A stretch of DNA of 64,000 nt from a virus. The translations under genes were made by a program, and so were the position numbers. Below the pieces are notes generated by a model. It ran no database searches. It saw only the letters and a program-made list of their open reading frames with translations, and had not been told where the DNA came from. Below are positions 1 to 64,000 of the stretch, piece by piece. The stretch is taken from positions 1 through 64,000 of the IMG/VR virus record IMGVR_UViG_3300009177_000028; one strand, 5' to 3'. How positions within the stretch are numbered: the first letter of the stretch is position 1; every line of letters begins with the position of its first letter.

Positions 1-12
1 ATGGCGAAATGA
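1..12 (+). CDS. 3' end of an upstream gene (partial)
   Basis: The last codons of a reading frame that enters from the left, ending in TGA at 10-12. The stop overlaps the ATG of the capsid gene as ATGA, the close coupling used throughout this phage. Only Met-Ala-Lys is visible, so nothing can be said about the product. Confidence 0.35.
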   Translation: MAK

Positions 13-992
13 ACGCCTCATCCCTAAAGGATGCACTACAAACCCTTGTAAAGTATGCAGCAGTTCTTGAAGAGAACACTCCATCCAACATGGGTCTTGC
101 AGGTCAACCATCCCTAAGCGATGACAAGCGTGATGAGCTTATTTCTCGCGCTATTATGACCCAAGACGGAAAGATTGCTCTTGCTCAGGCAATGGCAAAC
201 CCAATTCGTCGTAACTTGGACTACCACGGTATTGCCCGTAGAGCCCTTGTTGTTGACCCTCTTCCACAAGGTGCAATGCCAACTTACGATAGAGATATCG
301 ATGTTGCCGCAGTTGTTATCTCCAGCAACGGTACTGGTCCAGAATCCCGCGTATTCGGTGACCGTGTAGTTGTTCCAGAATTCGAAATCTACGCTAACCC
401 AACGGTTCGTATCGCTGAAGTTAAGCGTCGTAGATTCAACGTAATTGACCGTGCAGTCCAAAAGGCTCGCCAGGAAATTATGGCACAAGAAGATGCAAAC
501 ATCTTCGCAGCTCTTGATGCAGCCGCATCTGTCGAGAACACCTTGACCGATATCGCTGATGCAGGTCTTCTAAAGAGAGACCTTGTTGAAATCAAGCAGA
601 ACATTGATCGTTGGGACTTAGTAACCACTAAGTACTTCATGAACATCAATGAGTTCACCGATATCCTAAAGTGGGGTTCAGGTGGTGGACAAGGCACTGG
701 TGGCGGAGATTTCGATCCTGTAACCATGCGTGAAGTTCTACAGACTGGTCTATACGCTCACATTTGGGGTACTGACATTATGGTTTCCAAGATTGTTCCA
801 CCAGGAACCATCTACGGTGCCGCAGACCCAGAGTTCGTTGGTGTAATGCCAATCCGTCAAGACATTGAAGTTCTTCCAGCAGACGAACCAAAGCAGTTGA
901 AGCTTGGTTGGGTAGTTTCCGAGATCATCGGTATCGCTATCGTCAACCCACGTGGTGTCGCAGCAGGTCGTAAGTCCGTAACTGTTGGTTAA
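9..992 (+). CDS. Major capsid protein (HK97-fold type)
   Basis: Product of 327 aa, probably the main shell subunit of the head. The central part carries the pattern I associate with large-phage capsid proteins: a positively charged helix region (IRRNLDYHGIARR) followed by LVVDPLPQGAMPTYDRD, a long charged spine-like helix around residues 140-170 (VKRRRFNVIDRAVQKARQEI), and a C-terminal beta-rich segment ending near IVNPRGVAAGR. Codons lean to C-ending forms (AAC, TTC, ACC, GAC) far more than in most neighbours, as expected for a very abundant protein. The start overlaps the upstream stop (ATGA). A strong terminator follows at once. The family call rests on sequence feel and context, not on a catalytic motif; another abundant head protein is the main alternative. 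Confidence 0.72.
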   Translation: MNASSLKDALQTLVKYAAVLEENTPSNMGLAGQPSLSDDKRDELISRAIMTQDGKIALAQAMANPIRRNLDYHGIARRALVVDPLPQGAMPTYDRDIDVAAVVISSNGTGPESRVFGDRVVVPEFEIYANPTVRIAEVKRRRFNVIDRAVQKARQEIMAQEDANIFAALDAAASVENTLTDIADAGLLKRDLVEIKQNIDRWDLVTTKYFMNINEFTDILKWGSGGGQGTGGGDFDPVTMREVLQTGLYAHIWGTDIMVSKIVPPGTIYGAADPEFVGVMPIRQDIEVLPADEPKQLKLGWVVSEIIGIAIVNPRGVAAGRKSVTVG

Positions 993-1015
993 TTCGTTAA
1001 CTAATTAAAGTTTAG

Positions 1016-1048
1016 AAAAACCCTCTAGAGCAATCTAGAGGGTTTTTT
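1016..1048. terminator. Bidirectional intrinsic terminator
   Basis: A perfect 9-bp stem, CCCTCTAGA (1021-1029) with TCTAGAGGG (1034-1042), is closed by the GNRA tetraloop GCAA. It is flanked by AAAAA on the left and TTTTTT on the right, so it can stop the capsid transcript on the plus strand and the convergent CCA-enzyme transcript on the minus strand. Confidence 0.93.
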
Positions 1049-1052
1049 GTTT

Positions 1053-2294
1053 TTAGCACCCTGCCGCAAAATTAAGAAGGAAGCTCTTGGTGTTGTTTTC
1101 TGGATTCCGTAAAACTTCCAAATAACAAGCATCCAAAATGCTCTTAATTTGAGGTCCCGGCCTAATCCCAATGGTCAGTAAATCGTCTCCGTTTACCACC
1201 ATTTCTCTGCGGGTTAGGACCACAACACTCTCATACTTCTCGAATTGCTCCCTGGATAGGTATCCCAGGGCCTCAGTCAAATGTATAAATTGCTCTAAGG
1301 TATGGGTCCAAGGGTCAGGGCTATGGTTCTTGATAACCGCCATAAAGCTCTTATAGGCAAGATCCGTATCCTTAGATACAAAGTCTCGGTATCTTTCCAG
1401 TAATTGCAAAAGAAATGAAACTCTTTTAATTTCCCTATTGGAGAATTTTAAGGAAAATAGTTCTTGCTCAACCAAACCAAATGGGCAGTGTGAGTATAGA
1501 AACGCAAGGCGCGTTTCCAGATCGCCGGAACACCTATCAAGTAACGTAAGCTCATTCATATCATTTTCATGATTAAACAAAAGAGGACAAGCTACTTGAA
1601 GGGCACCAGATTGCTGTAAAAGTTGGAACCCAAAGGAGGCGTTTTCGCTCATGAGCGTCTTACAAAGCTCATCTTGAATTCGTTCCTTTGAGACCTTCTT
1701 TAGTGTTTCAATGTTTTCTTTCATCCCATTGAAAGTTTCGCCTTGGACATCATAACCAAATCGAGCAGCAAATCTTGCCACACGCATGATTCTGAGGCCG
1801 TCCTCTCGAAACCTTGCACCAGGACTTCCAACTGCACGAATGACTCCTTCATACAAATCTTGTTGACCGTTATAAGGGTCAACAATTCTTCCTGAAATAG
1901 GGTCATATGCAATTGCATTGATGGTTAAGTCTCGTCGGGCCAAGTCTTGATCAACATGAAGGACGAAGAAGACTTCTTCTGGCCTGCGCCCGTCCGTGTA
2001 CGCCCCCTCAATACGAAAGGTGGTAACTTCAAAATGATTTTCGATTCCTAGTCCCATCACCACTGTAACGGTTCCGTGCTGCAATCCAGTAGGAATCGTC
2101 TTTGGAAATAAAGCAATTACTTCCTCTGGAGAGGCATCAGTCGTGATGTCCCAGTCTTTTGGCGTGGCACCCATGAGCAGGTCTCGAACACACCCACCGA
2201 CAATGTAGGCTTGATAGCCATTGTTGCTAAGTATGCGACATATTTCTAATGCTTGCCGATTTACCCGTTGGGGTGAAAGGTTCGTGTTTTCCAT
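1053..2294 (-). CDS. cca: CCA tRNA nucleotidyltransferase
   Basis: A 413-aa class II CCA-adding enzyme, which builds or repairs the 3' CCA end of tRNAs from CTP and ATP. Family motifs are in order: GGCVRDLLMG (33-42), metal-binding DWD (47-49), the RRDLTINAIAYD block (120-131) for ribose and template recognition, the FREDGLRIMRVARF helix (162-175) and ERIQDEL (204-210). Length is normal for bacterial enzymes and no key residue is missing, so it should be active. It lies alone on the minus strand between head genes, with its own promoter and a shared terminator, so it is accessory cargo, not part of morphogenesis. A plausible role is restoring tRNA ends damaged by host nucleases or defence toxins. 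Confidence 0.95.
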   Translation of the reverse strand: MENTNLSPQRVNRQALEICRILSNNGYQAYIVGGCVRDLLMGATPKDWDITTDASPEEVIALFPKTIPTGLQHGTVTVVMGLGIENHFEVTTFRIEGAYTDGRRPEEVFFVLHVDQDLARRDLTINAIAYDPISGRIVDPYNGQQDLYEGVIRAVGSPGARFREDGLRIMRVARFAARFGYDVQGETFNGMKENIETLKKVSKERIQDELCKTLMSENASFGFQLLQQSGALQVACPLLFNHENDMNELTLLDRCSGDLETRLAFLYSHCPFGLVEQELFSLKFSNREIKRVSFLLQLLERYRDFVSKDTDLAYKSFMAVIKNHSPDPWTHTLEQFIHLTEALGYLSREQFEKYESVVVLTRREMVVNGDDLLTIGIRPGPQIKSILDACYLEVLRNPENNTKSFLLNFAAGC

Positions 2295-2301
2295 GGTGGG
2301 C

Positions 2302-2329
2302 AGTCTAAATCTTAAAAATTTGATGTCAA
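2302..2329 (-). promoter_or_regulatory. Sigma70-type promoter of the CCA enzyme gene
   Basis: On the minus strand TTGACA (plus positions 2324-2329, exact -35 consensus) is followed by a 16-bp spacer and TAGACT (2302-2307, 4 of 6 matches to the -10 box). The -10 box ends only 7 nt before the ATG at 2294, so the transcript would be leaderless or nearly so; no Shine-Dalgarno sequence is visible. Confidence 0.7.
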
Positions 2330-2399
2330 GGGAAGCGGATTAATATGCTGGGGATTGTAATAATACCACATAATATTGACCCCTACCCGAAAGAAGCGT

Positions 2400-3110
2400 A
2401 TGAAAATAGACACAATTTCAGAGCTATATCAATTGATTTCCAGCGGAAGCAGTGATCTTCCAGCTAGGAAGCAGTCTATTCAGCTTAGAAAAGCTGGCCT
2501 TTCTGCCTATGCATCTGGCAGCGGTTTTACCAAAGTAGCTTTTGATACTCGTCGTATTGATCAGGAAACTGAATATAATCCTCGTAGAGGTTTACAGAAT
2601 TACAATCGTAGCGAAGCTTTTCTTTCAGAAGCAATGGGTCAAAAGCTTATTCATTTAGCTAAGCTTAAGGGCGTATTAGAAGATTTGAAAAAAGAATTTG
2701 GCAGAGAGCATGAGTGGCAGGATAGCAATGCACGTGTGCTTTTGTCAACACTTGATCAGGGCCTGCGCACTCTTCAAAAAGATGGCGACTATTCTGATGC
2801 TCAACCATCTCAAGGAAGCATTGACTACATTGAAGAACTCCTTCATGTTAGATATAGGCTTGCTTTTGATGATTTAACCAAACTTGGAAAAAGTGAATTA
2901 AAAAGAGTTATATTATCTAAGGATGAAGAGTTAACTCGTAAAGATGTTAACAAAGCTCTTGAAATTAGTAAGTCAGATGTAGCTTCACAAACTTATGATA
3001 CATTGATGGAAAAATTATTTGGTGGAGTTCGTGCTACGGCTGAAAACCCAGAAGTAGAAAGAACTGTTACTATTACTATTAAGGACAAGTTTGTTCCGGA
3101 GAAGAAATGA
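2400..3110 (+). CDS. Unknown virion-region protein
   Basis: Product of 236 aa, charged and mostly helical (several Lys/Glu-rich stretches), without signal peptide or membrane segment. I do not recognise the family. The frame extends upstream to a TTG at 2376, but ATG at 2400 with a purine-rich GAAAGAAG just before it is the better start. The stop overlaps the next ATG (ATGA at 3107-3110), so the two genes are translationally coupled. First gene of the long plus-strand run after the capsid terminator; a role in head completion or as a minor head protein is possible but not shown. Confidence 0.75.
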   Translation: MKIDTISELYQLISSGSSDLPARKQSIQLRKAGLSAYASGSGFTKVAFDTRRIDQETEYNPRRGLQNYNRSEAFLSEAMGQKLIHLAKLKGVLEDLKKEFGREHEWQDSNARVLLSTLDQGLRTLQKDGDYSDAQPSQGSIDYIEELLHVRYRLAFDDLTKLGKSELKRVILSKDEELTRKDVNKALEISKSDVASQTYDTLMEKLFGGVRATAENPEVERTVTITIKDKFVPEKK

Positions 3111-3799
3111 GCAGCGAGAGTGATTTCGCGTATTCTTTAAAGCATAACACACACTTCATAGTAAGAAATGTTACTTTAGATCGCAAGAAGACAATTAAGA
3201 TTTTCAACTATCCAATTCTTTATGGACAGACCCGTGATCTTTTGGCTATTCCGGGAATCCAAGAAGCGGACATTCGCGCCTCTTTATTGAAAGGTGTGCT
3301 GCGCCACAAGCTTTTATGTCATGACATTGAGTTAGTCTCCAGCAACGTTGATTTGCTTCAATTCAGTGATAAGCAGCGTAATTGGTTAAAGAGTTACGGA
3401 TTCTCTGAAGGTATTGAGGTTGGATGGGACGAACTAGATGGTTATGTTCAAAACGCTATTAATACTAGTGGTGGAGGAAGTTTGGAGCCAGCCCATAAGA
3501 CTTTGAGAGACCTTATTCATTTTATTGATGAAGGTCCAGGTGATGGATTCTTATCTGGTGCAGTTAAGGAAATTTTACCAACAGGATCCCCATTCCCAAC
3601 GAGCGTAACTTGGTATCTTGATTCGGGTAAGACTCTAAAGCTAGTAGAAAAATTTATCACTTATATTAATAATACTTTCCCATATATTATTCAATGGAAC
3701 ATGTATGATACGGATGGCGTATCTCTTATTCATACTGTCACCGACACAATTACATACAGTTCTGCATTCGAATCAACTAGAACGAGGATGATAAGCTAA
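3107..3799 (+). CDS. Unknown protein, probably a virion component
   Basis: Product of 230 aa with mixed alpha/beta character and no recognised enzyme motif. The start overlaps the previous stop and is preceded by GGAGAAG; its own stop overlaps the following gene as TAATG. It contains one copy of the Asp-Gly-Tyr tripeptide (LDGYVQNA) that recurs in many virion proteins of this phage, which together with the coupling suggests a structural role. No close family can be named. Confidence 0.75.
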   Translation: MSSESDFAYSLKHNTHFIVRNVTLDRKKTIKIFNYPILYGQTRDLLAIPGIQEADIRASLLKGVLRHKLLCHDIELVSSNVDLLQFSDKQRNWLKSYGFSEGIEVGWDELDGYVQNAINTSGGGSLEPAHKTLRDLIHFIDEGPGDGFLSGAVKEILPTGSPFPTSVTWYLDSGKTLKLVEKFITYINNTFPYIIQWNMYDTDGVSLIHTVTDTITYSSAFESTRTRMIS

Positions 3800-4296
3800 T
3801 GTCCAATGAATCACCAGCATCGATTTTGTTTGACGAGTTGGGCAATCCAATTGGAGTAATGCTGGATGGTTACGTCTATCGTTTGCAAGTTCAAACCATA
3901 ATTGATGATGGTTATTTTCATGGTCCCGTAGCTGTTAAGGGGCCTAATCAAGCGGCGCTAGCAACTGACCCATCTCTTGTAGTTGCAATCTCCCCCAATA
4001 ATTCGTTTACGGTAACTGGGGCTAAGCCCTCTACTACCAATACCTCTAGTGTAGCCGCATCTACTACGAATGTGACTTTACTTTCTTCCAATTTAACAAG
4101 ATTGGGGGCGACAGTCTATAATGATTCAATGTCTTTATTGTACATAAAATTGGGACCGACCGCAACCTTATCAGATTTTACCATTAAGCTGTTTCCATTG
4201 TCTTATTATGAAGTTCCTTACGGATATACGGGCGAGATAGATGGGTTTTGGTCAAATTCTTCCGGATTTGCTAGAATAGGCGAATTAGTGCCTTAA
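3799..4296 (+). CDS. Small virion protein with a shared C-terminal beta-domain
   Basis: Product of 165 aa. The N-terminus (SPASILFDELGNPIGVMLDGY) resembles that of the next gene (SPSSVLFSSDGYELAIVDG), and the C-terminal ~85 residues match the C-terminus of the same neighbour: TLLSSNLTRLGATVYND, LYIKLGPTATLSDFT, YYEVPYGYTGEIDGFW against TILASNATRVGATVFNT, MYVKLGATASTSSFT, YWEVPNDYTGVIDAVW. This beta-domain is one I associate with phage virion proteins, possibly for surface display or decoration. Its start is in TAATG overlap with the previous gene, with GAGGATGA upstream. Paralogy is seen directly; function is inferred. Confidence 0.8.
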   Translation: MSNESPASILFDELGNPIGVMLDGYVYRLQVQTIIDDGYFHGPVAVKGPNQAALATDPSLVVAISPNNSFTVTGAKPSTTNTSSVAASTTNVTLLSSNLTRLGATVYNDSMSLLYIKLGPTATLSDFTIKLFPLSYYEVPYGYTGEIDGFWSNSSGFARIGELVP

Positions 4297-4333
4297 ATTT
4301 CTATCATTAATTGAATATGAGTGTATAAGATAT

Positions 4334-4359
4334 AAAGAATTAAGTTAAAGAATTAAGTT
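4334..4359 (+). repeat. Perfect 13-bp tandem repeat upstream of 4387 gene
   Basis: Two adjacent identical copies of AAAGAATTAAGTT (4334-4346 and 4347-4359) in the 90-bp gap before a probably well-expressed virion gene. It could be a protein-binding site, an mRNA leader element or a simple duplication. Confidence 0.9.
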
Positions 4360-4386
4360 AATTTCTAACCTAAACGGGGATAAAAT

Positions 4387-5424
4387 ATGTCTGGAGTATC
4401 ACCTTCATCAGTTCTATTTAGCTCAGATGGCTATGAATTAGCCATCGTTGACGGTTCCAGCTTTATTGCCGGAACTCGTAGTATTCTAATTGCCGGTAAT
4501 GACGGTTCTAATACTCGTACAGTTTTGATCGACTCTACAGGAAGACAAGTAGTTGTCGGCGCAGGTACCGCAGGCTCACAAGCCGGTGGCGTCATCACCA
4601 TCCAAGGAGACCCGGCAGGTACACCTGTTCCAGTTTCTGGTACGGTTGCAGTTAGCTCTGTTTCCGGCACCGTAGCTGTAACTCAGTCTACTTCCCCATG
4701 GGTTGTAAGCGGAACAGTAACCTCTAACCAGGGTACTCCAAACAGCTTAGCTAACTCTTGGCCAATCACCATTACTGACGGTTATGGTAACATCCAAGGC
4801 TCTGCTGTTAACCCAGTTTATGTTCAGGGTAACATTACAGCTAACAACTCATCCGTAGGTGCAGATAACGCAGCTTTCCTATCCTTCGATACACAAGTTG
4901 GTGGCAAGGTTACTACAGCAGCTCCAACCTATACCAACGGTAACTTAAGCGCTCTATCTCTAACCACTCTTGGTGGTTTGCGTATTGACGGCGTCTATGC
5001 TGGAGCAACTGCAACCTCTACTGCTACTGATATGATGGTAAGTGGTGGTTATGTAACAACCGCAGCACCAAGCTATACAAACGCTACACTAAATGCTTTG
5101 TCCTTGGACACTTCTGGTAATTTGCGTGTCACTGGATTCGTAACAACTAACAAGGCTTCCTCCTCTGCTGTTACTTCCACTTCCGCATCAACAAGCAGCG
5201 TTACAATTTTGGCAAGCAATGCTACCAGAGTTGGCGCAACTGTCTTCAATACCAGCTCCAAGGTTATGTATGTCAAGCTTGGCGCCACTGCAAGCACTTC
5301 CAGCTTTACCACCCAATTGTTTGCTAACTCCTACTGGGAAGTTCCAAACGATTACACCGGCGTTATTGACGCTGTCTGGGCCGGTACTGGCGGAGCTGCA
5401 ATCGTAACTGAATTGACTCCATAA
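4387..5424 (+). CDS. Modular virion protein (decoration or fibre-like)
   Basis: Product of 345 aa, low in charge and rich in Ser, Thr, Val and Gly. Residues ~30-90 carry a module (GNDGSNTRTVLIDSTGRQVVVGAGTAG, then QGDPAGTPVPVSG) that recurs in the 5540 protein. The middle contains TAAPTYTNG/TAAPSYTNA internal repeats with LGGLRIDG/TSGNLRVTG strands. The last ~85 residues are the beta-domain shared with the 3799 protein. GGGGAT precedes the ATG at a good distance. C-ending codons are common, as in the capsid gene, so high expression is likely. A strong terminator follows. Probably exposed on the capsid or a fibre; I cannot tell which. Confidence 0.82.
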   Translation: MSGVSPSSVLFSSDGYELAIVDGSSFIAGTRSILIAGNDGSNTRTVLIDSTGRQVVVGAGTAGSQAGGVITIQGDPAGTPVPVSGTVAVSSVSGTVAVTQSTSPWVVSGTVTSNQGTPNSLANSWPITITDGYGNIQGSAVNPVYVQGNITANNSSVGADNAAFLSFDTQVGGKVTTAAPTYTNGNLSALSLTTLGGLRIDGVYAGATATSTATDMMVSGGYVTTAAPSYTNATLNALSLDTSGNLRVTGFVTTNKASSSAVTSTSASTSSVTILASNATRVGATVFNTSSKVMYVKLGATASTSSFTTQLFANSYWEVPNDYTGVIDAVWAGTGGAAIVTELTP

Positions 5425-5455
5425 TTAATCTAATAGATTAAATAAAAATTCCGAG

Positions 5456-5490
5456 AAGCCTGCTATTTATTAGCAGGCTTTTCTATTTTC
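5456..5490 (+). terminator. Intrinsic terminator after the 4387 gene
   Basis: Perfect 10-bp stem AAGCCTGCTA (5456-5465) with TAGCAGGCTT (5471-5480), loop TTTAT, followed by the T-rich tail TTCTATTTTC. It separates the modular protein at 4387 from the amber-containing gene at 5540. Confidence 0.9.
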
Positions 5491-5539
5491 TACATAATTT
5501 AGTATAACTAGCGTAGTCGTGTCTTTAAGAGGATAGAAT

Positions 5540-8212
5540 ATGGCAAGAGTTGAAGGTGGCGCTGTAACCATACTTACAGATTGGCCAGGATTAAAAAATC
5601 AGATAGACACCAGAAGTCTAAATTAGAGATTCGAAGAAACTGATGTTTCTTATGAAATTTTTGCAATTGATGGACAATATTTTTACACCGCACCTATCTA
5701 CAAGTCTGGAAAGGCCCCAGATAATCAAGCTACCTATGATACATATCGTGCTGATTTCGAAGCTAATTACAAAAATAGAATTACTGATTTTAACGCCACT
5801 GATCCAATTTTTCTTACTAATGTAGATGGTTACTCTGTTATTCTTAAGGACGGGGCCTCTCCAACTGCGAATGATGGATATGGTATTGCTGTAATTGGAA
5901 TCGATGGTTCCAACTATAGAATGCTTAAAATGGATTCGTCGGGTCGTCCAGTCATGGTCGGTGCTGGTACTGCCGGAAGTGCTGCTGGAGGAATTGTTAC
6001 TGTTCAAGGCGATCCTAGTGGAGTTCCAATTCCTATCTCAGGAAATATTACTGCTTCTAATGCTTCTGTAGGAACAAACGATGCCGCAATTCCTGGATTC
6101 TCTAATTTAATTGGTGGTTCCGATGGAACAAATCTTCGTTCGCTTAGAGTTTTTGACGTTGACTCTGGTGGCGGGCAGCAATGGGTTCTTGGCGTTGGTC
6201 TTCGCAAAGCTGCTGGTGGCGGTTCTGTTGAACTAGGCACATCTTCAGACCCGATTAGGACGGATCCAACTGGGACTACTACTCAGCCAGTTTCTGGTAC
6301 CGTTACCGCCAACCAAGGTGGAACTTGGACAGTTCAACCGGGTAATACAGCCAATACTACTCCGTGGTTAATTACTATTAGTCAAGGTGGAAATGCGGCC
6401 ACCGTAACTGGCGCCAATGCTTTGAAAGTAGATGGTAGTGCAGTTACACAACCAGTTTCTGGTACAGTAACTGTTACCCAATCAACCGCTGCAAATCTTA
6501 GGGCACAGTTAGCCTCTGAAACATCTACTGGCTCTTCTATTCCATCTACCGCATTGATGATTGGTGGCTCAGATGGTTCTCTTTTGAGAGCACTTTTTGT
6601 CGATTCATCTGGTCGTCCATTTGTAGTTGGAGCGGCAGCTAATGGCGCTGCTGTTGCTGGTAACCCAGTATTGGTGGCTGGCTCTGATGGCACTAATGCT
6701 CGTTCGATTAAAACAGCCAATGACGGAACTGTTAGAGTCGATCCAACCGGAACAACTACTCAACCAGTATCAGGAACTGTTGCTGCAACTCAGAGTGGTA
6801 CTTGGACGGTTCAGCCAGGTAATACGGCTAATACTACTCCATGGTTAATTACTATTAGTCAAGGTGGAAATTCAGCTACTGTTACTGCATCAAACGCTTT
6901 AAAGGTAGATGGATCTGCCGTTACACAACCGGTTTCTGGAACCGTGACGGTAACTCAAGCAACAGCATCAAATTTACGTTCTCAAACATCTTCAGAATCA
7001 AATACGGGCTCGGCTGTACCAACACAAGCCTCAATGGTTGGTGGAACAGATGGAACTAATTTAAGAGCAATATCTGTTGATTCTTCTGGCAGACAGATAG
7101 TTATCGGGGCCGCTGCCGATGGTTCTCCAATTACTGGTAATCCAGTATTGATGGCCGGTCAAGATGGAACCAACGTTCAAAGCATAGCTACTGATGGATA
7201 TGGTCGTGTACAGGTGTCCATTACTGGAACTTCTAGTACTCAAGTAGAAGGGCGAGCTGCTGACGGTTATACTCAGGTAGGAAATCCTGTATCTATAGCT
7301 GGCGTTGATGACGATGGTTATGTTCAAAATTTACATGTAGATAGTTCAGGTAATTTGCAAGTAGTTTCCGTATCCGCAGTTGGTACTTCCACCACCCGAA
7401 GGATTAGCCAAAATATTGCAACTAACGTTACTATTTATAATGATTATACGGTTCCGGTTGGGCAAACTCTTTCCGTATCATCTTATTATATGGGCGGTGG
7501 AAGTGCCGGAAGATCGACTCTAGCAAAACATACTTCCGCCAACGTTGCATTTATTACCAACGGAGATTTTGAAAACGGAACACAGGTTGCAGCTTGGGCC
7601 GCCGTTACCGGAAGTTTTACAGCCCCAACTCCAGATTCAAATTCAACACAATTCCAAACTGGTGCCGCTTCTATGAGGTGGACATATGCCAACAGCGCTA
7701 CTGCATTGGCAAGAAGACAAACTTTTACTCCGGTTATTGACTTGTCTGGGTATAGATATCTTCGTGTAAAATTCTTTAACGACGCAGCTACCGGTACAAC
7801 TAGAACTATTTCTATCATCGTTGCGTCAGGTACACCAACTAGAACATATTCGTTGTCTGGCACTCTTGGTTCGGCCCCATTTACTGCCAATACTTGGATC
7901 ACATTAACAGCAGATTTAGATAACCCAACCACTTCGACAGGAACGGGATTTGATTTAACGGCCGTAAGCACTATTACTTTACAGATGCAAGATGCCGCTA
8001 ACAAAACAGGTACCGTGTACTGGGATACCCTACGCCAAGAAGATCAATTAGATGTTAGACATCGTCTATATACCTCTACAGGAGATACTGTAAGTGCACC
8101 TTTGAATCCGGTTGAAACATTCAATGCAAGCGAATCAGTTTATTTAATTGCTAGAAATATAGGCAATACTACAAACGAATATACTGCAATATGGTCGGGG
8201 ACATTAGTTTAA
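5540..8212 (+). CDS. Large modular virion protein with in-frame amber codon 29
   Basis: The natural frame starts at ATG 5540, after the ribosome site AGAGGATA, and runs 890 codons except for TAG at 5624-5626. The sequence on both sides of the TAG aligns with the N-termini of the next two genes (SLN-stop-RFEETDVSYEIFAIDG against TLSIQYLESSDRYSIFVIDG), so this is one gene. The ATG at 5921 lacks a ribosome site and would lose the conserved N-terminus. Downstream are a module shared with the 4387 protein, a tandem repeat of 159 residues (about 6263-6739 and 6740-7190; TGTTTQPVSGTV, WTVQPGNTANTTPWLITISQ) and a C-terminal carbohydrate-binding-like beta-sandwich (about residues 660-800). Possible explanations are amber suppression or readthrough, a recent nonsense mutation, or a sequencing error. 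Confidence 0.8.
5624..5626 (+). other. In-frame amber (TAG) codon
   Basis: TAG at codon 29 of the 5540 gene. In the two downstream paralogues the aligned codon is ATT (Ile). Coding character continues without change of frame on both sides. Confidence 0.92.
6263..7190 (+). repeat. Tandem 477-bp coding repeat in the 5540 gene
   Basis: Two diverged copies starting at 6263 and 6740 (spacing 477 bp, 159 codons). Both begin with the DPTGTTTQPVSGTV motif and run through GSAVTQPVSGTVTVTQ and the DSSGR.-VVGA module. Nucleotide identity is clearly lower than protein similarity, so the duplication is old and selected at the protein level. Confidence 0.85.
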
Positions 8213-8224
8213 AAGAGGGAAGAA

Positions 8225-9271
8225 ATGGCAATTAATTTTGGTGGAAATGTAGTAATATATGAGCAGTGGACAGCATTAAAAACAACCGCTGTTAATAATA
8301 CTTTATCTATTCAATATTTAGAGAGTAGTGATAGGTATTCAATATTTGTAATTGATGGTGGTGTTGTTAGAGCATGCACTATATATACCGGAACTATACC
8401 TAATTTCGTTGATCCTGATGTTGGTGATCCATCAGATCAATCAACTAATGATTCGTACAAATCAGACTTTGAAACTAACTATAAACCTACGGCTAATTCC
8501 CGTATTTCTAGAACCGATAGTTTCGGAGATCCAATTCATTTGGATTTCGTGGATGCCGTTGCATTTGGGTTAATACCAAACGCTACTAATGGAACAGCTA
8601 ATGGATATATTGGCACGGCTGCAATAACTACAGTTGCTGTTAGGGCTACAAGTTATATTGCTGATACAACCGCAGCTCAGAGAAGCGTCGTTTCTTCTAG
8701 TGCCAACGATACTTCTGCGGGTACTGGAGCACGAACTGTCAAGATTACCTATTACGATAATTCTGTTAATGGACCATTTACTGAAACAGTTACTATGAAT
8801 GGCACCACACCAGTTAATACCACCAATACTAATATTCGTTTTATAGAAAAAATGGAGGTAGTGACAGTCGGCTCAACGGGATCTAATGCAGGCACTATTT
8901 CACTAAAACAAAATACGGGTGGTGGAGGAAGTACCCTCGGATCTATTGCGATTAGCGACAATCAAACTTACTGGGCACATCATTATGTAGCTGCCGGGAA
9001 AACTGCACACATTTATGCTGTTAGGGCAGGCTCTTCAATCACTAATGGAATAGTAAACGTAATTGCTACAGGCGATCCAACTGCTACCAATTTACCATCC
9101 AAAAACATCTCTAATGGTATAAGAATGGGATCAGCCAATCAGGTAGTATCATTTTATGAATGGGTGGCCCCACTTTCAGTTGTTGGTCCCAATTTTGTGT
9201 TTATCAACACCAAGCCAGATGCAGTGACCGCCTCCACTATTTATGCTTCTTTTGACTATTCGGAGTTTTAA
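8225..9271 (+). CDS. Virion protein, paralogue A of a triplet
   Basis: Product of 348 aa. Its N-terminal ~90 residues (FGGNVVIYEQWTALK, IFVIDGG, YKSDFETNYKP) are shared with the 5540 protein and with the next gene. The following ~180 residues (TTAAQRSVVSSSANDTSAG, ARTVKITYYDNS, NIRFIEKMEVVTVGS, TYWAHHYV) are closely matched in the next gene and form a beta-rich domain I associate with tail or head appendage proteins of large phages. A strong AGAGGGAAG site lies before the ATG. Likely a structural appendage made with its neighbours; exact location on the particle is unknown. Confidence 0.82.
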   Translation: MAINFGGNVVIYEQWTALKTTAVNNTLSIQYLESSDRYSIFVIDGGVVRACTIYTGTIPNFVDPDVGDPSDQSTNDSYKSDFETNYKPTANSRISRTDSFGDPIHLDFVDAVAFGLIPNATNGTANGYIGTAAITTVAVRATSYIADTTAAQRSVVSSSANDTSAGTGARTVKITYYDNSVNGPFTETVTMNGTTPVNTTNTNIRFIEKMEVVTVGSTGSNAGTISLKQNTGGGGSTLGSIAISDNQTYWAHHYVAAGKTAHIYAVRAGSSITNGIVNVIATGDPTATNLPSKNISNGIRMGSANQVVSFYEWVAPLSVVGPNFVFINTKPDAVTASTIYASFDYSEF

Positions 9272-9274
9272 CCT

Positions 9275-10288
9275 ATGTCAGTAAATTTTAACGCCAATGT
9301 CACAATTTCAAATACTTGGACCAACTTTAAATCAATTACTACGTCTAAGACATTGCCTATTCAATATGATGATGATGGTATAACATACACTATTTTTGCT
9401 ATTGATGACCCCATGATTTATATTTGTACTATTTGGAAAGGTACTGTACCGAGTGGTGTTATTGATGGTGGTTATTCTCAGGCCCAAAATGATACTGATG
9501 AGTCTGACTTTGAAACAAACTATAAGCCGTCAGCTAATAAGAACGTAAGTATTCTTTGGACGGCTGAAAGAGCTATAGCGGCCGGCATTATTTTGAACGG
9601 ATTGTCAGGAGCTATTGGTGGGTATGTAGGAACTGCATCTGCTTCTTTGGTGACAGTGCGCGCGACCGCTTATACAGAACCAAGCTCAGCAGCGCAACGT
9701 TCTGTAGCCTCATCCAGTGCCAGTGATTCATCTGCTGGAACCGGCACTAGAACCATTAGAATTACCTATTATGATAATTCGATGAATGGTCCATTAACTG
9801 AAGATATTACTATGAATGGAACTAGTAACGTAAATACAGTGGCAACTAACATTAGATTCATAGAAAAAATTGAATCACTAACTGTTGGATCTAACGGCGG
9901 AAATGTTGGAACTATTACTTTATTTGGATCAACTAACGGCGGTGGTGGTACAGTAGGAACAATTGCTGTTGGTGATGGTAGAACTTATTGGGCTCATCAT
10001 TATGTTAGGCCAAGCAGAACTATGTTTATTAGAAAGTTAATTCTTAGCACTGGAACTGGTGGTACTGCTGCTAATGCCTCCATTAGAACGGCCACTCCAT
10101 TAACCGCTAACGCATTTGAAAACCAAATTGGTACACAGTATAGAGTTGTAAATGGTACTACTGGTAATGTAATTGATTTTGATGCACTTGCTGCTGTAAA
10201 TGGACCTGCCAGAGTAACTATTTATGTAAAGCCTGATGCAACTACCGCGAGTACATTTTATGCTAACTTTTCATACTATGAGATTTGA
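9275..10288 (+). CDS. Virion protein, paralogue B of a triplet
   Basis: Product of 337 aa, collinear over nearly its whole length with the 8225 protein: FNANVTISNTWTNFK, YTIFAIDD, SDFETNYKPSANK, SSAAQRSVASSSASDSSAG, TRTIRITYYDNSMNGP, NIRFIEKIESLTVGSNG, TYWAHHYV and a C-terminal VTIYVKPDATTASTFYANF matching FVFINTKPDAVTASTIYASF. It begins 3 nt after the previous stop with little ribosome site, so translation is probably coupled. Tandem duplication and divergence of an appendage protein is the simplest reading. One of only four genes here that end in TGA. Confidence 0.82.
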   Translation: MSVNFNANVTISNTWTNFKSITTSKTLPIQYDDDGITYTIFAIDDPMIYICTIWKGTVPSGVIDGGYSQAQNDTDESDFETNYKPSANKNVSILWTAERAIAAGIILNGLSGAIGGYVGTASASLVTVRATAYTEPSSAAQRSVASSSASDSSAGTGTRTIRITYYDNSMNGPLTEDITMNGTSNVNTVATNIRFIEKIESLTVGSNGGNVGTITLFGSTNGGGGTVGTIAVGDGRTYWAHHYVRPSRTMFIRKLILSTGTGGTAANASIRTATPLTANAFENQIGTQYRVVNGTTGNVIDFDALAAVNGPARVTIYVKPDATTASTFYANFSYYEI

Positions 10289-10353
10289 TCGTCCGACATT
10301 TGCATAATTAGATATTGATCGTGAAAGATAATCTTTTACTTAGGGGAACAAAC

Positions 10354-11262
10354 ATGGTTGTTAATCCACTTTCTACTCCTCCTATTCCAGTTAATAGCAA
10401 TTTGGATAGAGGAATGTTCGTATGGGTCACATCTAGTGCATCTCAAGATCCATTAGATACTGATACCGATCAGACCGCACTTTTAAATTTCTGCGGAACC
10501 AATAAAGTTAACGTACTATTTCTTGACATGTGGGTCTATCTTGGTGGTGCTAATTGGACTGCTACCAAATTAAGCAGACTACGTCAGTTTCTAGATGTCG
10601 CTCATAAGTCTGGCATCAAAGTTTATGCTTTGACCGGAAATATTGATTGGGCAATTAATCACTCTTGGGTTATGAAGAACATTGTTCAGAACCTACAATG
10701 GTTTAACGAGCAAGCAACTAGCCCAACTCAGAAATTCGATGGTGTAATGCTTGATGTCGAATATTGGACCGATACAAACCAAACTTCGGCTGTTAGCTTG
10801 CCAGGTCTTTGTGATTTGATTAAGGCTTTCCAAAACAGACTTGGACTTCCAGTTGGAGTCTTCACTGGTTTTTATCTAAAAGATAATACCAGCACTTGGG
10901 CAACTGTTGATTACAATGGCAAAAATGCTCAGGATGGAGAACACTTGATGGATGTTGCTGATTTCTGTGTAGTTGGTACTTATAGAGATCATGCTAGTGA
11001 TAACGGTACCGATGGTCCTGGCCAAATTTCTTTGTTCCAGCCATGGTATGATTATGCCTCTCAATCCGGCAAGAATTTTGGATTGTTTGCAGGTTCCGAA
11101 ACCACGAATGTCAGCCCCGCTTATATTACATACTTTGGCGCAACCAAGGCTTCCATGGAAACCGAGCACACCTTGATTTCTAATGCATTCCAAACCACTT
11201 CTAACTCCGTATTTATGGGTCAAGCTGTCCATAGCTATGACGGCTGGAAGGCAATGTCTTAA
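10354..11262 (+). CDS. TIM-barrel glycoside hydrolase-like virion protein
   Basis: Product of 302 aa. The pattern of alternating strands and helices (VNVLFLDMWVY, HKSGIKVYALTGN, FDGVMLDVEYW, GLPVGVFTGFY, DFCVVGTYRD, NFGLFAGSETT) suggests a beta/alpha barrel. DGVMLDVE (129-136) matches the GH18-type DGxxxDxE strand with Asp134 and catalytic Glu136 in place, although the first Asp of the classic DxxDxDxE is Met132. It could cut a host surface glycan, or peptidoglycan, during attachment. The frame opens at TTG 10315, but ATG 10354 with TAGGGGAAC before it is the clear start. A terminator follows. A non-catalytic barrel cannot be excluded. Confidence 0.68.
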   Translation: MVVNPLSTPPIPVNSNLDRGMFVWVTSSASQDPLDTDTDQTALLNFCGTNKVNVLFLDMWVYLGGANWTATKLSRLRQFLDVAHKSGIKVYALTGNIDWAINHSWVMKNIVQNLQWFNEQATSPTQKFDGVMLDVEYWTDTNQTSAVSLPGLCDLIKAFQNRLGLPVGVFTGFYLKDNTSTWATVDYNGKNAQDGEHLMDVADFCVVGTYRDHASDNGTDGPGQISLFQPWYDYASQSGKNFGLFAGSETTNVSPAYITYFGATKASMETEHTLISNAFQTTSNSVFMGQAVHSYDGWKAMS

Positions 11263-11283
11263 TTTTAAGACTTTAAAATGATG

Positions 11284-11320
11284 AATGCCCGGTTGGAAAC
11301 AGCCGGGCATTTCTATTTCT
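11284..11320 (+). terminator. Intrinsic terminator after the glycosidase-like gene
   Basis: Stem AATGCCCGG (11284-11292) with CCGGGCATT (11303-11311), extended by a T-G and a T-A pair, loop GGAAAC, then a T-rich tail TCTATTTCTA. It isolates the patatin gene downstream. Confidence 0.9.
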
Positions 11321-11370
11321 ATCTGCTTAATCTGATATATTCTTTAGAGACCCGTACCGGTGAGGTTTAA

Positions 11371-12234
11371 TTGAGGGCTTTGGTGTTAAGTGGCGGCGGC
11401 AGCAAAGGTGCGTACCAAGTAGGTGCTCTCAAGCATATCTTGGGTGAGGTGGGGACTGTCTATGATGCTTTTTGTGGCGTTTCTGTTGGTGCAATTAATT
11501 GTGCCTCTTTGGCTATGTTCGGTTATGGAGAAGAGAAACAGTCTATCTCTATTCTTGCTGATATGTGGTCTACGTTAAATACGACCAAAATCTACAAGAG
11601 ATGGTTTCCTTTTGGACGATGGCACGCTCTTTGGAACAAAAGCTTTTATGATAGTTCACCTTTACATCAATTACTAAGGGACACTATTCATTTAGATAAG
11701 ATTAGAGCTAGTGGTAAAAAGGTTAGTGTTGGAACCGTTTCACTTAGTTCTGGAAAATATACTATTTTTGACCAAAATTCTGATCATTTTATCGATGCGG
11801 TTATTGCATCCTCATCTTTTCCAGGGATGTTAACCCCTGTAAAGTTCTTGGGGCAGCTTTGGACAGATGGCGGGGTCAAAGAAATCTCTCCTATTAAGAA
11901 AGCGGTCGAGTTAGGTGCCGATATTATTGATGTTATTATCACTTCTCCACATACTCGTGTGAAAAGATTCATCGAAGAGCCCACTACGGTTGAAATTTTA
12001 AAGCGTAGCATCGACTTATCTACTGATAAGATCATGGCAAATGACATTGAGAAGGTTGAAATGCATAATCGTCTGGCTCAGGCAGGGTTAGAGGACCGAA
12101 AATTCGTAAAAATTAACATTTTGCGCCCCGATTACAACCTAATCGAAGACCTGCTTGATTTCAGACCTGAAAAAATTAAAGAAATGATGGAAAAGGGTTA
12201 CGCTGACGCTAAATACAAGTATACAATGGAATAA
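11371..12234 (+). CDS. Patatin-like phospholipase
   Basis: Product of 287 aa. All catalytic elements of the patatin family are visible: the oxyanion loop GGGSKG (8-13), nucleophile elbow GVSVG with Ser38, and the dyad Asp in DGG (166-168). It should hydrolyse acyl chains of phospholipids or related lipids. No signal peptide or membrane segment is seen, so it is cytoplasmic unless packaged in the virion. The start is TTG: an in-frame TAA lies directly upstream, the family motif begins at residue 8, and GTGAGG precedes it. A terminator upstream separates it from the glycosidase-like gene. It may assist lysis or membrane remodelling, or interfere with host lipid signalling; these are inferences. 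Confidence 0.93.
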   Translation: MRALVLSGGGSKGAYQVGALKHILGEVGTVYDAFCGVSVGAINCASLAMFGYGEEKQSISILADMWSTLNTTKIYKRWFPFGRWHALWNKSFYDSSPLHQLLRDTIHLDKIRASGKKVSVGTVSLSSGKYTIFDQNSDHFIDAVIASSSFPGMLTPVKFLGQLWTDGGVKEISPIKKAVELGADIIDVIITSPHTRVKRFIEEPTTVEILKRSIDLSTDKIMANDIEKVEMHNRLAQAGLEDRKFVKINILRPDYNLIEDLLDFRPEKIKEMMEKGYADAKYKYTME

Positions 12235-12259
12235 TTGTACATATTAAGTGGAGAGATAA

Positions 12260-12616
12260 ATGGCTTTTAAACACGTCAGCAAAAAGACCCATGGTCCTAG
12301 CTATGATTATTATCAAACAGCTACTGTCAACTGGGCTCAATTTGGCGCATTAGATGGTTATACGTCTGATGGCTATGGTCCGGATATGATTATCCCATTT
12401 TCTACCTATGGTGTCATGTTTACCAATGAGACAAGCGGCCAAATCATAGAATATTCCTTCAACGGTGTCGATGTACATGGTGTTCTAGATGGAACAGCCA
12501 CCAGCACCACCAGAGTTGTTACTTTCCTCAATCGTGTGGTCTCATTAATTTGGTTTAGAGTGAAATCTGGATCAAGTTCAGCGGCTATCACGGTAACAGC
12601 GTGGGGAATACGTTAA
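12260..12616 (+). CDS. Small virion-type beta protein
   Basis: Product of 118 aa, beta-rich, with phrases such as IIPFSTYGVMFTNET, IIEYSFNGVDVHGVL and VVSLIWFRVKSGS that I associate with small structural proteins of tailed phages. Two Asp-Gly-Tyr tripeptides lie close together (LDGYTSDGYG). GTGGAGAG precedes the ATG. No enzymatic residues or membrane segments are seen. Possibly a decoration or head-tail joining protein; the assignment is tentative. Confidence 0.72.
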   Translation: MAFKHVSKKTHGPSYDYYQTATVNWAQFGALDGYTSDGYGPDMIIPFSTYGVMFTNETSGQIIEYSFNGVDVHGVLDGTATSTTRVVTFLNRVVSLIWFRVKSGSSSAAITVTAWGIR

Positions 12617-12633
12617 CTTGATATAAAGTAAGT

Positions 12634-12963
12634 ATGAGAAAGAGTAAGCTAATCAAGAACAAGTGCGAGATTGAAACGTGCACGGTTACCGACCCTAATT
12701 TGCTTCAATTGCATCATATTATAGAAAGAACGGAAGTTAATACCAATAATAACAAATTTAACCTCGCAATTTTGTGTGCTAACTGTCATGGTTTGACACA
12801 TAGCGGGCGCCTTAAGATTATCGGAGTTTACCCATCTACTCAATTACCAAATGGTAGAACATTAGTTTATGAATTAGATGGTAAAAAGAACATTGAAGGA
12901 ATAGATACTCCTTATGTTGAATTTAAGAACAAGTCATTTAAATTGTATGGAGATGATAAATGA
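12634..12963 (+). CDS. HNH endonuclease
   Basis: Product of 109 aa with a compact HNH fold: Cys11 and Cys16, the His27-His28 pair in LQLHHIIER, Asn43, then CANCHGLTH with Cys48, Cys51 and His52. The four Cys suggest a structural zinc. The nuclease core fills the first 60 residues; the rest (GVYPSTQLPNGRTLVYEL) is a short beta tail. It may be a free-standing homing-type nuclease or a packaging-associated HNH protein; the absence of the terminase genes from this window leaves this open. Its stop overlaps the next start (ATGA at 12960-12963). Confidence 0.85.
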   Translation: MRKSKLIKNKCEIETCTVTDPNLLQLHHIIERTEVNTNNNKFNLAILCANCHGLTHSGRLKIIGVYPSTQLPNGRTLVYELDGKKNIEGIDTPYVEFKNKSFKLYGDDK

Positions 12964-13283
12964 AGAAAGACATTGATAAGACATTTTTGAGAGACATCTC
13001 TGGTGATTTCACCGCAATTGATGCTACTGATCCAAATAACGTCAGCAAGAAAGTTCTTCCTGAGCAGGAAACACGCAAAAGACTGTTGACGCATGCACGC
13101 ATGCTTGGATTTGAGAAAGACATGCTACTACTTTTCGCCAAGATTGATAAATTGATGCGTAACTGCACCAATGACAAGGAACGAAGCGACATCGCCAAGT
13201 TAGGAGCTGTCGAAGTCTACAAGCTTCTCGGTGGTGGCGGCGAATTGTATGTAGACGGACAAATGGTTTGTAAAGACAAGTAA
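12960..13283 (+). CDS. Unknown small helical protein
   Basis: Product of 107 aa, mostly helical and charged, with a central ARMLGFEKDMLLLFAKIDKLMRN helix and a C-terminal GGGGELYVDGQ turn. Translationally coupled to the HNH gene by a 4-nt overlap, and followed after 8 nt by the cold-shock gene, so the three form a small accessory operon. The family is not recognised. It could be a partner of the nuclease. Confidence 0.7.
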   Translation: MKKDIDKTFLRDISGDFTAIDATDPNNVSKKVLPEQETRKRLLTHARMLGFEKDMLLLFAKIDKLMRNCTNDKERSDIAKLGAVEVYKLLGGGGELYVDGQMVCKDK

Positions 13284-13291
13284 GGAATATT

Positions 13292-13525
13292 ATGACTGAT
13301 AGTAAATTTGTGGGTGTAGTTTTGTGGTTCGATCCTAAGCGTGGTTTTGGCTTTATTGGATGGGAAAAAGATGGTGTCAAACAAAAAGATTTGTTTGTTC
13401 ACTTCTCTGATATCTCTTGCGAAGGTTTTAAGACATTGCTCAAAGATCAGAAGGTCTCTTTTTCAATAGGAAATAACTTCAATAATCAGCCTAAAGCGAC
13501 TGAAGTAGAAGTGCTTAAGCATTAA
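13292..13525 (+). CDS. Cold-shock domain protein (CspA-like)
   Basis: Product of 77 aa with the two nucleic-acid-binding motifs of the cold-shock domain: RGFGFI (17-22, RNP1) and DLFVHF (33-38, RNP2), and the expected GVVLWFDPKRG start. It should bind single-stranded RNA or DNA and act as an RNA chaperone in the infected cell. An AAGGAAT site precedes the ATG. The stop abuts the stop of a convergent minus-strand gene with no base between them. Length is normal; a bacterial origin by transfer is plausible. Confidence 0.93.
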   Translation: MTDSKFVGVVLWFDPKRGFGFIGWEKDGVKQKDLFVHFSDISCEGFKTLLKDQKVSFSIGNNFNNQPKATEVEVLKH

Positions 13526-13816
13526 TTATTTCTTAAGAAAAATTTGTACAATTTGGATCACAAGAGAAAGTAATCCAGTAATAAATAGCACTTGAATCTT
13601 AAATAGATCTTTATTGGTCTCTTCAGTTTGATCGACTATTTTATCTATTTTCTTATCTTGTTCAGCTTGTGTCTTTTTAATGTCCGAAAGGGCCTCAATG
13701 ATTTCTTCATTTTGCTCAGCCACTTCGGTTTCAATTTCAATAGATTTCTTATTGACTTCTAGAATTAATTCCAGGTCCTGTTTTTTGACATGTTCGCTGT
13801 AGGTTTTCTCCGGCAT
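13526..13816 (-). CDS. Coiled-coil membrane-anchored protein (XhlA/holin-like)
   Basis: Product of 96 aa. Residues 10-70 are strongly charged heptad-like helix (EIETEVAEQNEEIIEAL, KIDKIVDQTEETNKD) and residues 72-94 form one hydrophobic segment (FKIQVLFITGLLSLVIQIV) ending in Lys-Lys. That layout, a coiled coil before a C-terminal membrane helix, is seen in XhlA-like lysis proteins. It could assist a holin or act in superinfection exclusion. A TTG at 13834 opens the frame earlier, but ATG 13816 with GAGGG a few bases upstream fits better. Last of three minus-strand genes; convergent with the cold-shock gene. Confidence 0.72.
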   Translation of the reverse strand: MPEKTYSEHVKKQDLELILEVNKKSIEIETEVAEQNEEIIEALSDIKKTQAEQDKKIDKIVDQTEETNKDLFKIQVLFITGLLSLVIQIVQIFLKK

Positions 13817-13840
13817 AGGACCCTCAAATAACAAAATTGG

Positions 13841-14020
13841 TTATTTCTTTATTTGTTTACGTTCTTTTCTTACCTTGATCTTGGACATGACTTTGTCCAC
13901 TTTCTCATTCAATTTTTTGTAATCTTCCACAGTAGTTTCTTGGAGATCCTCTAACGGTAGAGGCTCGGTAATAACAATAGCTTCACTGGCAACAGCGACT
14001 GAGGATCTTCTACGTGGCAT
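13841..14020 (-). CDS. Small basic unknown protein (59 aa)
   Basis: A short gene that standard length cut-offs would miss. It starts at ATG 14020, one base after the TAA of the upstream gene, and ends with TAA at 13841-13843. The product begins MPRRRSSVAVASEA, has an acidic middle (LPLEDLQETTVEDY) and a very basic end (KVRKERKQIKK). The tight spacing with both neighbours and the coding-like composition support it. Function unknown; possibly a nucleic-acid-binding or virion-associated peptide. Confidence 0.68.
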   Translation of the reverse strand: MPRRRSSVAVASEAIVITEPLPLEDLQETTVEDYKKLNEKVDKVMSKIKVRKERKQIKK

Positions 14021-14021
14021 A

Positions 14022-14414
14022 TTACACCTTTTTATTTATGGGTTTGTTATCTAGCTCAACTATGTCAGCATTTTGTTTGGCGAACTCTTCATCAGAAACG
14101 TTAAGTTCGTCATATTGTTCTTCTTTAATGCTTAGCAGAGACCTCTCTCTAGATGGAATGAAGGTCTCCTGAGCTAGTGGAACATTGGCTTTTATAATCT
14201 CTGGTGCTACCTTGCGCACTACCAGTTTGTTTCGTTTTTTGAAAACGGAGCCGGAATCACATGATTTCCGAAGCTGGTCTCTTGTATATTGATAATGCTT
14301 TTTATCCAATAAATTCACTGATGAATAGGCTTTAATTGTTAAGTTTAGGTCAGCTAAACTAACATTCATCGGGGAAATATTGGTTATCCAGAAAGCATCA
14401 ACTTCTTTTTTCAT
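14022..14414 (-). CDS. Unknown protein, first of a minus-strand trio
   Basis: Product of 130 aa. The N-terminal half has a compact strand-rich part (FWITNISPMNVSLADLNLTIKAYSSVNL) followed by a basic patch (KKRNKLVVRKVAP); the C-terminal half is acidic and probably disordered. I have a vague sense of similar small proteins in large phages but cannot name a family. No clear Shine-Dalgarno lies before ATG 14414; TATACT sits 3 nt upstream, so the message may be almost leaderless. It leads the operon containing the 59-aa gene and the coiled-coil membrane protein. Confidence 0.7.
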   Translation of the reverse strand: MKKEVDAFWITNISPMNVSLADLNLTIKAYSSVNLLDKKHYQYTRDQLRKSCDSGSVFKKRNKLVVRKVAPEIIKANVPLAQETFIPSRERSLLSIKEEQYDELNVSDEEFAKQNADIVELDNKPINKKV

Positions 14415-14496
14415 TTCAGTATAATGTTGATTTATTCCTAAAAATAGCGCTACTACTATTTAAGTATTGTATTGCTGGCGTATTTTAGGAGAATTT
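14415..14496. promoter_or_regulatory. Divergent intergenic region, probable promoters
   Basis: The 82-bp gap separates the minus-strand trio from the fibre operon, so it must hold start signals for at least one side. On the plus strand a TTGATT box lies 18 bp before TACTAC; on the minus strand TATACT lies next to the ATG. Neither pair is strong. A perfect TAGGAGAA ribosome site precedes ATG 14497. Confidence 0.45.
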
Positions 14497-14958
14497 ATGA
14501 GCAAAAGCAATACTTGGGAGAGCGATCTATTAAAATTAGTTTTTCAGAATGTAACTGCTGCTGGTATTGGCGATGGGACTGGGCTTGTAGGTTCTGGAAC
14601 TGCTGGAGTTCTTTATTTAAGTCTACATACTGCCGATCCAACTGAAGGCGGCAATCAACAAAGTTCAGAGGCAACTTATACAAATTACACAAGAATTTCA
14701 GTTGTCAGGGGCGTTGGTACTTGGACTGTAACTCAGGTTGATATCGGACCATCTACGGTTACAAATGCTGCACAAGTTACTTTTCCTCAGGCTGCAACAG
14801 CCTCGCCAACCAATATTATTACTCATGTTGGTGTAGGTACCGCTTTCACTGGTACTGGTAAATTATTATATTCTGGAGCTTTGGCCTCTTCTTTGACAGT
14901 ATCTCAAAATATTACTCCAAGCTTTGCGGCAGGAACTCTAGTCATTACCGAAGATTAA
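14497..14958 (+). CDS. Phage tail-fibre-associated protein
   Basis: Product of 153 aa. The order TWESDLLKLVFQ, GVLYLSLHTADPTEGG, YTRISVVRG, NAAQVTFPQAT, IITHVGVGTA, LLYSGALASSLTVSQ, SFAAGTLVITED follows a widespread phage protein that normally sits beside tail-fibre genes. It is a small beta-sandwich, possibly a fibre adaptor or a carbohydrate-binding piece. TTG 14467 opens the frame but ATG 14497, seven bases after TAGGAGAA, is clearly the start. First gene of the fibre operon. Confidence 0.82.
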   Translation: MSKSNTWESDLLKLVFQNVTAAGIGDGTGLVGSGTAGVLYLSLHTADPTEGGNQQSSEATYTNYTRISVVRGVGTWTVTQVDIGPSTVTNAAQVTFPQAATASPTNIITHVGVGTAFTGTGKLLYSGALASSLTVSQNITPSFAAGTLVITED

Positions 14959-14969
14959 GGGGCGGCTAG

Positions 14970-17900
14970 ATGGTAGAGCAGTTTGCGAATAATGCATCGT
15001 CCAGTTTAAATGGTGCGATTAATAACTCTACAACTTCTATTGTTGTGGCTAACGGCTCTTCATTTCCCTCAGTTGGAAATTTTAGATTACTCATTGGAAG
15101 TAGCCCCCTTACCGCAGAAATTACTTTAGTTACTGCTCGTTCTGGAAATACGCTTACTGTTATTCGTGGTCAAGAAAGCACTACTGCCCAATCTTGGCCA
15201 GATGGTACCACTGTTACCCATATTCTTACTAAAGGCGCAGTAGAAACTCTTCGAGACACTCTTAAGGGAAAAACTCTTAATTCTTCATTAGAAACAATTG
15301 GGTCACCACAAGATGGTTACGCTCTTACTTGGCTGAATACAGATGGATATTGGGCCGCTCGTCCTGGTAGCCCATTTACTATTTCTGGTAATGAACTAAA
15401 TACAACCAGAACTTTATCAATTGATGGTTATGGAACTTACGCATCGGCTCATTATAATCAACAATTATATGTTAACGGAGGCGTTCTTTCAAGTTCTTCT
15501 TTTTCGGTTGGAGAAATACCATTAACAACACTTACGTATGATTACGTATCAGATGGTTATCAGTCTTTCATTGTTCCAACTGGAGTCACTCAACTTCAAG
15601 TGAAAATGTGGGGACCTGGTGGTGGAACCGGCAATTTTAACGGTGGTGCTGGCGGAGCCTCTGGAGGCTATTCAACGGGGTTTCTAACGGTTACTCCTGG
15701 AGAAACGCTTGTCTTGGCCGTTGGTAGTGGTGGAAAGAAATCCGTTTCATCCACTGGTAATGCTGGTGTAGGTGGTTGGCCTAATGGTGGTAACGGTGGT
15801 AGAGGTGACGCTTCAGCAGGCGGTGGTGGTGGCCTTTCTGGTGTTTTTACTACTTCATACTCACAAGCTAATGCTCTTATGATTGCTGGTGGTGGTGGTG
15901 GATCTAGCGGATGGTCCAGTGCAGGAACGGCAGGCGCTGGAGGTGGAAATACTGGTAATGATGGTTCGGATACTACTTCCGGAAAAGGTGGAACCCAAAC
16001 ATTTGGTGGATTCGGTGGAGGCCCAGCAGTCTATACCATTACACAAACTACTGGTGGAACTTATGAAGTCGGAACAACTGATATCGGCAACCACACCGAT
16101 GATAGTCCGATAACCACAATTTCACTTCCATTTACGTTTGTATTTTATGGAGTATCTTATTCAACCATTGGTTTATCTTCTAATGGCTTTGCTACATTTA
16201 GTACCGATACCACATATGCTTGGGACATTCCTGCTGCCCGCCCGCCCACTATTGCATTATGGAATAGAGATAATACAACTAGTGGCGGTGATAGAGGATG
16301 GTATACTAAGACAGTTGGCTCTGCTCCTAACAGAATTTTTGTTATGGAATATAGGGGCTATCAACTATCTACAACAAATACCATTAACGCAGAGCTAAAA
16401 ATATATGAAGGCTCTACTACTTTTGAGGTTTTATATTCTACATCTACTGCTACAGATAATACTGGAACTATAGGTATTCAGGATAATCTTGGAGCACATT
16501 ACACTGTATTTAATAATAACACCACTCCCCCTGCCGCTGGAACTAGATTAGTTTATACTGCGGACGCAAACATTACCGGAAAACCATTAGCTGGAGGTAA
16601 TGCTCATACTGATGTTACTACTTCACAAACAAATGATGCTGGTGGTGGTGGTTCTGGTTATTTTGGAGGTGGTGCGGGTCAAGGTGATGGAAGAATGGGT
16701 GGTGGTGGCTCTGGCTATCTTCATCCAACAAGAGTTACTAACGGATCAACTACTACTGGAACTAATGGTGTAACCGGCGTAATTGGAGCTGCCCCACCCA
16801 GCTCAACTGATACCGCCTATACTTCTGGAATAGGTGTGGGTGGAGCTGCAACTGGAACGGGTAGTGATGGTGGTGCTGGTCGTATTGTTATTAGCTATGG
16901 TAATAGCTCCAATCTAGCTACCAACTCACTAGTTTTAGGAAATAACTCATCTATTACTGCTCCAATTGGGTATTCGGATATGTATCTTAATACCTTTAAC
17001 GGTGGAAGCTTAATATTAAATCCAGCTTCCGGATTAATTACGTTACAAGGAACTTCTGCCCTTAATTCGACCACAGATTTAACTTTATCCTATGCTAATA
17101 GTTTAAAAGTAAGTTCTAGCTCTGCTAATAAATTTAGAGTTTGGTCTACCGGAGCTGTCAATATTGGTGAGGCAACTAATAATGATACTTCAACAGAAGC
17201 TCAGTCAGGATTAACTGGACCACTGATTAATATTTCTTCTGGTACTGGAACAATTTCAAGTGTTGCTAATCAGGCTACTATATTTAATCAGTCAGGCGCT
17301 TTAAATTTACAGGGAAATACTAGTGTTGCTTTTAGAACTGGTGCATCACTTAGAGGATATTTCGATAGTAACGGAACCTTTAGAATAGTACCAGGTACGG
17401 ATACTACCGTTTCTGTAACTGGTGCTACTGTCCCGGCCGCATCTTCTGATTTCTTTTATCAGTATAATTCTGCTGGAAGTTCTTGGATGTATACCATTGC
17501 AGGAACGACTGGCACCAGAAGTGCAATGCAAGTATACAACGCCGGTTCAGCTACCACTACTGGCGTTGGTATTCAGGCTGGTGGAATTGCTCATGCCACC
17601 GCTGAGTATGCGGGCAACGGCATTATTGAACAATATGGCGCATCTACTTCTGGTTTAATTTTTACAAAAATGGTTGGTAACGGTACTGGATTTGCTTCTA
17701 CTGGAGCCATTTGGCAATCAGGGGCCTGGACTATCGGTCGTTCAACTCAGAATGATACCTCTACAGAAGCTCAGGCAGGTTTAACTGGCCCACTTCTTAA
17801 CTTAACCCAAATTACTAGTGGTACTCTAACTTCTACAACCAATCAATCATTAGTATATAATAATGCGGGAACAATCACTTTACAAGGACATGTTGGACAT

Positions 17901-18251
17901 ACGTTAATTGCTAATACAACTACCGTTGCCTCAACCTCAACTAGTAAGTTCATTACCAACGTAGGTAGAAGAGTTACAACTAATGTTAAAACTGCTAATT
18001 ATACAATCACTACTTCAGATGAAATAATTCTTGTTGGCGCACTATCTGGCAGTATTACCATTACTCTTCCATCAGGGCCCACGGCAGGTGATATTTACGC
18101 AATCAAAGATCAAGGAGGAACCGCAGCCACTTTTAATATTGTTGTGTCAGGAAACGGTAATAATATTGATGGTTCGTCTTCTTATTCAATTAATACTAAT
18201 TATCAAAGTATAACCTTGGTATTTGGTAATGGTTCCTGGAGTATAATTTAA
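14970..18251 (+). CDS. Large tail fibre/adhesin with glycine-rich and nidogen-like domains
   Basis: Product of 1093 aa. Residues 1-100 are a typical fibre attachment domain (TSIVVANGSSFP, EITLVTARSGNTLTVIRGQEST). Residues 190-352 and 538-643 form a glycine-rich domain (FIVPTGVTQLQVKMWGPGGG at the start, GGAGRIVISYG at the end) interrupted by an insert of ~180 residues (353-533) that looks like a nidogen-type extracellular domain (FTFVFYGVSYSTIGLSSNGFATFS). A later segment is duplicated 190 residues apart (NNDTSTEAQSGLTGPL and QNDTSTEAQAGLTGPL). The C-terminus (TLPSGPTAGDIYAIKDQGG) is a fibre tip or cap domain also present in the 28974 protein. An AGGGG site precedes the ATG. Very likely receptor binding. 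Confidence 0.85.
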   Translation: MVEQFANNASSSLNGAINNSTTSIVVANGSSFPSVGNFRLLIGSSPLTAEITLVTARSGNTLTVIRGQESTTAQSWPDGTTVTHILTKGAVETLRDTLKGKTLNSSLETIGSPQDGYALTWLNTDGYWAARPGSPFTISGNELNTTRTLSIDGYGTYASAHYNQQLYVNGGVLSSSSFSVGEIPLTTLTYDYVSDGYQSFIVPTGVTQLQVKMWGPGGGTGNFNGGAGGASGGYSTGFLTVTPGETLVLAVGSGGKKSVSSTGNAGVGGWPNGGNGGRGDASAGGGGGLSGVFTTSYSQANALMIAGGGGGSSGWSSAGTAGAGGGNTGNDGSDTTSGKGGTQTFGGFGGGPAVYTITQTTGGTYEVGTTDIGNHTDDSPITTISLPFTFVFYGVSYSTIGLSSNGFATFSTDTTYAWDIPAARPPTIALWNRDNTTSGGDRGWYTKTVGSAPNRIFVMEYRGYQLSTTNTINAELKIYEGSTTFEVLYSTSTATDNTGTIGIQDNLGAHYTVFNNNTTPPAAGTRLVYTADANITGKPLAGGNAHTDVTTSQTNDAGGGGSGYFGGGAGQGDGRMGGGGSGYLHPTRVTNGSTTTGTNGVTGVIGAAPPSSTDTAYTSGIGVGGAATGTGSDGGAGRIVISYGNSSNLATNSLVLGNNSSITAPIGYSDMYLNTFNGGSLILNPASGLITLQGTSALNSTTDLTLSYANSLKVSSSSANKFRVWSTGAVNIGEATNNDTSTEAQSGLTGPLINISSGTGTISSVANQATIFNQSGALNLQGNTSVAFRTGASLRGYFDSNGTFRIVPGTDTTVSVTGATVPAASSDFFYQYNSAGSSWMYTIAGTTGTRSAMQVYNAGSATTTGVGIQAGGIAHATAEYAGNGIIEQYGASTSGLIFTKMVGNGTGFASTGAIWQSGAWTIGRSTQNDTSTEAQAGLTGPLLNLTQITSGTLTSTTNQSLVYNNAGTITLQGHVGHTLIANTTTVASTSTSKFITNVGRRVTTNVKTANYTITTSDEIILVGALSGSITITLPSGPTAGDIYAIKDQGGTAATFNIVVSGNGNNIDGSSSYSINTNYQSITLVFGNGSWSII

Positions 18252-20971
18252 TGTCTCATCAAGCTCTTGCAAAATCTAGTGGTGGTGTTATACCGGATGG
18301 ATATGTTCTTAAATGGAGCAGTTCGGATGGTTATTGGAAGCCTAGTTTGCCATCTGGCGGATGGACTACTGCATATGATGTAGATTTTAGAACAGTGACT
18401 CCTCAAACAATTTCGGGAGATGGCCCATTTACTGTTTCTGGTAAATCTTGGAATATGGTTAACTATGCCGCAGTAGATTCTGTGATTATCAATTCTAGCG
18501 GGTTAACTATTGACTGCAATGCTACCAGTACCGATTTTGCCAGCGGCACCAGAAGTGCTGCAATGGTTACACTTAATCTTTCTAACGTAATTTCAAATTA
18601 CGATCCATCACGACATGTTGTTAGAGTTTGGGTATGGAATAGCGTTAATAATGCCGATCAAGATTTTGAAATGGCATTTTTATCATTAGATAGAACACAA
18701 GCGAGCGCTCCAATCAATCGAATGTTACATATGTATAAGAAAGGTAATGTTGGGTCGCTTGGTGGACTTATTCATTATGGTAATGGAGTTATTAATAGCT
18801 CTAGTCAAGGCGATATTGCTTCTACTACAAATTATTCTGATGATGTTTTAATTATTCAACAAAATTATCCAGGAGACAGATTTTTCCAATGTTTATCTGG
18901 AGTTTATGATACTGGCAACAATGCTTGGCCAGCTATTTCTAGTTTGACGTTCAGGTGGAACTATTTTATGAACTACGGAACGCCTGGTACTGTCTTAAAT
19001 ATGACAGAATCAGCTACTCCATTTAAAGTTTCATTGGGCGCCCAAACTGTTAACACAAATAATAATTTTGCGGTTACTTTTGCTAGAATTAAAATAGAGT
19101 ATCTAGATATCGGTACTGGACCGGGCGCAACCGGAAATGCCGGAGGCGATCTTACTGGAACTTATCCAAATCCAACAGTTGCTAAAATTCAAGGAAAATC
19201 TGTTTCTAGCTCAGCGCCTGTTGATGGGCAGTATTTAAAATATAATGGTGGAAATTTTGCTTGGGAACCTACAACTATTGGCACTACCTTGTCAAGAAGA
19301 ATTGCCCCTGACGGATATTCACAATTAGTTTGGAAATTTGACGATCTAGTTTCTCCATTTGCTAATAGCGGAGTAGCTGGAGCGTTAGATGCATCTACAG
19401 GTTATGGATCTCCAGTCACTGACAGCATTGGACTTTTTAATAGGTGTGTAGATTTTCAAAACTCAGGTTTGAAAACGGCGGACACTTCACTTGGTGAAAC
19501 CAATACTTTAACGGTATCTTGTTGGACTAATCTAAGAAGTTTTGGTACTAATCAAGATCTCTACGACAAGAAATACCAAACCGGCAATACTTGGACAGCC
19601 CCATTCGTAACTCATGGAATAGGAGTTGCTAATAGCTCAGGACAATGGTTCGTTACGGTAACAGTTGGTGGAACACAATATGTTACTACAATGAGTACTA
19701 GATATGCTTTGGCGACTAATCAGTGGCAGCATGTTGGATTTACTTATGATGCAAGCACTCATACACTAAAGACTTACATAAATGGACGCTTAGCAACAAC
19801 CGATACCTCTAGACCAGCCGGCAATATTGACTATGGTTCTCATGGATCATATCAAATCGGAGCGGTTACAACACAATCTACTCAGGGTATTGATGGTAGA
19901 TTAGATGATCTTAGAATTGAAAATACAATTAGAAGCGACTCTTATTTTGAAAGCATGTATAAGGCAGGAATAGCGGAATATGATACTTTAAATACGCAAT
20001 CTAACTCTGGAGCTTCCACTAGTAGACCAACTGCTACAGGCTCCGGCGCCTTATATTTGTGCGATGATATTAATGTTCTTTATATGGACAATCCAACGAC
20101 TAATGCTTGGAAATCATATCATACTATGGGGTATAGCGGTAGTACCCCTCCAACCGTAGCCTCTTTAACGGTAGTTGGAACTATGGGGCTATTACAAAAA
20201 GGAGATTCTATTTTAGCTTCTACCCAAGTTAATAATAAAGATCATCATGCTTTAGCTAGTCTTCCTGGTGGAGTTACGGCCGCTGGTCCATGGGTTCTAA
20301 CAATTTCTGGTTCCTGCTCATTTACTAGAGGGGCCACTTTTCCATCATTCGGATGCATGATTTCTAATGGTGTTACTGCCGCCAGCTCGACAGGTTTGTT
20401 TTTGGGATATTACCAGTTTTCATCAAATACTCTAGTGCCTGGTGTTTGGACAGTTACATTAAATACACAAAGTAGGCCCGCTGTTTATTATGGTGATAAT
20501 ACTAACACGGCTGATTCTGTAGTACCGGCCTACTTTAGAATAATAAATGATGGAACTAACTATATTTATCAGCAAGCTATTATTAAAGGGGCTTTTTGGC
20601 GCACTTTATTTACTCACACTACGGCGACAGTTGGTATAACACCAACCCATTATGGTTTTGGGTTAGGTTGTGTTAACGGATCTGCATTTGCAGCGGCTCA
20701 GGTTGATGGATTAAGTATTACTACTATAAGCCAACTAACAATTACTAACGTTACATCCAACGGTACAATATATACAGTTACTACTAGCGGAAACCATGGG
20801 CTAATAACAGGAGATTCCGTTTCCATTACATCCGTAACTGGTACAGGAACTTCTCCAAACGCTCGCTATGAGAATACAGTTATTTCAACTGGAACGAATA
20901 CTTTCACGGTGCCCGCAGGCGGCGCTTTTACCTACACTAGCGGTGGTCTAGTTACACTTACATCTAGATAA
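18251..20971 (+). CDS. Tail fibre with LamG/ConA-like domain
   Basis: Product of 906 aa, its ATG overlapping the previous stop as TAATG. Residues ~299-340 carry the common tail-fibre linker GDLTGTYPNPTVAKIQGK followed by APVDGQYLKYNG. Residues ~358-563 form a concanavalin/LamG-type beta-sandwich: LTVSCWTNLRSF, QWQHVGFTYDASTHTLKTYINGRL and GRLDDLRIENTIRS are characteristic. The N-terminal ~280 residues are another beta-domain, and the C-terminus (TITNVTSNGTIYTVTTSGNHGL) resembles small SH3-like phage repeats. The likely job is binding glycans on the host or anchoring other fibres. It works with the 14970 adhesin, to which it is coupled. Confidence 0.85.
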   Translation: MSHQALAKSSGGVIPDGYVLKWSSSDGYWKPSLPSGGWTTAYDVDFRTVTPQTISGDGPFTVSGKSWNMVNYAAVDSVIINSSGLTIDCNATSTDFASGTRSAAMVTLNLSNVISNYDPSRHVVRVWVWNSVNNADQDFEMAFLSLDRTQASAPINRMLHMYKKGNVGSLGGLIHYGNGVINSSSQGDIASTTNYSDDVLIIQQNYPGDRFFQCLSGVYDTGNNAWPAISSLTFRWNYFMNYGTPGTVLNMTESATPFKVSLGAQTVNTNNNFAVTFARIKIEYLDIGTGPGATGNAGGDLTGTYPNPTVAKIQGKSVSSSAPVDGQYLKYNGGNFAWEPTTIGTTLSRRIAPDGYSQLVWKFDDLVSPFANSGVAGALDASTGYGSPVTDSIGLFNRCVDFQNSGLKTADTSLGETNTLTVSCWTNLRSFGTNQDLYDKKYQTGNTWTAPFVTHGIGVANSSGQWFVTVTVGGTQYVTTMSTRYALATNQWQHVGFTYDASTHTLKTYINGRLATTDTSRPAGNIDYGSHGSYQIGAVTTQSTQGIDGRLDDLRIENTIRSDSYFESMYKAGIAEYDTLNTQSNSGASTSRPTATGSGALYLCDDINVLYMDNPTTNAWKSYHTMGYSGSTPPTVASLTVVGTMGLLQKGDSILASTQVNNKDHHALASLPGGVTAAGPWVLTISGSCSFTRGATFPSFGCMISNGVTAASSTGLFLGYYQFSSNTLVPGVWTVTLNTQSRPAVYYGDNTNTADSVVPAYFRIINDGTNYIYQQAIIKGAFWRTLFTHTTATVGITPTHYGFGLGCVNGSAFAAAQVDGLSITTISQLTITNVTSNGTIYTVTTSGNHGLITGDSVSITSVTGTGTSPNARYENTVISTGTNTFTVPAGGAFTYTSGGLVTLTSR

Positions 20972-20981
20972 GGAAACTGCT

Positions 20982-22070
20982 GTGTCTTTTGTTGGTCAAT
21001 TAGGATTAAAAGAAAGCCAGCCGGGTAATATTGAATTAGGTATTATTTCCTCTGTCTCCGAGATTAGTGCAACAATCGATTGTACCTCCACAGTTACAGC
21101 CTCCATGTTTGCTACTGGCGTTTTGACTGCACAAGTAGATGGATCTGCCTCCATCTCAGGTACATTGGTGGGCGAAGCAGCAGCTCAAGCAACTATTGAT
21201 AATTTTTCAACCGTCTTGCCTGCCATTTATGGCCTGGGTGATGTATCATCTACGATAGCGGGTTCATCCGAAACATCATTTACAGTATATGGTCAAGGTA
21301 ACATAGATGCTACATCAAATGGTATTGCTACTTTTGATTCAAATATTGAAGCAAATGGTAGTTTATCCTCTACCATTAATAATAATGCTACAGTTACGGG
21401 AACGGTTAGTGCTGAAGGCGCCATTATTTCTACTATTTCTAATATGTCTACAGTTAGTGCTATACTGAGAGCGCTAGGCAACGTTTCTAGTCAAGTAGAC
21501 GGACAATCTACTATGGCTGGCGCTATTAACGGAAATTATTCACTGGCAGCTTCTATTGCTGGCACCTCAGATGTATCAGCCAATCTGGCAGGGGTTGTCG
21601 ATTTAATTGCCACAATTAATGCTACATCTAGTTTTAGTGGAAATTTAGCCGGAATTGCTCCAATAGAAGCTATCATTAACGGGACATCTGAATTTCTTAT
21701 TGGATATTCATTTATTTCTGCGCAAATAGTTGGCACATCTACCATATTTGGCAGGTTGGTTAATTTTCTTCAAGATAAAGCAATTCTTGACCCAATATTG
21801 TTGCACGATGACAATGATGATTTCTTAAAAATATTGGAACCGGCCATTCGTTTAGAAAAAATCACGGCAACCCCATCTTTACCGCCTCCCCCAGACGTTC
21901 CTCCAACTGAGTCAATTGAATCGTCACATGTCCCAGTAGATGGCGTACCGCCAGAACCCGTTTTATTAAAAAAAGTAGTTATTCCGGCTCCTTCACCCAT
22001 AATAATCCCGCCACCACCGTTGCCGCCTGAAGATATTCCTCTTCATAAGTCATCTATAAAACTGCATTAA
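20982..22070 (+). CDS. Twenty-residue-repeat beta protein with proline-rich tail
   Basis: Product of 362 aa, starting at GTG 20982 with AAGGAAAC before it. Residues ~20-255 consist of about twelve diverged repeats of 20 residues with the theme S-A-x-I-x-G-x-S-x-V-x-G-x-L-x-A-x-G (examples SSTINNNATVTGTVSAEGAI, AASIAGTSDVSANLAGVVDL). Regular alternation of small and hydrophobic residues suggests a beta-helix or beta-roll shaft. The C-terminal ~80 residues are Pro-rich (SLPPPPDVPP, IIIPPPPLPP), likely an extended linker. I do not recognise the family. Its position at the end of the fibre block suggests a fibre shaft or connector. Confidence 0.8.
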   Translation: MSFVGQLGLKESQPGNIELGIISSVSEISATIDCTSTVTASMFATGVLTAQVDGSASISGTLVGEAAAQATIDNFSTVLPAIYGLGDVSSTIAGSSETSFTVYGQGNIDATSNGIATFDSNIEANGSLSSTINNNATVTGTVSAEGAIISTISNMSTVSAILRALGNVSSQVDGQSTMAGAINGNYSLAASIAGTSDVSANLAGVVDLIATINATSSFSGNLAGIAPIEAIINGTSEFLIGYSFISAQIVGTSTIFGRLVNFLQDKAILDPILLHDDNDDFLKILEPAIRLEKITATPSLPPPPDVPPTESIESSHVPVDGVPPEPVLLKKVVIPAPSPIIIPPPPLPPEDIPLHKSSIKLH

Positions 22071-22094
22071 CTAGTATAATATGACAGGAAACCA

Positions 22095-22433
22095 ATGCTA
22101 ACGATACAAAATTACTTTCCAGGACAAAAGGCCACTATTTTTTTGGAGACGCTCGATGGCTATAGCCAACGTGCAGACGGCTATGCTTTGCCGGTTATTT
22201 TGCGAGTAATTTTCCCAGACCTTTCCTTGGCTGAGGATTTCCCACAACCTATGGTCAAATTGGATACCGAGCTTTATTTTTTCCAATTTACCTTGCCCTA
22301 CACTTCAAGTTCGGTAGGTAGTTATTTAGTTGATGGTTATTACTATGATCCAGATACAGATAATCCATTAACAACCTTATACCATATAGTTGTAAATGCT
22401 CCGTTTGGCAATTTTAGCGTAACCACAGGATAA
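22095..22433 (+). CDS. Small beta-sandwich virion protein
   Basis: Product of 112 aa with strands typical of an Ig-like domain (PGQKATIFLETLDG, ALPVILRVIFPD, LYFFQFTLPY, GSYLVDGYYYDP). Three Asp-Gly-Tyr tripeptides occur in 112 residues, the densest in the window. ACAGGAAACC precedes the ATG, and the next gene begins 2 nt after its stop. The following protein opens with a similar strand pattern, so the two may form a heteromeric structural unit. Function not known. Confidence 0.72.
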   Translation: MLTIQNYFPGQKATIFLETLDGYSQRADGYALPVILRVIFPDLSLAEDFPQPMVKLDTELYFFQFTLPYTSSSVGSYLVDGYYYDPDTDNPLTTLYHIVVNAPFGNFSVTTG

Positions 22434-22435
22434 CA

Positions 22436-23335
22436 ATGGCAATCAAAGCACGTGGTGAATTAATTGATGTTACAGATCAAGTTAATTTAACCGTACAATT
22501 TAGAGATGTCTCGGGTAACCCGGTTGATACGGATTCCTTCCCGACAATTTCTATTGTTCAACCAAGCGGCTTGGTTGCACTGGCCCCTACCTCGGCCGGA
22601 GTTGCTAGAGTGGGCGCTGGCAAGTATTCCTTTATCTACACCATTCCTATCAATGGTCCATATGGCGTCTACAACGATGTCTGGGTCGGATATGTGAATG
22701 GATTTAGGGTACAAGTCCAATTCGACTTTGTTGTGTTGCATACTCAGGTCCCAGCCATCAACACAGATGGATATGCCCATTTGGGAGATGACCCCGGCTT
22801 TAATTATTCACAAGCCGCCATTAAGAATATCAACAAACTGCTTAAATCTTTAAAAGCCAGATTAAATAGCGCAGGAAAGGCCAAATCAGTTGATGGGTAC
22901 GGTAACGTAACTTACGTTGACTGCGATATCTTCTCTATTGATATGTTAGTAACCTTTTTAGCTACCGCTCTTTGGGATTTTAACCAAGTTCCATTCTTTA
23001 CTTTTTTTCAATTTGATGATGATAATTTCGTCGAACAATTTGGAGAGATTCTAGTAGAAGGTGCTACTTTGTACGCACTTGCTTCTAAGTCTTTGATTGA
23101 GCGTGGTCGTGAATTTCAGGTGACTGATAATGGTTTGAACTTCAACCCACCAACAGTTAGTGAATTGATGAACACTCAATACAGTACTCTTCTATCTCAC
23201 TACTGGGAAAAGCTTAAGTATATCAAGAACAGCTTACGTCCAGCCCCACGTGGATTGGGAGTCTTTAGCATGAATTCTGCCATTAACCCAGCATTTGCTA
23301 GATTGCGTCACTTGAGAGCAAGACGCCTTTATTGA
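22436..23335 (+). CDS. Virion structural protein, possibly neck or fibre-base
   Basis: Product of 299 aa. The N-terminal ~105 residues are a beta-sandwich (LTVQFRDVSGNPVDTDSFP, AGKYSFIYTIPINGPYG, VQFDFVVLHTQVP). The rest is helical (AAIKNINKLLKSLKARLN, DMLVTFLATALWDFNQVP, TLYALASKSLIERGREFQV) and ends in a basic segment (RLRHLRARRLY). I recall similar proteins in large myoviruses but no confirmed role. The gene is tightly coupled to the one before and ends with TGA, 6 nt before the next ATG. Confidence 0.72.
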   Translation: MAIKARGELIDVTDQVNLTVQFRDVSGNPVDTDSFPTISIVQPSGLVALAPTSAGVARVGAGKYSFIYTIPINGPYGVYNDVWVGYVNGFRVQVQFDFVVLHTQVPAINTDGYAHLGDDPGFNYSQAAIKNINKLLKSLKARLNSAGKAKSVDGYGNVTYVDCDIFSIDMLVTFLATALWDFNQVPFFTFFQFDDDNFVEQFGEILVEGATLYALASKSLIERGREFQVTDNGLNFNPPTVSELMNTQYSTLLSHYWEKLKYIKNSLRPAPRGLGVFSMNSAINPAFARLRHLRARRLY

Positions 23336-23341
23336 GGAATT

Positions 23342-23842
23342 ATGAAATATAATGATTTACTTAAAAGATGTTATTCTTTCTACAAATTGGCATTGAATGC
23401 ACAGGATCTTACTCTTCAAGCTATAACTGATCCCCAAGCATTTGCCGTTTTAACTGATCACTTATTGTCTAGTGGACAAATTTTATCACCAGAGGAATCT
23501 GGATATAATGAAGAAAACTTCCCCAGTAGAGAAACATTTCAGAGAATCGTTAGAAAAAGACTAAGAATGACTGTTGCTAAGTGGATTAAAGACCAATGTA
23601 TCACTACAGAAGTTAAAGACCTTAAGCCAGGTGATGCTGTAGTAGAAATTGATACCTCTCACGAGCCACCTCTAGTACTAAGATACATCTCTTCTGTTCG
23701 CTCACTAAGTACAAGCGAGCGCTCGCAAGATATCATGGACGATCCTATGAACGCTTCAGATAGTAAACAAAGAATTACGTTCAGTGAAGGCCCACATGAT
23801 GTGGTGTATCCTGACGATGTCTATTCTGTATTGCCAAAGTAA
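23342..23842 (+). CDS. Unknown protein with FYKLA-type N-terminal peptide
   Basis: Product of 166 aa. It opens with the peptide LLKRCYSFYKLALNAQ, which resembles LLQKATVFEKLANNSQ near the C-terminus of the convergent 2H phosphoesterase. The middle is basic and helical (FQRIVRKRLRMTVAKWIKDQ) and the end is a small beta part (GDAVVEIDTSHEPPLVLRYISSV). GAGGAAT precedes the ATG. Its stop touches the stop of the minus-strand gene. Possibly a minor virion protein. Confidence 0.7.
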   Translation: MKYNDLLKRCYSFYKLALNAQDLTLQAITDPQAFAVLTDHLLSSGQILSPEESGYNEENFPSRETFQRIVRKRLRMTVAKWIKDQCITTEVKDLKPGDAVVEIDTSHEPPLVLRYISSVRSLSTSERSQDIMDDPMNASDSKQRITFSEGPHDVVYPDDVYSVLPK

Positions 23843-24454
23843 TTAACGCTCTATTTTGCGTCTTTCTTTAGATGGCGTTAGATAAGCTTGTGAATTATTA
23901 GCTAGCTTTTCGAAAACAGTTGCTTTTTGAAGTAGCCATGCATGCTTTTGCTTCTCTGGCCCTTTTAGAGGGAAAGTAACAAAGATGCGATCATCTCCAT
24001 GGTCCCCACCCCAGAGTACCAGCTCTGACACCGAAAATTCTACTGGATCAATATCAAAATCATCTATTTCTTTTTCGGCGTACGACAGTGTGATATGTGG
24101 CTTATAGTCTTTGAAGGTTTTAGAAAATTCTATTTCTTCATCATCAAATTTCTTAGCAATTTTCTCGCGTAGTTCATGTAGCTCGGCTGATTTGACTTGA
24201 GCCACGATAGCGCAGGTATCACCTCTTTTAGGGAAGCAGATTACCTTTTCAGTCATAGCAATGAATGGTTTAACTTTGGAAACCACATCATAAGTAATTT
24301 CTAAGGCTCTGGCTAGCTCAGAAATCGGCCAATTATCTTCAAAATGTAACATAGTGATGTGCATTTCGGAAGGTGCCGTGGTTGTGCCAGGCACTTCGAT
24401 GCCAGTTAATAAACGTCCAGTTTCGTGAGGGATTCTAATTCCTAAAAAAGCCAT
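23843..24454 (-). CDS. 2H phosphoesterase (2'-5' RNA ligase-like / Acb1-like candidate)
   Basis: Product of 203 aa with two HxT motifs in the positions expected for the 2H superfamily: HITML (His32, Thr34) and HITLSY (His120, Thr122). Such enzymes open 2',3'-cyclic or 2'-5' phosphodiester bonds in RNA ends, ADP-ribose derivatives or cyclic oligonucleotides. T4 gp57B (Acb1), which destroys CBASS signals, belongs to the same superfamily, so counter-defence is a real possibility. The gene is alone on the minus strand with a strong promoter and no Shine-Dalgarno. The C-terminal ~40 residues (HAWLLQKATVFEKLANNSQ onward) lie outside the core and resemble the N-terminus of the convergent protein. 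RNA repair is the main alternative. Confidence 0.88.
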   Translation of the reverse strand: MAFLGIRIPHETGRLLTGIEVPGTTTAPSEMHITMLHFEDNWPISELARALEITYDVVSKVKPFIAMTEKVICFPKRGDTCAIVAQVKSAELHELREKIAKKFDDEEIEFSKTFKDYKPHITLSYAEKEIDDFDIDPVEFSVSELVLWGGDHGDDRIFVTFPLKGPEKQKHAWLLQKATVFEKLANNSQAYLTPSKERRKIER

Positions 24455-24466
24455 GATTACACTGTC

Positions 24467-24495
24467 ATCCTATATCCGACTCTGCGTCTTGTCAA
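24467..24495 (-). promoter_or_regulatory. Sigma70-type promoter of the 2H phosphoesterase gene
   Basis: On the minus strand TTGACA (plus 24490-24495) is followed by an exact 17-bp spacer and TAGGAT (24467-24472). The -10 box ends 12 nt before ATG 24454, so the leader would be only a few bases long. On the plus strand an overlapping TTGTCA (24489-24494) lies 18 bp before TATTTA and may serve the divergent metallopeptidase gene, more weakly. Confidence 0.78.
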
Positions 24496-24529
24496 GAATG
24501 TAAAAATATGACTATTTAAACATCATTGT

Positions 24530-25051
24530 ATGGCGTCCAAGAGCGAAAAAATCCCAATATCCGTAGTTAAGAAACTACCTTACAAGTCTTTGAATCGAAT
24601 GATCAAAAAGATGCGTGAGTATTTGAAAAACGATGGTGTTGTTCAAGAAATGTTCAAAGAATATGATGTCGATATCAGTGAAATCGATCTTATTCCTATG
24701 CGTTTTGGTAATTTAGATGTCTCCGCCAAGACTGATCATGGTGTTATTATTTTTAATTATAGGTTGTTGACTGATGGAGACTTCTTTAAAGATTTTTCTT
24801 ATGGCGTTCATGAAATGACCCATTGGCTACAGCAAACAACTGGCACTAAGCCTACCAAAAGTTCGGATGATGGCAGTTATCTAGACAATCCTTTTGAACA
24901 AGAGGGATTTCAGAATCAAGTTGAGTATATTGCTAACCAATTTGGCCCAGGTGAAGCGGAAAATTACGTTGATGATTTGCTAGAGCACCATGAGGTTGAA
25001 GAAGGAAAAGAATTCAAGGAAAAGAAAGAGACCTTGATGGCCAAAGTTTAA
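24530..25051 (+). CDS. HExxH zinc metallopeptidase-like protein
   Basis: Product of 173 aa. The zincin motif HEMTH (His94, Glu95, His98) sits in a helix (YGVHEMTHWLQQTTG), and NPFEQEGFQNQVEYIANQ (120-136) gives Glu residues that could supply the third zinc ligand. The fold would be a small gluzincin-like or WSS1/SprT-like minimal protease. No signal peptide or membrane segment is present. The gene is divergent from the 2H phosphoesterase, has no clear ribosome site and may use a weak promoter in the shared gap. It could process virion proteins or attack a host factor; neither is shown. Confidence 0.82.
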   Translation: MASKSEKIPISVVKKLPYKSLNRMIKKMREYLKNDGVVQEMFKEYDVDISEIDLIPMRFGNLDVSAKTDHGVIIFNYRLLTDGDFFKDFSYGVHEMTHWLQQTTGTKPTKSSDDGSYLDNPFEQEGFQNQVEYIANQFGPGEAENYVDDLLEHHEVEEGKEFKEKKETLMAKV

Positions 25052-25079
25052 GAAAAGGCTAATAAATTAGAATAATGGT

Positions 25080-26648
25080 ATGGTCTTTTATCCTAATCCA
25101 GTCCGTGCTGGTACTGATGCTCTTTTCTCACTTGGCGATGGATATACCATTAATGTCAAGTGGTTTCAAGCCGCTGCAACCATACCGGGCAACAAGATAG
25201 CATATCATATTTATTACTCTACAGTTAAAGATGATGTCTTTGCTGAAGGGGTTAAGTATATTTCTATTGATGATTCTCTACAAACCAATCTAATTGGATT
25301 AGTTCCGGGTCAAGAGTATTTTATTGCAGTTAGACCCGTAGAATATAATGATTCTGTTTCTGACTTAACACTTTTGCCAATTGCATATGATAATTTAAGA
25401 TTTTATCCAAGCAGTTTGTTAAGGCAGGACATTAGCGATACCGACTCGATTATTCCATTGGTTGATGTAGATGGCTTCCCAGCTACCGGCATTATCAAAG
25501 TAGGCATTGAGCTTATTCAATACTCTTCAGTCGACCAATTGAACAATAATCTCATAGCTTTCCTTAGAGGGTATAATAATACCTCAGCCACAATTCACAC
25601 TGTAGATGGATACGACGGGTACTCATATTGGGATCCTATCGTTTCATTGTTTACAGTAGGCGAAGATAATCGTTGGGATCGTATTTTTGTTTGTCAATCC
25701 AGATTTGAATATCCCAACTACCAATACACCGTTGCCGATGGATATCACCAAGTCACTAAAGACCTATTATCTACTGATTTAAGTGCTGCCGATGCTGATA
25801 ACATAGATTTCCCATCATATGACTATGCGGGATATCATAGAACCGATCCTGTTCAACTGTTAAATGGAACATGTGTAGGAAGTTACATTGGTGGCGAGCA
25901 AGGCTGTATTGATAAATATGGAAATGTTCAGATTTTAAGAGGGTTTTCCTTACAAGATCAGAATACTCAGCGCCAGGATGTCTTACTGTCAATTGATGGT
26001 AAGCCCGCCGTCCTTATTCGTAGAGTTCAGACAGGAATTACCTGTGCTTGCTATCTTCCATCCAGCGAATATCCGGATGATAGATGCCCAATGTGCTACG
26101 GAACTAAGTTTGTCTTTGGATATGAGCAATATTTTAATCCAAGACGTTCGGATGGTAGAATTTTAGTTCGTCCAGGACCAACTGAAGAAAATCTAAAGAT
26201 GTACGAGGCTGGGTTGGAGTCCGAGTTCCCATTGGATTTATGGACTTTGACGGTACCAACTATTAAAACTAGAGATATCATCGTTATGTTTGACCAAGAT
26301 GATAATGAAGAGTTTAGATATGAGGTTGCTGGGGTAACCAGAAACAATACGGTAGTTGGATTACAGGGAGGCCAGCATTTCAAGGCTATCAGAATCAGAA
26401 AGTATGATCCGGCTTACCAAATCAGAATTTTTAGAAATACTTCTGATTTCCCAAGCAAACTTAATACCAGCATTGGTTTCGTTCCAGGAATACCTCCTCA
26501 CACACACGAAATCGTGGTAAATGAAAAGATTTTGTCAGTCAATCAAATCAATCAGACGACCGCTGTTTCTCAAGGACATAACCATCCAATTGTAAATGGT
26601 CAAGTAATGGAAGTTCTGGGGCACACCCACACGATCATTTTACCTTAA
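25080..26648 (+). CDS. Virion protein with FN3-like, zinc-knuckle and HxH motifs
   Basis: Product of 522 aa. Residues ~20-95 look like a fibronectin III-type domain (INVKWFQAAAT, IAYHIYYSTV, GLVPGQEYFIAVRPV). A four-Cys knuckle (C322, C324, C336, C339; CACYL and CPMCYGTKF) should bind zinc. The C-terminus has three HxH motifs (His474/476, 500/502, 515/517), a pattern known to bind iron in fibre and spike tips. No Shine-Dalgarno is evident close to ATG 25080. Probably a neck, collar or fibre-attachment protein; the metal sites are inferred from residues alone. Confidence 0.8.
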   Translation: MVFYPNPVRAGTDALFSLGDGYTINVKWFQAAATIPGNKIAYHIYYSTVKDDVFAEGVKYISIDDSLQTNLIGLVPGQEYFIAVRPVEYNDSVSDLTLLPIAYDNLRFYPSSLLRQDISDTDSIIPLVDVDGFPATGIIKVGIELIQYSSVDQLNNNLIAFLRGYNNTSATIHTVDGYDGYSYWDPIVSLFTVGEDNRWDRIFVCQSRFEYPNYQYTVADGYHQVTKDLLSTDLSAADADNIDFPSYDYAGYHRTDPVQLLNGTCVGSYIGGEQGCIDKYGNVQILRGFSLQDQNTQRQDVLLSIDGKPAVLIRRVQTGITCACYLPSSEYPDDRCPMCYGTKFVFGYEQYFNPRRSDGRILVRPGPTEENLKMYEAGLESEFPLDLWTLTVPTIKTRDIIVMFDQDDNEEFRYEVAGVTRNNTVVGLQGGQHFKAIRIRKYDPAYQIRIFRNTSDFPSKLNTSIGFVPGIPPHTHEIVVNEKILSVNQINQTTAVSQGHNHPIVNGQVMEVLGHTHTIILP

Positions 26649-26691
26649 ATATCAATAAAATAACATAATACCGTCAATTGAGGCTAAATCC

Positions 26692-28419
26692 ATGAGTGAT
26701 CCAATCGTTCCAAATTTTAATCCAGGTTCCGGTGCTAGACTAGCCACTGATAGGATAGATTTCCAAAAGCACGTGGATGGATACAGCTTTAAGCACATTG
26801 CTGAGTCTGTAACTCTTTCTCCAAATGTTACGATTAGTAGCACTGCATATACCAATGTTCAAGACGCCATTGAAGCTCTTTCTACCATTGTTGCTCCAAG
26901 CTTTACGGTTCCAGATGCTACCACAACCTCTAAAGGTATTGTCCAGTTAACCACTACTGGAGACGTTGGCGGTACAGCCACTTTATTGAGAGTCACCAGA
27001 CTTCAAGGTTCTTCCGTCAGTACCTTGCCGCCAACTTCTGGCCAAGTATTGACCTGGAGCGGTGTAGCATGGACCCCAACTACTCCATCAACCTCTTTTA
27101 CAGCAGCTAATGACCTTTCTGGTAACAACGTTTCTCAAGTAGTTATCGGAATTCAAAGCAGACAAGTGGCTAACATTTCCCCAAATAACGGAAATGTTTT
27201 AACTTGGGTGGCCGCCAATAATAGGTGGGAACCAGTTTCTAGTTCACCTACTGGAACCGGATTCGCAACGATTACTTCTGGTCTTTTTGATTCCGCTGCT
27301 ACTGCCAACATTAGATATACTGGTGGTAAACTTCAAACTGATACAAATATTCAGTTTAAAAATACTTCTAACTCTATCCTTGGTGATTTAACTTGGTCTC
27401 CAACTACCAGCAATAAAACTATCACGTTACCAGACGCAAATGATACCTTAGTTGGATTAGCAACCACCGATACATTAACTAATAAGACGATTAACGTAAA
27501 TAATAATACGTTAACCGCGAGCAGCACGGCCAACGGAGACCTTCTTGTTTCAAACGGTACTAAGTTTCTCCGTTTGGCTCAAGGAAGCAACGGAAGCTTC
27601 TTGGGTGTTTCCGGTGGCGTTCTTGGTTTTTATACACCATCTAATAGCACTCCTTCTGGAACTGGATTTGCCACCATTACGGCCGGAGTTTATGACTCTA
27701 CTGCCACTACGAATATTCGTTATACTGGTGGAAAATTTCAGACTGATGCCAGCATTCAATATAAATCTGGATCTATTTTTGGAGATTTGACTTGGGCCCC
27801 AACTACTACAAATAAGACGTTAACCCTTCCGGATGCCACCGATACCTTAGTAGGCCAGGCTACTACCGATACATTGACTAATAAGACAGTGAACGTAGCT
27901 AATAACTCTGTTACCTCTACTTCTCAAGCAACAGGTGACTTACTTAAAAATAACGGTACTAAGTTTGTTCGTTTTGGTATGGGCTCGGCTTTACAGGTAT
28001 TACGTACCAACTCTGGAGCTACCGACTTGGAATGGGCAACGGTTACATTGCCAGCCACTCAGGTTTCTCTTGATCAAGTAGGAGCAGGTCAGCTTAACAA
28101 CGTAGTTACAACTAGCGGAAGCAATGAAGTAGTTATGATTAGGTTTACTGGTGACGGTGCCGCTACGGATATCACTTTAAGCGGTCTGGCCAGCGGATCT
28201 GGAGTTAGAAGAATTGCTCTTATGCCAACGAGTACTTCTAAATTGATCATTTCTCACCAAGATGTTAATAGTTCTTCCAGCAATAGAATTATAACTCCAA
28301 GAGGCGTAAATTACATTGTAGGAACGGACGGTTATGGCGTAGACGTTATTTGGGACGGCACAACAAGCAGGTGGAGAGTTATCGCTAACGTAGCGCAACT
28401 ATCAACAACTACTACCTAA
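26692..28419 (+). CDS. Tail fibre with tandem repeats
   Basis: Product of 575 aa with standard fibre phrases: TVPDATTTSKGIVQLTTTGDVGG near residue 85, and PPTSGQVLTWSGVAWTP. From residue ~186 two copies of a segment of about 110 residues follow, 408 bp apart: GTGFATITSGLFDSAATANIRYTGGK then ITLPDANDTLVGLATTDTLTNKT, against GTGFATITAGVYDSTATTNIRYTGGK and LTLPDATDTLVGQATTDTLTNKT. The C-terminus (SGVRRIALMPTSTSKLIISHQD) is a beta tip domain. TTGAGG precedes the ATG. Likely a trimeric receptor-binding or side fibre. Confidence 0.86.
   Translation: MSDPIVPNFNPGSGARLATDRIDFQKHVDGYSFKHIAESVTLSPNVTISSTAYTNVQDAIEALSTIVAPSFTVPDATTTSKGIVQLTTTGDVGGTATLLRVTRLQGSSVSTLPPTSGQVLTWSGVAWTPTTPSTSFTAANDLSGNNVSQVVIGIQSRQVANISPNNGNVLTWVAANNRWEPVSSSPTGTGFATITSGLFDSAATANIRYTGGKLQTDTNIQFKNTSNSILGDLTWSPTTSNKTITLPDANDTLVGLATTDTLTNKTINVNNNTLTASSTANGDLLVSNGTKFLRLAQGSNGSFLGVSGGVLGFYTPSNSTPSGTGFATITAGVYDSTATTNIRYTGGKFQTDASIQYKSGSIFGDLTWAPTTTNKTLTLPDATDTLVGQATTDTLTNKTVNVANNSVTSTSQATGDLLKNNGTKFVRFGMGSALQVLRTNSGATDLEWATVTLPATQVSLDQVGAGQLNNVVTTSGSNEVVMIRFTGDGAATDITLSGLASGSGVRRIALMPTSTSKLIISHQDVNSSSSNRIITPRGVNYIVGTDGYGVDVIWDGTTSRWRVIANVAQLSTTTT
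27248..27985 (+). repeat. Tandem coding repeat in the 26692 fibre gene
   Basis: Two diverged copies beginning near 27248 and 27656, each encoding a GTGFATIT...TDTLTNKT segment. Spacing is 408 bp, an exact multiple of three. Confidence 0.85.
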
Positions 28420-28468
28420 GTTTGCGGTTTGCATACCAATTCTTTTGCATGTCTTCAAGGAGTTTTTT

Positions 28469-28930
28469 ATGGATACAATGTTTCAGGCCCTTTTTAGCTG
28501 GCAATTCTTATTATTCTGCTTATCAATTGCGGCAGTTCTCTTCGTTATTAGAAGAGTTTTCGAATACGCTATGGTTAATTGGAAAATGGAAGCCCATAAC
28601 TCCAAACTATGGAAAGAGCTTATCCTACCAATTTTCCCAGTCTTTTTGGGACCAACGGCTGCCTTTTTAGCAAAGCAATACCCATTTCCTAACGGATTAA
28701 CATCCGCTAGCGCCAGGATAGCTTTTGGATTAGTAGCTGGGCTTCTTTCTGGTCTAGTCTATAGAGTTCTTAAATCAGCTTTAGGGTACAAGATTAAGAA
28801 TCCAGGTAATGAATATGCTGGCGGTTATTATGGTGGCAATTACAATGGAAATCCAGCTATCGGAACTCCAGATGCACCAGTTTCGGATGAATTTGAAGCA
28901 AGCGTAAGAGAATCAATTAAAAAAGACTAA
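28469..28930 (+). CDS. Three-helix membrane protein, holin candidate
   Basis: Product of 153 aa with three hydrophobic segments: residues 12-33 (QFLLFCLSIAAVLFVIRRVF), 51-69 (ILPIFPVFLGPTAAFLAK) and 83-101 (RIAFGLVAGLLSGLVYRVL). The C-terminal ~45 residues are polar with a Gly/Tyr/Asn-rich stretch and an acidic end. Three helices and this size fit a class I holin, but a virion membrane protein or an exclusion protein is equally possible. The frame extends to TTG 28445; ATG 28469, just after AAGGAG, is the clear start. It lies between two fibre genes, a common place for lysis genes. Confidence 0.75.
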   Translation: MDTMFQALFSWQFLLFCLSIAAVLFVIRRVFEYAMVNWKMEAHNSKLWKELILPIFPVFLGPTAAFLAKQYPFPNGLTSASARIAFGLVAGLLSGLVYRVLKSALGYKIKNPGNEYAGGYYGGNYNGNPAIGTPDAPVSDEFEASVRESIKKD

Positions 28931-28973
28931 TAAGTAGCTTTAAAGTTATATATTATTAGGATAATGGGGATAG

Positions 28974-31900
28974 ATGAGTAACTTTCCAAACAACTTTGAT
29001 GACGATACGACTTTGCCGTTTGTGAATGATAACATTACGGAGATTGGTGGCGAAGCTATCAATGCACTTCGTGATGCTGTTTTTGCAATTGAGCAAAATA
29101 TCGGCTTAGGGGCACAGGGCACAACTCCGTCCATTGCAGATAGGTTTGGAATCTCCTTCTTCCCAGATGGAACTCTAAAACCATCCGCTATCACTAGTTT
29201 AGGATTAGTTACACTACCTATTACGCAAGATCAAATTGCTGTTAATGCTCAAATTCCAGAATCTAAGCTACGTTTAGACCACAGAACTCAAGATTTGTTT
29301 AACTACATCCGTGATTTATCAGGAGATGTTAATTTAGCACTAGGCTGGATCTCTAGTACTGGTATCAAGTTAGAGCCACATCTTATTGGTGCGATTTATC
29401 GTCACAATATGGATCAGGTTGATGTTAGCAACAATGAAGCTGACTTCTTATTTAGCAATAAACGAATTCTAAGAGATAATAGTCAGTCTTACAGCTTAGT
29501 AGCTGATATGAATGCTGAGCTATTGGCTCACCAGTGGGCAGATGGTTCTGTATTCGGATCGCCATATACTATTACCACCAACAATGGTTCCGTATTCTCT
29601 TCAAATTACGCCCATCTTGCTAGCGCCGTCTTTATTAACACCACAAGATTCAACAATATTCCACAAGCAAAAGATGACCTTCAGTTGTTTGCTGAGTATA
29701 TGGATGACCAAAGTATCTTCTTGTTAGGTACCAGAATTCAGAACTTGTATACCAGTGGTATCTCAAGAATTTCTCGTTCTTCCAACTTAACAACAGATGG
29801 ATACGGTCAATTCATCGTCCCAGTTACGCCAGCCGTTGCTTTCTTAAAGAACATTGGTAATAGCAGTAGCCCATATGACAATATCGATACGGGCGATGAT
29901 ATTATTGAGTTTAAGCCATCTGCTGCTGATAAGACAAACAATGTTTTCGATACTAAGTTTGCTTTAGTTAAAGTTGGAGATATTGTTAGAATTAACTATG
30001 GTACTATTGAAGTTCCATTTGTTATTAAAGAAAAAAAATACGACGGTACGACCGGAGCCAAAAAATACATTGTAAGAATTGCTGGCAAGAATCAATTCTA
30101 TGCGCCAAATGCCGTGGCTAGAATTGATCGCCCACTATTCAATAGCAATAAGTATGCTGAACTTTCCCTTTCTCCGGTTAACAATCAATTTAATGAAACG
30201 CCAAGTCTAGTTGTTAACAACCCACGTGGCGCCCAAGCATTGGGTCTTGGATTTAACCCAAAGCAATTAAATGAGAAGCATTATCTTCTATACATTGCTC
30301 TTTATCCAACCGGATTTGCTCAAGATGGGTATACCATTCTGCCAGCCATTGACGTAACTGGAAATCAAGGTAGAACACCAGGTCAATACACACTAGAGTC
30401 GGTTGTTCAAGCTACCAACAATGCTTTTAGAGCACTTGGATACAACTATAGGTTCACCGCTTTCTCTTATCAAGGAGAATTTGGCGTTTGCCTAGCTGAT
30501 TCGTACAGTAACAGTGCGTTTTCTATCTTAAGCGTAGCTTTGAAATCTGATGGCACAATTGATTCATTAGCAACTCAGATTGCTTTACCAAATAACGTAG
30601 TTGACTTGCAGCCAATCGACGGAAACAACGTGGCGCCCGATCCTCTTGGACTTGGCCCATCTGGTTCTGGTGTAGCAAGCCCACCCTTCTACACCGTATA
30701 CGGATCTGCTGCCGCTTCTCAAAATCCAACTAAGCTATTCATTCCATTAAGAAGAAACAGCTTTTATGTCAACGGTACTGAAAAAGAAAGATTGGCAAGA
30801 GAAGACTCTCAAGCTTTGGATGGATACGGAGATGGTTACTGGGTAGCAACTATCCAAGATGTACAGACTCCATCGGGAAGAGTTCAAACAACCTATCGTG
30901 TACCACTTGATTTATCAACCACTGGCCTTAAAGCCGGTAAAACTATCGTTGTTCAATCTTTGGGGGCTGGAGGTTTAGTTGATTTTGGTAGATTCATTAT
31001 CTACTCCGTAGTGTTTGGATGTTCGCCAGATGTCTTTACCGATATTACGGTCTATGACTCAGTACACGCCACTGGATTTTCTCCAACAGCCACTTTACAA
31101 CCATTTAATCAAGTAGCCTTGTATTTCGGCGCAGACTCTGTTTCATTCAACGCAGAATCTGCTACAGATTATAGTGCATTTGGAAATTTCAAGAGACACT
31201 TTGAAGTTTATGTTGATCAAGATGGTAAAACATTTACTCACGAACGTGGAAGAATTAGTACGAATGATACTGGAGTCCCAAGTGTCAATGGAACTATTTT
31301 ACGCGGCTCTTCTCAGCTTAAGCAGCTAGACATCGTTAAAATTTCTCCAAAACTACGCGGTTATCAATTTGGATCCGTTAACAAAATAACTTTAAAGGTA
31401 TTTAGTTACTCAAGCACTACTGGAGTATACGATGGATATTTGGCATCCTATGATGGTACGTATCTAACTCATATTGGTCCACGTACCACGGGACGTAAAG
31501 GACAGACTGCTCGTTTCTTTGATGAAACAAATACCGACTATATTGATATTATCTTCGATGTCGGAACCACTATTACCACTTTCAGTAATGAAATAATTGA
31601 TTTCCAACTTTTCCCATCATTGGCGTCAGATGATGAAATCATGATGCTTGGAACCTGCCAAGTAAATGATAGCACTCATACCGTTAGCAAAATTGTAGAT
31701 GGTAGACAGTTTGGAAATATCAGCGAGAAGGATTTAAGTACATCAGTATTTGATTACCTATCGGTTCCAGAGAAATACCTGCACTCTAATGGAGTTGTAA
31801 GAGGATTTGATATTTTCCAGAAATTTAATGGAAATGTCGGAACCATTGATTTAAGTGGTGGTGTTGTTCTTGTTAATGGAAAATTGTATAACATTAATAA

Positions 31901-33515
31901 TGATACGGTAAATATTCCAGCCATTAGAGAGACCTACTTATCATTTAGTTATGATGTTAACTGGGCCCTTTGTGTTAATGATATCGGAGAGTATGACCTA
32001 ATTCCATTGTTGAATGCATTTGGATCAACCCCGTCAACTACTGGAAGATTATTTACAGCACTTGATGTGGTAAGTAATACGACTTATACGTTACCCGCAC
32101 TTACTTTCTCTGATTTAATTAATACTAGACCAGATTTAACAATACTTTATATTGTTACTTCATCAGTGGCTGGTACCACTAGTCCTGTTGTAACTATTAC
32201 GACAAAAGATGTTCGTAAGTTTGTTTATAAAAAGGATTGGGGTGAGCGCCCAACTTTGGTACTGGATACTGCTAATGGTGAATTTAGAAGTTTTGAAGCA
32301 TTAGAACAGTGGTTTAATTTAAATTCGGGTTATACGAGTAATATTACTGTTAAGGGTGCATTTAGTTCTGTACCCACAACACTACAGTATAATTTCCCAG
32401 TAGCATTTATGTCTGATGGTGTAACTACGTTTACCCTTCCATCAGCATTTACTGTTGGCTCAGCTATTACGTTCCGTAATATTACGTTTACCTACAGTGC
32501 AGGCGCTGGCTTTGGTACGACTACTTTTGATACATGTACGGTTACCGGATCTGGTACCACCGCTACATTATTTTCAATTTGTACGGGAAGCAATAGCTCC
32601 TTCAGTTTTAGCGGAGCATCTTCAGTAACTTTCTCTTCATCAACATTTAATAACTGTATATTTACATTTAGTGCAGCTAATATCGTCACATTTACTTCTT
32701 GTACCTTTAATAATTGTACGTTTAATTTTAATGGAGCGGGTACCACTATAAGCACTAACAGCACAACGGTATTTAATAAAAATATTTTCAACATAAATGC
32801 ATCTCTTACTACAGCCAACTTTAGCGGAGTTGTCTCTGGTAACACATTTAACTGGAACAATCCAACTATTGGATTGACCATGCAAAACAACTTTACTGTT
32901 GTTGAAAATATCTTTAATACAATTGGATCGTTCACTAGTTCTTTTATTAACACAGTAACTGGAACTAACGGCACCATTTCTGAGAATTATTTCTATAGAA
33001 ACAATAACACCATTACTAGCTATATAGCTGCCCCAGTTACGTGGTCAAGTGGTGTTGTTTCTGTAGTAAATAACTTTTTCGATAAAACAACCGTAGATGG
33101 AACCAATCAAAACTTGGTAAGTAACTTACCATTAGTTTGGATCTATACCAATAACCTTAATGCGCCATTTACTCTTCATGCAAAGAGAACAAGTGCAGGT
33201 GGAACTTATACAGTTGCCTTGGAAGATCAAGTTCTTGAATTTAAATTAACTTCAGCATTGGTTGTAGTATTACCAAGCATTGCACTATCTCCACCAGGTA
33301 GAGTTATAACTATTAAAGATGCTAATGGTCTATGTGATTCTTTCCCAATTACAATTCGTGCTGGAAACACGGTAACAGATGCTATTGAAAATGCATATGG
33401 TGACTTTATTTACAAAAATCCTTATGGGTCAGTTACATTGGTTGCAACTATAGATCCAAACGGCGGTGGTGCTGGATCGGGTTTAACGCCCAAGTACATG
33501 TGGTGTATAGTATAA
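28974..33515 (+). CDS. Giant tail fibre/tailspike-like protein
   Basis: Product of 1513 aa. The N-terminal ~120 residues (TTLPFVNDNITEIGGEAINALRDAVFAIEQNIGLG, with later IPESKLRLDHRTQDLFNYI) look like a conserved virion-attachment region. The middle ~1000 residues are beta-rich with many Asp-Gly-Tyr turns. Residues ~1160-1380 form a Ser/Thr/Asn/Phe-rich parallel beta-helix (FNNCIFTFSAANIVTFTSC, FNNCTFNFNGAGT), as in tailspikes. The last ~110 residues (LPSIALSPPGRVITIKDANG) match the cap of the 14970 fibre. It could bind or cleave surface polysaccharide; no catalytic residues can be assigned by eye. Confidence 0.84.
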   Translation: MSNFPNNFDDDTTLPFVNDNITEIGGEAINALRDAVFAIEQNIGLGAQGTTPSIADRFGISFFPDGTLKPSAITSLGLVTLPITQDQIAVNAQIPESKLRLDHRTQDLFNYIRDLSGDVNLALGWISSTGIKLEPHLIGAIYRHNMDQVDVSNNEADFLFSNKRILRDNSQSYSLVADMNAELLAHQWADGSVFGSPYTITTNNGSVFSSNYAHLASAVFINTTRFNNIPQAKDDLQLFAEYMDDQSIFLLGTRIQNLYTSGISRISRSSNLTTDGYGQFIVPVTPAVAFLKNIGNSSSPYDNIDTGDDIIEFKPSAADKTNNVFDTKFALVKVGDIVRINYGTIEVPFVIKEKKYDGTTGAKKYIVRIAGKNQFYAPNAVARIDRPLFNSNKYAELSLSPVNNQFNETPSLVVNNPRGAQALGLGFNPKQLNEKHYLLYIALYPTGFAQDGYTILPAIDVTGNQGRTPGQYTLESVVQATNNAFRALGYNYRFTAFSYQGEFGVCLADSYSNSAFSILSVALKSDGTIDSLATQIALPNNVVDLQPIDGNNVAPDPLGLGPSGSGVASPPFYTVYGSAAASQNPTKLFIPLRRNSFYVNGTEKERLAREDSQALDGYGDGYWVATIQDVQTPSGRVQTTYRVPLDLSTTGLKAGKTIVVQSLGAGGLVDFGRFIIYSVVFGCSPDVFTDITVYDSVHATGFSPTATLQPFNQVALYFGADSVSFNAESATDYSAFGNFKRHFEVYVDQDGKTFTHERGRISTNDTGVPSVNGTILRGSSQLKQLDIVKISPKLRGYQFGSVNKITLKVFSYSSTTGVYDGYLASYDGTYLTHIGPRTTGRKGQTARFFDETNTDYIDIIFDVGTTITTFSNEIIDFQLFPSLASDDEIMMLGTCQVNDSTHTVSKIVDGRQFGNISEKDLSTSVFDYLSVPEKYLHSNGVVRGFDIFQKFNGNVGTIDLSGGVVLVNGKLYNINNDTVNIPAIRETYLSFSYDVNWALCVNDIGEYDLIPLLNAFGSTPSTTGRLFTALDVVSNTTYTLPALTFSDLINTRPDLTILYIVTSSVAGTTSPVVTITTKDVRKFVYKKDWGERPTLVLDTANGEFRSFEALEQWFNLNSGYTSNITVKGAFSSVPTTLQYNFPVAFMSDGVTTFTLPSAFTVGSAITFRNITFTYSAGAGFGTTTFDTCTVTGSGTTATLFSICTGSNSSFSFSGASSVTFSSSTFNNCIFTFSAANIVTFTSCTFNNCTFNFNGAGTTISTNSTTVFNKNIFNINASLTTANFSGVVSGNTFNWNNPTIGLTMQNNFTVVENIFNTIGSFTSSFINTVTGTNGTISENYFYRNNNTITSYIAAPVTWSSGVVSVVNNFFDKTTVDGTNQNLVSNLPLVWIYTNNLNAPFTLHAKRTSAGGTYTVALEDQVLEFKLTSALVVVLPSIALSPPGRVITIKDANGLCDSFPITIRAGNTVTDAIENAYGDFIYKNPYGSVTLVATIDPNGGGAGSGLTPKYMWCIV

Positions 33516-33524
33516 GGTAAAACT

Positions 33525-34268
33525 ATGTCAAGTCCTAGATTATTTAAACAACAATTTTTTTCAAGCACTACCTGGACTGCACCCATAGGTGTTCGATTTA
33601 TTATCGTTACCGGATGCGGAGGTGGCGGTGGTGGAGGCGGAGGAGCAGCCGTTAGTGGTAGCGCCAATCTTGATTACTATGCAACCGGAGGTGGTGGTGG
33701 TCAACCAGCACCAACTATGACTCAAGTTGTAGAAGTTGCTCCGGGCGTAACTTACACTATTACAATTGGTGCGGGTGGATCAGGTGGCGGATTCGTTAGC
33801 GTACCAAACTATAACGATGGTGGTGGTAAAACAGCCGGAAATGCCGGGTTAGATGGAGCTGCCAGTGTTTTTGGTAGCGTAGTTTTTCCTGGTGGTAGAG
33901 GCGGTAGACGTGGAGAGATTATTTATATTGCCGGATCTAACTCCTTTGCTCTTGCATCTCAATTAGTAGGGTTGGTTTCCTATACACCTTTCCATGGTGC
34001 TGACGGACCAAGCCGCGTTAGTAAAGGTGGTGGTGGAGGAACCGCAGGAGGCTGCTCTAACAACATCTACTCTTCTGGCGGTGGCGGTGGTCAAGGAGCT
34101 TTTGGTTTCGACGGTTATCCATTCTCTGGTGGTGGAGGTGGTGGATCAGTTGGAGGCGGTGGCGGCGGTGGTGGTGGCGGAGAAGGTCACGACTATAATA
34201 ATACTCACGACGGCTCTGCTGGCGGACCTGGTGGTAGTGGATTTGTTGAAATTTCATGGGTGGCATAA
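33525..34268 (+). CDS. Polyglycine adhesin (fibre-tip-like)
   Basis: Product of 247 aa, extremely glycine-rich, with runs of up to nine or ten Gly (around residues 32-40 and 210-225) between variable loops. It starts with a strand block (FFSSTTWTAPIGVRFIIVTG) and ends GGSGFVEISWVA, the usual beginning and end of glycine-rich receptor-binding domains. Fibre-tip adhesins of some T-even phages use a polyglycine-helix sandwich with variable loops for host recognition, so a similar role is likely. It follows the giant fibre gene after 9 nt (AAGG site), suggesting that it caps that fibre. Confidence 0.82.
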   Translation: MSSPRLFKQQFFSSTTWTAPIGVRFIIVTGCGGGGGGGGGAAVSGSANLDYYATGGGGGQPAPTMTQVVEVAPGVTYTITIGAGGSGGGFVSVPNYNDGGGKTAGNAGLDGAASVFGSVVFPGGRGGRRGEIIYIAGSNSFALASQLVGLVSYTPFHGADGPSRVSKGGGGGTAGGCSNNIYSSGGGGGQGAFGFDGYPFSGGGGGGSVGGGGGGGGGGEGHDYNNTHDGSAGGPGGSGFVEISWVA

Positions 34269-34646
34269 ATGAACAATATAGCATATAAAGTAGCTAAAAA
34301 TATCTCTAATCTACCTGATGGATTTATCATAGAACATTTTGAAACAGATGCTGATGCTGAAGAAGGATATTTAGTTACTTCTAAAGACAATTTTAGTAAG
34401 TTAATGGAAAATAATGCGATGCTATTTAAAGCATGGCAAGAGGTTAATGGAAAACCGGTCGGTTCTGTTGTATCAGATGATCCTTCTGTTGTTCCAGACC
34501 CCCAACCTCTGCCGGCCCCAATTAGTAAGCAGGTAGAAGGTTTGTCGGCAGCCTCTAAAGCTGAACAAGATGCAATTAAGTCAAAAAAAGAAACAGATGA
34601 AGCTCTTTTCCAGCAATTTATTGCTTGGAAAAACTCCAACCAATAA
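34269..34646 (+). CDS. Possible fibre-assembly or adhesin-partner protein
   Basis: Product of 125 aa, starting directly after the adhesin stop. The N-terminal half is a small alpha/beta part (YKVAKNISNLPDGFIIEHFETD, YLVTSKDNFSKLM); the middle is Pro-rich (PDPQPLPAPISK) and the end is a charged helix (KAEQDAIKSKKETDEALFQQFIAWKN). Fibre genes are often followed by a short chaperone with a helical tail, so a tail-fibre-assembly role is suggested by context. The sequence itself does not match a family that I know. Confidence 0.7.
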   Translation: MNNIAYKVAKNISNLPDGFIIEHFETDADAEEGYLVTSKDNFSKLMENNAMLFKAWQEVNGKPVGSVVSDDPSVVPDPQPLPAPISKQVEGLSAASKAEQDAIKSKKETDEALFQQFIAWKNSNQ

Positions 34647-34654
34647 TCCAATAA

Positions 34655-35476
34655 ATGTCAACTAATAATTTCTCTAAATCTAATCTAATGAATCTGCACC
34701 ATTTTGTGCAGGCATCAATGTTGGTTTATCCAAAAGAGATTATTATTGCAACTTTAAGAGATTTCTTTTCTAAAAGCGATTATTATCACTATTCCAAAGA
34801 TCAATGGGGTTTTGCTAATACAACAGATCATACTGATCTGCCTCCAGGTGCTGATATTCCTACGCAATTTAATAAAAATGGCGCAAATCAAGAAGGTCTA
34901 AGCACTAGAATCTATATTGGAGAAAATTATCGTTATGACGGTATTTTTTATCCAGCCATTCTAGTTAAAAGCGGTGGAGCCAAATACGTTCCAATTTCTA
35001 TTAATAGAGAGCAGGAGGGTGTTCAATATGAAGATATTGTTTTTGAAGATGGATATGGAAATCAAACATTAGTTCATCGCCCAGTTTCTTTTATTACGGC
35101 AGGAGTTTGGGAAGGATCAATTATTATTGATGTTTTAGCTAGAAGTTTAAGGGCCAGGGACGATATTGCTGAGGCTGTAGCCATGTGCTTTACAGAAGTA
35201 ACCTTTGATACAATCTATGATGTGGGTATTATTATTAAACCATTGAGTATTGGGGCTGCAAGTGAGTCAGATGACAGAAACGATAAGCTATTTAGGCAAA
35301 GTCTCACATTAGATATAAGAACTGAGTGGAGAAGAGAAATACCAGTCGGTAACGTCATTGACGCTATCTTCTTCACCGCAACTTTTGAAGATTTGAACAG
35401 ACCTGGAAGTCCCGTACCCGCCAATATGACGGTTAATACCGAAGTTAGCTTAGCGGATATGCTACTAAACATGTAA
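34655..35476 (+). CDS. Putative neck or tail-terminator protein
   Basis: Product of 273 aa with alpha/beta character (SKSNLMNLHHFVQASMLVYPKEIIIATLRDFF; FITAGVWEGSIIIDVLARSLRARDDIAEAVAMCF; RQSLTLDIRTEWRREIPVGNVIDAIFFTATFEDL). The central helix-strand arrangement and position just before the sheath gene fit a tail terminator or neck protein, which caps the tube and sheath. No Shine-Dalgarno is obvious at ATG 34655. Context carries most of the call. Confidence 0.62.
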   Translation: MSTNNFSKSNLMNLHHFVQASMLVYPKEIIIATLRDFFSKSDYYHYSKDQWGFANTTDHTDLPPGADIPTQFNKNGANQEGLSTRIYIGENYRYDGIFYPAILVKSGGAKYVPISINREQEGVQYEDIVFEDGYGNQTLVHRPVSFITAGVWEGSIIIDVLARSLRARDDIAEAVAMCFTEVTFDTIYDVGIIIKPLSIGAASESDDRNDKLFRQSLTLDIRTEWRREIPVGNVIDAIFFTATFEDLNRPGSPVPANMTVNTEVSLADMLLNM

Positions 35477-35486
35477 AATATAGAGA

Positions 35487-35509
35487 TTTCGAATGCTCTA
35501 AATTCGAAA
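35487..35509 (+). promoter_or_regulatory. Hairpin in the leader region of the sheath gene
   Basis: Perfect 8-bp inverted repeat TTTCGAAT (35487-35494) and ATTCGAAA (35502-35509), 7-nt loop. The following bases AGTTTC are only weakly T-rich, so it is a poor terminator; it may be a binding site or mRNA structure. The gap 35477-35615 otherwise holds AT-rich DNA with no convincing promoter box and the ATAAGGAT ribosome site of the sheath gene. Confidence 0.55.
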
Positions 35510-35615
35510 AGTTTCAATGGGTAAGACAATAAAATGTGCTAATATATCGCCAAGAATAGGAATATTAATACATTTTAATGATACAATCTACAAAACCGAG
35601 TGATAAGGATTCAAT

Positions 35616-38438
35616 ATGGCTAACATACCAGGCGCAACAAATGTCCTACCAGGAGTTTTTACTGACGTAATTACTCAATCACGTGGAGTATCGGTTCCTG
35701 GTGGTTCCCGTACAGCCGCAATGATTGGTGAAGGTTCAACGGATGAAACCATCGTTTCTCAAGCCTTGGGTGGTGGTCAAGACGGTCTGAACCCAAGTTA
35801 TACGGGTACTACTGGCCGAGACGGCAGACACTTCCAACTTCTTAGTTTCCCACTAGTTTCTAACAGAACTACTTTATTTAAGAATGGCATTCCTCTTCGT
35901 GGTTATGAGTCAATTATTGACGCAAACCCATTCAGCAACAAATTTGATTACAGAATTGACATTACAACCGGTAAGGTCGAACTTCAGAGTGCTCACTTAG
36001 TTGATCAAGGTGGAGCTTACTTCACCGCTTTATCAAGCAATGTCGGTCAAGGCTCACTTGCCAACCTAACTCTTGTGGATGCAAACGCCCCACCTGAGAC
36101 TTGGACTATTCGTTGTGTCAGTGTTCAAAGAGACCCTCTTAACGTCCCAATTGCTGCAACTGCCTCCTTCTTAGCTTTCGGATCTGTTTCTGGTGCTAAA
36201 TTAGATGCTAACGGCAATCCAATTATTTGGCTTGCAGGTGGCGCAGTAGTAAGCAACGGAGTTCTTAGCTTCTCTATCGTAGAAACTACTCCAGCATTTA
36301 GAGAAGGCGACGCTTTCACTGTTGTTGTTGATAGTGGTGTCTTAATTAGAAATGATTCTTTGACCGCCAACTATATTCCAGTTGCTAATCTTAATGACCC
36401 ACTTGTTCTACAAGGAATGGGCGACGTTGTTAAGCGTCACGGTCTACCAAGCCTTACCAACAACTTGGCTTTGGGTGCTCAACTAGCTTTCGCTAACAAT
36501 GCCCCATCCCTATTAACCCTTCAGGCAGCTCCTCCGCTTCCAAGAAGAACATCCTACATTCTTGATCAAGAAGTAGATGCTCTTTCCTTGAACAATGATG
36601 AGTTTATTTTCCCACTACCTGTTGGAGTTACCCCAGACTTTAACTCAAATATTCACTTCTTTGTGAAGAACAATGCTACTAACGTAGAAACTCAGATTCT
36701 TCCAAACAAGCTTGAGTACTACACTCTTGATACTGCCGGTTTCCCAACCACCACCCAATTTATCACTAGCAACGCAGTTGCTCCTGCCGGTTGGTCTTAC
36801 TTCTATACTGTTAAAGAATCTCTTGAGACAATTAACTTTGGAGAAGACGGTTACATTGGTAGAAATCTTGCTTTCAATAATCAAGGTGTATTTAGCTCTG
36901 ATTCTGTTACCTTCGACTCTACTTATGTAGGCAAGGCACTAAAGATCATTGAGGCTACCAACTCTGCTAACTTCGGAGTATTCCATGTTACCGCAGTAAG
37001 TGGTGGAAAGCTATACGTAGTAGCTGATGCTTCTACTTTCCCTCCATCTACCTTAACTGCTAACCCAGCTTACCTATCTGATTTCATCAATGAAACTCCA
37101 GTTTCGTTCGAAGTAATTAACCCAGTTACTGGATTGCCAGTTGCCGGTGGAGACGGAACTGATGGCGTATTGGTAACCGCAGGTGCAAGTACCGGACAAG
37201 CTACTCTAAAGAGTTCTACTGATTTCACTCTTCTTACTGGTCTTACCTCTAAGAGACTACAAATCAACGGATCTACTGTTGCAACCGCTAATCAGCCAGT
37301 TGGAAATGATGGTCTATATGATATCGTTTCTTCTGACGGTTACATTGTTGACGGTTATCAGATTACTATCAAGAAGGCTCTTGTCAATGAAAGCAATCTT
37401 GAGTTCGAGGTTCTTGATCCAACTCTAGCTAGCAATTATGTTGTTGTTAACCACAACGTAGTTCCAAATGGATACGGATTAAGAGTAACTATCGTAGACG
37501 AAAGAGATGCAGACTTCTATGATGCAGGATGGATCAATGCTCTTGAGGCACTACAAACTGTCGAATGTGACATTTTGGTTCCGCTTCCAAAGCAGACTAT
37601 CTCAATCATCTTCCAGAATGCTTTAAGCCACTGCTTATCCATGAGCAACATTAGAAACAAGAAAGAAAGAGTCTTGTTCTGTGGAGCTATCAGTGGATTA
37701 ACTCCAGACAACATTACTGGTGTCAAGCCAGCCGCTGTTGAAGACATTGGAGTTCTTGAGGGTATCCAAGGAGAAACCATTACTGACATTCTTGCCGGTA
37801 ACGTTGAAGACTTGGCTAATTACTCAGTGCCAGATGCATTCGGTAACACCTTTAGATGTGTTTACTTCTATCCTGATCAGATTGTTGTTCAGGCTGGAAC
37901 CGAAAATGTTCTTATCGATGGATTCTACCTTGCAGCCGCAGCCGCAGGTTATGAAGCTGCCGATGTTAGAATCGAGAATCCATTAACCAACAAGGTTCTA
38001 AGCGGATTCACCATCCTAAGAAACAAGCAATTCTCTCCACAAACCCTAGAAAACTTGGCCGCAGCCGGTGTAACAACCTTGCAGCCAGTCGCAGGTGGCG
38101 GAAGAATCGTATGGGGTATCACTACTACCCAAAGTGGATTCCCAGAAGAGCAAGAAATTTCTATCGTGTTTATCCGCGACAGAGTAGCCAAGACTTTGAG
38201 AGCTGGATTCCAAGGCTTTATTGGAAACCCAGAATCTCCAATCACTGGAGCTATCTTGAATACTCGTGGAGTTATTTTGTTGAACTCCTTAGTTTCTCAA
38301 GGACTAATCACTCAGTACAAAGACTTAGCAGTTGTCAGAGACGATGTAGATCCAAGACAATGGAACGTATCAGTTAGGGTACAGCCAACCTATCCAGTTA
38401 ACTTCATCTACATCAAGGTAAGTTTGGGTCAACTATAA
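35616..38438 (+). CDS. Tail sheath protein
   Basis: Product of 940 aa. The N-terminus (PGVFTDVITQSRGVSVPGGSRTAAMIGEG) is characteristic of contractile sheath subunits. The C-terminal ~140 residues (LENLAAAGVTTLQPVAGGGRIVWGITT, EISIVFIRDRVAKTLRAGFQGFIG, WNVSVRVQPTYPVNFIYIKVS) form the conserved polymerising core. It is much longer than T4 gp18 (659 aa); the additional length lies in the middle, probably as domains exposed on the tail surface. Codon use is rich in C-ending codons, fitting high expression. It is followed after 17 nt by the tube gene, the usual order. Sheath contraction drives the tube through the host envelope. Confidence 0.95.
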   Translation: MANIPGATNVLPGVFTDVITQSRGVSVPGGSRTAAMIGEGSTDETIVSQALGGGQDGLNPSYTGTTGRDGRHFQLLSFPLVSNRTTLFKNGIPLRGYESIIDANPFSNKFDYRIDITTGKVELQSAHLVDQGGAYFTALSSNVGQGSLANLTLVDANAPPETWTIRCVSVQRDPLNVPIAATASFLAFGSVSGAKLDANGNPIIWLAGGAVVSNGVLSFSIVETTPAFREGDAFTVVVDSGVLIRNDSLTANYIPVANLNDPLVLQGMGDVVKRHGLPSLTNNLALGAQLAFANNAPSLLTLQAAPPLPRRTSYILDQEVDALSLNNDEFIFPLPVGVTPDFNSNIHFFVKNNATNVETQILPNKLEYYTLDTAGFPTTTQFITSNAVAPAGWSYFYTVKESLETINFGEDGYIGRNLAFNNQGVFSSDSVTFDSTYVGKALKIIEATNSANFGVFHVTAVSGGKLYVVADASTFPPSTLTANPAYLSDFINETPVSFEVINPVTGLPVAGGDGTDGVLVTAGASTGQATLKSSTDFTLLTGLTSKRLQINGSTVATANQPVGNDGLYDIVSSDGYIVDGYQITIKKALVNESNLEFEVLDPTLASNYVVVNHNVVPNGYGLRVTIVDERDADFYDAGWINALEALQTVECDILVPLPKQTISIIFQNALSHCLSMSNIRNKKERVLFCGAISGLTPDNITGVKPAAVEDIGVLEGIQGETITDILAGNVEDLANYSVPDAFGNTFRCVYFYPDQIVVQAGTENVLIDGFYLAAAAAGYEAADVRIENPLTNKVLSGFTILRNKQFSPQTLENLAAAGVTTLQPVAGGGRIVWGITTTQSGFPEEQEISIVFIRDRVAKTLRAGFQGFIGNPESPITGAILNTRGVILLNSLVSQGLITQYKDLAVVRDDVDPRQWNVSVRVQPTYPVNFIYIKVSLGQL

Positions 38439-38455
38439 TTAGGGAGAATACATAA

Positions 38456-39139
38456 ATGGCTAACGCACCAAACACAGGCTCTACACTATCAGTAAACGGT
38501 ACAGTTAATAAGACTAGTACTGCTATCTCTACCAATATCATCATTATGGTTGGTAACACCGCTGTCGGCGCTATTCAATCCATGGCCATCTCTGAAAAGA
38601 GAGGTATCAAGATGATTGATGAGGTAGGAACTGACGGCCATATCGATTCCGTACCAAACGTTTCTACTAACATCAGTGGAAACTGCCAAAGAGTTAGATT
38701 CGACAGATTAAGAATCACCGAAGCATTCAGCAGAGGTTTCGTTCATGTAGCTTCTCAGGTATACCCTTTTGATATTGTCATCCTAGACAAGCAGAAGAGA
38801 GATCAAGGTAGCCAAATTTCTACAGTTATTAAAAATGTGTGGATTGATGGTCTTGACTATACCTACCAAACCAGCGACTGGGTCATCACTGATACCATGA
38901 GCTGGCAGGCTGAGACAATTTATAGCGTTCTTAACAACGGTAGCTCTCAACCTGTTGCAGTGGGTGGCGAAAGAGGCATCCAGCACATGGGCTCTGGTCC
39001 TAATGGCACTGTCAATATCGTTAGCGGAGACGGAGTTGTTAATATTGAGCAACTTGTTGATACCGGAGCTAACGGTAGAAGAGGTTCTCTTGATGCAGCC
39101 GGTCTAATTGACATTGGCTCTTCTGGCGACTTATTCTAA
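38456..39139 (+). CDS. Tail tube protein
   Basis: Product of 227 aa, directly after the sheath gene, with the size and beta-rich composition of a gp19-like tube subunit (IIIMVGNTAVGAIQSMAISEKRG, RVRFDRLRITEAFSRGFVHVASQVYPFDIVI, WIDGLDYTYQTSDWVITDTMSWQAE). Hexameric rings of this protein would form the inner tube through which DNA passes. The C-terminal ~55 residues are Gly-rich. TTAGGGAGA precedes the ATG, C-ending codons are common, and a strong terminator follows, all consistent with high expression. Confidence 0.9.
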   Translation: MANAPNTGSTLSVNGTVNKTSTAISTNIIIMVGNTAVGAIQSMAISEKRGIKMIDEVGTDGHIDSVPNVSTNISGNCQRVRFDRLRITEAFSRGFVHVASQVYPFDIVILDKQKRDQGSQISTVIKNVWIDGLDYTYQTSDWVITDTMSWQAETIYSVLNNGSSQPVAVGGERGIQHMGSGPNGTVNIVSGDGVVNIEQLVDTGANGRRGSLDAAGLIDIGSSGDLF

Positions 39140-39175
39140 TCAATATCAATTAGCATAACTCCCTAATAAGATAAA

Positions 39176-39219
39176 AATAACCTGCAAATGATATATAATC
39201 ATTGCAGGTTATTGTTTTT
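39176..39219 (+). terminator. Strong intrinsic terminator after the tube gene
   Basis: Long stem AATAACCTGCAAATGAT (39176-39192) pairing with ATCATTGCAGGTTATT (39198-39213), with one bulged A, followed by GTTTTTG. It would limit expression of the chaperone, tape-measure and baseplate genes relative to sheath and tube. Confidence 0.92.
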
Positions 39220-39230
39220 GTGGAGTAAAA

Positions 39231-39929
39231 ATGCCTAATTTTGATAGTCCCCTTGGTAGTAAAAAGTTTGCCGGTCAACCAATGAGAGAATTTGATGTAC
39301 CGGATGAAACAGGACATGAATACCAAACAGAAGAACATGCTGGAATGAATCCAGTAATGAGGCGTAGAGGGCCAGCCCTTCATGGGCCTCAGCCACCTGT
39401 TGATATTAATGAGGCTGTTGCTTTTCAACAAAGGGTACAAGCATCATCTCAAGATGATTCTATTGAAATTGAAAGACAAATTAGAGAAGCTAGAGAAATG
39501 AGAAGGTCTGGTAAGACTCGTCTTAATGATGGGGCTAAGCGCCGTATTGAGATGCTAGTTGGTATGACTCGCTCCACTCGTGAGGTTATGCTGGGGGAGA
39601 ATGCCTTTGTTTTGCAGACTCTACGCTCTAAAGAGATGAGAGAAGCTATTATGATTGCCTCTGAATATGATGGAACTGTACAGTCTCCATTTGAAATTAG
39701 AAGACAATTACTAGGACGCTCGCTAATTCAAATAGCTGGGGTAGATGTTGCTCAGTTCGTGGGCACTGATAGTTTAGAGGCTAAATTACAATTAATTGAC
39801 GATCTTGATGAGGCATTATTAAATAGATTATACGATGAATATCTAGAGTTAGTTAAGGAATCTAGGGCAAAATATGCTGTAAAGTCTTCAGAAGAAGCCC
39901 AGGAGGTGGTTGAAGACTTAAAAAAATAA
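39231..39929 (+). CDS. Tail assembly chaperone, unshifted product
   Basis: Product of 232 aa, between the tube and tape-measure genes where lambda G or its analogue is found. It is acidic to mixed in charge, with helices such as DDSIEIERQIREAREMRRSG and SLEAKLQLIDDLDEALLNRLYDEYLELVKES. It ends at TTA AAA AAA TAA, a run of seven A forming a -1 slippery site directly before the stop. It should coat the tape measure during tail assembly and not stay in the virion. TGTGGAG precedes the ATG. Confidence 0.85.
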   Translation: MPNFDSPLGSKKFAGQPMREFDVPDETGHEYQTEEHAGMNPVMRRRGPALHGPQPPVDINEAVAFQQRVQASSQDDSIEIERQIREAREMRRSGKTRLNDGAKRRIEMLVGMTRSTREVMLGENAFVLQTLRSKEMREAIMIASEYDGTVQSPFEIRRQLLGRSLIQIAGVDVAQFVGTDSLEAKLQLIDDLDEALLNRLYDEYLELVKESRAKYAVKSSEEAQEVVEDLKK

Positions 39930-40303
39930 TAAATGAACCGGAACATCGTTTTCACGCTTATTTATGCAAAACATATGGGCGTTTACCCGATGATCCAATG
40001 TTAGTAGATATGGACCCGGTTCAAAAATTGTGGCTTTACAATAACTGGATAGCCGATCAAAATGAGCAGGCCGAACTAGCTAAAAATCACGCATACTTAT
40101 TAGCATCATTCTGGGATCCAGAGGCCGTTCAGAAGATTCTAGGCGAAGGCAATGTCCATGAATCCACAGATGATGAATATGAAGAGTCTTTGCGTATGGT
40201 AAGAGAGCAAAGCGTAAAGTTAACGCAAGACAAGAAGTCCGAGCAACCCCTCAAAAGAAGACGTAGGCACGCTCAAGCAACCTCAGCACCAACACAGAGA
40301 TAA
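39231..40303 (+). CDS. Tail assembly chaperone, -1 frameshift fusion (G-T type)
   Basis: If ribosomes slip back one base on A-AAA-AAA (39920-39926), translation continues in the -1 frame from 39926 for 125 codons, giving a 357-aa fusion. The -1 frame is open across the junction and reads as protein from there on (NEPEHRFHAYLCKTYGRLPDDPMLVDMDP). The first ATG of this frame is only at 39998, which would discard that conserved-looking segment, and it has no ribosome site. In lambda and most tailed phages the ratio of unshifted to shifted chaperone is essential for tail assembly. Position, frame and heptamer agree; the efficiency is unknown. Confidence 0.85.
39920..39926 (+). promoter_or_regulatory. 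Programmed -1 frameshift slippery heptamer
   Basis: A_AAA_AAA in the zero frame (third base of TTA, then AAA AAA), directly followed by TAA TAA. Both Lys codons can re-pair after a one-base slip. The tandem stops just downstream may add a pausing effect. Confidence 0.85.
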
Positions 40304-40306
40304 TCT

Positions 40307-42646
40307 ATGGCAGACCCACCAGTAACACCAGAACAAGTTGCTCTTACAGAACAGGCAACAAATGCTAATGAAAAGTATACTACTTCTCTTATTGGTATGG
40401 GAGCAGAGGCTGAAACTGCACGTCAACAATTAGATAATTTTTCTGGTGTTATGAAAATGGCCAGAAATGTGTTTGAAGGCTTTGAATCTAAGCTAAATAA
40501 TTTTGGATTGTCCATTAGACAAACCGGCGCCCTTACGGAGCAACAAACTGAACAATTTGGTTTATTGACAACTGCTGTATTTGGTACTAGAAAAGCTTTT
40601 GATAGTTTGCAAGGCGTTGATTCCTCCAAGACACTAGCTACTTTTGGAGATCAAGTTGGTTATCTTGTTAATACTTTAAAAAATTCTGGAGGAGGCATAT
40701 CTGAAATAGCCAAACTAGCTGAAAGTGCCTTTGGTGTTGTTATGCCGGACGCAGCTAAAAAGAGCGTTCAAGCCGCTACCAACTTTCTTGGTAGCTTAGC
40801 CACCAGTGCCGATAATGCACTTAGATTACAAAATGCTGTAGTTCAACTTGCCGCCCGAACTGGTATGCTAGATGAAATTTACAAAAAAGCTGGTCCTAAT
40901 TTAGAAAACATCAATTCTATATTGGCAAGTCAACAAAATGCTATGGCTCAATCTATGAAAGCTACTGGATTGAATGAAAAGCAAATAGAAGACTGGTATA
41001 GTGCTTTAGGTACTATTCCTGGGGCCCTTAATGCTACAGTTACTGCCGGTTCCGGTGTAGACAAATCAATGAGCATGTTAACGGCTACTATTAAAGCCGC
41101 CACTGGAACGGGCCGTCAACAAGCAGATGTCATTAAGGATATGCATGACTCTTATAAGAGTTTAGGTCTTACCGGAGAGAATGCTCTTAAATTTACCTTA
41201 AGATTTTCTGAAATTTCTAATGCCTTTAATATTGATTTGGAAGATGTTCAAAGTAATCTTAAAGGAGTGGTAGGTGAACTTAGCCACTTTGCAGATGCTG
41301 GTGATAAAGCCGCCAAGATGTCTGAAGGTCTCGCCAGAGTAATGAAATCCTATATTGGCGGGTTAATGGACGCCGGTATGACTGGAAGAGATGCTGCCGA
41401 AGCTGCTGGACTACTTGAAAAATCAGTTGGCAAATTAACGATAGCTCAAAAGGGATTTATCTCTGCACAAACTGGTGGTCCTGGTGGATTACTAGGAGGT
41501 ATGCAGATTGATAAGATGTTAAGGTCTGGTGATTTTGAAGGTGTCATGAAGAAGCAGATGGAAACCATGAAGAAACTCATGGGCGGTCCCATCATGACTC
41601 TAGATGAAGTAAAAACTGAAGCAGATGCTTCAAGAATGCAAAAGCAAGTTCAGATGATGCAACAGGGACCATTAGGTTCAATGATTAAATCACCCCAAGA
41701 TGCTTATAAGATGTTTGACATGATGAGGGGCACTCGCGCTGGTGAAAAAACGGCTGCTGGACAAGAATTTAAAGAAAACATCATTAAAGACTCTATTGAT
41801 AAGGGAACTAAGTGGGAAGAAAAATCTTATACTCAGTTTACTGTTATGAGAAACCACTTAGAGGCCATTCGTAGGTCCGCAGAAACTTCTAATTTAAGCT
41901 TCTTACAAAAAGCCGGCACTGCTAGCGCTGGAGTTAATACGGCCGGCAAATTAACACCGGAACAACGTGCTGCTGCTCAAGGTCTTCAGACAACTATGAC
42001 AGAGGGTGCCGAGAAGGGCGGAAATTTTGCTAGAGATCATGCCAAGCAAATGAGAACTGCTGGCGCCTATATTGATGATAGTGGGCGTTATGCCGCTACA
42101 GCCATTAAAGATATTGGAACTTGGTTTGAAAGATTACCAAGTGCATTAAAGGCTCCGCTTCATGCATTAAAGAGTGCAATTTCTAGTGGCGATGAAAAAG
42201 CAGTTAATACCGAATTGCAAGCAGTTGAAGCCGAAGTAAAGAATGCTCGTGCCAAGGCTAAAACTATGACAGGTGCCGAACGAGATAGAATTCTAAGAGA
42301 AGCTCAGCAAAAAGAAGATGCTGCGCGCCAAGCTCACGCTTTTTATTCTCAAGGTTTGCAAGATCAAACTGGCCGTACAGGTTTGGCGCCAATTCCAAGA
42401 GGAGCTTTCGGCCCATCCAATTATGAAGGTGGAGTCACTCCAGGAGCTGCCGTAGGTGCCGCTCCACGCCCAACAGCCGCTCCTGCCCCCAAAGGCGGTG
42501 GAACTGGTGGAGGCGGAGGAGCCGTCCCAACAGATGTCAATTTCTCACAAGTGGGAGATACGGGAAGATTCAAAGTTAATGTTGTAGTTAAGGTGCAAGA
42601 AGATAGTACCAACAGTCGCTCTGTGACTCCAGCCCCAAAAATATAA
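40307..42646 (+). CDS. Tape measure protein
   Basis: Product of 779 aa, following the frameshifted chaperones. Long helical, Ala/Gln/Lys-rich composition with few aromatic residues, and segments typical of tape measures (TLATFGDQVGYLVNTLKNSGGG, MTGRDAAEAAGLLEKSVGKL, TMTGAERDRILREAQQKEDAARQAHAF). The C-terminal ~80 residues are Pro/Gly-rich then strand-forming (GRFKVNVVVKVQED), probably the part bound to the baseplate hub. It sets tail length; at about 1.5 angstrom per residue the tail would be roughly 115 nm. No lysozyme or peptidase motif is visible inside it. Confidence 0.88.
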   Translation: MADPPVTPEQVALTEQATNANEKYTTSLIGMGAEAETARQQLDNFSGVMKMARNVFEGFESKLNNFGLSIRQTGALTEQQTEQFGLLTTAVFGTRKAFDSLQGVDSSKTLATFGDQVGYLVNTLKNSGGGISEIAKLAESAFGVVMPDAAKKSVQAATNFLGSLATSADNALRLQNAVVQLAARTGMLDEIYKKAGPNLENINSILASQQNAMAQSMKATGLNEKQIEDWYSALGTIPGALNATVTAGSGVDKSMSMLTATIKAATGTGRQQADVIKDMHDSYKSLGLTGENALKFTLRFSEISNAFNIDLEDVQSNLKGVVGELSHFADAGDKAAKMSEGLARVMKSYIGGLMDAGMTGRDAAEAAGLLEKSVGKLTIAQKGFISAQTGGPGGLLGGMQIDKMLRSGDFEGVMKKQMETMKKLMGGPIMTLDEVKTEADASRMQKQVQMMQQGPLGSMIKSPQDAYKMFDMMRGTRAGEKTAAGQEFKENIIKDSIDKGTKWEEKSYTQFTVMRNHLEAIRRSAETSNLSFLQKAGTASAGVNTAGKLTPEQRAAAQGLQTTMTEGAEKGGNFARDHAKQMRTAGAYIDDSGRYAATAIKDIGTWFERLPSALKAPLHALKSAISSGDEKAVNTELQAVEAEVKNARAKAKTMTGAERDRILREAQQKEDAARQAHAFYSQGLQDQTGRTGLAPIPRGAFGPSNYEGGVTPGAAVGAAPRPTAAPAPKGGGTGGGGGAVPTDVNFSQVGDTGRFKVNVVVKVQEDSTNSRSVTPAPKI

Positions 42647-42658
42647 TAGGAATACATA

Positions 42659-43507
42659 ATGAGTTTCTTAGATGATATTAATTCAGCGCAAGACTTTTTG
42701 AATCAAAATAATCCTTTAACCCAAGGTCAAAAGGATAAATTTAAGTCAGATGGATTCCTATTGCCTGCTACCTATAATGCTGATGGCAATGGCTTGCCAT
42801 ATAACAAGGTACCAAGTGATAAGCCAGGACAATTAAAAAGAAACATTGTCACTTGGTTTGTTCCACAATTTGGAATAGTAAGAATGTTTGTTAATCCTTC
42901 TTCTATTAGTTATCAACATAAGAAGTTAATTACTAAGGATAGAACCAAGGGAGGATATACTCTACAATATTGGGGAGAAGATTTAACTACCATTAACATT
43001 AGCGGCACGACTGGTAGCTCTGGTATTGAAGGAATTAACGTTCTATATGAAATGTATAGGGCAGAACAATATGCTTTTGATGCTACTGGTTTAACTTTAG
43101 CTGCCAATAATTTTAACAATGATTTGAGTCATAATATACTTAATGGTGCTGCTTCCCTATTTGGTGGAAGCGCAACTACGCAGGCGGGTGTAAGTGGATT
43201 ATTAGGTGGTATATTAGGAGTAGACTCTCCAAACAATACCCTATCTGCTAAAAACATTCCTTCTTTGGCACAGCTAGCATTTACTGTTGAAATGTATTAT
43301 GGTGGTTGGGTTTATAGAGGATTTTTTGAGAATATGACCATTAATGAAAGAGCAGATAACTTTTTGATTGAATATCAAATGACGTTTATGGCCACTCAGA
43401 GAAGAGGCTACAGAAGCAACTACTTCCCATGGACTCGTAGTGCTAAAGATGGTCCAAGTCAATATACTACTGCAAATTCATTCTCGGGGAACGTAACAGG
43501 TAAGTAA
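42659..43507 (+). CDS. Baseplate hub/tube-initiator protein
   Basis: Product of 282 aa. IVRMFVNPSSISYQHKKLITKDRTKGGYTLQYWGEDLTTINISGTTG is a pattern that I associate with baseplate proteins encoded just after the tape measure, which connect the tube to the hub. Later FTVEMYYGGWVYRGFFENMTINERADNFLIEYQMTF is a further beta pair of the same fold. AATAGGAAT precedes the ATG, and the next gene begins 3 nt after its stop. Confidence in the baseplate is good; the exact T4 counterpart (gp48/gp54-like) is a guess. Confidence 0.75.
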   Translation: MSFLDDINSAQDFLNQNNPLTQGQKDKFKSDGFLLPATYNADGNGLPYNKVPSDKPGQLKRNIVTWFVPQFGIVRMFVNPSSISYQHKKLITKDRTKGGYTLQYWGEDLTTINISGTTGSSGIEGINVLYEMYRAEQYAFDATGLTLAANNFNNDLSHNILNGAASLFGGSATTQAGVSGLLGGILGVDSPNNTLSAKNIPSLAQLAFTVEMYYGGWVYRGFFENMTINERADNFLIEYQMTFMATQRRGYRSNYFPWTRSAKDGPSQYTTANSFSGNVTGK

Positions 43508-43510
43508 AGT

Positions 43511-46500
43511 ATGAGTTTTTTAGGCGCATTAGCAGATCAAATTAGTAGTCAATTTTCCCTAGGTGAAAATACTAATCATACACTAGACTCTATCGATCCA
43601 GACACTGGTAAAGTAGAGAAGTATGGTTCTTTGGGGGATTTTGCCAAGCATTTTGATCAATCTTCTGAAAGAAGATATGTTGAAGAAGGGTACTTAAGAA
43701 AGGATCCTTACAATACAGATCCGAAGCAGTTCGAAGTATTAATGCAGGAGCCTAACGCCACTGTACTACTTAAGAAAAGAATGTTCTCATCTGTAGGGGA
43801 TAATTTTAGACCTGATTTTATGGATAAAGACGAAAAGCTTTATTATAGAGCCATGAAGATTCTTTTCCAGAATAAATGCAAACAAATTGCAGCTCTAGAA
43901 AAATTATCTAAGATTCAAAAGATAACATCTGCTGTAGGAAGTGTTCCTGATCAGTTGATGCCTATTATTTTCACACTAACTGATAGCTTTAATAGTGGTC
44001 TAGATTCTGGTTCTAATTTATTTGGTGCTTTAGGTGGTCCCGGACCATTAGCTTCTGAGCCTAGCAATTTCACTAAGGTAATTGACCGTCTTCGCAGGGT
44101 TTACGCTTTTAACACTGCCAACACCACTACTAATTGGATTACTGACTCTACCAATCTTTTCCAAGCACAATTTGGACAAGGAACTGGTGTAATAGAGCTT
44201 ACTAATTTTAGCAGCTTTAGTACCTCTACTAGTACAAGTATCGATACTCCTGGTTCATTTAGAATATCAATCGAAGACCCATATGAGTGCATGCTTATTA
44301 CAGAATATGATATCGAGAAAGCTATTAGCGATGCGACCAACATGTTCTATAATAAGAAGTTGTTTCAATTTGCTAAGGAAAATTCTGATAAGTTAATTAA
44401 TGATTTACAGTCTCGTCTTAATAAAATTAGAGCAAGTAGAAATGCTAGCCCAATCTCTATTAAGGTTGATCCTGATACCCTATTGGGTAGACGTGTAATT
44501 GCTATTCTAGATAGAAGAGGAATTGAATTGCCGTTTACGTATGATAGTTCTTCTGCGGCAGCTATTTTCTCGGGCGGTGCCTTTGGCAGTGGAACTGAGG
44601 TTCCCGATGAATACCTAAGGGGCGGTTCAGTTGCAGGAGAAGATGGTCTCGATACTCATAAGCAAGTATTTAGCAACATTCAATTTAGTTCACTAGTTAC
44701 TCCCAGCAAACATCATGGGCCCGATTCAGAATTCTCAATTTTTAATCGTCTTATTAGCACCATTTATAGCAAATTAAGTCAAGATGCAAATTCTCGAAAT
44801 GCATTTCAGACAACGAATCAAAATACCAATTATACACGTAGAAAGCTGCGTTTTAATTTTTCTGGAAAGCTAATAGTGCAGCCAATGGATACGGCTCACA
44901 TTTATATCAATTCCAAGAGTAGATGGGACGAGAAGCTATTGTCTGGTTTACAAAATATGTTTACTGGACTAGGAATGCTACAAAACATTAACAACACTCT
45001 AACTAATTTAGCCAACGCAGTAGGCGCTTTGAATCCTAGTGGCAACGTTCCATTAGAGATTGAAAAATCAGCTTTTGTTGGAAAAGATTTTCCTAATTTT
45101 TTGTGGAGTATGGTTCGTGGACAATTCGTTTCGGAGAATGAGGGTACGCACGTATTCGCCGGTATCGTTCAAAATGCTTCAGATAATTGGTCGAACGGAA
45201 AATTTACCATAGACATTAATGGTGGAGATAACAGCCTTTATTTTGATATGGGTAAGATTAACTTCAAGCCAGGAGTGGATGTCTATAACGGATCTATATT
45301 TGATCCATTAACTCCATTTAAGAGTAATTTTGATTCAATCAACAGTAACATTAATGGTTCTGAGATTCCAGAATTATTAAATGAGAATAAGTTCCTTTTA
45401 GGCACTCAACAGGGTAATACTGTTATTGACAAGTCTCTAGTTAAATTTAAACTAGGCCGCTACGCTGGGCAATTAGTTAACGAAAACTCTGTTGTTCAAG
45501 ATAGAAATTTTGATCCAGTAACAGGGCGTAGTACTAAGGTTTTCTATGCTCCTGATGGATTGGTTTATAAATGGAAAGAGGGTATTGGAGTCTTTACCCA
45601 ATTTGGAACTAACTTAACTGTTAATGATGCTGATAAGGTAGGCGCCCCTAGTATTTCAAAAGAACCATTTGCTGGTCAGAATGTAATGAACGTTTTATCT
45701 CTATTGATTGCTGGCGTTCCTTATAATTTTGCTACGTATTATAAAGCGGCTGTTGAATTTGATGGTGCTGGAGCAGATCCACAAAGCAAGCAGAGCATGG
45801 CCCATTCATTCTACCAATCTCTTAGAACAGATTTGGTTAAGTCTAATACTTTGTGGGGGAATTTCGTTCCATTTAAAAACTTAGTTGTTGATGAAGAATC
45901 ATATGTAAAACATTTACAAAAGGTAACTACTGTTATTCAAAAGAATAAAGATTTGGACGCCAAGATTAGAGAGCTACAAGATCTAAATCAAGCCGCCATC
46001 ATAGCCAGTGCTGCCAATGCTTTTTCAGAAAAGGCAAAATACGGAGATGGCTCTAGATTCTTACCTATTAAAGCTAAGGTAGATGAACTATCTAAACAAG
46101 TAGATAGCATCATTAAAGAAATTAAGAAATCTGATGATGATTCTATTCAACAGGTTGGGGATGATACTTCTTTTGATTATAGTGAATTCGTAGATTCTGG
46201 AAAAACTGGAAAGACATTAGCGGCCGATCGTAGATTGCTAAGACGACAGCTTAATTTTCTTACTAGAAGAATGTCTTACAATGTTCGTGCTAACGAGGAT
46301 AAAAATCTATTCATCGTAGATGATTTTTACGATAAAGATTTTGATATTCTAGCTTATGAAAAGACGCTTACTAATGGAATTTCGCTTTACAATAATCAAT
46401 TCACATCAGTAAGAGATAAGATTCAGCACGTGGCTAATCTACTTAACCTTGAAGTATTTTGCGACTCTCAGGGTCATATCAGATGCCGTCCGCCTCAATA

Positions 46501-48589
46501 CAATCGCATGCCAAGTTCCGTCTTTTATAAGATGATGTATTTGAAGCAAAGCCTAGGAATTCAAATTTTCCCTAAGTTTTTGGATGATATTTTCAAAGAC
46601 AAATTAAGTACATTAAGAAGTAGGCTAGAAGTTTTAGAAGATCAAATCCGTTTGGATTGTGCCGTCTTAAATTATAATGACGACTCTTCTGCTATGGCAT
46701 TCATTTTAGGCAGTGGAGCTACTAGTGGTACAGGAGACTCATTCGCCTTCCTATCTGATGACGCTAATAAGGGTCAAATTTCAGACTTTGCTAATTTGAT
46801 TATTCAAGCTAACCCAGACGACCGTGATTCTAAATTACCTCAAGATCTAGAAATTTTTGACAATGTCAAGAATAAGACTATCAAAATATCAAACAAAGAT
46901 GTATTCTCTAATTCAACTAAGTACTCGGCTATAGTTCAATCATTAAAGAGCCAAGAATTAAATGCAGATGGTATTGCAACTATTACTGATGTAAACTTTT
47001 TAAGCAATACAAGGGCTGATGATTTAATCAATAGAATATTTACTAAATCGGGGCAACGTGTAGATAAAAGAGATTATTTTGTTAAGACAGATGAAAAAGT
47101 ATACGGGGTTCAATCACCTATTAATACAACAATTGATGTCTTTAAAGTTATTCAAGACCTATCTGATAAAATTAAGGAAAGACAGAAGGCACTTAAGCTA
47201 TTTTACGATACACTAAAGGGATCTAGAGAATTTAATTCCCTAGATGATGACAAGAGTACTGCCAACGCACTTATCACTCCTGGTGTTTATGGTAACTCTC
47301 ATATTCCAGAAGTGTTTGAGCACATGATTGAAGACGAGACCTACGATGATTATGGCCTTAATTCTGGAAAACGATACATCATTAAGAGAGCCCAGATAAG
47401 AAGTCTTAATATTTCAGAGAATCCTCCAGACTATACAGCTATAGAGGTACAGGGACAACTTAATCCTGCCCTTGATAATAGTGATCTTCCCTCTGGATTG
47501 ACGGGCATTTTCCCTTCCAATGGTAATGGGTTAACAACTGCCATGGCAGTTGATTATGACCTTTGGAGAATGTATGGGTATAAGCAGGGCTCGGCCATTA
47601 ACGTACCATTCTTAAGTGATCCTGTATCCCAGTGCAGTCCATATGCGACTATGTTGCTTAGTAGAAATAGAAAAAACATTCTGCGTGGCTCAGTTACAAT
47701 TTCTGGCAACGAATTTATGCAGCCAGGAGAAGTAGTCTTTTTGGAAGATAGACAACTATTGTTTTACGTAAGTTCAGTAAAGCATAATTTTACTTTCCCT
47801 AGTTCTTTTACCACAACACTTGATTTAACTTACGGACATCCACCTGGAGAGTACATTCCAACCGTCAGTGATATGATTGGAAAGATGATCTATAATAATA
47901 AGGATGTTGCCGACCTAGTTGTTCATAGACAGGAAACTTCCGCTAATGAAATAAATATGGGAGTAATAATTAGAGGGACCGACAGCACTACTGGACAGGC
48001 TAATAATACAGTTGTAAATCAAGCTACTCCAGATGGATTTACAACTACTTTTTCTGCTCACAACGCTCAAGTTATCAATAATATTTTGTATACTACTCAA
48101 TATATGATAAATGCAAATAGCAATAAGGGCAACAATATAACGGCCAGAGTTGAACTAAGAACTTATTATGATGATAAAAATTCATCAGATATTGATCTAC
48201 AACAATTTGCCGAAGGTATTAGACAGTTGTTAGTTGGCTCAGATTCTGGATTAAGTGCTTTCACTACTGTTAAGCAAGGTAATCCTCCTAAATCATTAGA
48301 TCCTAAATTTGTTAAATCGGTCAGCGAGTCCACTGTTGATCTAAGTGATGAAAATGATAGAAGGAGCCCATCTCAAAAAGCTATTGACGCTGCACGTAAT
48401 CATAAAGCTGCAATTTCTAAGAATGGTGGGGGCGCATCATCCCCTGGCAATAACTCCGATGGTGGTGATCCAACTGTTTCTGCAATAAAAAATGAAAAAG
48501 CGGATATAAAAACAGCACTCTTGAAATATGTAGTAGACTGCTGGGTCTCTTTTGATCCGGTATCACCACAAGAATCTAATGGGTCCTAA
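43511..48589 (+). CDS. Giant baseplate hub protein
   Basis: Product of 1692 aa, the largest closed gene of the window. Early residues have helices (EKLYYRAMKILFQNKCKQIAALEKLSKIQKI), then strand pairs, a long charged helix region (residues ~800-900: LDAKIRELQDLNQAAIIASAANAFSEKAKYG) and a C-terminal part with VTISGNEFMQPGEVVFLEDRQLLFYVSSVKHNFTF, which resembles hub proteins of the gp27/gpD kind where tail beta-domains surround the spike. The next gene is the spike, matching hub-spike order. The final ~100 residues are polar and probably disordered. Domain limits cannot be fixed by eye. Confidence 0.72.
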   Translation: MSFLGALADQISSQFSLGENTNHTLDSIDPDTGKVEKYGSLGDFAKHFDQSSERRYVEEGYLRKDPYNTDPKQFEVLMQEPNATVLLKKRMFSSVGDNFRPDFMDKDEKLYYRAMKILFQNKCKQIAALEKLSKIQKITSAVGSVPDQLMPIIFTLTDSFNSGLDSGSNLFGALGGPGPLASEPSNFTKVIDRLRRVYAFNTANTTTNWITDSTNLFQAQFGQGTGVIELTNFSSFSTSTSTSIDTPGSFRISIEDPYECMLITEYDIEKAISDATNMFYNKKLFQFAKENSDKLINDLQSRLNKIRASRNASPISIKVDPDTLLGRRVIAILDRRGIELPFTYDSSSAAAIFSGGAFGSGTEVPDEYLRGGSVAGEDGLDTHKQVFSNIQFSSLVTPSKHHGPDSEFSIFNRLISTIYSKLSQDANSRNAFQTTNQNTNYTRRKLRFNFSGKLIVQPMDTAHIYINSKSRWDEKLLSGLQNMFTGLGMLQNINNTLTNLANAVGALNPSGNVPLEIEKSAFVGKDFPNFLWSMVRGQFVSENEGTHVFAGIVQNASDNWSNGKFTIDINGGDNSLYFDMGKINFKPGVDVYNGSIFDPLTPFKSNFDSINSNINGSEIPELLNENKFLLGTQQGNTVIDKSLVKFKLGRYAGQLVNENSVVQDRNFDPVTGRSTKVFYAPDGLVYKWKEGIGVFTQFGTNLTVNDADKVGAPSISKEPFAGQNVMNVLSLLIAGVPYNFATYYKAAVEFDGAGADPQSKQSMAHSFYQSLRTDLVKSNTLWGNFVPFKNLVVDEESYVKHLQKVTTVIQKNKDLDAKIRELQDLNQAAIIASAANAFSEKAKYGDGSRFLPIKAKVDELSKQVDSIIKEIKKSDDDSIQQVGDDTSFDYSEFVDSGKTGKTLAADRRLLRRQLNFLTRRMSYNVRANEDKNLFIVDDFYDKDFDILAYEKTLTNGISLYNNQFTSVRDKIQHVANLLNLEVFCDSQGHIRCRPPQYNRMPSSVFYKMMYLKQSLGIQIFPKFLDDIFKDKLSTLRSRLEVLEDQIRLDCAVLNYNDDSSAMAFILGSGATSGTGDSFAFLSDDANKGQISDFANLIIQANPDDRDSKLPQDLEIFDNVKNKTIKISNKDVFSNSTKYSAIVQSLKSQELNADGIATITDVNFLSNTRADDLINRIFTKSGQRVDKRDYFVKTDEKVYGVQSPINTTIDVFKVIQDLSDKIKERQKALKLFYDTLKGSREFNSLDDDKSTANALITPGVYGNSHIPEVFEHMIEDETYDDYGLNSGKRYIIKRAQIRSLNISENPPDYTAIEVQGQLNPALDNSDLPSGLTGIFPSNGNGLTTAMAVDYDLWRMYGYKQGSAINVPFLSDPVSQCSPYATMLLSRNRKNILRGSVTISGNEFMQPGEVVFLEDRQLLFYVSSVKHNFTFPSSFTTTLDLTYGHPPGEYIPTVSDMIGKMIYNNKDVADLVVHRQETSANEINMGVIIRGTDSTTGQANNTVVNQATPDGFTTTFSAHNAQVINNILYTTQYMINANSNKGNNITARVELRTYYDDKNSSDIDLQQFAEGIRQLLVGSDSGLSAFTTVKQGNPPKSLDPKFVKSVSESTVDLSDENDRRSPSQKAIDAARNHKAAISKNGGGASSPGNNSDGGDPTVSAIKNEKADIKTALLKYVVDCWVSFDPVSPQESNGS

Positions 48590-48591
48590 AC

Positions 48592-50643
48592 ATGGTAGGT
48601 AGTATTAATCAACATGACGAAGCGGTTGGTTTGCTTAGAAGAGCGACCATCATTAAGTGCTTCCCTAATAATGGAGTAATGAAAGTAAGACTGGCTAATA
48701 AACAGTCTTTACAAGGCCAAAGTGCGACTAGCGATATCGAAATTCCTTTACCACATTCTATGTTTTATAATAATGGAATGTATATAGGATCATATCCGGC
48801 AGAAGGTACACCAATTATTGTTGGGCAAGGAAGTGGTAATCAGTATTACTTCGTATCTTTCTTTGCTGATGTTAATTATAAAAACGTTCCTAATCTTAAA
48901 TTAGGCGAGCTATTACTTCAAAGTAATCAAGATACCAAAATAACTTTAGGTCAAGGTAGTGCTGATAAAGATGATAACTTTAATATCAACATTGGATCTG
49001 ATATTAATAAGATACACATCAATACTCGTTCAAGCTTAATTACTACTACGTTTAATAATCAAAATCATTTTACTCATGCTAGTCGTAAAGTTGAGGGAGT
49101 AGTTAAAAGAGATTTGATTAGAAACACTAAGATTACTCAAGACAATAAACTAGAGAGTGATGATTACGACTCTAAGTTTAAAGTCGTTGGCATGGACCCA
49201 AGCTCCACGGCTAACTCTTTTATTACGGGGTCCAATAAGAATCCGCCATTTGTAGAGAGTAGAGAGATTGTCTATGAATTTCAGTATGCTTCTGATGTAG
49301 ATAATGATCCTAAGGAAGCCACCCGCTATGGAACTGAGAAACCAACTCCACTGGATTTGTCCTTCCCCAATAGAAGGAAAAGCAGAGCTGATACCTTAAG
49401 CTTATCTTTAGTAGCTCCTAATTTTCTAATAGAGACAATTAAGGGTACCGTTGTAGATATCTTTGGTAACATTCTTGATATCAACAGATTTCCACTACCC
49501 ATTGGCAAGACACATGGCCAAAATACAATCAATAAAGATCAAAGCACGGACAAAGTAGCCTCTTTCTTAACTATTAAAGAAATTGAAAGAAAGAGTTTGG
49601 CTTATCATTTTGAGATAAACGCTAGAAAGAATTTAATATCTCCTGCTGGCTTGTCCTTACCCGATATCAAATCAAATGCTGACTGGGCCCGCAACCGAAG
49701 CCGTTTCTTTGTGGACATCGATAAAGAAGGTCAGTTTAAATTGAATGTACCAGCCTCTAGCGAAGTTGGAAATATTCCATTATTGACTAGATATGAAAAC
49801 TACTCTACATTTGGAGATGATAATAACAATCCAAATAAGTTAGTTTATAGATCTGACAATATAGATATTTATCAAGATTCCTTTGCATCCACTTCTTATA
49901 CTTCAACTACTGCTGGATTTATTCCGGCTACTGATGGCAGTAAGGGATCTATTGAGTTGAAGACTGGTGGTGGGGCGTCTCCTGCTCCACAGGACAGAAT
50001 TACTGGGCAAGTCATTAAGCACGGTACTGCTTATCATGACATCTTACAGACTTGTTTCATTCATCAAAACAATGATTTCTTAAATTACCAAGCTGGTGAA
50101 GTTGATCCGCTCACTGTAAATTTGAGCACTATTCCTGCGCTTAAAAATATTGTTTCCAAAACCATCATCGTTTCTGGAGATAATGCAAATGCGGGCGGTC
50201 GTAGCGGTTCATTAAATTTTGATGGATCTTTAGAAATGAATATTGGTGCTAATACGGTGGATAGACAATCATTATGGTTGGATACTGCTGGCGGATTAGT
50301 GGCCAACATTGGTCGAGATATTAATGGTAGAAGTATCATGATGGCAACTGGTGGAGATTTTTATCTTCAAGTTGGTGGCTTTGGTGTAACAGGCGATAGC
50401 CGATTTATTACTCAAAACAACGGCATTAAAGCTGGTGTTCTTGATTTAAGAATTGTTGGAGCTGGCGGCTACTGCCACATGATCCGATGTGATGATTTTG
50501 GTATTACTATTATGACACCTGGTTCTTTTAAGGCTCATTCTAAGGGAGAAATGATTTTAACCTCAGATACATCAATTAAAATTGAAAGCCCTCAGTTAGT
50601 TATTCAAGAAAGACCAGTTCTAAGGGGACTTCCATCTATTTAA
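48592..50643 (+). CDS. Central spike protein (gp5/VgrG-like)
   Basis: Product of 683 aa. Residues ~15-95 form an OB-fold typical of spike proteins (ATIIKCFPNNGVMKVRLANK, SMFYNNGMYIGSYPAEGTPIIVGQGSGNQYYFVSF). The C-terminal third is a repetitive beta-helix (SLWLDTAGGLVANIGRDINGRSIMMATGGDFYLQVGG; KGEMILTSDTSIKIESPQLVI). The trimer would sit at the tip of the tube and pierce the outer membrane. No lysozyme motif is seen, unlike T4 gp5. Position after the hub gene supports the call. Confidence 0.85.
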   Translation: MVGSINQHDEAVGLLRRATIIKCFPNNGVMKVRLANKQSLQGQSATSDIEIPLPHSMFYNNGMYIGSYPAEGTPIIVGQGSGNQYYFVSFFADVNYKNVPNLKLGELLLQSNQDTKITLGQGSADKDDNFNINIGSDINKIHINTRSSLITTTFNNQNHFTHASRKVEGVVKRDLIRNTKITQDNKLESDDYDSKFKVVGMDPSSTANSFITGSNKNPPFVESREIVYEFQYASDVDNDPKEATRYGTEKPTPLDLSFPNRRKSRADTLSLSLVAPNFLIETIKGTVVDIFGNILDINRFPLPIGKTHGQNTINKDQSTDKVASFLTIKEIERKSLAYHFEINARKNLISPAGLSLPDIKSNADWARNRSRFFVDIDKEGQFKLNVPASSEVGNIPLLTRYENYSTFGDDNNNPNKLVYRSDNIDIYQDSFASTSYTSTTAGFIPATDGSKGSIELKTGGGASPAPQDRITGQVIKHGTAYHDILQTCFIHQNNDFLNYQAGEVDPLTVNLSTIPALKNIVSKTIIVSGDNANAGGRSGSLNFDGSLEMNIGANTVDRQSLWLDTAGGLVANIGRDINGRSIMMATGGDFYLQVGGFGVTGDSRFITQNNGIKAGVLDLRIVGAGGYCHMIRCDDFGITIMTPGSFKAHSKGEMILTSDTSIKIESPQLVIQERPVLRGLPSI

Positions 50644-50651
50644 GGAGATTT

Positions 50652-51008
50652 ATGACTAAATTAAATTCTGTTATCCACCGTAAACTATTGGCACAGGCTG
50701 AAGAAGCTAGAGAAAAGAAAATGACCAAATTAGCCGAATGCATCGAAAGCTCTATTGGTCAAGAGGCAGCAGAAGAATTAGGAGAGTACCCATACACTCA
50801 ACTCCGAGAAGATATTCATTTGGATTTGTGGAAGTCTGCGGCTCGTTTGATGGCCTACTATGATATGGAAAGTGCTGATGCCGAAAAAGTAAATGAGGCA
50901 ATTGTCCATTTAGCCTCCAAAGTACTAGATGAATTGGAAAGCACATTGGGTGTAGACTCTATTGTTATAGGGCCTCTAGAACCTAAAGTTCCCGGCGAAA
51001 ACAAATAA
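50652..51008 (+). CDS. Small helical baseplate-region protein
   Basis: Product of 118 aa, nearly all helix (VIHRKLLAQAEEAREKKMTKLAECIESSIG; EDIHLDLWKSAARLMAYYDMESADAEKVNEAIVHLASKVLDELES). A strong AAGGAGATTT ribosome site suggests it is made in quantity. Family not recognised. Its place between the spike and a membrane-hydrophobic baseplate gene suggests an assembly factor or a minor hub part. Confidence 0.75.
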   Translation: MTKLNSVIHRKLLAQAEEAREKKMTKLAECIESSIGQEAAEELGEYPYTQLREDIHLDLWKSAARLMAYYDMESADAEKVNEAIVHLASKVLDELESTLGVDSIVIGPLEPKVPGENK

Positions 51009-51028
51009 GTTGATATATACAAGGTATA

Positions 51029-53230
51029 ATGAGTCCTTGCTCGCCGAATGATGTATCTGTAAATATCCCTGATGGTCCTAGCGGTCCCGCTATTCCACCA
51101 TTTGGAACTCCCTTTTCTCTTAGTCTACCCAGTTTAAATCCATTTCCAGATGGATTCCCTGAAGATTTATTAGATCTTTTAGATAGGTTACAGCTTCTCA
51201 TTCCTCCGGGTGCTTTGAAGCCCCAATTAAATCCCAATTTTGGTAAGGATGTGTTCGACGCTATTATGAAGCTGTTGGACCAGTTCATGCCATTTTTGAT
51301 GCTGTATAAGTTCTTCCTTCCTATTCTAGAACTTATTATTTGTATTATTGAAGTTCTATGCGCTTTAATGAATCCATTCAAACTAATCAGAGCTTTGAAT
51401 AGGTTGTTCACTCGTTGTATTCCAGCATTCCTTAATTTATTTCCAATCTTTGCATTAATAATTATGATTATTTCATTGTTGCTATTAATTTTAGCACTGA
51501 TTGAATACATCATTGCTCAGATCTTAAAATTTATTAAGATGATTTTAAGAAACATTATAGCTCTTGAGAAAGCTTTCTCTGATGGCGACCAGAACAGTGT
51601 TTTGGCCATCGCCAAGAAGCTTGGATCCTTGCTATGTATTTTCCAGAACTTGTTTGTTCTTTTCGCTATCTTTAATATTATCATTCAAATCATCAAGGAT
51701 ATTCTTTCTTTGATCTTCTCCATCCCCCCATGTGACGATGGCGACCCATCTGATGAAGATGGTTGCTGTACTCCTGATGTATGCCCAGCGATTGTCAAAT
51801 CTGATTACCAGAGATTTACTGGAACCTTTAAGTATTTGCCAGCAGCTTCCGTCCAAACCTCTTTGACGTTGCCTGCCATCTTTGGAAGTACTTTTAACTT
51901 TGATGTTAGACCAGAAAGTTGGCAGTTTTACGATTTGGGACAAGAGCAGGCTCAGCAGTTCAGAAACATTTTTGATGCGTATGATGTAACAATTGTACCA
52001 AAGCCAATTTTCTTCCCAACTGATTCTACCTACAGCGCTTCAACTGATCCAAAGCAGGCCCCGTACTTGCTGGCCGTTAGAGTATTTTATGACCCAGCTC
52101 AATGGGGAAGATTTGATCCAAACATTCATGGTGTCCCAAGATACGTCAAATTCTTTAACATCATCATGACGCAAGTTCCAACTACTACTTTGACAGAGGG
52201 CGACTTAACTACTCAGACAGTTAATAATGCCGTAGCGATCTTAGCTGGTGGATATGGTTACGAAGATGATGGGACAACTCCTTTGAAGGGGTTTGCTTCC
52301 GATGGAGTTACTCAAATTGGTGACCAGGCTCGATTTGAGAATTTCTTCCACATGCCAAGTCAGACCTCAACTAATCCGGACTTGTCTATTAATGATGGCT
52401 ACACATTCTTCAATGTAGACTATACGTTCCATCCAAATGTTGCTCCATTGCTTACTAAGAATTTGGTAACTTTAGGATGCATTCCTTCGATTGCTCTAAA
52501 TAGAGCCTTCGTAAATAACATTTTTGCTGGTGATATTTCTCTAAAGACTCAATTGTTAGGCAGTTTGGTTAACGGTGCCGGATTCCCAAATCCAGGAGCA
52601 GCTCAAGAGTGCTTGACCAACGCTCTAACTAACTTGCGTTCCAACATGACCGCTGCCGGAGTCGCACAGTTCCAGACAACTGCTAACTTGTGTTTGCAGA
52701 AACTAAAGGATGATACTAACGGCGCCCTTGGGCAATTAGTAGGCATTGGTTTTGATCCTTGCAAGAGTGTATTTACAGCAGAACCAAAGTCACAATTTAC
52801 TAGTGAACCAATTCTAGTTACAGTTGACATCAATGAGAGAAATGGTTTGTCCTTAACTAAGGGAATTTCCGCCGATGTAGCTAGCAATCTAGCCGCCAGA
52901 ATTACGGCCCACGCTACCTTTGGTGTTGTCTCTAATTTTACTTACGATGGATATCAATCATTCACGGCTCACCTTACCAGCAAAACACCCGGTAGTGGAA
53001 CCATCATGATTTCTTTTGATAACAATACTTTCTGTACCAACGTATTACCAACTACTGGTGACGGAACTCCAACTCATACTCTACAATCAGTTGACTATCA
53101 ATTCGTCTACACTCCAGCCAATGCAATTGCTCCTCTTGCTCCAACTGGCGATGGCGATACGGATGGCGCTCAGCCAAGAAGAGGTCCAGAGGACATTTCT
53201 GGTGATGCAGGCGGAAAGGACGGTAGTTAA
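51029..53230 (+). CDS. Baseplate-operon protein with hydrophobic N-terminal region
   Basis: Product of 733 aa. Residues ~1-85 are Pro-rich and polar. Residues 88-113, 132-165 and 199-232 are strongly hydrophobic (FFLPILELIICIIEVL; FALIIMIISLLLLILALIEY; LFVLFAIFNIIIQIIKDILSLIF), enough for three or four membrane helices. A Cys-rich acidic stretch follows (C235, C246, C247, C252). The remaining ~480 residues are soluble beta/alpha sequence, ending in Ig-like strands (SNFTYDGYQSFTAHLTSKTPGSGTIMISFDNNTF). A structural protein able to enter a membrane could form the DNA channel through the inner membrane. This is inference; the family is unknown. ACAAGG precedes the ATG. Confidence 0.75.
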   Translation: MSPCSPNDVSVNIPDGPSGPAIPPFGTPFSLSLPSLNPFPDGFPEDLLDLLDRLQLLIPPGALKPQLNPNFGKDVFDAIMKLLDQFMPFLMLYKFFLPILELIICIIEVLCALMNPFKLIRALNRLFTRCIPAFLNLFPIFALIIMIISLLLLILALIEYIIAQILKFIKMILRNIIALEKAFSDGDQNSVLAIAKKLGSLLCIFQNLFVLFAIFNIIIQIIKDILSLIFSIPPCDDGDPSDEDGCCTPDVCPAIVKSDYQRFTGTFKYLPAASVQTSLTLPAIFGSTFNFDVRPESWQFYDLGQEQAQQFRNIFDAYDVTIVPKPIFFPTDSTYSASTDPKQAPYLLAVRVFYDPAQWGRFDPNIHGVPRYVKFFNIIMTQVPTTTLTEGDLTTQTVNNAVAILAGGYGYEDDGTTPLKGFASDGVTQIGDQARFENFFHMPSQTSTNPDLSINDGYTFFNVDYTFHPNVAPLLTKNLVTLGCIPSIALNRAFVNNIFAGDISLKTQLLGSLVNGAGFPNPGAAQECLTNALTNLRSNMTAAGVAQFQTTANLCLQKLKDDTNGALGQLVGIGFDPCKSVFTAEPKSQFTSEPILVTVDINERNGLSLTKGISADVASNLAARITAHATFGVVSNFTYDGYQSFTAHLTSKTPGSGTIMISFDNNTFCTNVLPTTGDGTPTHTLQSVDYQFVYTPANAIAPLAPTGDGDTDGAQPRRGPEDISGDAGGKDGS

Positions 53231-54900
53231 TGGGTACTCCTACCAGTGCGGATACGCCTAACCAAGCCAATTATGAGGACAGTCAAAATTTTGATGTCAA
53301 TATTGGTAAGCTTGTTAAGGATTGGATTGTCCCAATTGATGAAATAAGAAGCTATGCTAGTATTGTTTCACAAACTCAAAATACTAATACTACAGACATC
53401 ACGGCGGTTGTTCAGTCCGTTAAAACTGAACAAACTGTTCAGGAAAGCCGCTGTCATGCTTTCTATAGATGGATTGGTTTTCCAGTTGTTGACGCTAGTT
53501 TAAGTAACATCTACAATCCTGGATTTGACATAGTTAAAACTGCTGACAGAAAAATTACTGTAAAAATAAAGGTTGAGAGGGCCAAGAATCCCATTACAAG
53601 TCCTAAAAAATTTAATGACCTTTCCATTTTACGAGAAAAGGTTGCTCAGACTTATTTGAAAATATTTTCTAATAACACAAGTATTGATGCTGCCGTTCTG
53701 GCGCTATCCAATGGCGGTACCAAGAGTATTAGAAAGTTTGTACTTCCATTAGAGCAAAGCTCGTCTCCATTTGATATGGACTCAGAAAATCAATCCTTTC
53801 AAATAAACATAGAATCATTAGTTGGCGAAAATGAAACTCCATTAAGTTTGTATCAGGATTCAAGCGGTAAATTTCCTTCTCAGTTGGCCAGAAAAAGATA
53901 TCATCTTATTAGGCCGTTTATTGTAGATCCTAGAATTGATTTTACTGTTTCTCCACAAAATAAACTTGTGGCAGTTCCATTTGTTTCTGATAACAGCTTT
54001 CTTAAAGTTGATTCCACGCATTCCGTGCGCCGCCCATTGATTGAAAAGATTATTAGAGATCGATTTGCTGTTAAAGATGTAGCTGCTGAATCTGGCACTT
54101 CAGCTAACACTATTCTAAAAATTATTGCTGACTATCCAGATATTAAAGATAATAATTTGGTTAGCTTAGCAACTAATCCTGGAAACTTACTTAAACAATC
54201 GGAGCAGATTCAGTTAAACGAATCAATTAACGTAATTAAGTCGCTGATGGGTAAGCTGGTAGAAGCTCAAAATACTATTAGAGAAGTCCAGGGAGAATAT
54301 TATTGGGTACCAATTCCATCGGCTAGCGGACCAGAGGGTGGTGTTACCTCAGCAAGCGTTTTCTTTCCAACCATTATCAATCCAGCGTTGGTAACTGAAA
54401 AAGATGCTGCTATTTTTCTTTCGGCCGCCTCTATTCTTACAGACAGTATTAATACTCAAGGAAATGCAGCAAAAGCTACTCCGGATCCGGGAAGTTTTGG
54501 ATTGCCTTCTTATACCACAACCTTCGGAACAGATACTACCAATGCTCTAGGTGACAACTCTAGTAGCAACTTAGAAACTTTGTCACAAAGACGCGCCCGA
54601 AGATTGTCGGATGCCGCTACTGCCCTGCAAACTATTGAAATTATTACAGGAGATTTCAGTGGCTTGGGCTTATGCGATATTGTTGCGATTATCAGTGCCT
54701 TAAATGTTATTCCAAAAGAAAATTTGCTGGGATTTTTAGATGCCGACGCTCAAACGCGAGCAAAAGCCTCTGTTCCTGAGTTGGCCGGGGTATCTCCAAT
54801 TGCGTATGGGACTGCCATGCAGAAGTTTTGTGAGACCGTCAAGGATTTTTACAATCTAATGGATAAGATTTACTTAGATCGTTTGAATAATGGCTCATAA
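53230..54900 (+). CDS. Baseplate-region structural protein
   Basis: Product of 556 aa; ATG overlaps the previous stop as TAATG, so the two are coupled. The N-terminal half is strand-rich (KITVKIKVERAKNPITSP; FQINIESLVGENETPLSLYQDSSGKF), the C-terminal half helical (LLKQSEQIQLNESINVIKSLMGKLVEAQNTIREVQGEYYWVPI; ATALQTIEIITGDFSGLGLCDIVAIISALNVIPKENLLGFL). I do not recognise the family. Its position between the membrane-hydrophobic protein and the gp25-like gene suggests a wedge or hub-wedge connector. Confidence 0.74.
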   Translation: MGTPTSADTPNQANYEDSQNFDVNIGKLVKDWIVPIDEIRSYASIVSQTQNTNTTDITAVVQSVKTEQTVQESRCHAFYRWIGFPVVDASLSNIYNPGFDIVKTADRKITVKIKVERAKNPITSPKKFNDLSILREKVAQTYLKIFSNNTSIDAAVLALSNGGTKSIRKFVLPLEQSSSPFDMDSENQSFQINIESLVGENETPLSLYQDSSGKFPSQLARKRYHLIRPFIVDPRIDFTVSPQNKLVAVPFVSDNSFLKVDSTHSVRRPLIEKIIRDRFAVKDVAAESGTSANTILKIIADYPDIKDNNLVSLATNPGNLLKQSEQIQLNESINVIKSLMGKLVEAQNTIREVQGEYYWVPIPSASGPEGGVTSASVFFPTIINPALVTEKDAAIFLSAASILTDSINTQGNAAKATPDPGSFGLPSYTTTFGTDTTNALGDNSSSNLETLSQRRARRLSDAATALQTIEIITGDFSGLGLCDIVAIISALNVIPKENLLGFLDADAQTRAKASVPELAGVSPIAYGTAMQKFCETVKDFYNLMDKIYLDRLNNGS

Positions 54901-54950
54901 ACCCTCGGGATTATCTAATAATTCAGCATTAGGGGGTAGGAGAGCCGGAA

Positions 54951-55382
54951 ATGTCGTTTGATCTCAAGATAAGCAAGGGAGACCTTGTAATTAAACAAGG
55001 CAGTTTACTTACTGTTGTAGACAGTGAAAAACTAATCCAAGATATTTTAAAAATGGTATTAACTACGGCTGGAAGCAACCCAATCCACCCGTGGTATGGC
55101 TCTTTCATATCCAGAACTTTAGTTGGCAATCCCAATTACAGCTCTATGTTGGTGCAAATTGCTAAATCACAATTAAATACTGCTCTGCAAAATCTTAAAG
55201 ATTTACAGGATCTTCAGGTCAAATCATATCAAAGGGTTAGTGCTGACGAGCAAATTGCAACTATTTCAGATATATCTATAGTACAAAGTCAAATTGATCC
55301 AAGATTATTTGATGTTGTTATTAAGGCTTTTACTAAAGGCATGAAACCTATAACTACCGCTTTCAAGGTTTCTACAATATAA
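54951..55382 (+). CDS. gp25-like baseplate wedge protein
   Basis: Product of 143 aa. Early LKISKGDLVIKQGSLLTVVDSEKLIQDILKMVLTTAGSNPIHPWYGSFI (residues 5-53) matches the gp25/GPW-type wedge pattern: a strand hairpin, helix, then a turn with a Pro-Trp-Tyr-Gly segment. The last strands (RLFDVVIKAFTKGMKPITTAFKV) complete the fold. The gene sits immediately before the Baseplate_J gene as in T4 (25 then 6). It should start sheath polymerisation from the wedge. TAGGAGAGCCGG precedes the ATG. Confidence 0.85.
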   Translation: MSFDLKISKGDLVIKQGSLLTVVDSEKLIQDILKMVLTTAGSNPIHPWYGSFISRTLVGNPNYSSMLVQIAKSQLNTALQNLKDLQDLQVKSYQRVSADEQIATISDISIVQSQIDPRLFDVVIKAFTKGMKPITTAFKVSTI

Positions 55383-55405
55383 GTCTACCTCCTTAAGGAT
55401 GAAAT

Positions 55406-58400
55406 ATGGTTACAATACGTTCTGTAAATGAAATTATCTTAAGCTTGATAGACTTCTTTAAGTTGGCGCAGCCCGACTTAGATACGAAGCCTGGTACGGT
55501 AGCCAGAGATTTATTCGTGGATGCTCCTGCAAGCCAATTAGCCCTGCTATATGATGAAATATCTGGCGTTGCTAACAAGCAGTCTTTGAGATTAGTGGTA
55601 GGCTCTGACTTGGATAAATTGGCTAAAAACTTTGGTGTTGTTAGAAGGCAAGCCTCTCCGTCTTCCGGATCTGCCATTTTAACTTTTTCCTCCATTAATG
55701 CTCCAGTTAGCATTAATCGTGGTTCCATTATAACCGCCAACAATGGATTTTCCTTCTCTGTAACTGCTGGTACCTCAGTTACCCCATCTGCTATCAATTT
55801 TTATCGCGCAGTTGCTGCCAAATATAGAGATCAATTAGACTTTGCTGGTATTAGTGATACCTTGGCCGTTCAGGTGACCGTTACTGCTACCTCTCCAGGT
55901 ACAACAGGAAACATCGGAACCTACTCACTTGCCAAGACCAGTATTGCTGGCGTTAGCAATGTAACCAACGTAAATCCTTTCACTGGCGGTACTGACCAGG
56001 AAACAGACGCAGTCTTCCGTAATCGTGTTTTAGCTTCGTTTAGCGGCTCTAGCGTGGGTACGGCCCTAGGTTATCTAAACGTGGCTCTAGGAACCACTGG
56101 AGTGGGTGACGCGGAAGTTATTGAGCCAGGTGACGCCCTAATGACCAGAGATGGTACTGTTGTTAGTATCGCATCTGATGGAACAAGAACTATTGTTTCC
56201 GAAGGTTCTGGCGGTAAGGTAGATGTTGTTGTTTTGGGTTCAAACTTAATCGAAAGTTCAGACAGCTTTATCTATCAGGATAAAAGCAATAATAACGATC
56301 CAACCAATGTTAAAAACGATGTGGTATTGGGCCAAATTGCGGCTGATGTTAATAAGACCATTAATAGAAAGAGAATTGATGATATTGCTTCTGGTACTTT
56401 ACCATCCCAGCCAGTAGATAGTATCGTTTCAGTTACCGGCTCTTTAAGTGGATCCAACTTTGCTCCTAAAACCACAGACACCTATGGTAGAGTATCTGGC
56501 AATTTTGAATTAGCAAAAGACACTGGGGTTTATGGTGGAAGCCCATTCGGTTTCGATACGTTCCACTGGGTATCAAACAAGGTTTCTTTGTTCTCTGAAG
56601 ATAAAATTAGAGGACAGTTTAACGGACAAGATGCTACTACTTTTAAAGACGTATTAGAGATTCCTCAGGCCCAGCAAACTCTTTCTATCACCAATGAAAA
56701 CAGTACGGTTACTTCTGACCGCTCCATCATTCAGTTGTTGCATACCCCAGCTACCAACGTAACCAGAGTATTCAATGTTAAGACTGGTGAGAGATACATT
56801 ATCACTAGTCAGAATTTAGATGGTACCGGAACGTTTAATACAACTGGTAGAATTCAAATTTCAGGAAACACTCTTCCTTCCACCAGTGACCAGTTGCAGG
56901 TAGACTACAACTGGATTGTTAATTTTGATCAATACGCCGATTATGATGGTCTAACTTATACTAGTAACCCACGTAGCGTTACGGACAGTATTGATTGGGG
57001 TCTAGCATCAGTTGTTAAAGAGGAAAAGATTACTTTTACTCAGGCTACTGGAAACAACTTCTTTACTGGAACGGCTAATCATCCAATTAGTACCGTTTTA
57101 ACTGCTAAGTCATTTTTGGAAGTAGATAGCACCGTTCAACAAGTTACCTCTGGAACTTTTATCAATAGACTGTCCGTTGTGGTTAGTCATTTAGCCGCAT
57201 CCACTACTAGTGTAGACTCTGTCACTTTAAAAAATTCAAGTGTAGAGTTGTATAATACTGCACAAGCAGACGGAACATATACAGTTGCAGCCGAGGTAGT
57301 TGGTATCAATATTTTATATGTTACCACCATTATCCTTCCAACAGATACAGTCGCAACCAGTGGTGAAAAAGTTACAGTTATCCTAGATAGTACTGACGTA
57401 TTCCACTCCGATGCAACAGCAGGTAGCAGCAGCGGAACTCAGATCACTATTCCAACCACCCTAATAGATACAACCGCTACTACCATAAATTTACTAGTAA
57501 CTTATATTGCTAACGTTACTGACTTGTTCTCTTCATCAATAACCACTTTACCAGCTAGCCGTGCCGGTAATGGATTTACAGTATCTAATAATGCTGGTTT
57601 TACTAATTTTAGTTCAACTAATATTTCTCGTAGAGAAAATCAAATTGTACAGCAGAATTTAAGTAGCCAATTTTATGTAGAGTTAACTGTCCCAAGTGCC
57701 GACTTTAGTTTGGTTGCATCACAAGTAGTCTCGGTCATTAGATTGTCTGATGGCTATGAGCTATGGTCCAGTAATCACCCAGGAACAATTGATGTTGGTA
57801 CCTCTGGAAATTATCAGTTGATTTTCTCGGGATTTAATAACCCAACCATTGGTGACAGAGTCTTGATAGTATATTACTCCACTGATGCTAGAAGATTTCA
57901 GCCATTTAGTTTTAGTAACGATTTAATTAAGACTAGAGTTGATACATTAACACTGGCTCCAATTGCTGGCAAACTAAGAGTCTTACTTAACAAGTTTATC
58001 AATAAATCTAGCCTTACATTTAATGTAATAGAGCCAAACACGGATATCGTTCTTTTCACGGGATCAGATGGATATCTTACAGATAATGGTAATGGAACGG
58101 CAACCTTTGGTAGTTTGACAGTAGATTTTTCTACACTACCAGATTTGACTAACAAAAAATTAAATGTTCAAGTTCCAGTTTCTGGATTCACTGATGTTAA
58201 TGACGATGGGTATTATGATATTACCGCCTATACGTTATCAACGAATACAATGACTATTACAGAAACTCTAGATAACATAACCGCAGATCAAATTTCTATC
58301 ATTAGAGTGTTAGATGGTCAAGAAATTTGGAATTCGAAGGGAACAATTGATGTTCTAAACAACAGACTATTGATTTCCTCTTCGACTGCCGCTAGTGCTG

Positions 58401-59515
58401 GTGATCTTGTTTATGTTATGTTTTTCAATCTTAAGAATTTGCGAAAAGCAGCTACACGTGTCGTAGGAACAACCGCTGACCAAGTAGTTAACTCAGGTAT
58501 TTTAACTGTCAGCGGAACTACTCTAACCAAAGCAGACAGTTATATTTTCACCTCCACTAATACTGGTCTGAAACTAAATTTGTCGGAGGCCCTTAGAAAA
58601 GCCTTAGGATTAGCTTCCACTGCCTCCATTCCATCTAATGTAAGAATTGCCAAGATAGTAAAGGTGGAAAAAGTTGAAACAGCTAGTCAGACAGATGATA
58701 CTGTTTTAAGTGTGTTAACCACTTATGACATTAAAAACACCACTATTCAAAATAACTTGTTTTACATGGATGAGATGTTAGCCGATCCAACCCTTCAGGC
58801 ACTGGACTTCATTCTACCAAATACTCAGAACAACTCGCTAAACACTTCTCCAGTCAACCTACCAACCCTAGGTGACAAAATTAGAGTTACTTTCTACTAC
58901 GCTACTGATGGAGATACCGAAAACCTATCATACACCAGAAACGGAACGTTATATACCAATAAGAAATTTGCTTTAATTGATAAGATGTTTATCGCTTCCG
59001 GTTTTAAAGCATCACAAGCTACCAGGTTTACAGCTTCTTCTTTCACACAACCAAGTCTAGGTTCTAGATACAAAGTATATTACGATTATCTTGCACCAAA
59101 ACAGAATGAAAGAATTGTAGTTACCTACAGCTACAATAAGATCATCTCAGACGTAACGTTTGCCATTGAAAATACTAGACCAATCAATGCTGACGTTTTA
59201 GTTAGGGCAGCTAAGGAAATATTACTAGACCTAACTATTAACGTAGTAATTGATTCAACAATGACAAGCTCCACTAGTACCATTCTACAAAACTTACGCG
59301 ACCAATTGGTTAGCACACTCTCTACTACTACCCTAGGGGAAATAATCGATCAACCAACTATTATCAACGTAGCGCAAGCAGTAAGCGGAATTGCCAGAGC
59401 CAGAATTCTTTACTTTAATAAAACTGGAGAAGATGGTCAGGTACTTAAGATACAGGCACAGAAGGATGAATTCTTTGCGCCTAATAACATAGTAATTAAT
59501 ACTGAAACCAGATAA
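55406..59515 (+). CDS. Baseplate_J-family wedge protein (gp6-like)
   Basis: Product of 1369 aa. The N-terminus PGTVARDLFVDAPASQLALLYDEI (29-52) and the hallmark GGTDQETDAVFRNRVL (194-209) identify Baseplate_J. Typical members are 300-650 aa; this one has some 900 additional residues made of repeated beta modules, including LSDGYELWSS...IGDRVLIVYY and VLDGQEIWNSKGTI...AGDLVYVMFF, also present in the next gene. The C-terminal part (NTRPINADVLVRAAKEILLDLTINVVID, RDQLVSTLSTTTLGEIIDQPTIINVAQAVSGIARARI) is again typical of J proteins, so the modules are inserted between the two conserved ends. AAGGATG precedes the ATG. It links wedges in a ring around the hub. Confidence 0.92.
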   Translation: MVTIRSVNEIILSLIDFFKLAQPDLDTKPGTVARDLFVDAPASQLALLYDEISGVANKQSLRLVVGSDLDKLAKNFGVVRRQASPSSGSAILTFSSINAPVSINRGSIITANNGFSFSVTAGTSVTPSAINFYRAVAAKYRDQLDFAGISDTLAVQVTVTATSPGTTGNIGTYSLAKTSIAGVSNVTNVNPFTGGTDQETDAVFRNRVLASFSGSSVGTALGYLNVALGTTGVGDAEVIEPGDALMTRDGTVVSIASDGTRTIVSEGSGGKVDVVVLGSNLIESSDSFIYQDKSNNNDPTNVKNDVVLGQIAADVNKTINRKRIDDIASGTLPSQPVDSIVSVTGSLSGSNFAPKTTDTYGRVSGNFELAKDTGVYGGSPFGFDTFHWVSNKVSLFSEDKIRGQFNGQDATTFKDVLEIPQAQQTLSITNENSTVTSDRSIIQLLHTPATNVTRVFNVKTGERYIITSQNLDGTGTFNTTGRIQISGNTLPSTSDQLQVDYNWIVNFDQYADYDGLTYTSNPRSVTDSIDWGLASVVKEEKITFTQATGNNFFTGTANHPISTVLTAKSFLEVDSTVQQVTSGTFINRLSVVVSHLAASTTSVDSVTLKNSSVELYNTAQADGTYTVAAEVVGINILYVTTIILPTDTVATSGEKVTVILDSTDVFHSDATAGSSSGTQITIPTTLIDTTATTINLLVTYIANVTDLFSSSITTLPASRAGNGFTVSNNAGFTNFSSTNISRRENQIVQQNLSSQFYVELTVPSADFSLVASQVVSVIRLSDGYELWSSNHPGTIDVGTSGNYQLIFSGFNNPTIGDRVLIVYYSTDARRFQPFSFSNDLIKTRVDTLTLAPIAGKLRVLLNKFINKSSLTFNVIEPNTDIVLFTGSDGYLTDNGNGTATFGSLTVDFSTLPDLTNKKLNVQVPVSGFTDVNDDGYYDITAYTLSTNTMTITETLDNITADQISIIRVLDGQEIWNSKGTIDVLNNRLLISSSTAASAGDLVYVMFFNLKNLRKAATRVVGTTADQVVNSGILTVSGTTLTKADSYIFTSTNTGLKLNLSEALRKALGLASTASIPSNVRIAKIVKVEKVETASQTDDTVLSVLTTYDIKNTTIQNNLFYMDEMLADPTLQALDFILPNTQNNSLNTSPVNLPTLGDKIRVTFYYATDGDTENLSYTRNGTLYTNKKFALIDKMFIASGFKASQATRFTASSFTQPSLGSRYKVYYDYLAPKQNERIVVTYSYNKIISDVTFAIENTRPINADVLVRAAKEILLDLTINVVIDSTMTSSTSTILQNLRDQLVSTLSTTTLGEIIDQPTIINVAQAVSGIARARILYFNKTGEDGQVLKIQAQKDEFFAPNNIVINTETR

Positions 59516-59517
59516 TT

Positions 59518-62500
59518 ATGGATACACTTAGAATACTCAACGTACAGGTTAACGACAGTTCAAGCATCGATGTTACTTTCACCGAAGCTTTAACTCCTAA
59601 CCTTATTACGTCAAATGTTTCTATAATTTCCGAAATCTCTGGTATTCCAGACTCAGACGTACTTACGATTAGTATCTCTGACGCCACTTTGTCTATTACC
59701 TGCCAGCCACTTACGCCGCTAGCTTCCTACTTTTTAGAATTTAAGTCGGTTATGTTTCATCCCTTTGAGTCACTCAATGGGAACGCCATTATCGTAGAAG
59801 ATACAGTTTCTAATAGATATTTTATTACTGCTCCACTTGAGCCAGACAATCCAGTTAAAAACTATTTAGATTCATTTCTTTATGGGAACATCTATAATAA
59901 TACTGATGATAATACGGTAATTGCAAAATACATTAAGTCACTAGCGGTTACTGTATCTAAAGCTTTGTATGATATTAGGCAGCTTAACAATGAAAACTAT
60001 TTAAGTTTTAATGTTATTGATGAGCATAAGGTTCGTGGTGCTGGCCCCTTCGATAGACTAAATGAAGAGGGAGCGTATGAAGTTTTGAGAGTTGGTAGAA
60101 CTCCTGCTGATGCAACTGCTAACAATACTTTTCCATTTGAATTTTTTCCAACCTACCCAGTTACTTTACAAAAGCAGAGTAATGTAGAAGTCTTAACCCC
60201 CAATTCCTTGGATGAAGCTGGATTTTTTAACATCAATTCCTTGACGCTCAATCTAAGTAATTCGCCGGTTACTAGGGTCACTAGCATCGTCTTTACTTTA
60301 AACACTATTAATCCAGTGTTTACCTATGACATAGAGGCTCTTGGATACCAAATACTAGACTCTAGATACGATCAAGATTTTGGATTTACCTATCTACAAT
60401 TGGCTGATAATCAAATTAGAATAAGCGATCAAATTTTAGCTGATGCTAATTTTTCTTTAGAAGACATTATTAGAGTTGATGTTCAATATGAATCTAAAAA
60501 TTTAGGTGTTGTTGTTGATCCATCTACAGTTAATGTATATACTACACAAACTTCTACTAGAGAAGTGCTCCCACCTATTATCAATATTTTTAATTTGAAA
60601 CATGCTCCTATTACGGATGTATCGAATAACATCCCAACATTAGGCGGAGTTACTTTTATTGATCCTAATACGAATACGGGAACGGCTCACCCTGCTTTTA
60701 AATATGAAATTCCGTTCAGGTTCAATGCCCTACCATCTACTCCCGGACAGTATGCAGTTGATTATGCTACCGGAACAGTTTACGTATATGGTAATGATCT
60801 AAATAATGATGGAACGGGACCATACCCACCGTTGGCTACCTATAAATATAGGCTTACTTATCAGTCTGAGATTGATTATGTCTATGATCCTGATCTTCAG
60901 GATATCGTAGCTCTACCAAATGGAAGCTTGGTTGGATATGCTGGCAATGTCAATTTTCAATATGAAGAAGTGCTAATTCCAGGTACTGATTATAAGGCCG
61001 AGTTACATAACGAACAGTTGAATGAGCGCATTCAAAATAGGCTCGTTGCCCTTAACGTACTAAAAACTAAGTACACCCCCATCACCAATGTGTTCAGAAT
61101 CTTCAATGAAACCTCTGGGGAAATTTATACGCTCAATAGATGGAGTGATGATAAGATCTATTTTAGATACAATACTCCACCACGTTTAGTCGCGCAGTCT
61201 GCTGAAAGAGCTACCTTTAATACCGTTTCTAATGAAGTTCTGTTTGTTAATAATACTTTAACGAATGGGGACGGTTACAGCATCTTCAAGATTTTCCTAA
61301 ACAATAACACAATCGTTGATTCGACTGAAGACGGCCTAGCCTCTTCATTCAACACCAGCCTAGTGTTTTCTAATGGTAATCTTTTTATAGTTGAAAAATG
61401 GTTTAATAGAAACGAAACTATAAGCTCCAATATAAATAGACTAACAGAATATGGTCAATATATGATTGACTATGTTAATGGGGTTACTTATGTTGCAGTT
61501 TCTAATATTTCAAATTTTAATTTAGGAACTGTTAGCTATAAAAATAACGCTATCACTCCTTTATTCCCACATGTTATCACTACAGATGATATCTACTATC
61601 GTATTAGTCCATTAAATCCAAAGAACAAACAATTTGGTTACACTTCATTTGAAGATGGATTTATTTATCCTGAAACTTTAGATCCATCAGACGAGATGTT
61701 CTTGAACAGTAGTGTTGCGGCCCCTTATCAATTGTATAACGGTAACGTTGGAATTTTCATGGGAAGCACCTTTGTGCCAGGAGTTACCAATCAGGTTAAG
61801 TTCGTTAGAGCCATTTATGAGTTTAATGATCTAAACAACAGTGTAAGTCCTTACAATTTTGCTCAAGCAAGCCTTTCAACCGGCTTCAATATTACAGTTG
61901 GAACAGTCTCGAAACAAGTATTTGATACGGTTCAATTTGATGGTTCCAATTATTACGTTCTTATTAACGAAAATATTTCGTACCTATCACCAAACATTAC
62001 GTATAATTTTGCCGTCACAAGACTGTCTGACTCGGCAGCCCTTTGGAGCGGCAGCTTATCCAATGTGGTTACTGGCGATCAAGTTAAGCTACTATTGACT
62101 ACTGGATCTCCATCAGTCGGAGACCAGGTTGTTATTGACTATACACTTACAATTAATAACTTCTCACAAATTGTCATCGACTACAATAAGGGTGATTACT
62201 TTATTGATTATACTTACTTGGCCGATGAAATCATTGTTAGTTATGAGTACGGCGATAACGTATTAGATTTCAGACACAATAGAAATCTACCAGCCAATTC
62301 AGAATACTATGTTTCATATAAGGCCGGGGCTTTAAGAGACGCTTTGTTAAAGAATTTTGGTACCTTGGTAAACGTTCCAGAGCTAGCAACATTTGATGTT
62401 GACTTTAACCGTGAACGTTATCGCGATGCATTAACGGCCGCCCTTACATCATTCATTCAGGGGCCAACCGTTACGGCTATCAAAAATATCGGTAAAACCA

Positions 62501-64000
62501 TTTCTCATATTGAGCCAGAAGTAATTGAATCGGCCTTCTTGAATTGGTCTTTGGGAAGTAGCTTGCTTTACCCAGAATCAGTTACTACTACAGGCGCCTA
62601 TCAGCTACTACCGGGCAAGTTTGGTAACGGCGCACTTGTTAACTCTTCAGATCAAAGTATTAAGTTTCCAGTTAACTCTAACCTAAGACTAGAAGAAGGA
62701 ACTTTTGAAACATGGATTGTTCCACAATGGGATGGTTTAGATAACGATACTAGATTGACCTTCACAGTTCTTAAAGACGGATATGCTATTGCCCCAAACA
62801 ATATCTTTATTGGAGCCGCTGAGTATCACCCAGATAGTAATGTTTTCTCTATAGACAAAAGAGGTAACGTAGGTGGCACCCCAAATACCAATAAAGATGG
62901 TGTCTTTATTTATTACGATAAGGATATCTCTGGAAGCTTCTTCCGTTGGTATGTTGAAGTCATAGACGGATACGTTAGCCCAGGTAGTTCAACCTATCAA
63001 TTCACAATCTCATCAACTGGTAGCTTCTACGACAGTAAGAGTATGGTTCTACCAAAGCCATCTAACCTAAGCATCTTTACGGGCGCTAGTAGCCTTAGAT
63101 TCACTATTACTGGAGGTTCTGGCGGTATTGATGAGGGAGTTACCTTCGTTTCAGATACCGAACATTATCTATTGGATTTTGGAGAGACTCCATCTAAAAA
63201 TAGATTATCCATTTACAAAGATGTAAGTGGATACATGAACTTCCGTGTATTTGACCGTGAAAAGGCCGCCTCTGTTGTTAGCGCCGATGTCTCTGCCTGG
63301 CATGCTGGAGAGGCTCACCACGTAGCCGCTTCTTGGAAACTAAATACTATTAACGGACGAGATGAAATGCATCTCTTCATCGATGGATTTGAAGTTCCAA
63401 ATATTATTAAGTATGGGCAAAAGCTTCAACCATATCTTCATGAGAAATTTAGAACTGTCAACCCAGAAGAAATTGTAGGTTTGGTTGATCGTGACATTGT
63501 AGCTTCTGTCGATCTTCAGACAATTGCGGGCAACAATACAGTTACCTCTAGCCTTAATTTCAATACATATCAAATTTTCCCAGGAGATACAATCTTTATT
63601 GATGAGGTTGGTTTCTCTTTAACTGGCTATACAATTACTGGAGTTAGCGGGCAAACGTTAACTCTAAGCGCAAGTATGCCGGTTACTATGTCAAGCGGTC
63701 ACTTCTCAATTAATAGAACATCATTTACTGTTACTTCAGATATCGATGTCGCTCCAAATATTGCCGTTACTACCATCCATGCTTTGGTAGATGGATATTT
63801 GAATGGCACTGATATGTCAGGAAGTCTTGGCGGTAATACCGTTACCTCAGCCGGCTCCAATTTCGTAGCTGCTGGCGTTCTACCAGGTTACTTAGTTAGA
63901 ATTGATAATAACTCTTTGGACACTGCATATACCATTTTGTCGGTTGCAGCAAATACATTGACTATTAACACTACACTACCTATCAATTTCACGGGACAGA
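59518..64000 (+). CDS. Giant baseplate/fibre protein, runs off the window
   Basis: Reading from ATG 59518, two bases after the J-gene stop, the frame is open for all 1494 codons to the window end, so the gene is partial. The N-terminus is Ig-like (LNVQVNDSSSIDVTFTEALTP). Residues ~820-890 carry the module shared with the J protein (VTRLSDSAALWSG, SVGDQVVIDY). Residues ~1055-1320 form a concanavalin/LamG-type domain (LRLEEGTFETWIVPQWDG; WHAGEAHHVAASWKLN; EMHLFIDGFEV). Near the end two small SH3-like repeats occur (NTVTSSLNFNTYQIFPGD and NTVTSAGSNFVAAGVLPG). In T4 the gene after 6 encodes wedge gp7; a wedge or fibre-anchoring role fits. No Shine-Dalgarno is visible, so coupling is likely. Confidence 0.88.
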   Translation, partial: MDTLRILNVQVNDSSSIDVTFTEALTPNLITSNVSIISEISGIPDSDVLTISISDATLSITCQPLTPLASYFLEFKSVMFHPFESLNGNAIIVEDTVSNRYFITAPLEPDNPVKNYLDSFLYGNIYNNTDDNTVIAKYIKSLAVTVSKALYDIRQLNNENYLSFNVIDEHKVRGAGPFDRLNEEGAYEVLRVGRTPADATANNTFPFEFFPTYPVTLQKQSNVEVLTPNSLDEAGFFNINSLTLNLSNSPVTRVTSIVFTLNTINPVFTYDIEALGYQILDSRYDQDFGFTYLQLADNQIRISDQILADANFSLEDIIRVDVQYESKNLGVVVDPSTVNVYTTQTSTREVLPPIINIFNLKHAPITDVSNNIPTLGGVTFIDPNTNTGTAHPAFKYEIPFRFNALPSTPGQYAVDYATGTVYVYGNDLNNDGTGPYPPLATYKYRLTYQSEIDYVYDPDLQDIVALPNGSLVGYAGNVNFQYEEVLIPGTDYKAELHNEQLNERIQNRLVALNVLKTKYTPITNVFRIFNETSGEIYTLNRWSDDKIYFRYNTPPRLVAQSAERATFNTVSNEVLFVNNTLTNGDGYSIFKIFLNNNTIVDSTEDGLASSFNTSLVFSNGNLFIVEKWFNRNETISSNINRLTEYGQYMIDYVNGVTYVAVSNISNFNLGTVSYKNNAITPLFPHVITTDDIYYRISPLNPKNKQFGYTSFEDGFIYPETLDPSDEMFLNSSVAAPYQLYNGNVGIFMGSTFVPGVTNQVKFVRAIYEFNDLNNSVSPYNFAQASLSTGFNITVGTVSKQVFDTVQFDGSNYYVLINENISYLSPNITYNFAVTRLSDSAALWSGSLSNVVTGDQVKLLLTTGSPSVGDQVVIDYTLTINNFSQIVIDYNKGDYFIDYTYLADEIIVSYEYGDNVLDFRHNRNLPANSEYYVSYKAGALRDALLKNFGTLVNVPELATFDVDFNRERYRDALTAALTSFIQGPTVTAIKNIGKTISHIEPEVIESAFLNWSLGSSLLYPESVTTTGAYQLLPGKFGNGALVNSSDQSIKFPVNSNLRLEEGTFETWIVPQWDGLDNDTRLTFTVLKDGYAIAPNNIFIGAAEYHPDSNVFSIDKRGNVGGTPNTNKDGVFIYYDKDISGSFFRWYVEVIDGYVSPGSSTYQFTISSTGSFYDSKSMVLPKPSNLSIFTGASSLRFTITGGSGGIDEGVTFVSDTEHYLLDFGETPSKNRLSIYKDVSGYMNFRVFDREKAASVVSADVSAWHAGEAHHVAASWKLNTINGRDEMHLFIDGFEVPNIIKYGQKLQPYLHEKFRTVNPEEIVGLVDRDIVASVDLQTIAGNNTVTSSLNFNTYQIFPGDTIFIDEVGFSLTGYTITGVSGQTLTLSASMPVTMSSGHFSINRTSFTVTSDIDVAPNIAVTTIHALVDGYLNGTDMSGSLGGNTVTSAGSNFVAAGVLPGYLVRIDNNSLDTAYTILSVAANTLTINTTLPINFTGQ

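Follow-up and report, generated by a model that had tools for sequence, protein, structure and literature searches.

A single in-frame amber codon in a fibre-like gene from a family of ~450-kb phages with amber-reading tRNAs

What does an amber codon mean when it stands alone, after 28 residues, in an otherwise open phage gene of 890 codons? The gene lies in a 64,000-nucleotide stretch (positions 1–64,000, hereafter the window) of the IMG/VR virus record IMGVR_UViG_3300009177_000028. The original prediction, made from the letters of the window, described a conserved virion gene and suggested regulated readthrough or late-specific decoding of its TAG, with a recent nonsense mutation or a sequencing error as the plain alternatives. 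The whole record (G000, 204 kb) represents less than half of a genome of roughly 450 kb (related genomes have 433–481 kb). Given that it starts within the gene for the major head protein, all sequence upstream of this gene is missing; in the relative L235, which matches it at 100% identity for 3,120 bp, the sequence continues leftward for another 5.4 kb, and an in-frame capsid start is seen earlier. The features discussed below are located in Table 1. In the last part of the record (G000:160000–204387), the GC content climbs from ~0.41 to ~0.52 and few homologues are found in relatives; similar high-GC ends occur in G006 and G002, and the start of one ORF there (G000:197703–198458) appears Ku-like by eye only. 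A capsid gene relative (L183, JAIXLO010000160.1; 79% over part) sits on a contig of 383 kb whose bin is assigned to a Chitinophagales bacterium, which is either a weak hint of the host or a misbinned phage.

Table 1. Positions of the features discussed; coordinates without a prefix refer to the window.
Feature	Position	Strand	Evidence
Major head protein, record begins inside gene	9..992	+	PHROG 2522, E 1e-77
CCA-adding tRNA nucleotidyltransferase	1053..2294	-	Pfam PF01743, NCBIfam NF009814, both above cut-off
Terminator-like hairpin, 13 pairs	5453..5483	+	consensus scan; number of hairpins not above shuffles
Shine-Dalgarno-like motif AAGAGG	5526..5531	+	read from sequence; 8 nt before ATG of 5540
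Fibre-like late gene with one in-frame amber	5540..8212	+	reading frame, orthologue L288, gene-order comparison
N-terminal domain, W..fK..v.sK.L..QY....Y.ifa.D...DFETNYK type	5540..5794	+	alignments; 95 non-identical copies in fetched loci
In-frame TAG, codon 29	5624..5626	+	sequence, alignment columns, AlphaFold2 model of L288 domain
Largest standard-code ORF past TAG, from Met 5921	5921..8212	+	ORF list, sequence
Adjacent gene with same N-terminal domain, no internal stop	8225..9271	+	
Second adjacent gene with same N-terminal domain, no internal stop	9275..10288	+	
Release factor 2 (UAA/UGA only), full-length, outside window	G000:147016-148113 (L006:7016-8113)		TIGR00020
CUA tRNAs	L209:6813 and 8232; L215:14771		
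Further CUA tRNA loci	L345, L346, L347, L348, L351, L352, L353, L355, L367, L373, L376		
TAA difference between near-identical contigs	L128:22-24 vs L013:9714-9716		

The frame runs from ATG to TAA, and the sequence confirmed the TAG as its codon 29 and exactly one internal stop. Its product comprises an N-terminal domain of ~85 a.a., glycine/threonine-rich repeats, and a distinct C-terminal part. The good ribosome site that had been claimed for the gene is present as the AAGAGG motif, which also precedes the ATG of the orthologue in L288. Between the upstream gene (4387–5424) and this gene lies the terminator-like hairpin, and a similar hairpin, as judged by eye, occupies the matching place in the relative L026. 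On the strength of sequence comparison, this is a real frame and no chance open run, as had been argued: the L288 orthologue (L288:16136–18646; capsid 94% identical) is open for 836 codons and 84% identical across the first 130 residues, the residues around the TAG match copies of the N-terminal domain without a gap, and codons 30–127 carry ~36 synonymous and 19 non-synonymous differences relative to L288 (dN/dS ~0.08; 0.065–0.10 by segment in the region past the TAG). Purifying selection at these codons mostly predates the stop, and shows the past worth of the domain rather than its current production.

The copies closest at hand are those of the two adjacent genes. The gapless alignment to these genes on which the original prediction had relied holds around the TAG, with gaps starting after about residue 52, and only the first ~80 residues are common to the three genes, the rest of this protein being a different mosaic. 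For the domain as it occurs in L288, AlphaFold2 gave a model that was confident for residues 11–80 and in which residue 29 lies where a predicted central beta-strand (residues 28–33) begins, so a 28-residue product would presumably be unable to fold as this domain. A structure search with the domain returned no significant match and no structural relative, and the fold therefore does not put a name to it. In a related gene, the near-identical contigs L128 and L013 differ by a TAA in this same domain, at a contig end, which indicates that nonsense variants or consensus errors occur in the background.

The description of the gene as conserved was overstated. It sits in a cassette bounded by a conserved block (the capsid gene, the CCA-adding enzyme gene, and genes 2376 and 3107) on one side and a patatin-like gene (11371) on the other, and this cassette is strongly divergent even among relatives with 95–98% identical capsids. 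At the equivalent place, the sister phage G001 encodes a related repeat protein without the N-terminal domain, while the L288 gene matches the first third of the window's gene and diverges beyond. The gene matched no PHROG, and no Pfam family reached its cut-off. We accordingly regard it as a variable, mosaic, fibre-like gene, and its position and repeats suggest that the product is located in the virion, which is as far as the earlier label of a virion gene can be carried. The patatin-like phospholipase gene that adjoins the cassette (11371–12234) is conserved and displayed weak similarity to CBASS phospholipases, far below the cut-off of that family.

Comparison of codon 29 with related phages, which had been proposed as a check, indicates the direction of the change. 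Codon 29 is a sense codon (Phe) in L288, and L028 (record G003), from a phage further removed, is likewise open there, so that, by comparison of these genes, the TAG is a derived stop in this lineage; intact orthologues of this kind, L288 with a sense codon at the position, are what a plain nonsense (pseudogene) allele would be expected to have. A second disabling change is absent across the 890 codons, and a single such change in a gene of this length fits a recent event. An exact search found no other contig spanning codon 29. As written, translation would normally end after 28 residues. The ATG at 5643 is out of frame and opens 60 codons only, and inspection of the sequence upstream of Met 5921 revealed no recognisable ribosome-binding site. 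A start at Met 5921 leaves out the entire N-terminal domain, and since re-initiation there would yield a product without it, the gene as written would be effectively off or strongly reduced. The degree of this loss would hinge on whether the phage carries a CUA tRNA, as most of its relatives do.

We therefore consider the TAG to be most likely an isolated and derived nonsense codon in a standard-code megaphage, arising either as a recent mutation in the sampled population or as a consensus error; the plain alternatives named in the original prediction are its best supported part. Routine use of a suppressor predicts in-frame TAGs elsewhere, and none was found, which favours a plain nonsense codon or an error: among frames continuing through a TAG in G000, G001, G002, G004, and G006, there was no further credible case. 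Repeating the search for TGA and TAA returned more continuing frames than TAG did, most of them due to neighbouring genes that lie in one frame. Two same-frame ORF pairs in G000 were considered as readthrough and rejected, one (G000:202712–203680) being an ordinary adjacent gene whose ribosome site overlaps the stop, and the other (G000:189777–190721) having no homologue that supports the frame. Across ~1.5 Mb of homologous coding alignments, no convincing internal stop was seen in conserved genes, and most of the stops that tblastn surveys seemed to show lay in antisense frames or upstream of the true start. The other nonsense interruptions in relatives are TGA or TAA (L181:1806, L305:2325, L342:2013), so amber is not enriched, and these, together with the TAA difference between L128 and L013, again favour plain nonsense or error. 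Counting against this explanation are a family CUA tRNA locus that falls outside the coverage of the record and a release factor 2 (RF2) encoded within it.

The main rival is that the amber is read by a phage CUA tRNA from the missing part of the genome, giving a fraction of full-length protein; no regulation would be needed, as such a suppressor would just make amber mutations tolerable. Some readthrough of this kind is possible, and we hold it to be the less probable reading, one that still deserves weight, because the record covers less than half of the genome and the CUA tRNAs of relatives lie on the part that is missing. The check for a CUA tRNA that had been proposed was negative for the 204-kb record, where ARAGORN and Rfam found no tRNA genes at all (ARAGORN at lowered thresholds gave hundreds of candidates, which were spurious), and positive for 13 of the 17 informative relatives (G001, G004, G012, G013, G014, G015, G018, G019, G020, G023, G032, G033, and G035). 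These carry one or two copies, in several sequence groups, at one syntenic locus (Thr tRNAs, one or two CUA tRNAs, and Arg-CCT) situated ~85 kb upstream of the capsid gene, the very gene inside which our record starts. No CUA tRNA was seen at the locus in G016, G017, G022, or G034, which counts against this rival. These counts include G016 and G017, which look near-identical, and G018 and G035, which may be closely related; G021 ends before the locus and stands outside the 17. At or near the same locus, ARAGORN called tmRNA genes in some relatives (L372:1262, L373:1879, L377:7335), and it called a tRNA with a UUA anticodon (ochre type) at L357:14073 (G012).

The RF2 of G000 scored 400 bits against a cut-off of 370 for TIGR00020 (prfB family) and contains the SPF and GGQ motifs, with no internal frameshift stop seen. 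RF2 is also encoded by G002, G006, and all six of the records G012–G017, and it occurs together with a CUA tRNA on single contigs in G012–G015. The same pairing is indicated for a close relative: G006 (RF2) and G032 (CUA tRNA) share a source metagenome and 123 identical bases of overlap at their ends, which makes it most likely that they are pieces of a single genome, with a capsid 98% identical to that of the window. With CUA tRNAs in the family and RF2 in the record, amber is the most readable stop here, and the CCA-adding enzyme is a further sign of tRNA handling by the phage. Beside the RF2 gene, G000:145324–157756 contains numerous short ORFs in a run; the encoded proteins begin with CPxC/CxxC-type motifs and resemble small zinc-ribbon-like proteins of a tandem family.

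The use of TAG as a terminator bears on the same rival. Among 758 conserved genes, TAG is the terminator in 15 and TGA in 226, or 96 without ATGA overlaps; against an off-frame TAG:TGA background of 10702:15102, this under-use is marked (odds ratio 0.22 and P 2e-10, computed with the 96 non-overlapping TGA) and could be taken to favour suppression. Rarity of TAG terminators is also found in ordinary bacteria, and the under-use constitutes only weak evidence for suppression. Where a gene ends with TAG, its homologues have TAA or TGA at the equivalent position (e.g., G000:91915–92466 compared to G004), so TAG still functions as a terminator in this family. Further against suppression, CUA-bearing relatives show no in-frame TAG in conserved genes, and efficient TAG decoding, if available, is thus not visibly used.

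A programmed or late-specific readthrough, deliberately setting a low dose of full-length fibre, appears improbable to us. The late position of the gene, the encoded RF2, and known cases of phages that recode stop codons in structural genes (PMC10879173, PMC13037316) would be in keeping with it, whereas the stop is absent from the orthologues L288 and L028 instead of being conserved in relatives, and the RNA around the TAG, where a conserved 3′ signal would be expected, folds little better than shuffles (z −1.3). A truncated product of only 28 residues would not be useful as a protein. The original suggestion of regulated readthrough therefore gained no positive evidence, and its variant of late-specific decoding fared no better: other late genes lack an in-frame TAG, TAG still terminates genes, and an avoidance of TAG terminators in the late block (0/64 conserved genes), at first suggestive, was dropped as not significant (P about 0.28). 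Reassignment of TAG to an amino acid, as in Lak or many crAss-like phages, we regard as hardly credible: the RF2 of the record and the CUA tRNAs of relatives are two parts that Lak also has (PMC8346664), but the many in-frame TAGs expected under a code 15 type have a single credible representative in 204 kb, and TAG, rare as it is, is used to end genes where homologues end with TAA or TGA rather than being abandoned.

Several known systems share components with this family. Zeta crAss-like phages retain suppressor tRNAs without recoding (PMC12386605), and the present phages likewise keep a CTA-anticodon suppressor tRNA with rare TAG and no stop suppression visible in their genes; unlike these unrelated and smaller phages, they encode RF2, and complete relatives reach ~430–480 kb. 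The Lak megaphages, which have very large genomes with RF2 and 24–56 tRNAs, and most of which carry one or two CTA suppressor tRNAs, combine the tRNA and RF2 with full TAG reassignment (PMC8346664). The RF2 found here is related to that of Lak at about 38% identity, whereas TAG, reassigned in Lak, occurs here once in frame and still terminates genes. Translation genes, including RF1/RF2, tmRNA, and CCA-adding enzymes, have been surveyed across clades of huge phages (PMC7162821, in the text of which the word "suppressor" was not found), and our family is similar in its tRNAs, CCA-adding enzyme, RF2, and, in some relatives, tmRNA. In a 2026 survey, recoded jumbo phages were noted to have RF2 and CTA tRNAs (PMC13037316). 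Bacterial genes with in-frame stops (PMC7918605) resemble the present case in their single stop and in homologues that are intact and under purifying selection, with the difference that they were followed across bacterial species and ours is one phage record. We did not find the family named in the literature on phage recoding and translation genes (PMC12386605, PMC8346664, PMC7162821, PMC13037316), and it can be described as a standard-code member of the set of phages with RF2 and CTA tRNAs. A bolder and rather doubtful extension is that the family is poised between codes, with amber suppressor tRNAs and its own RF2 under the standard code, and that the TAG at 5624 is an early suppressor-tolerated amber in a rapidly evolving fibre gene, a first step of TAG capture.

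Taken alone, then, the amber is probably an ordinary mutation, and its setting is of wider use. Phages of this ~450-kb family retain both RF2 and, at a fixed locus, tRNAs that read amber, yet have essentially no TAG inside their genes, which makes them a natural test of the role of suppressor tRNAs in phages with an unchanged code. They raise the question of whether such phages are en route to recoding, or whether the tRNA is turned against the host.
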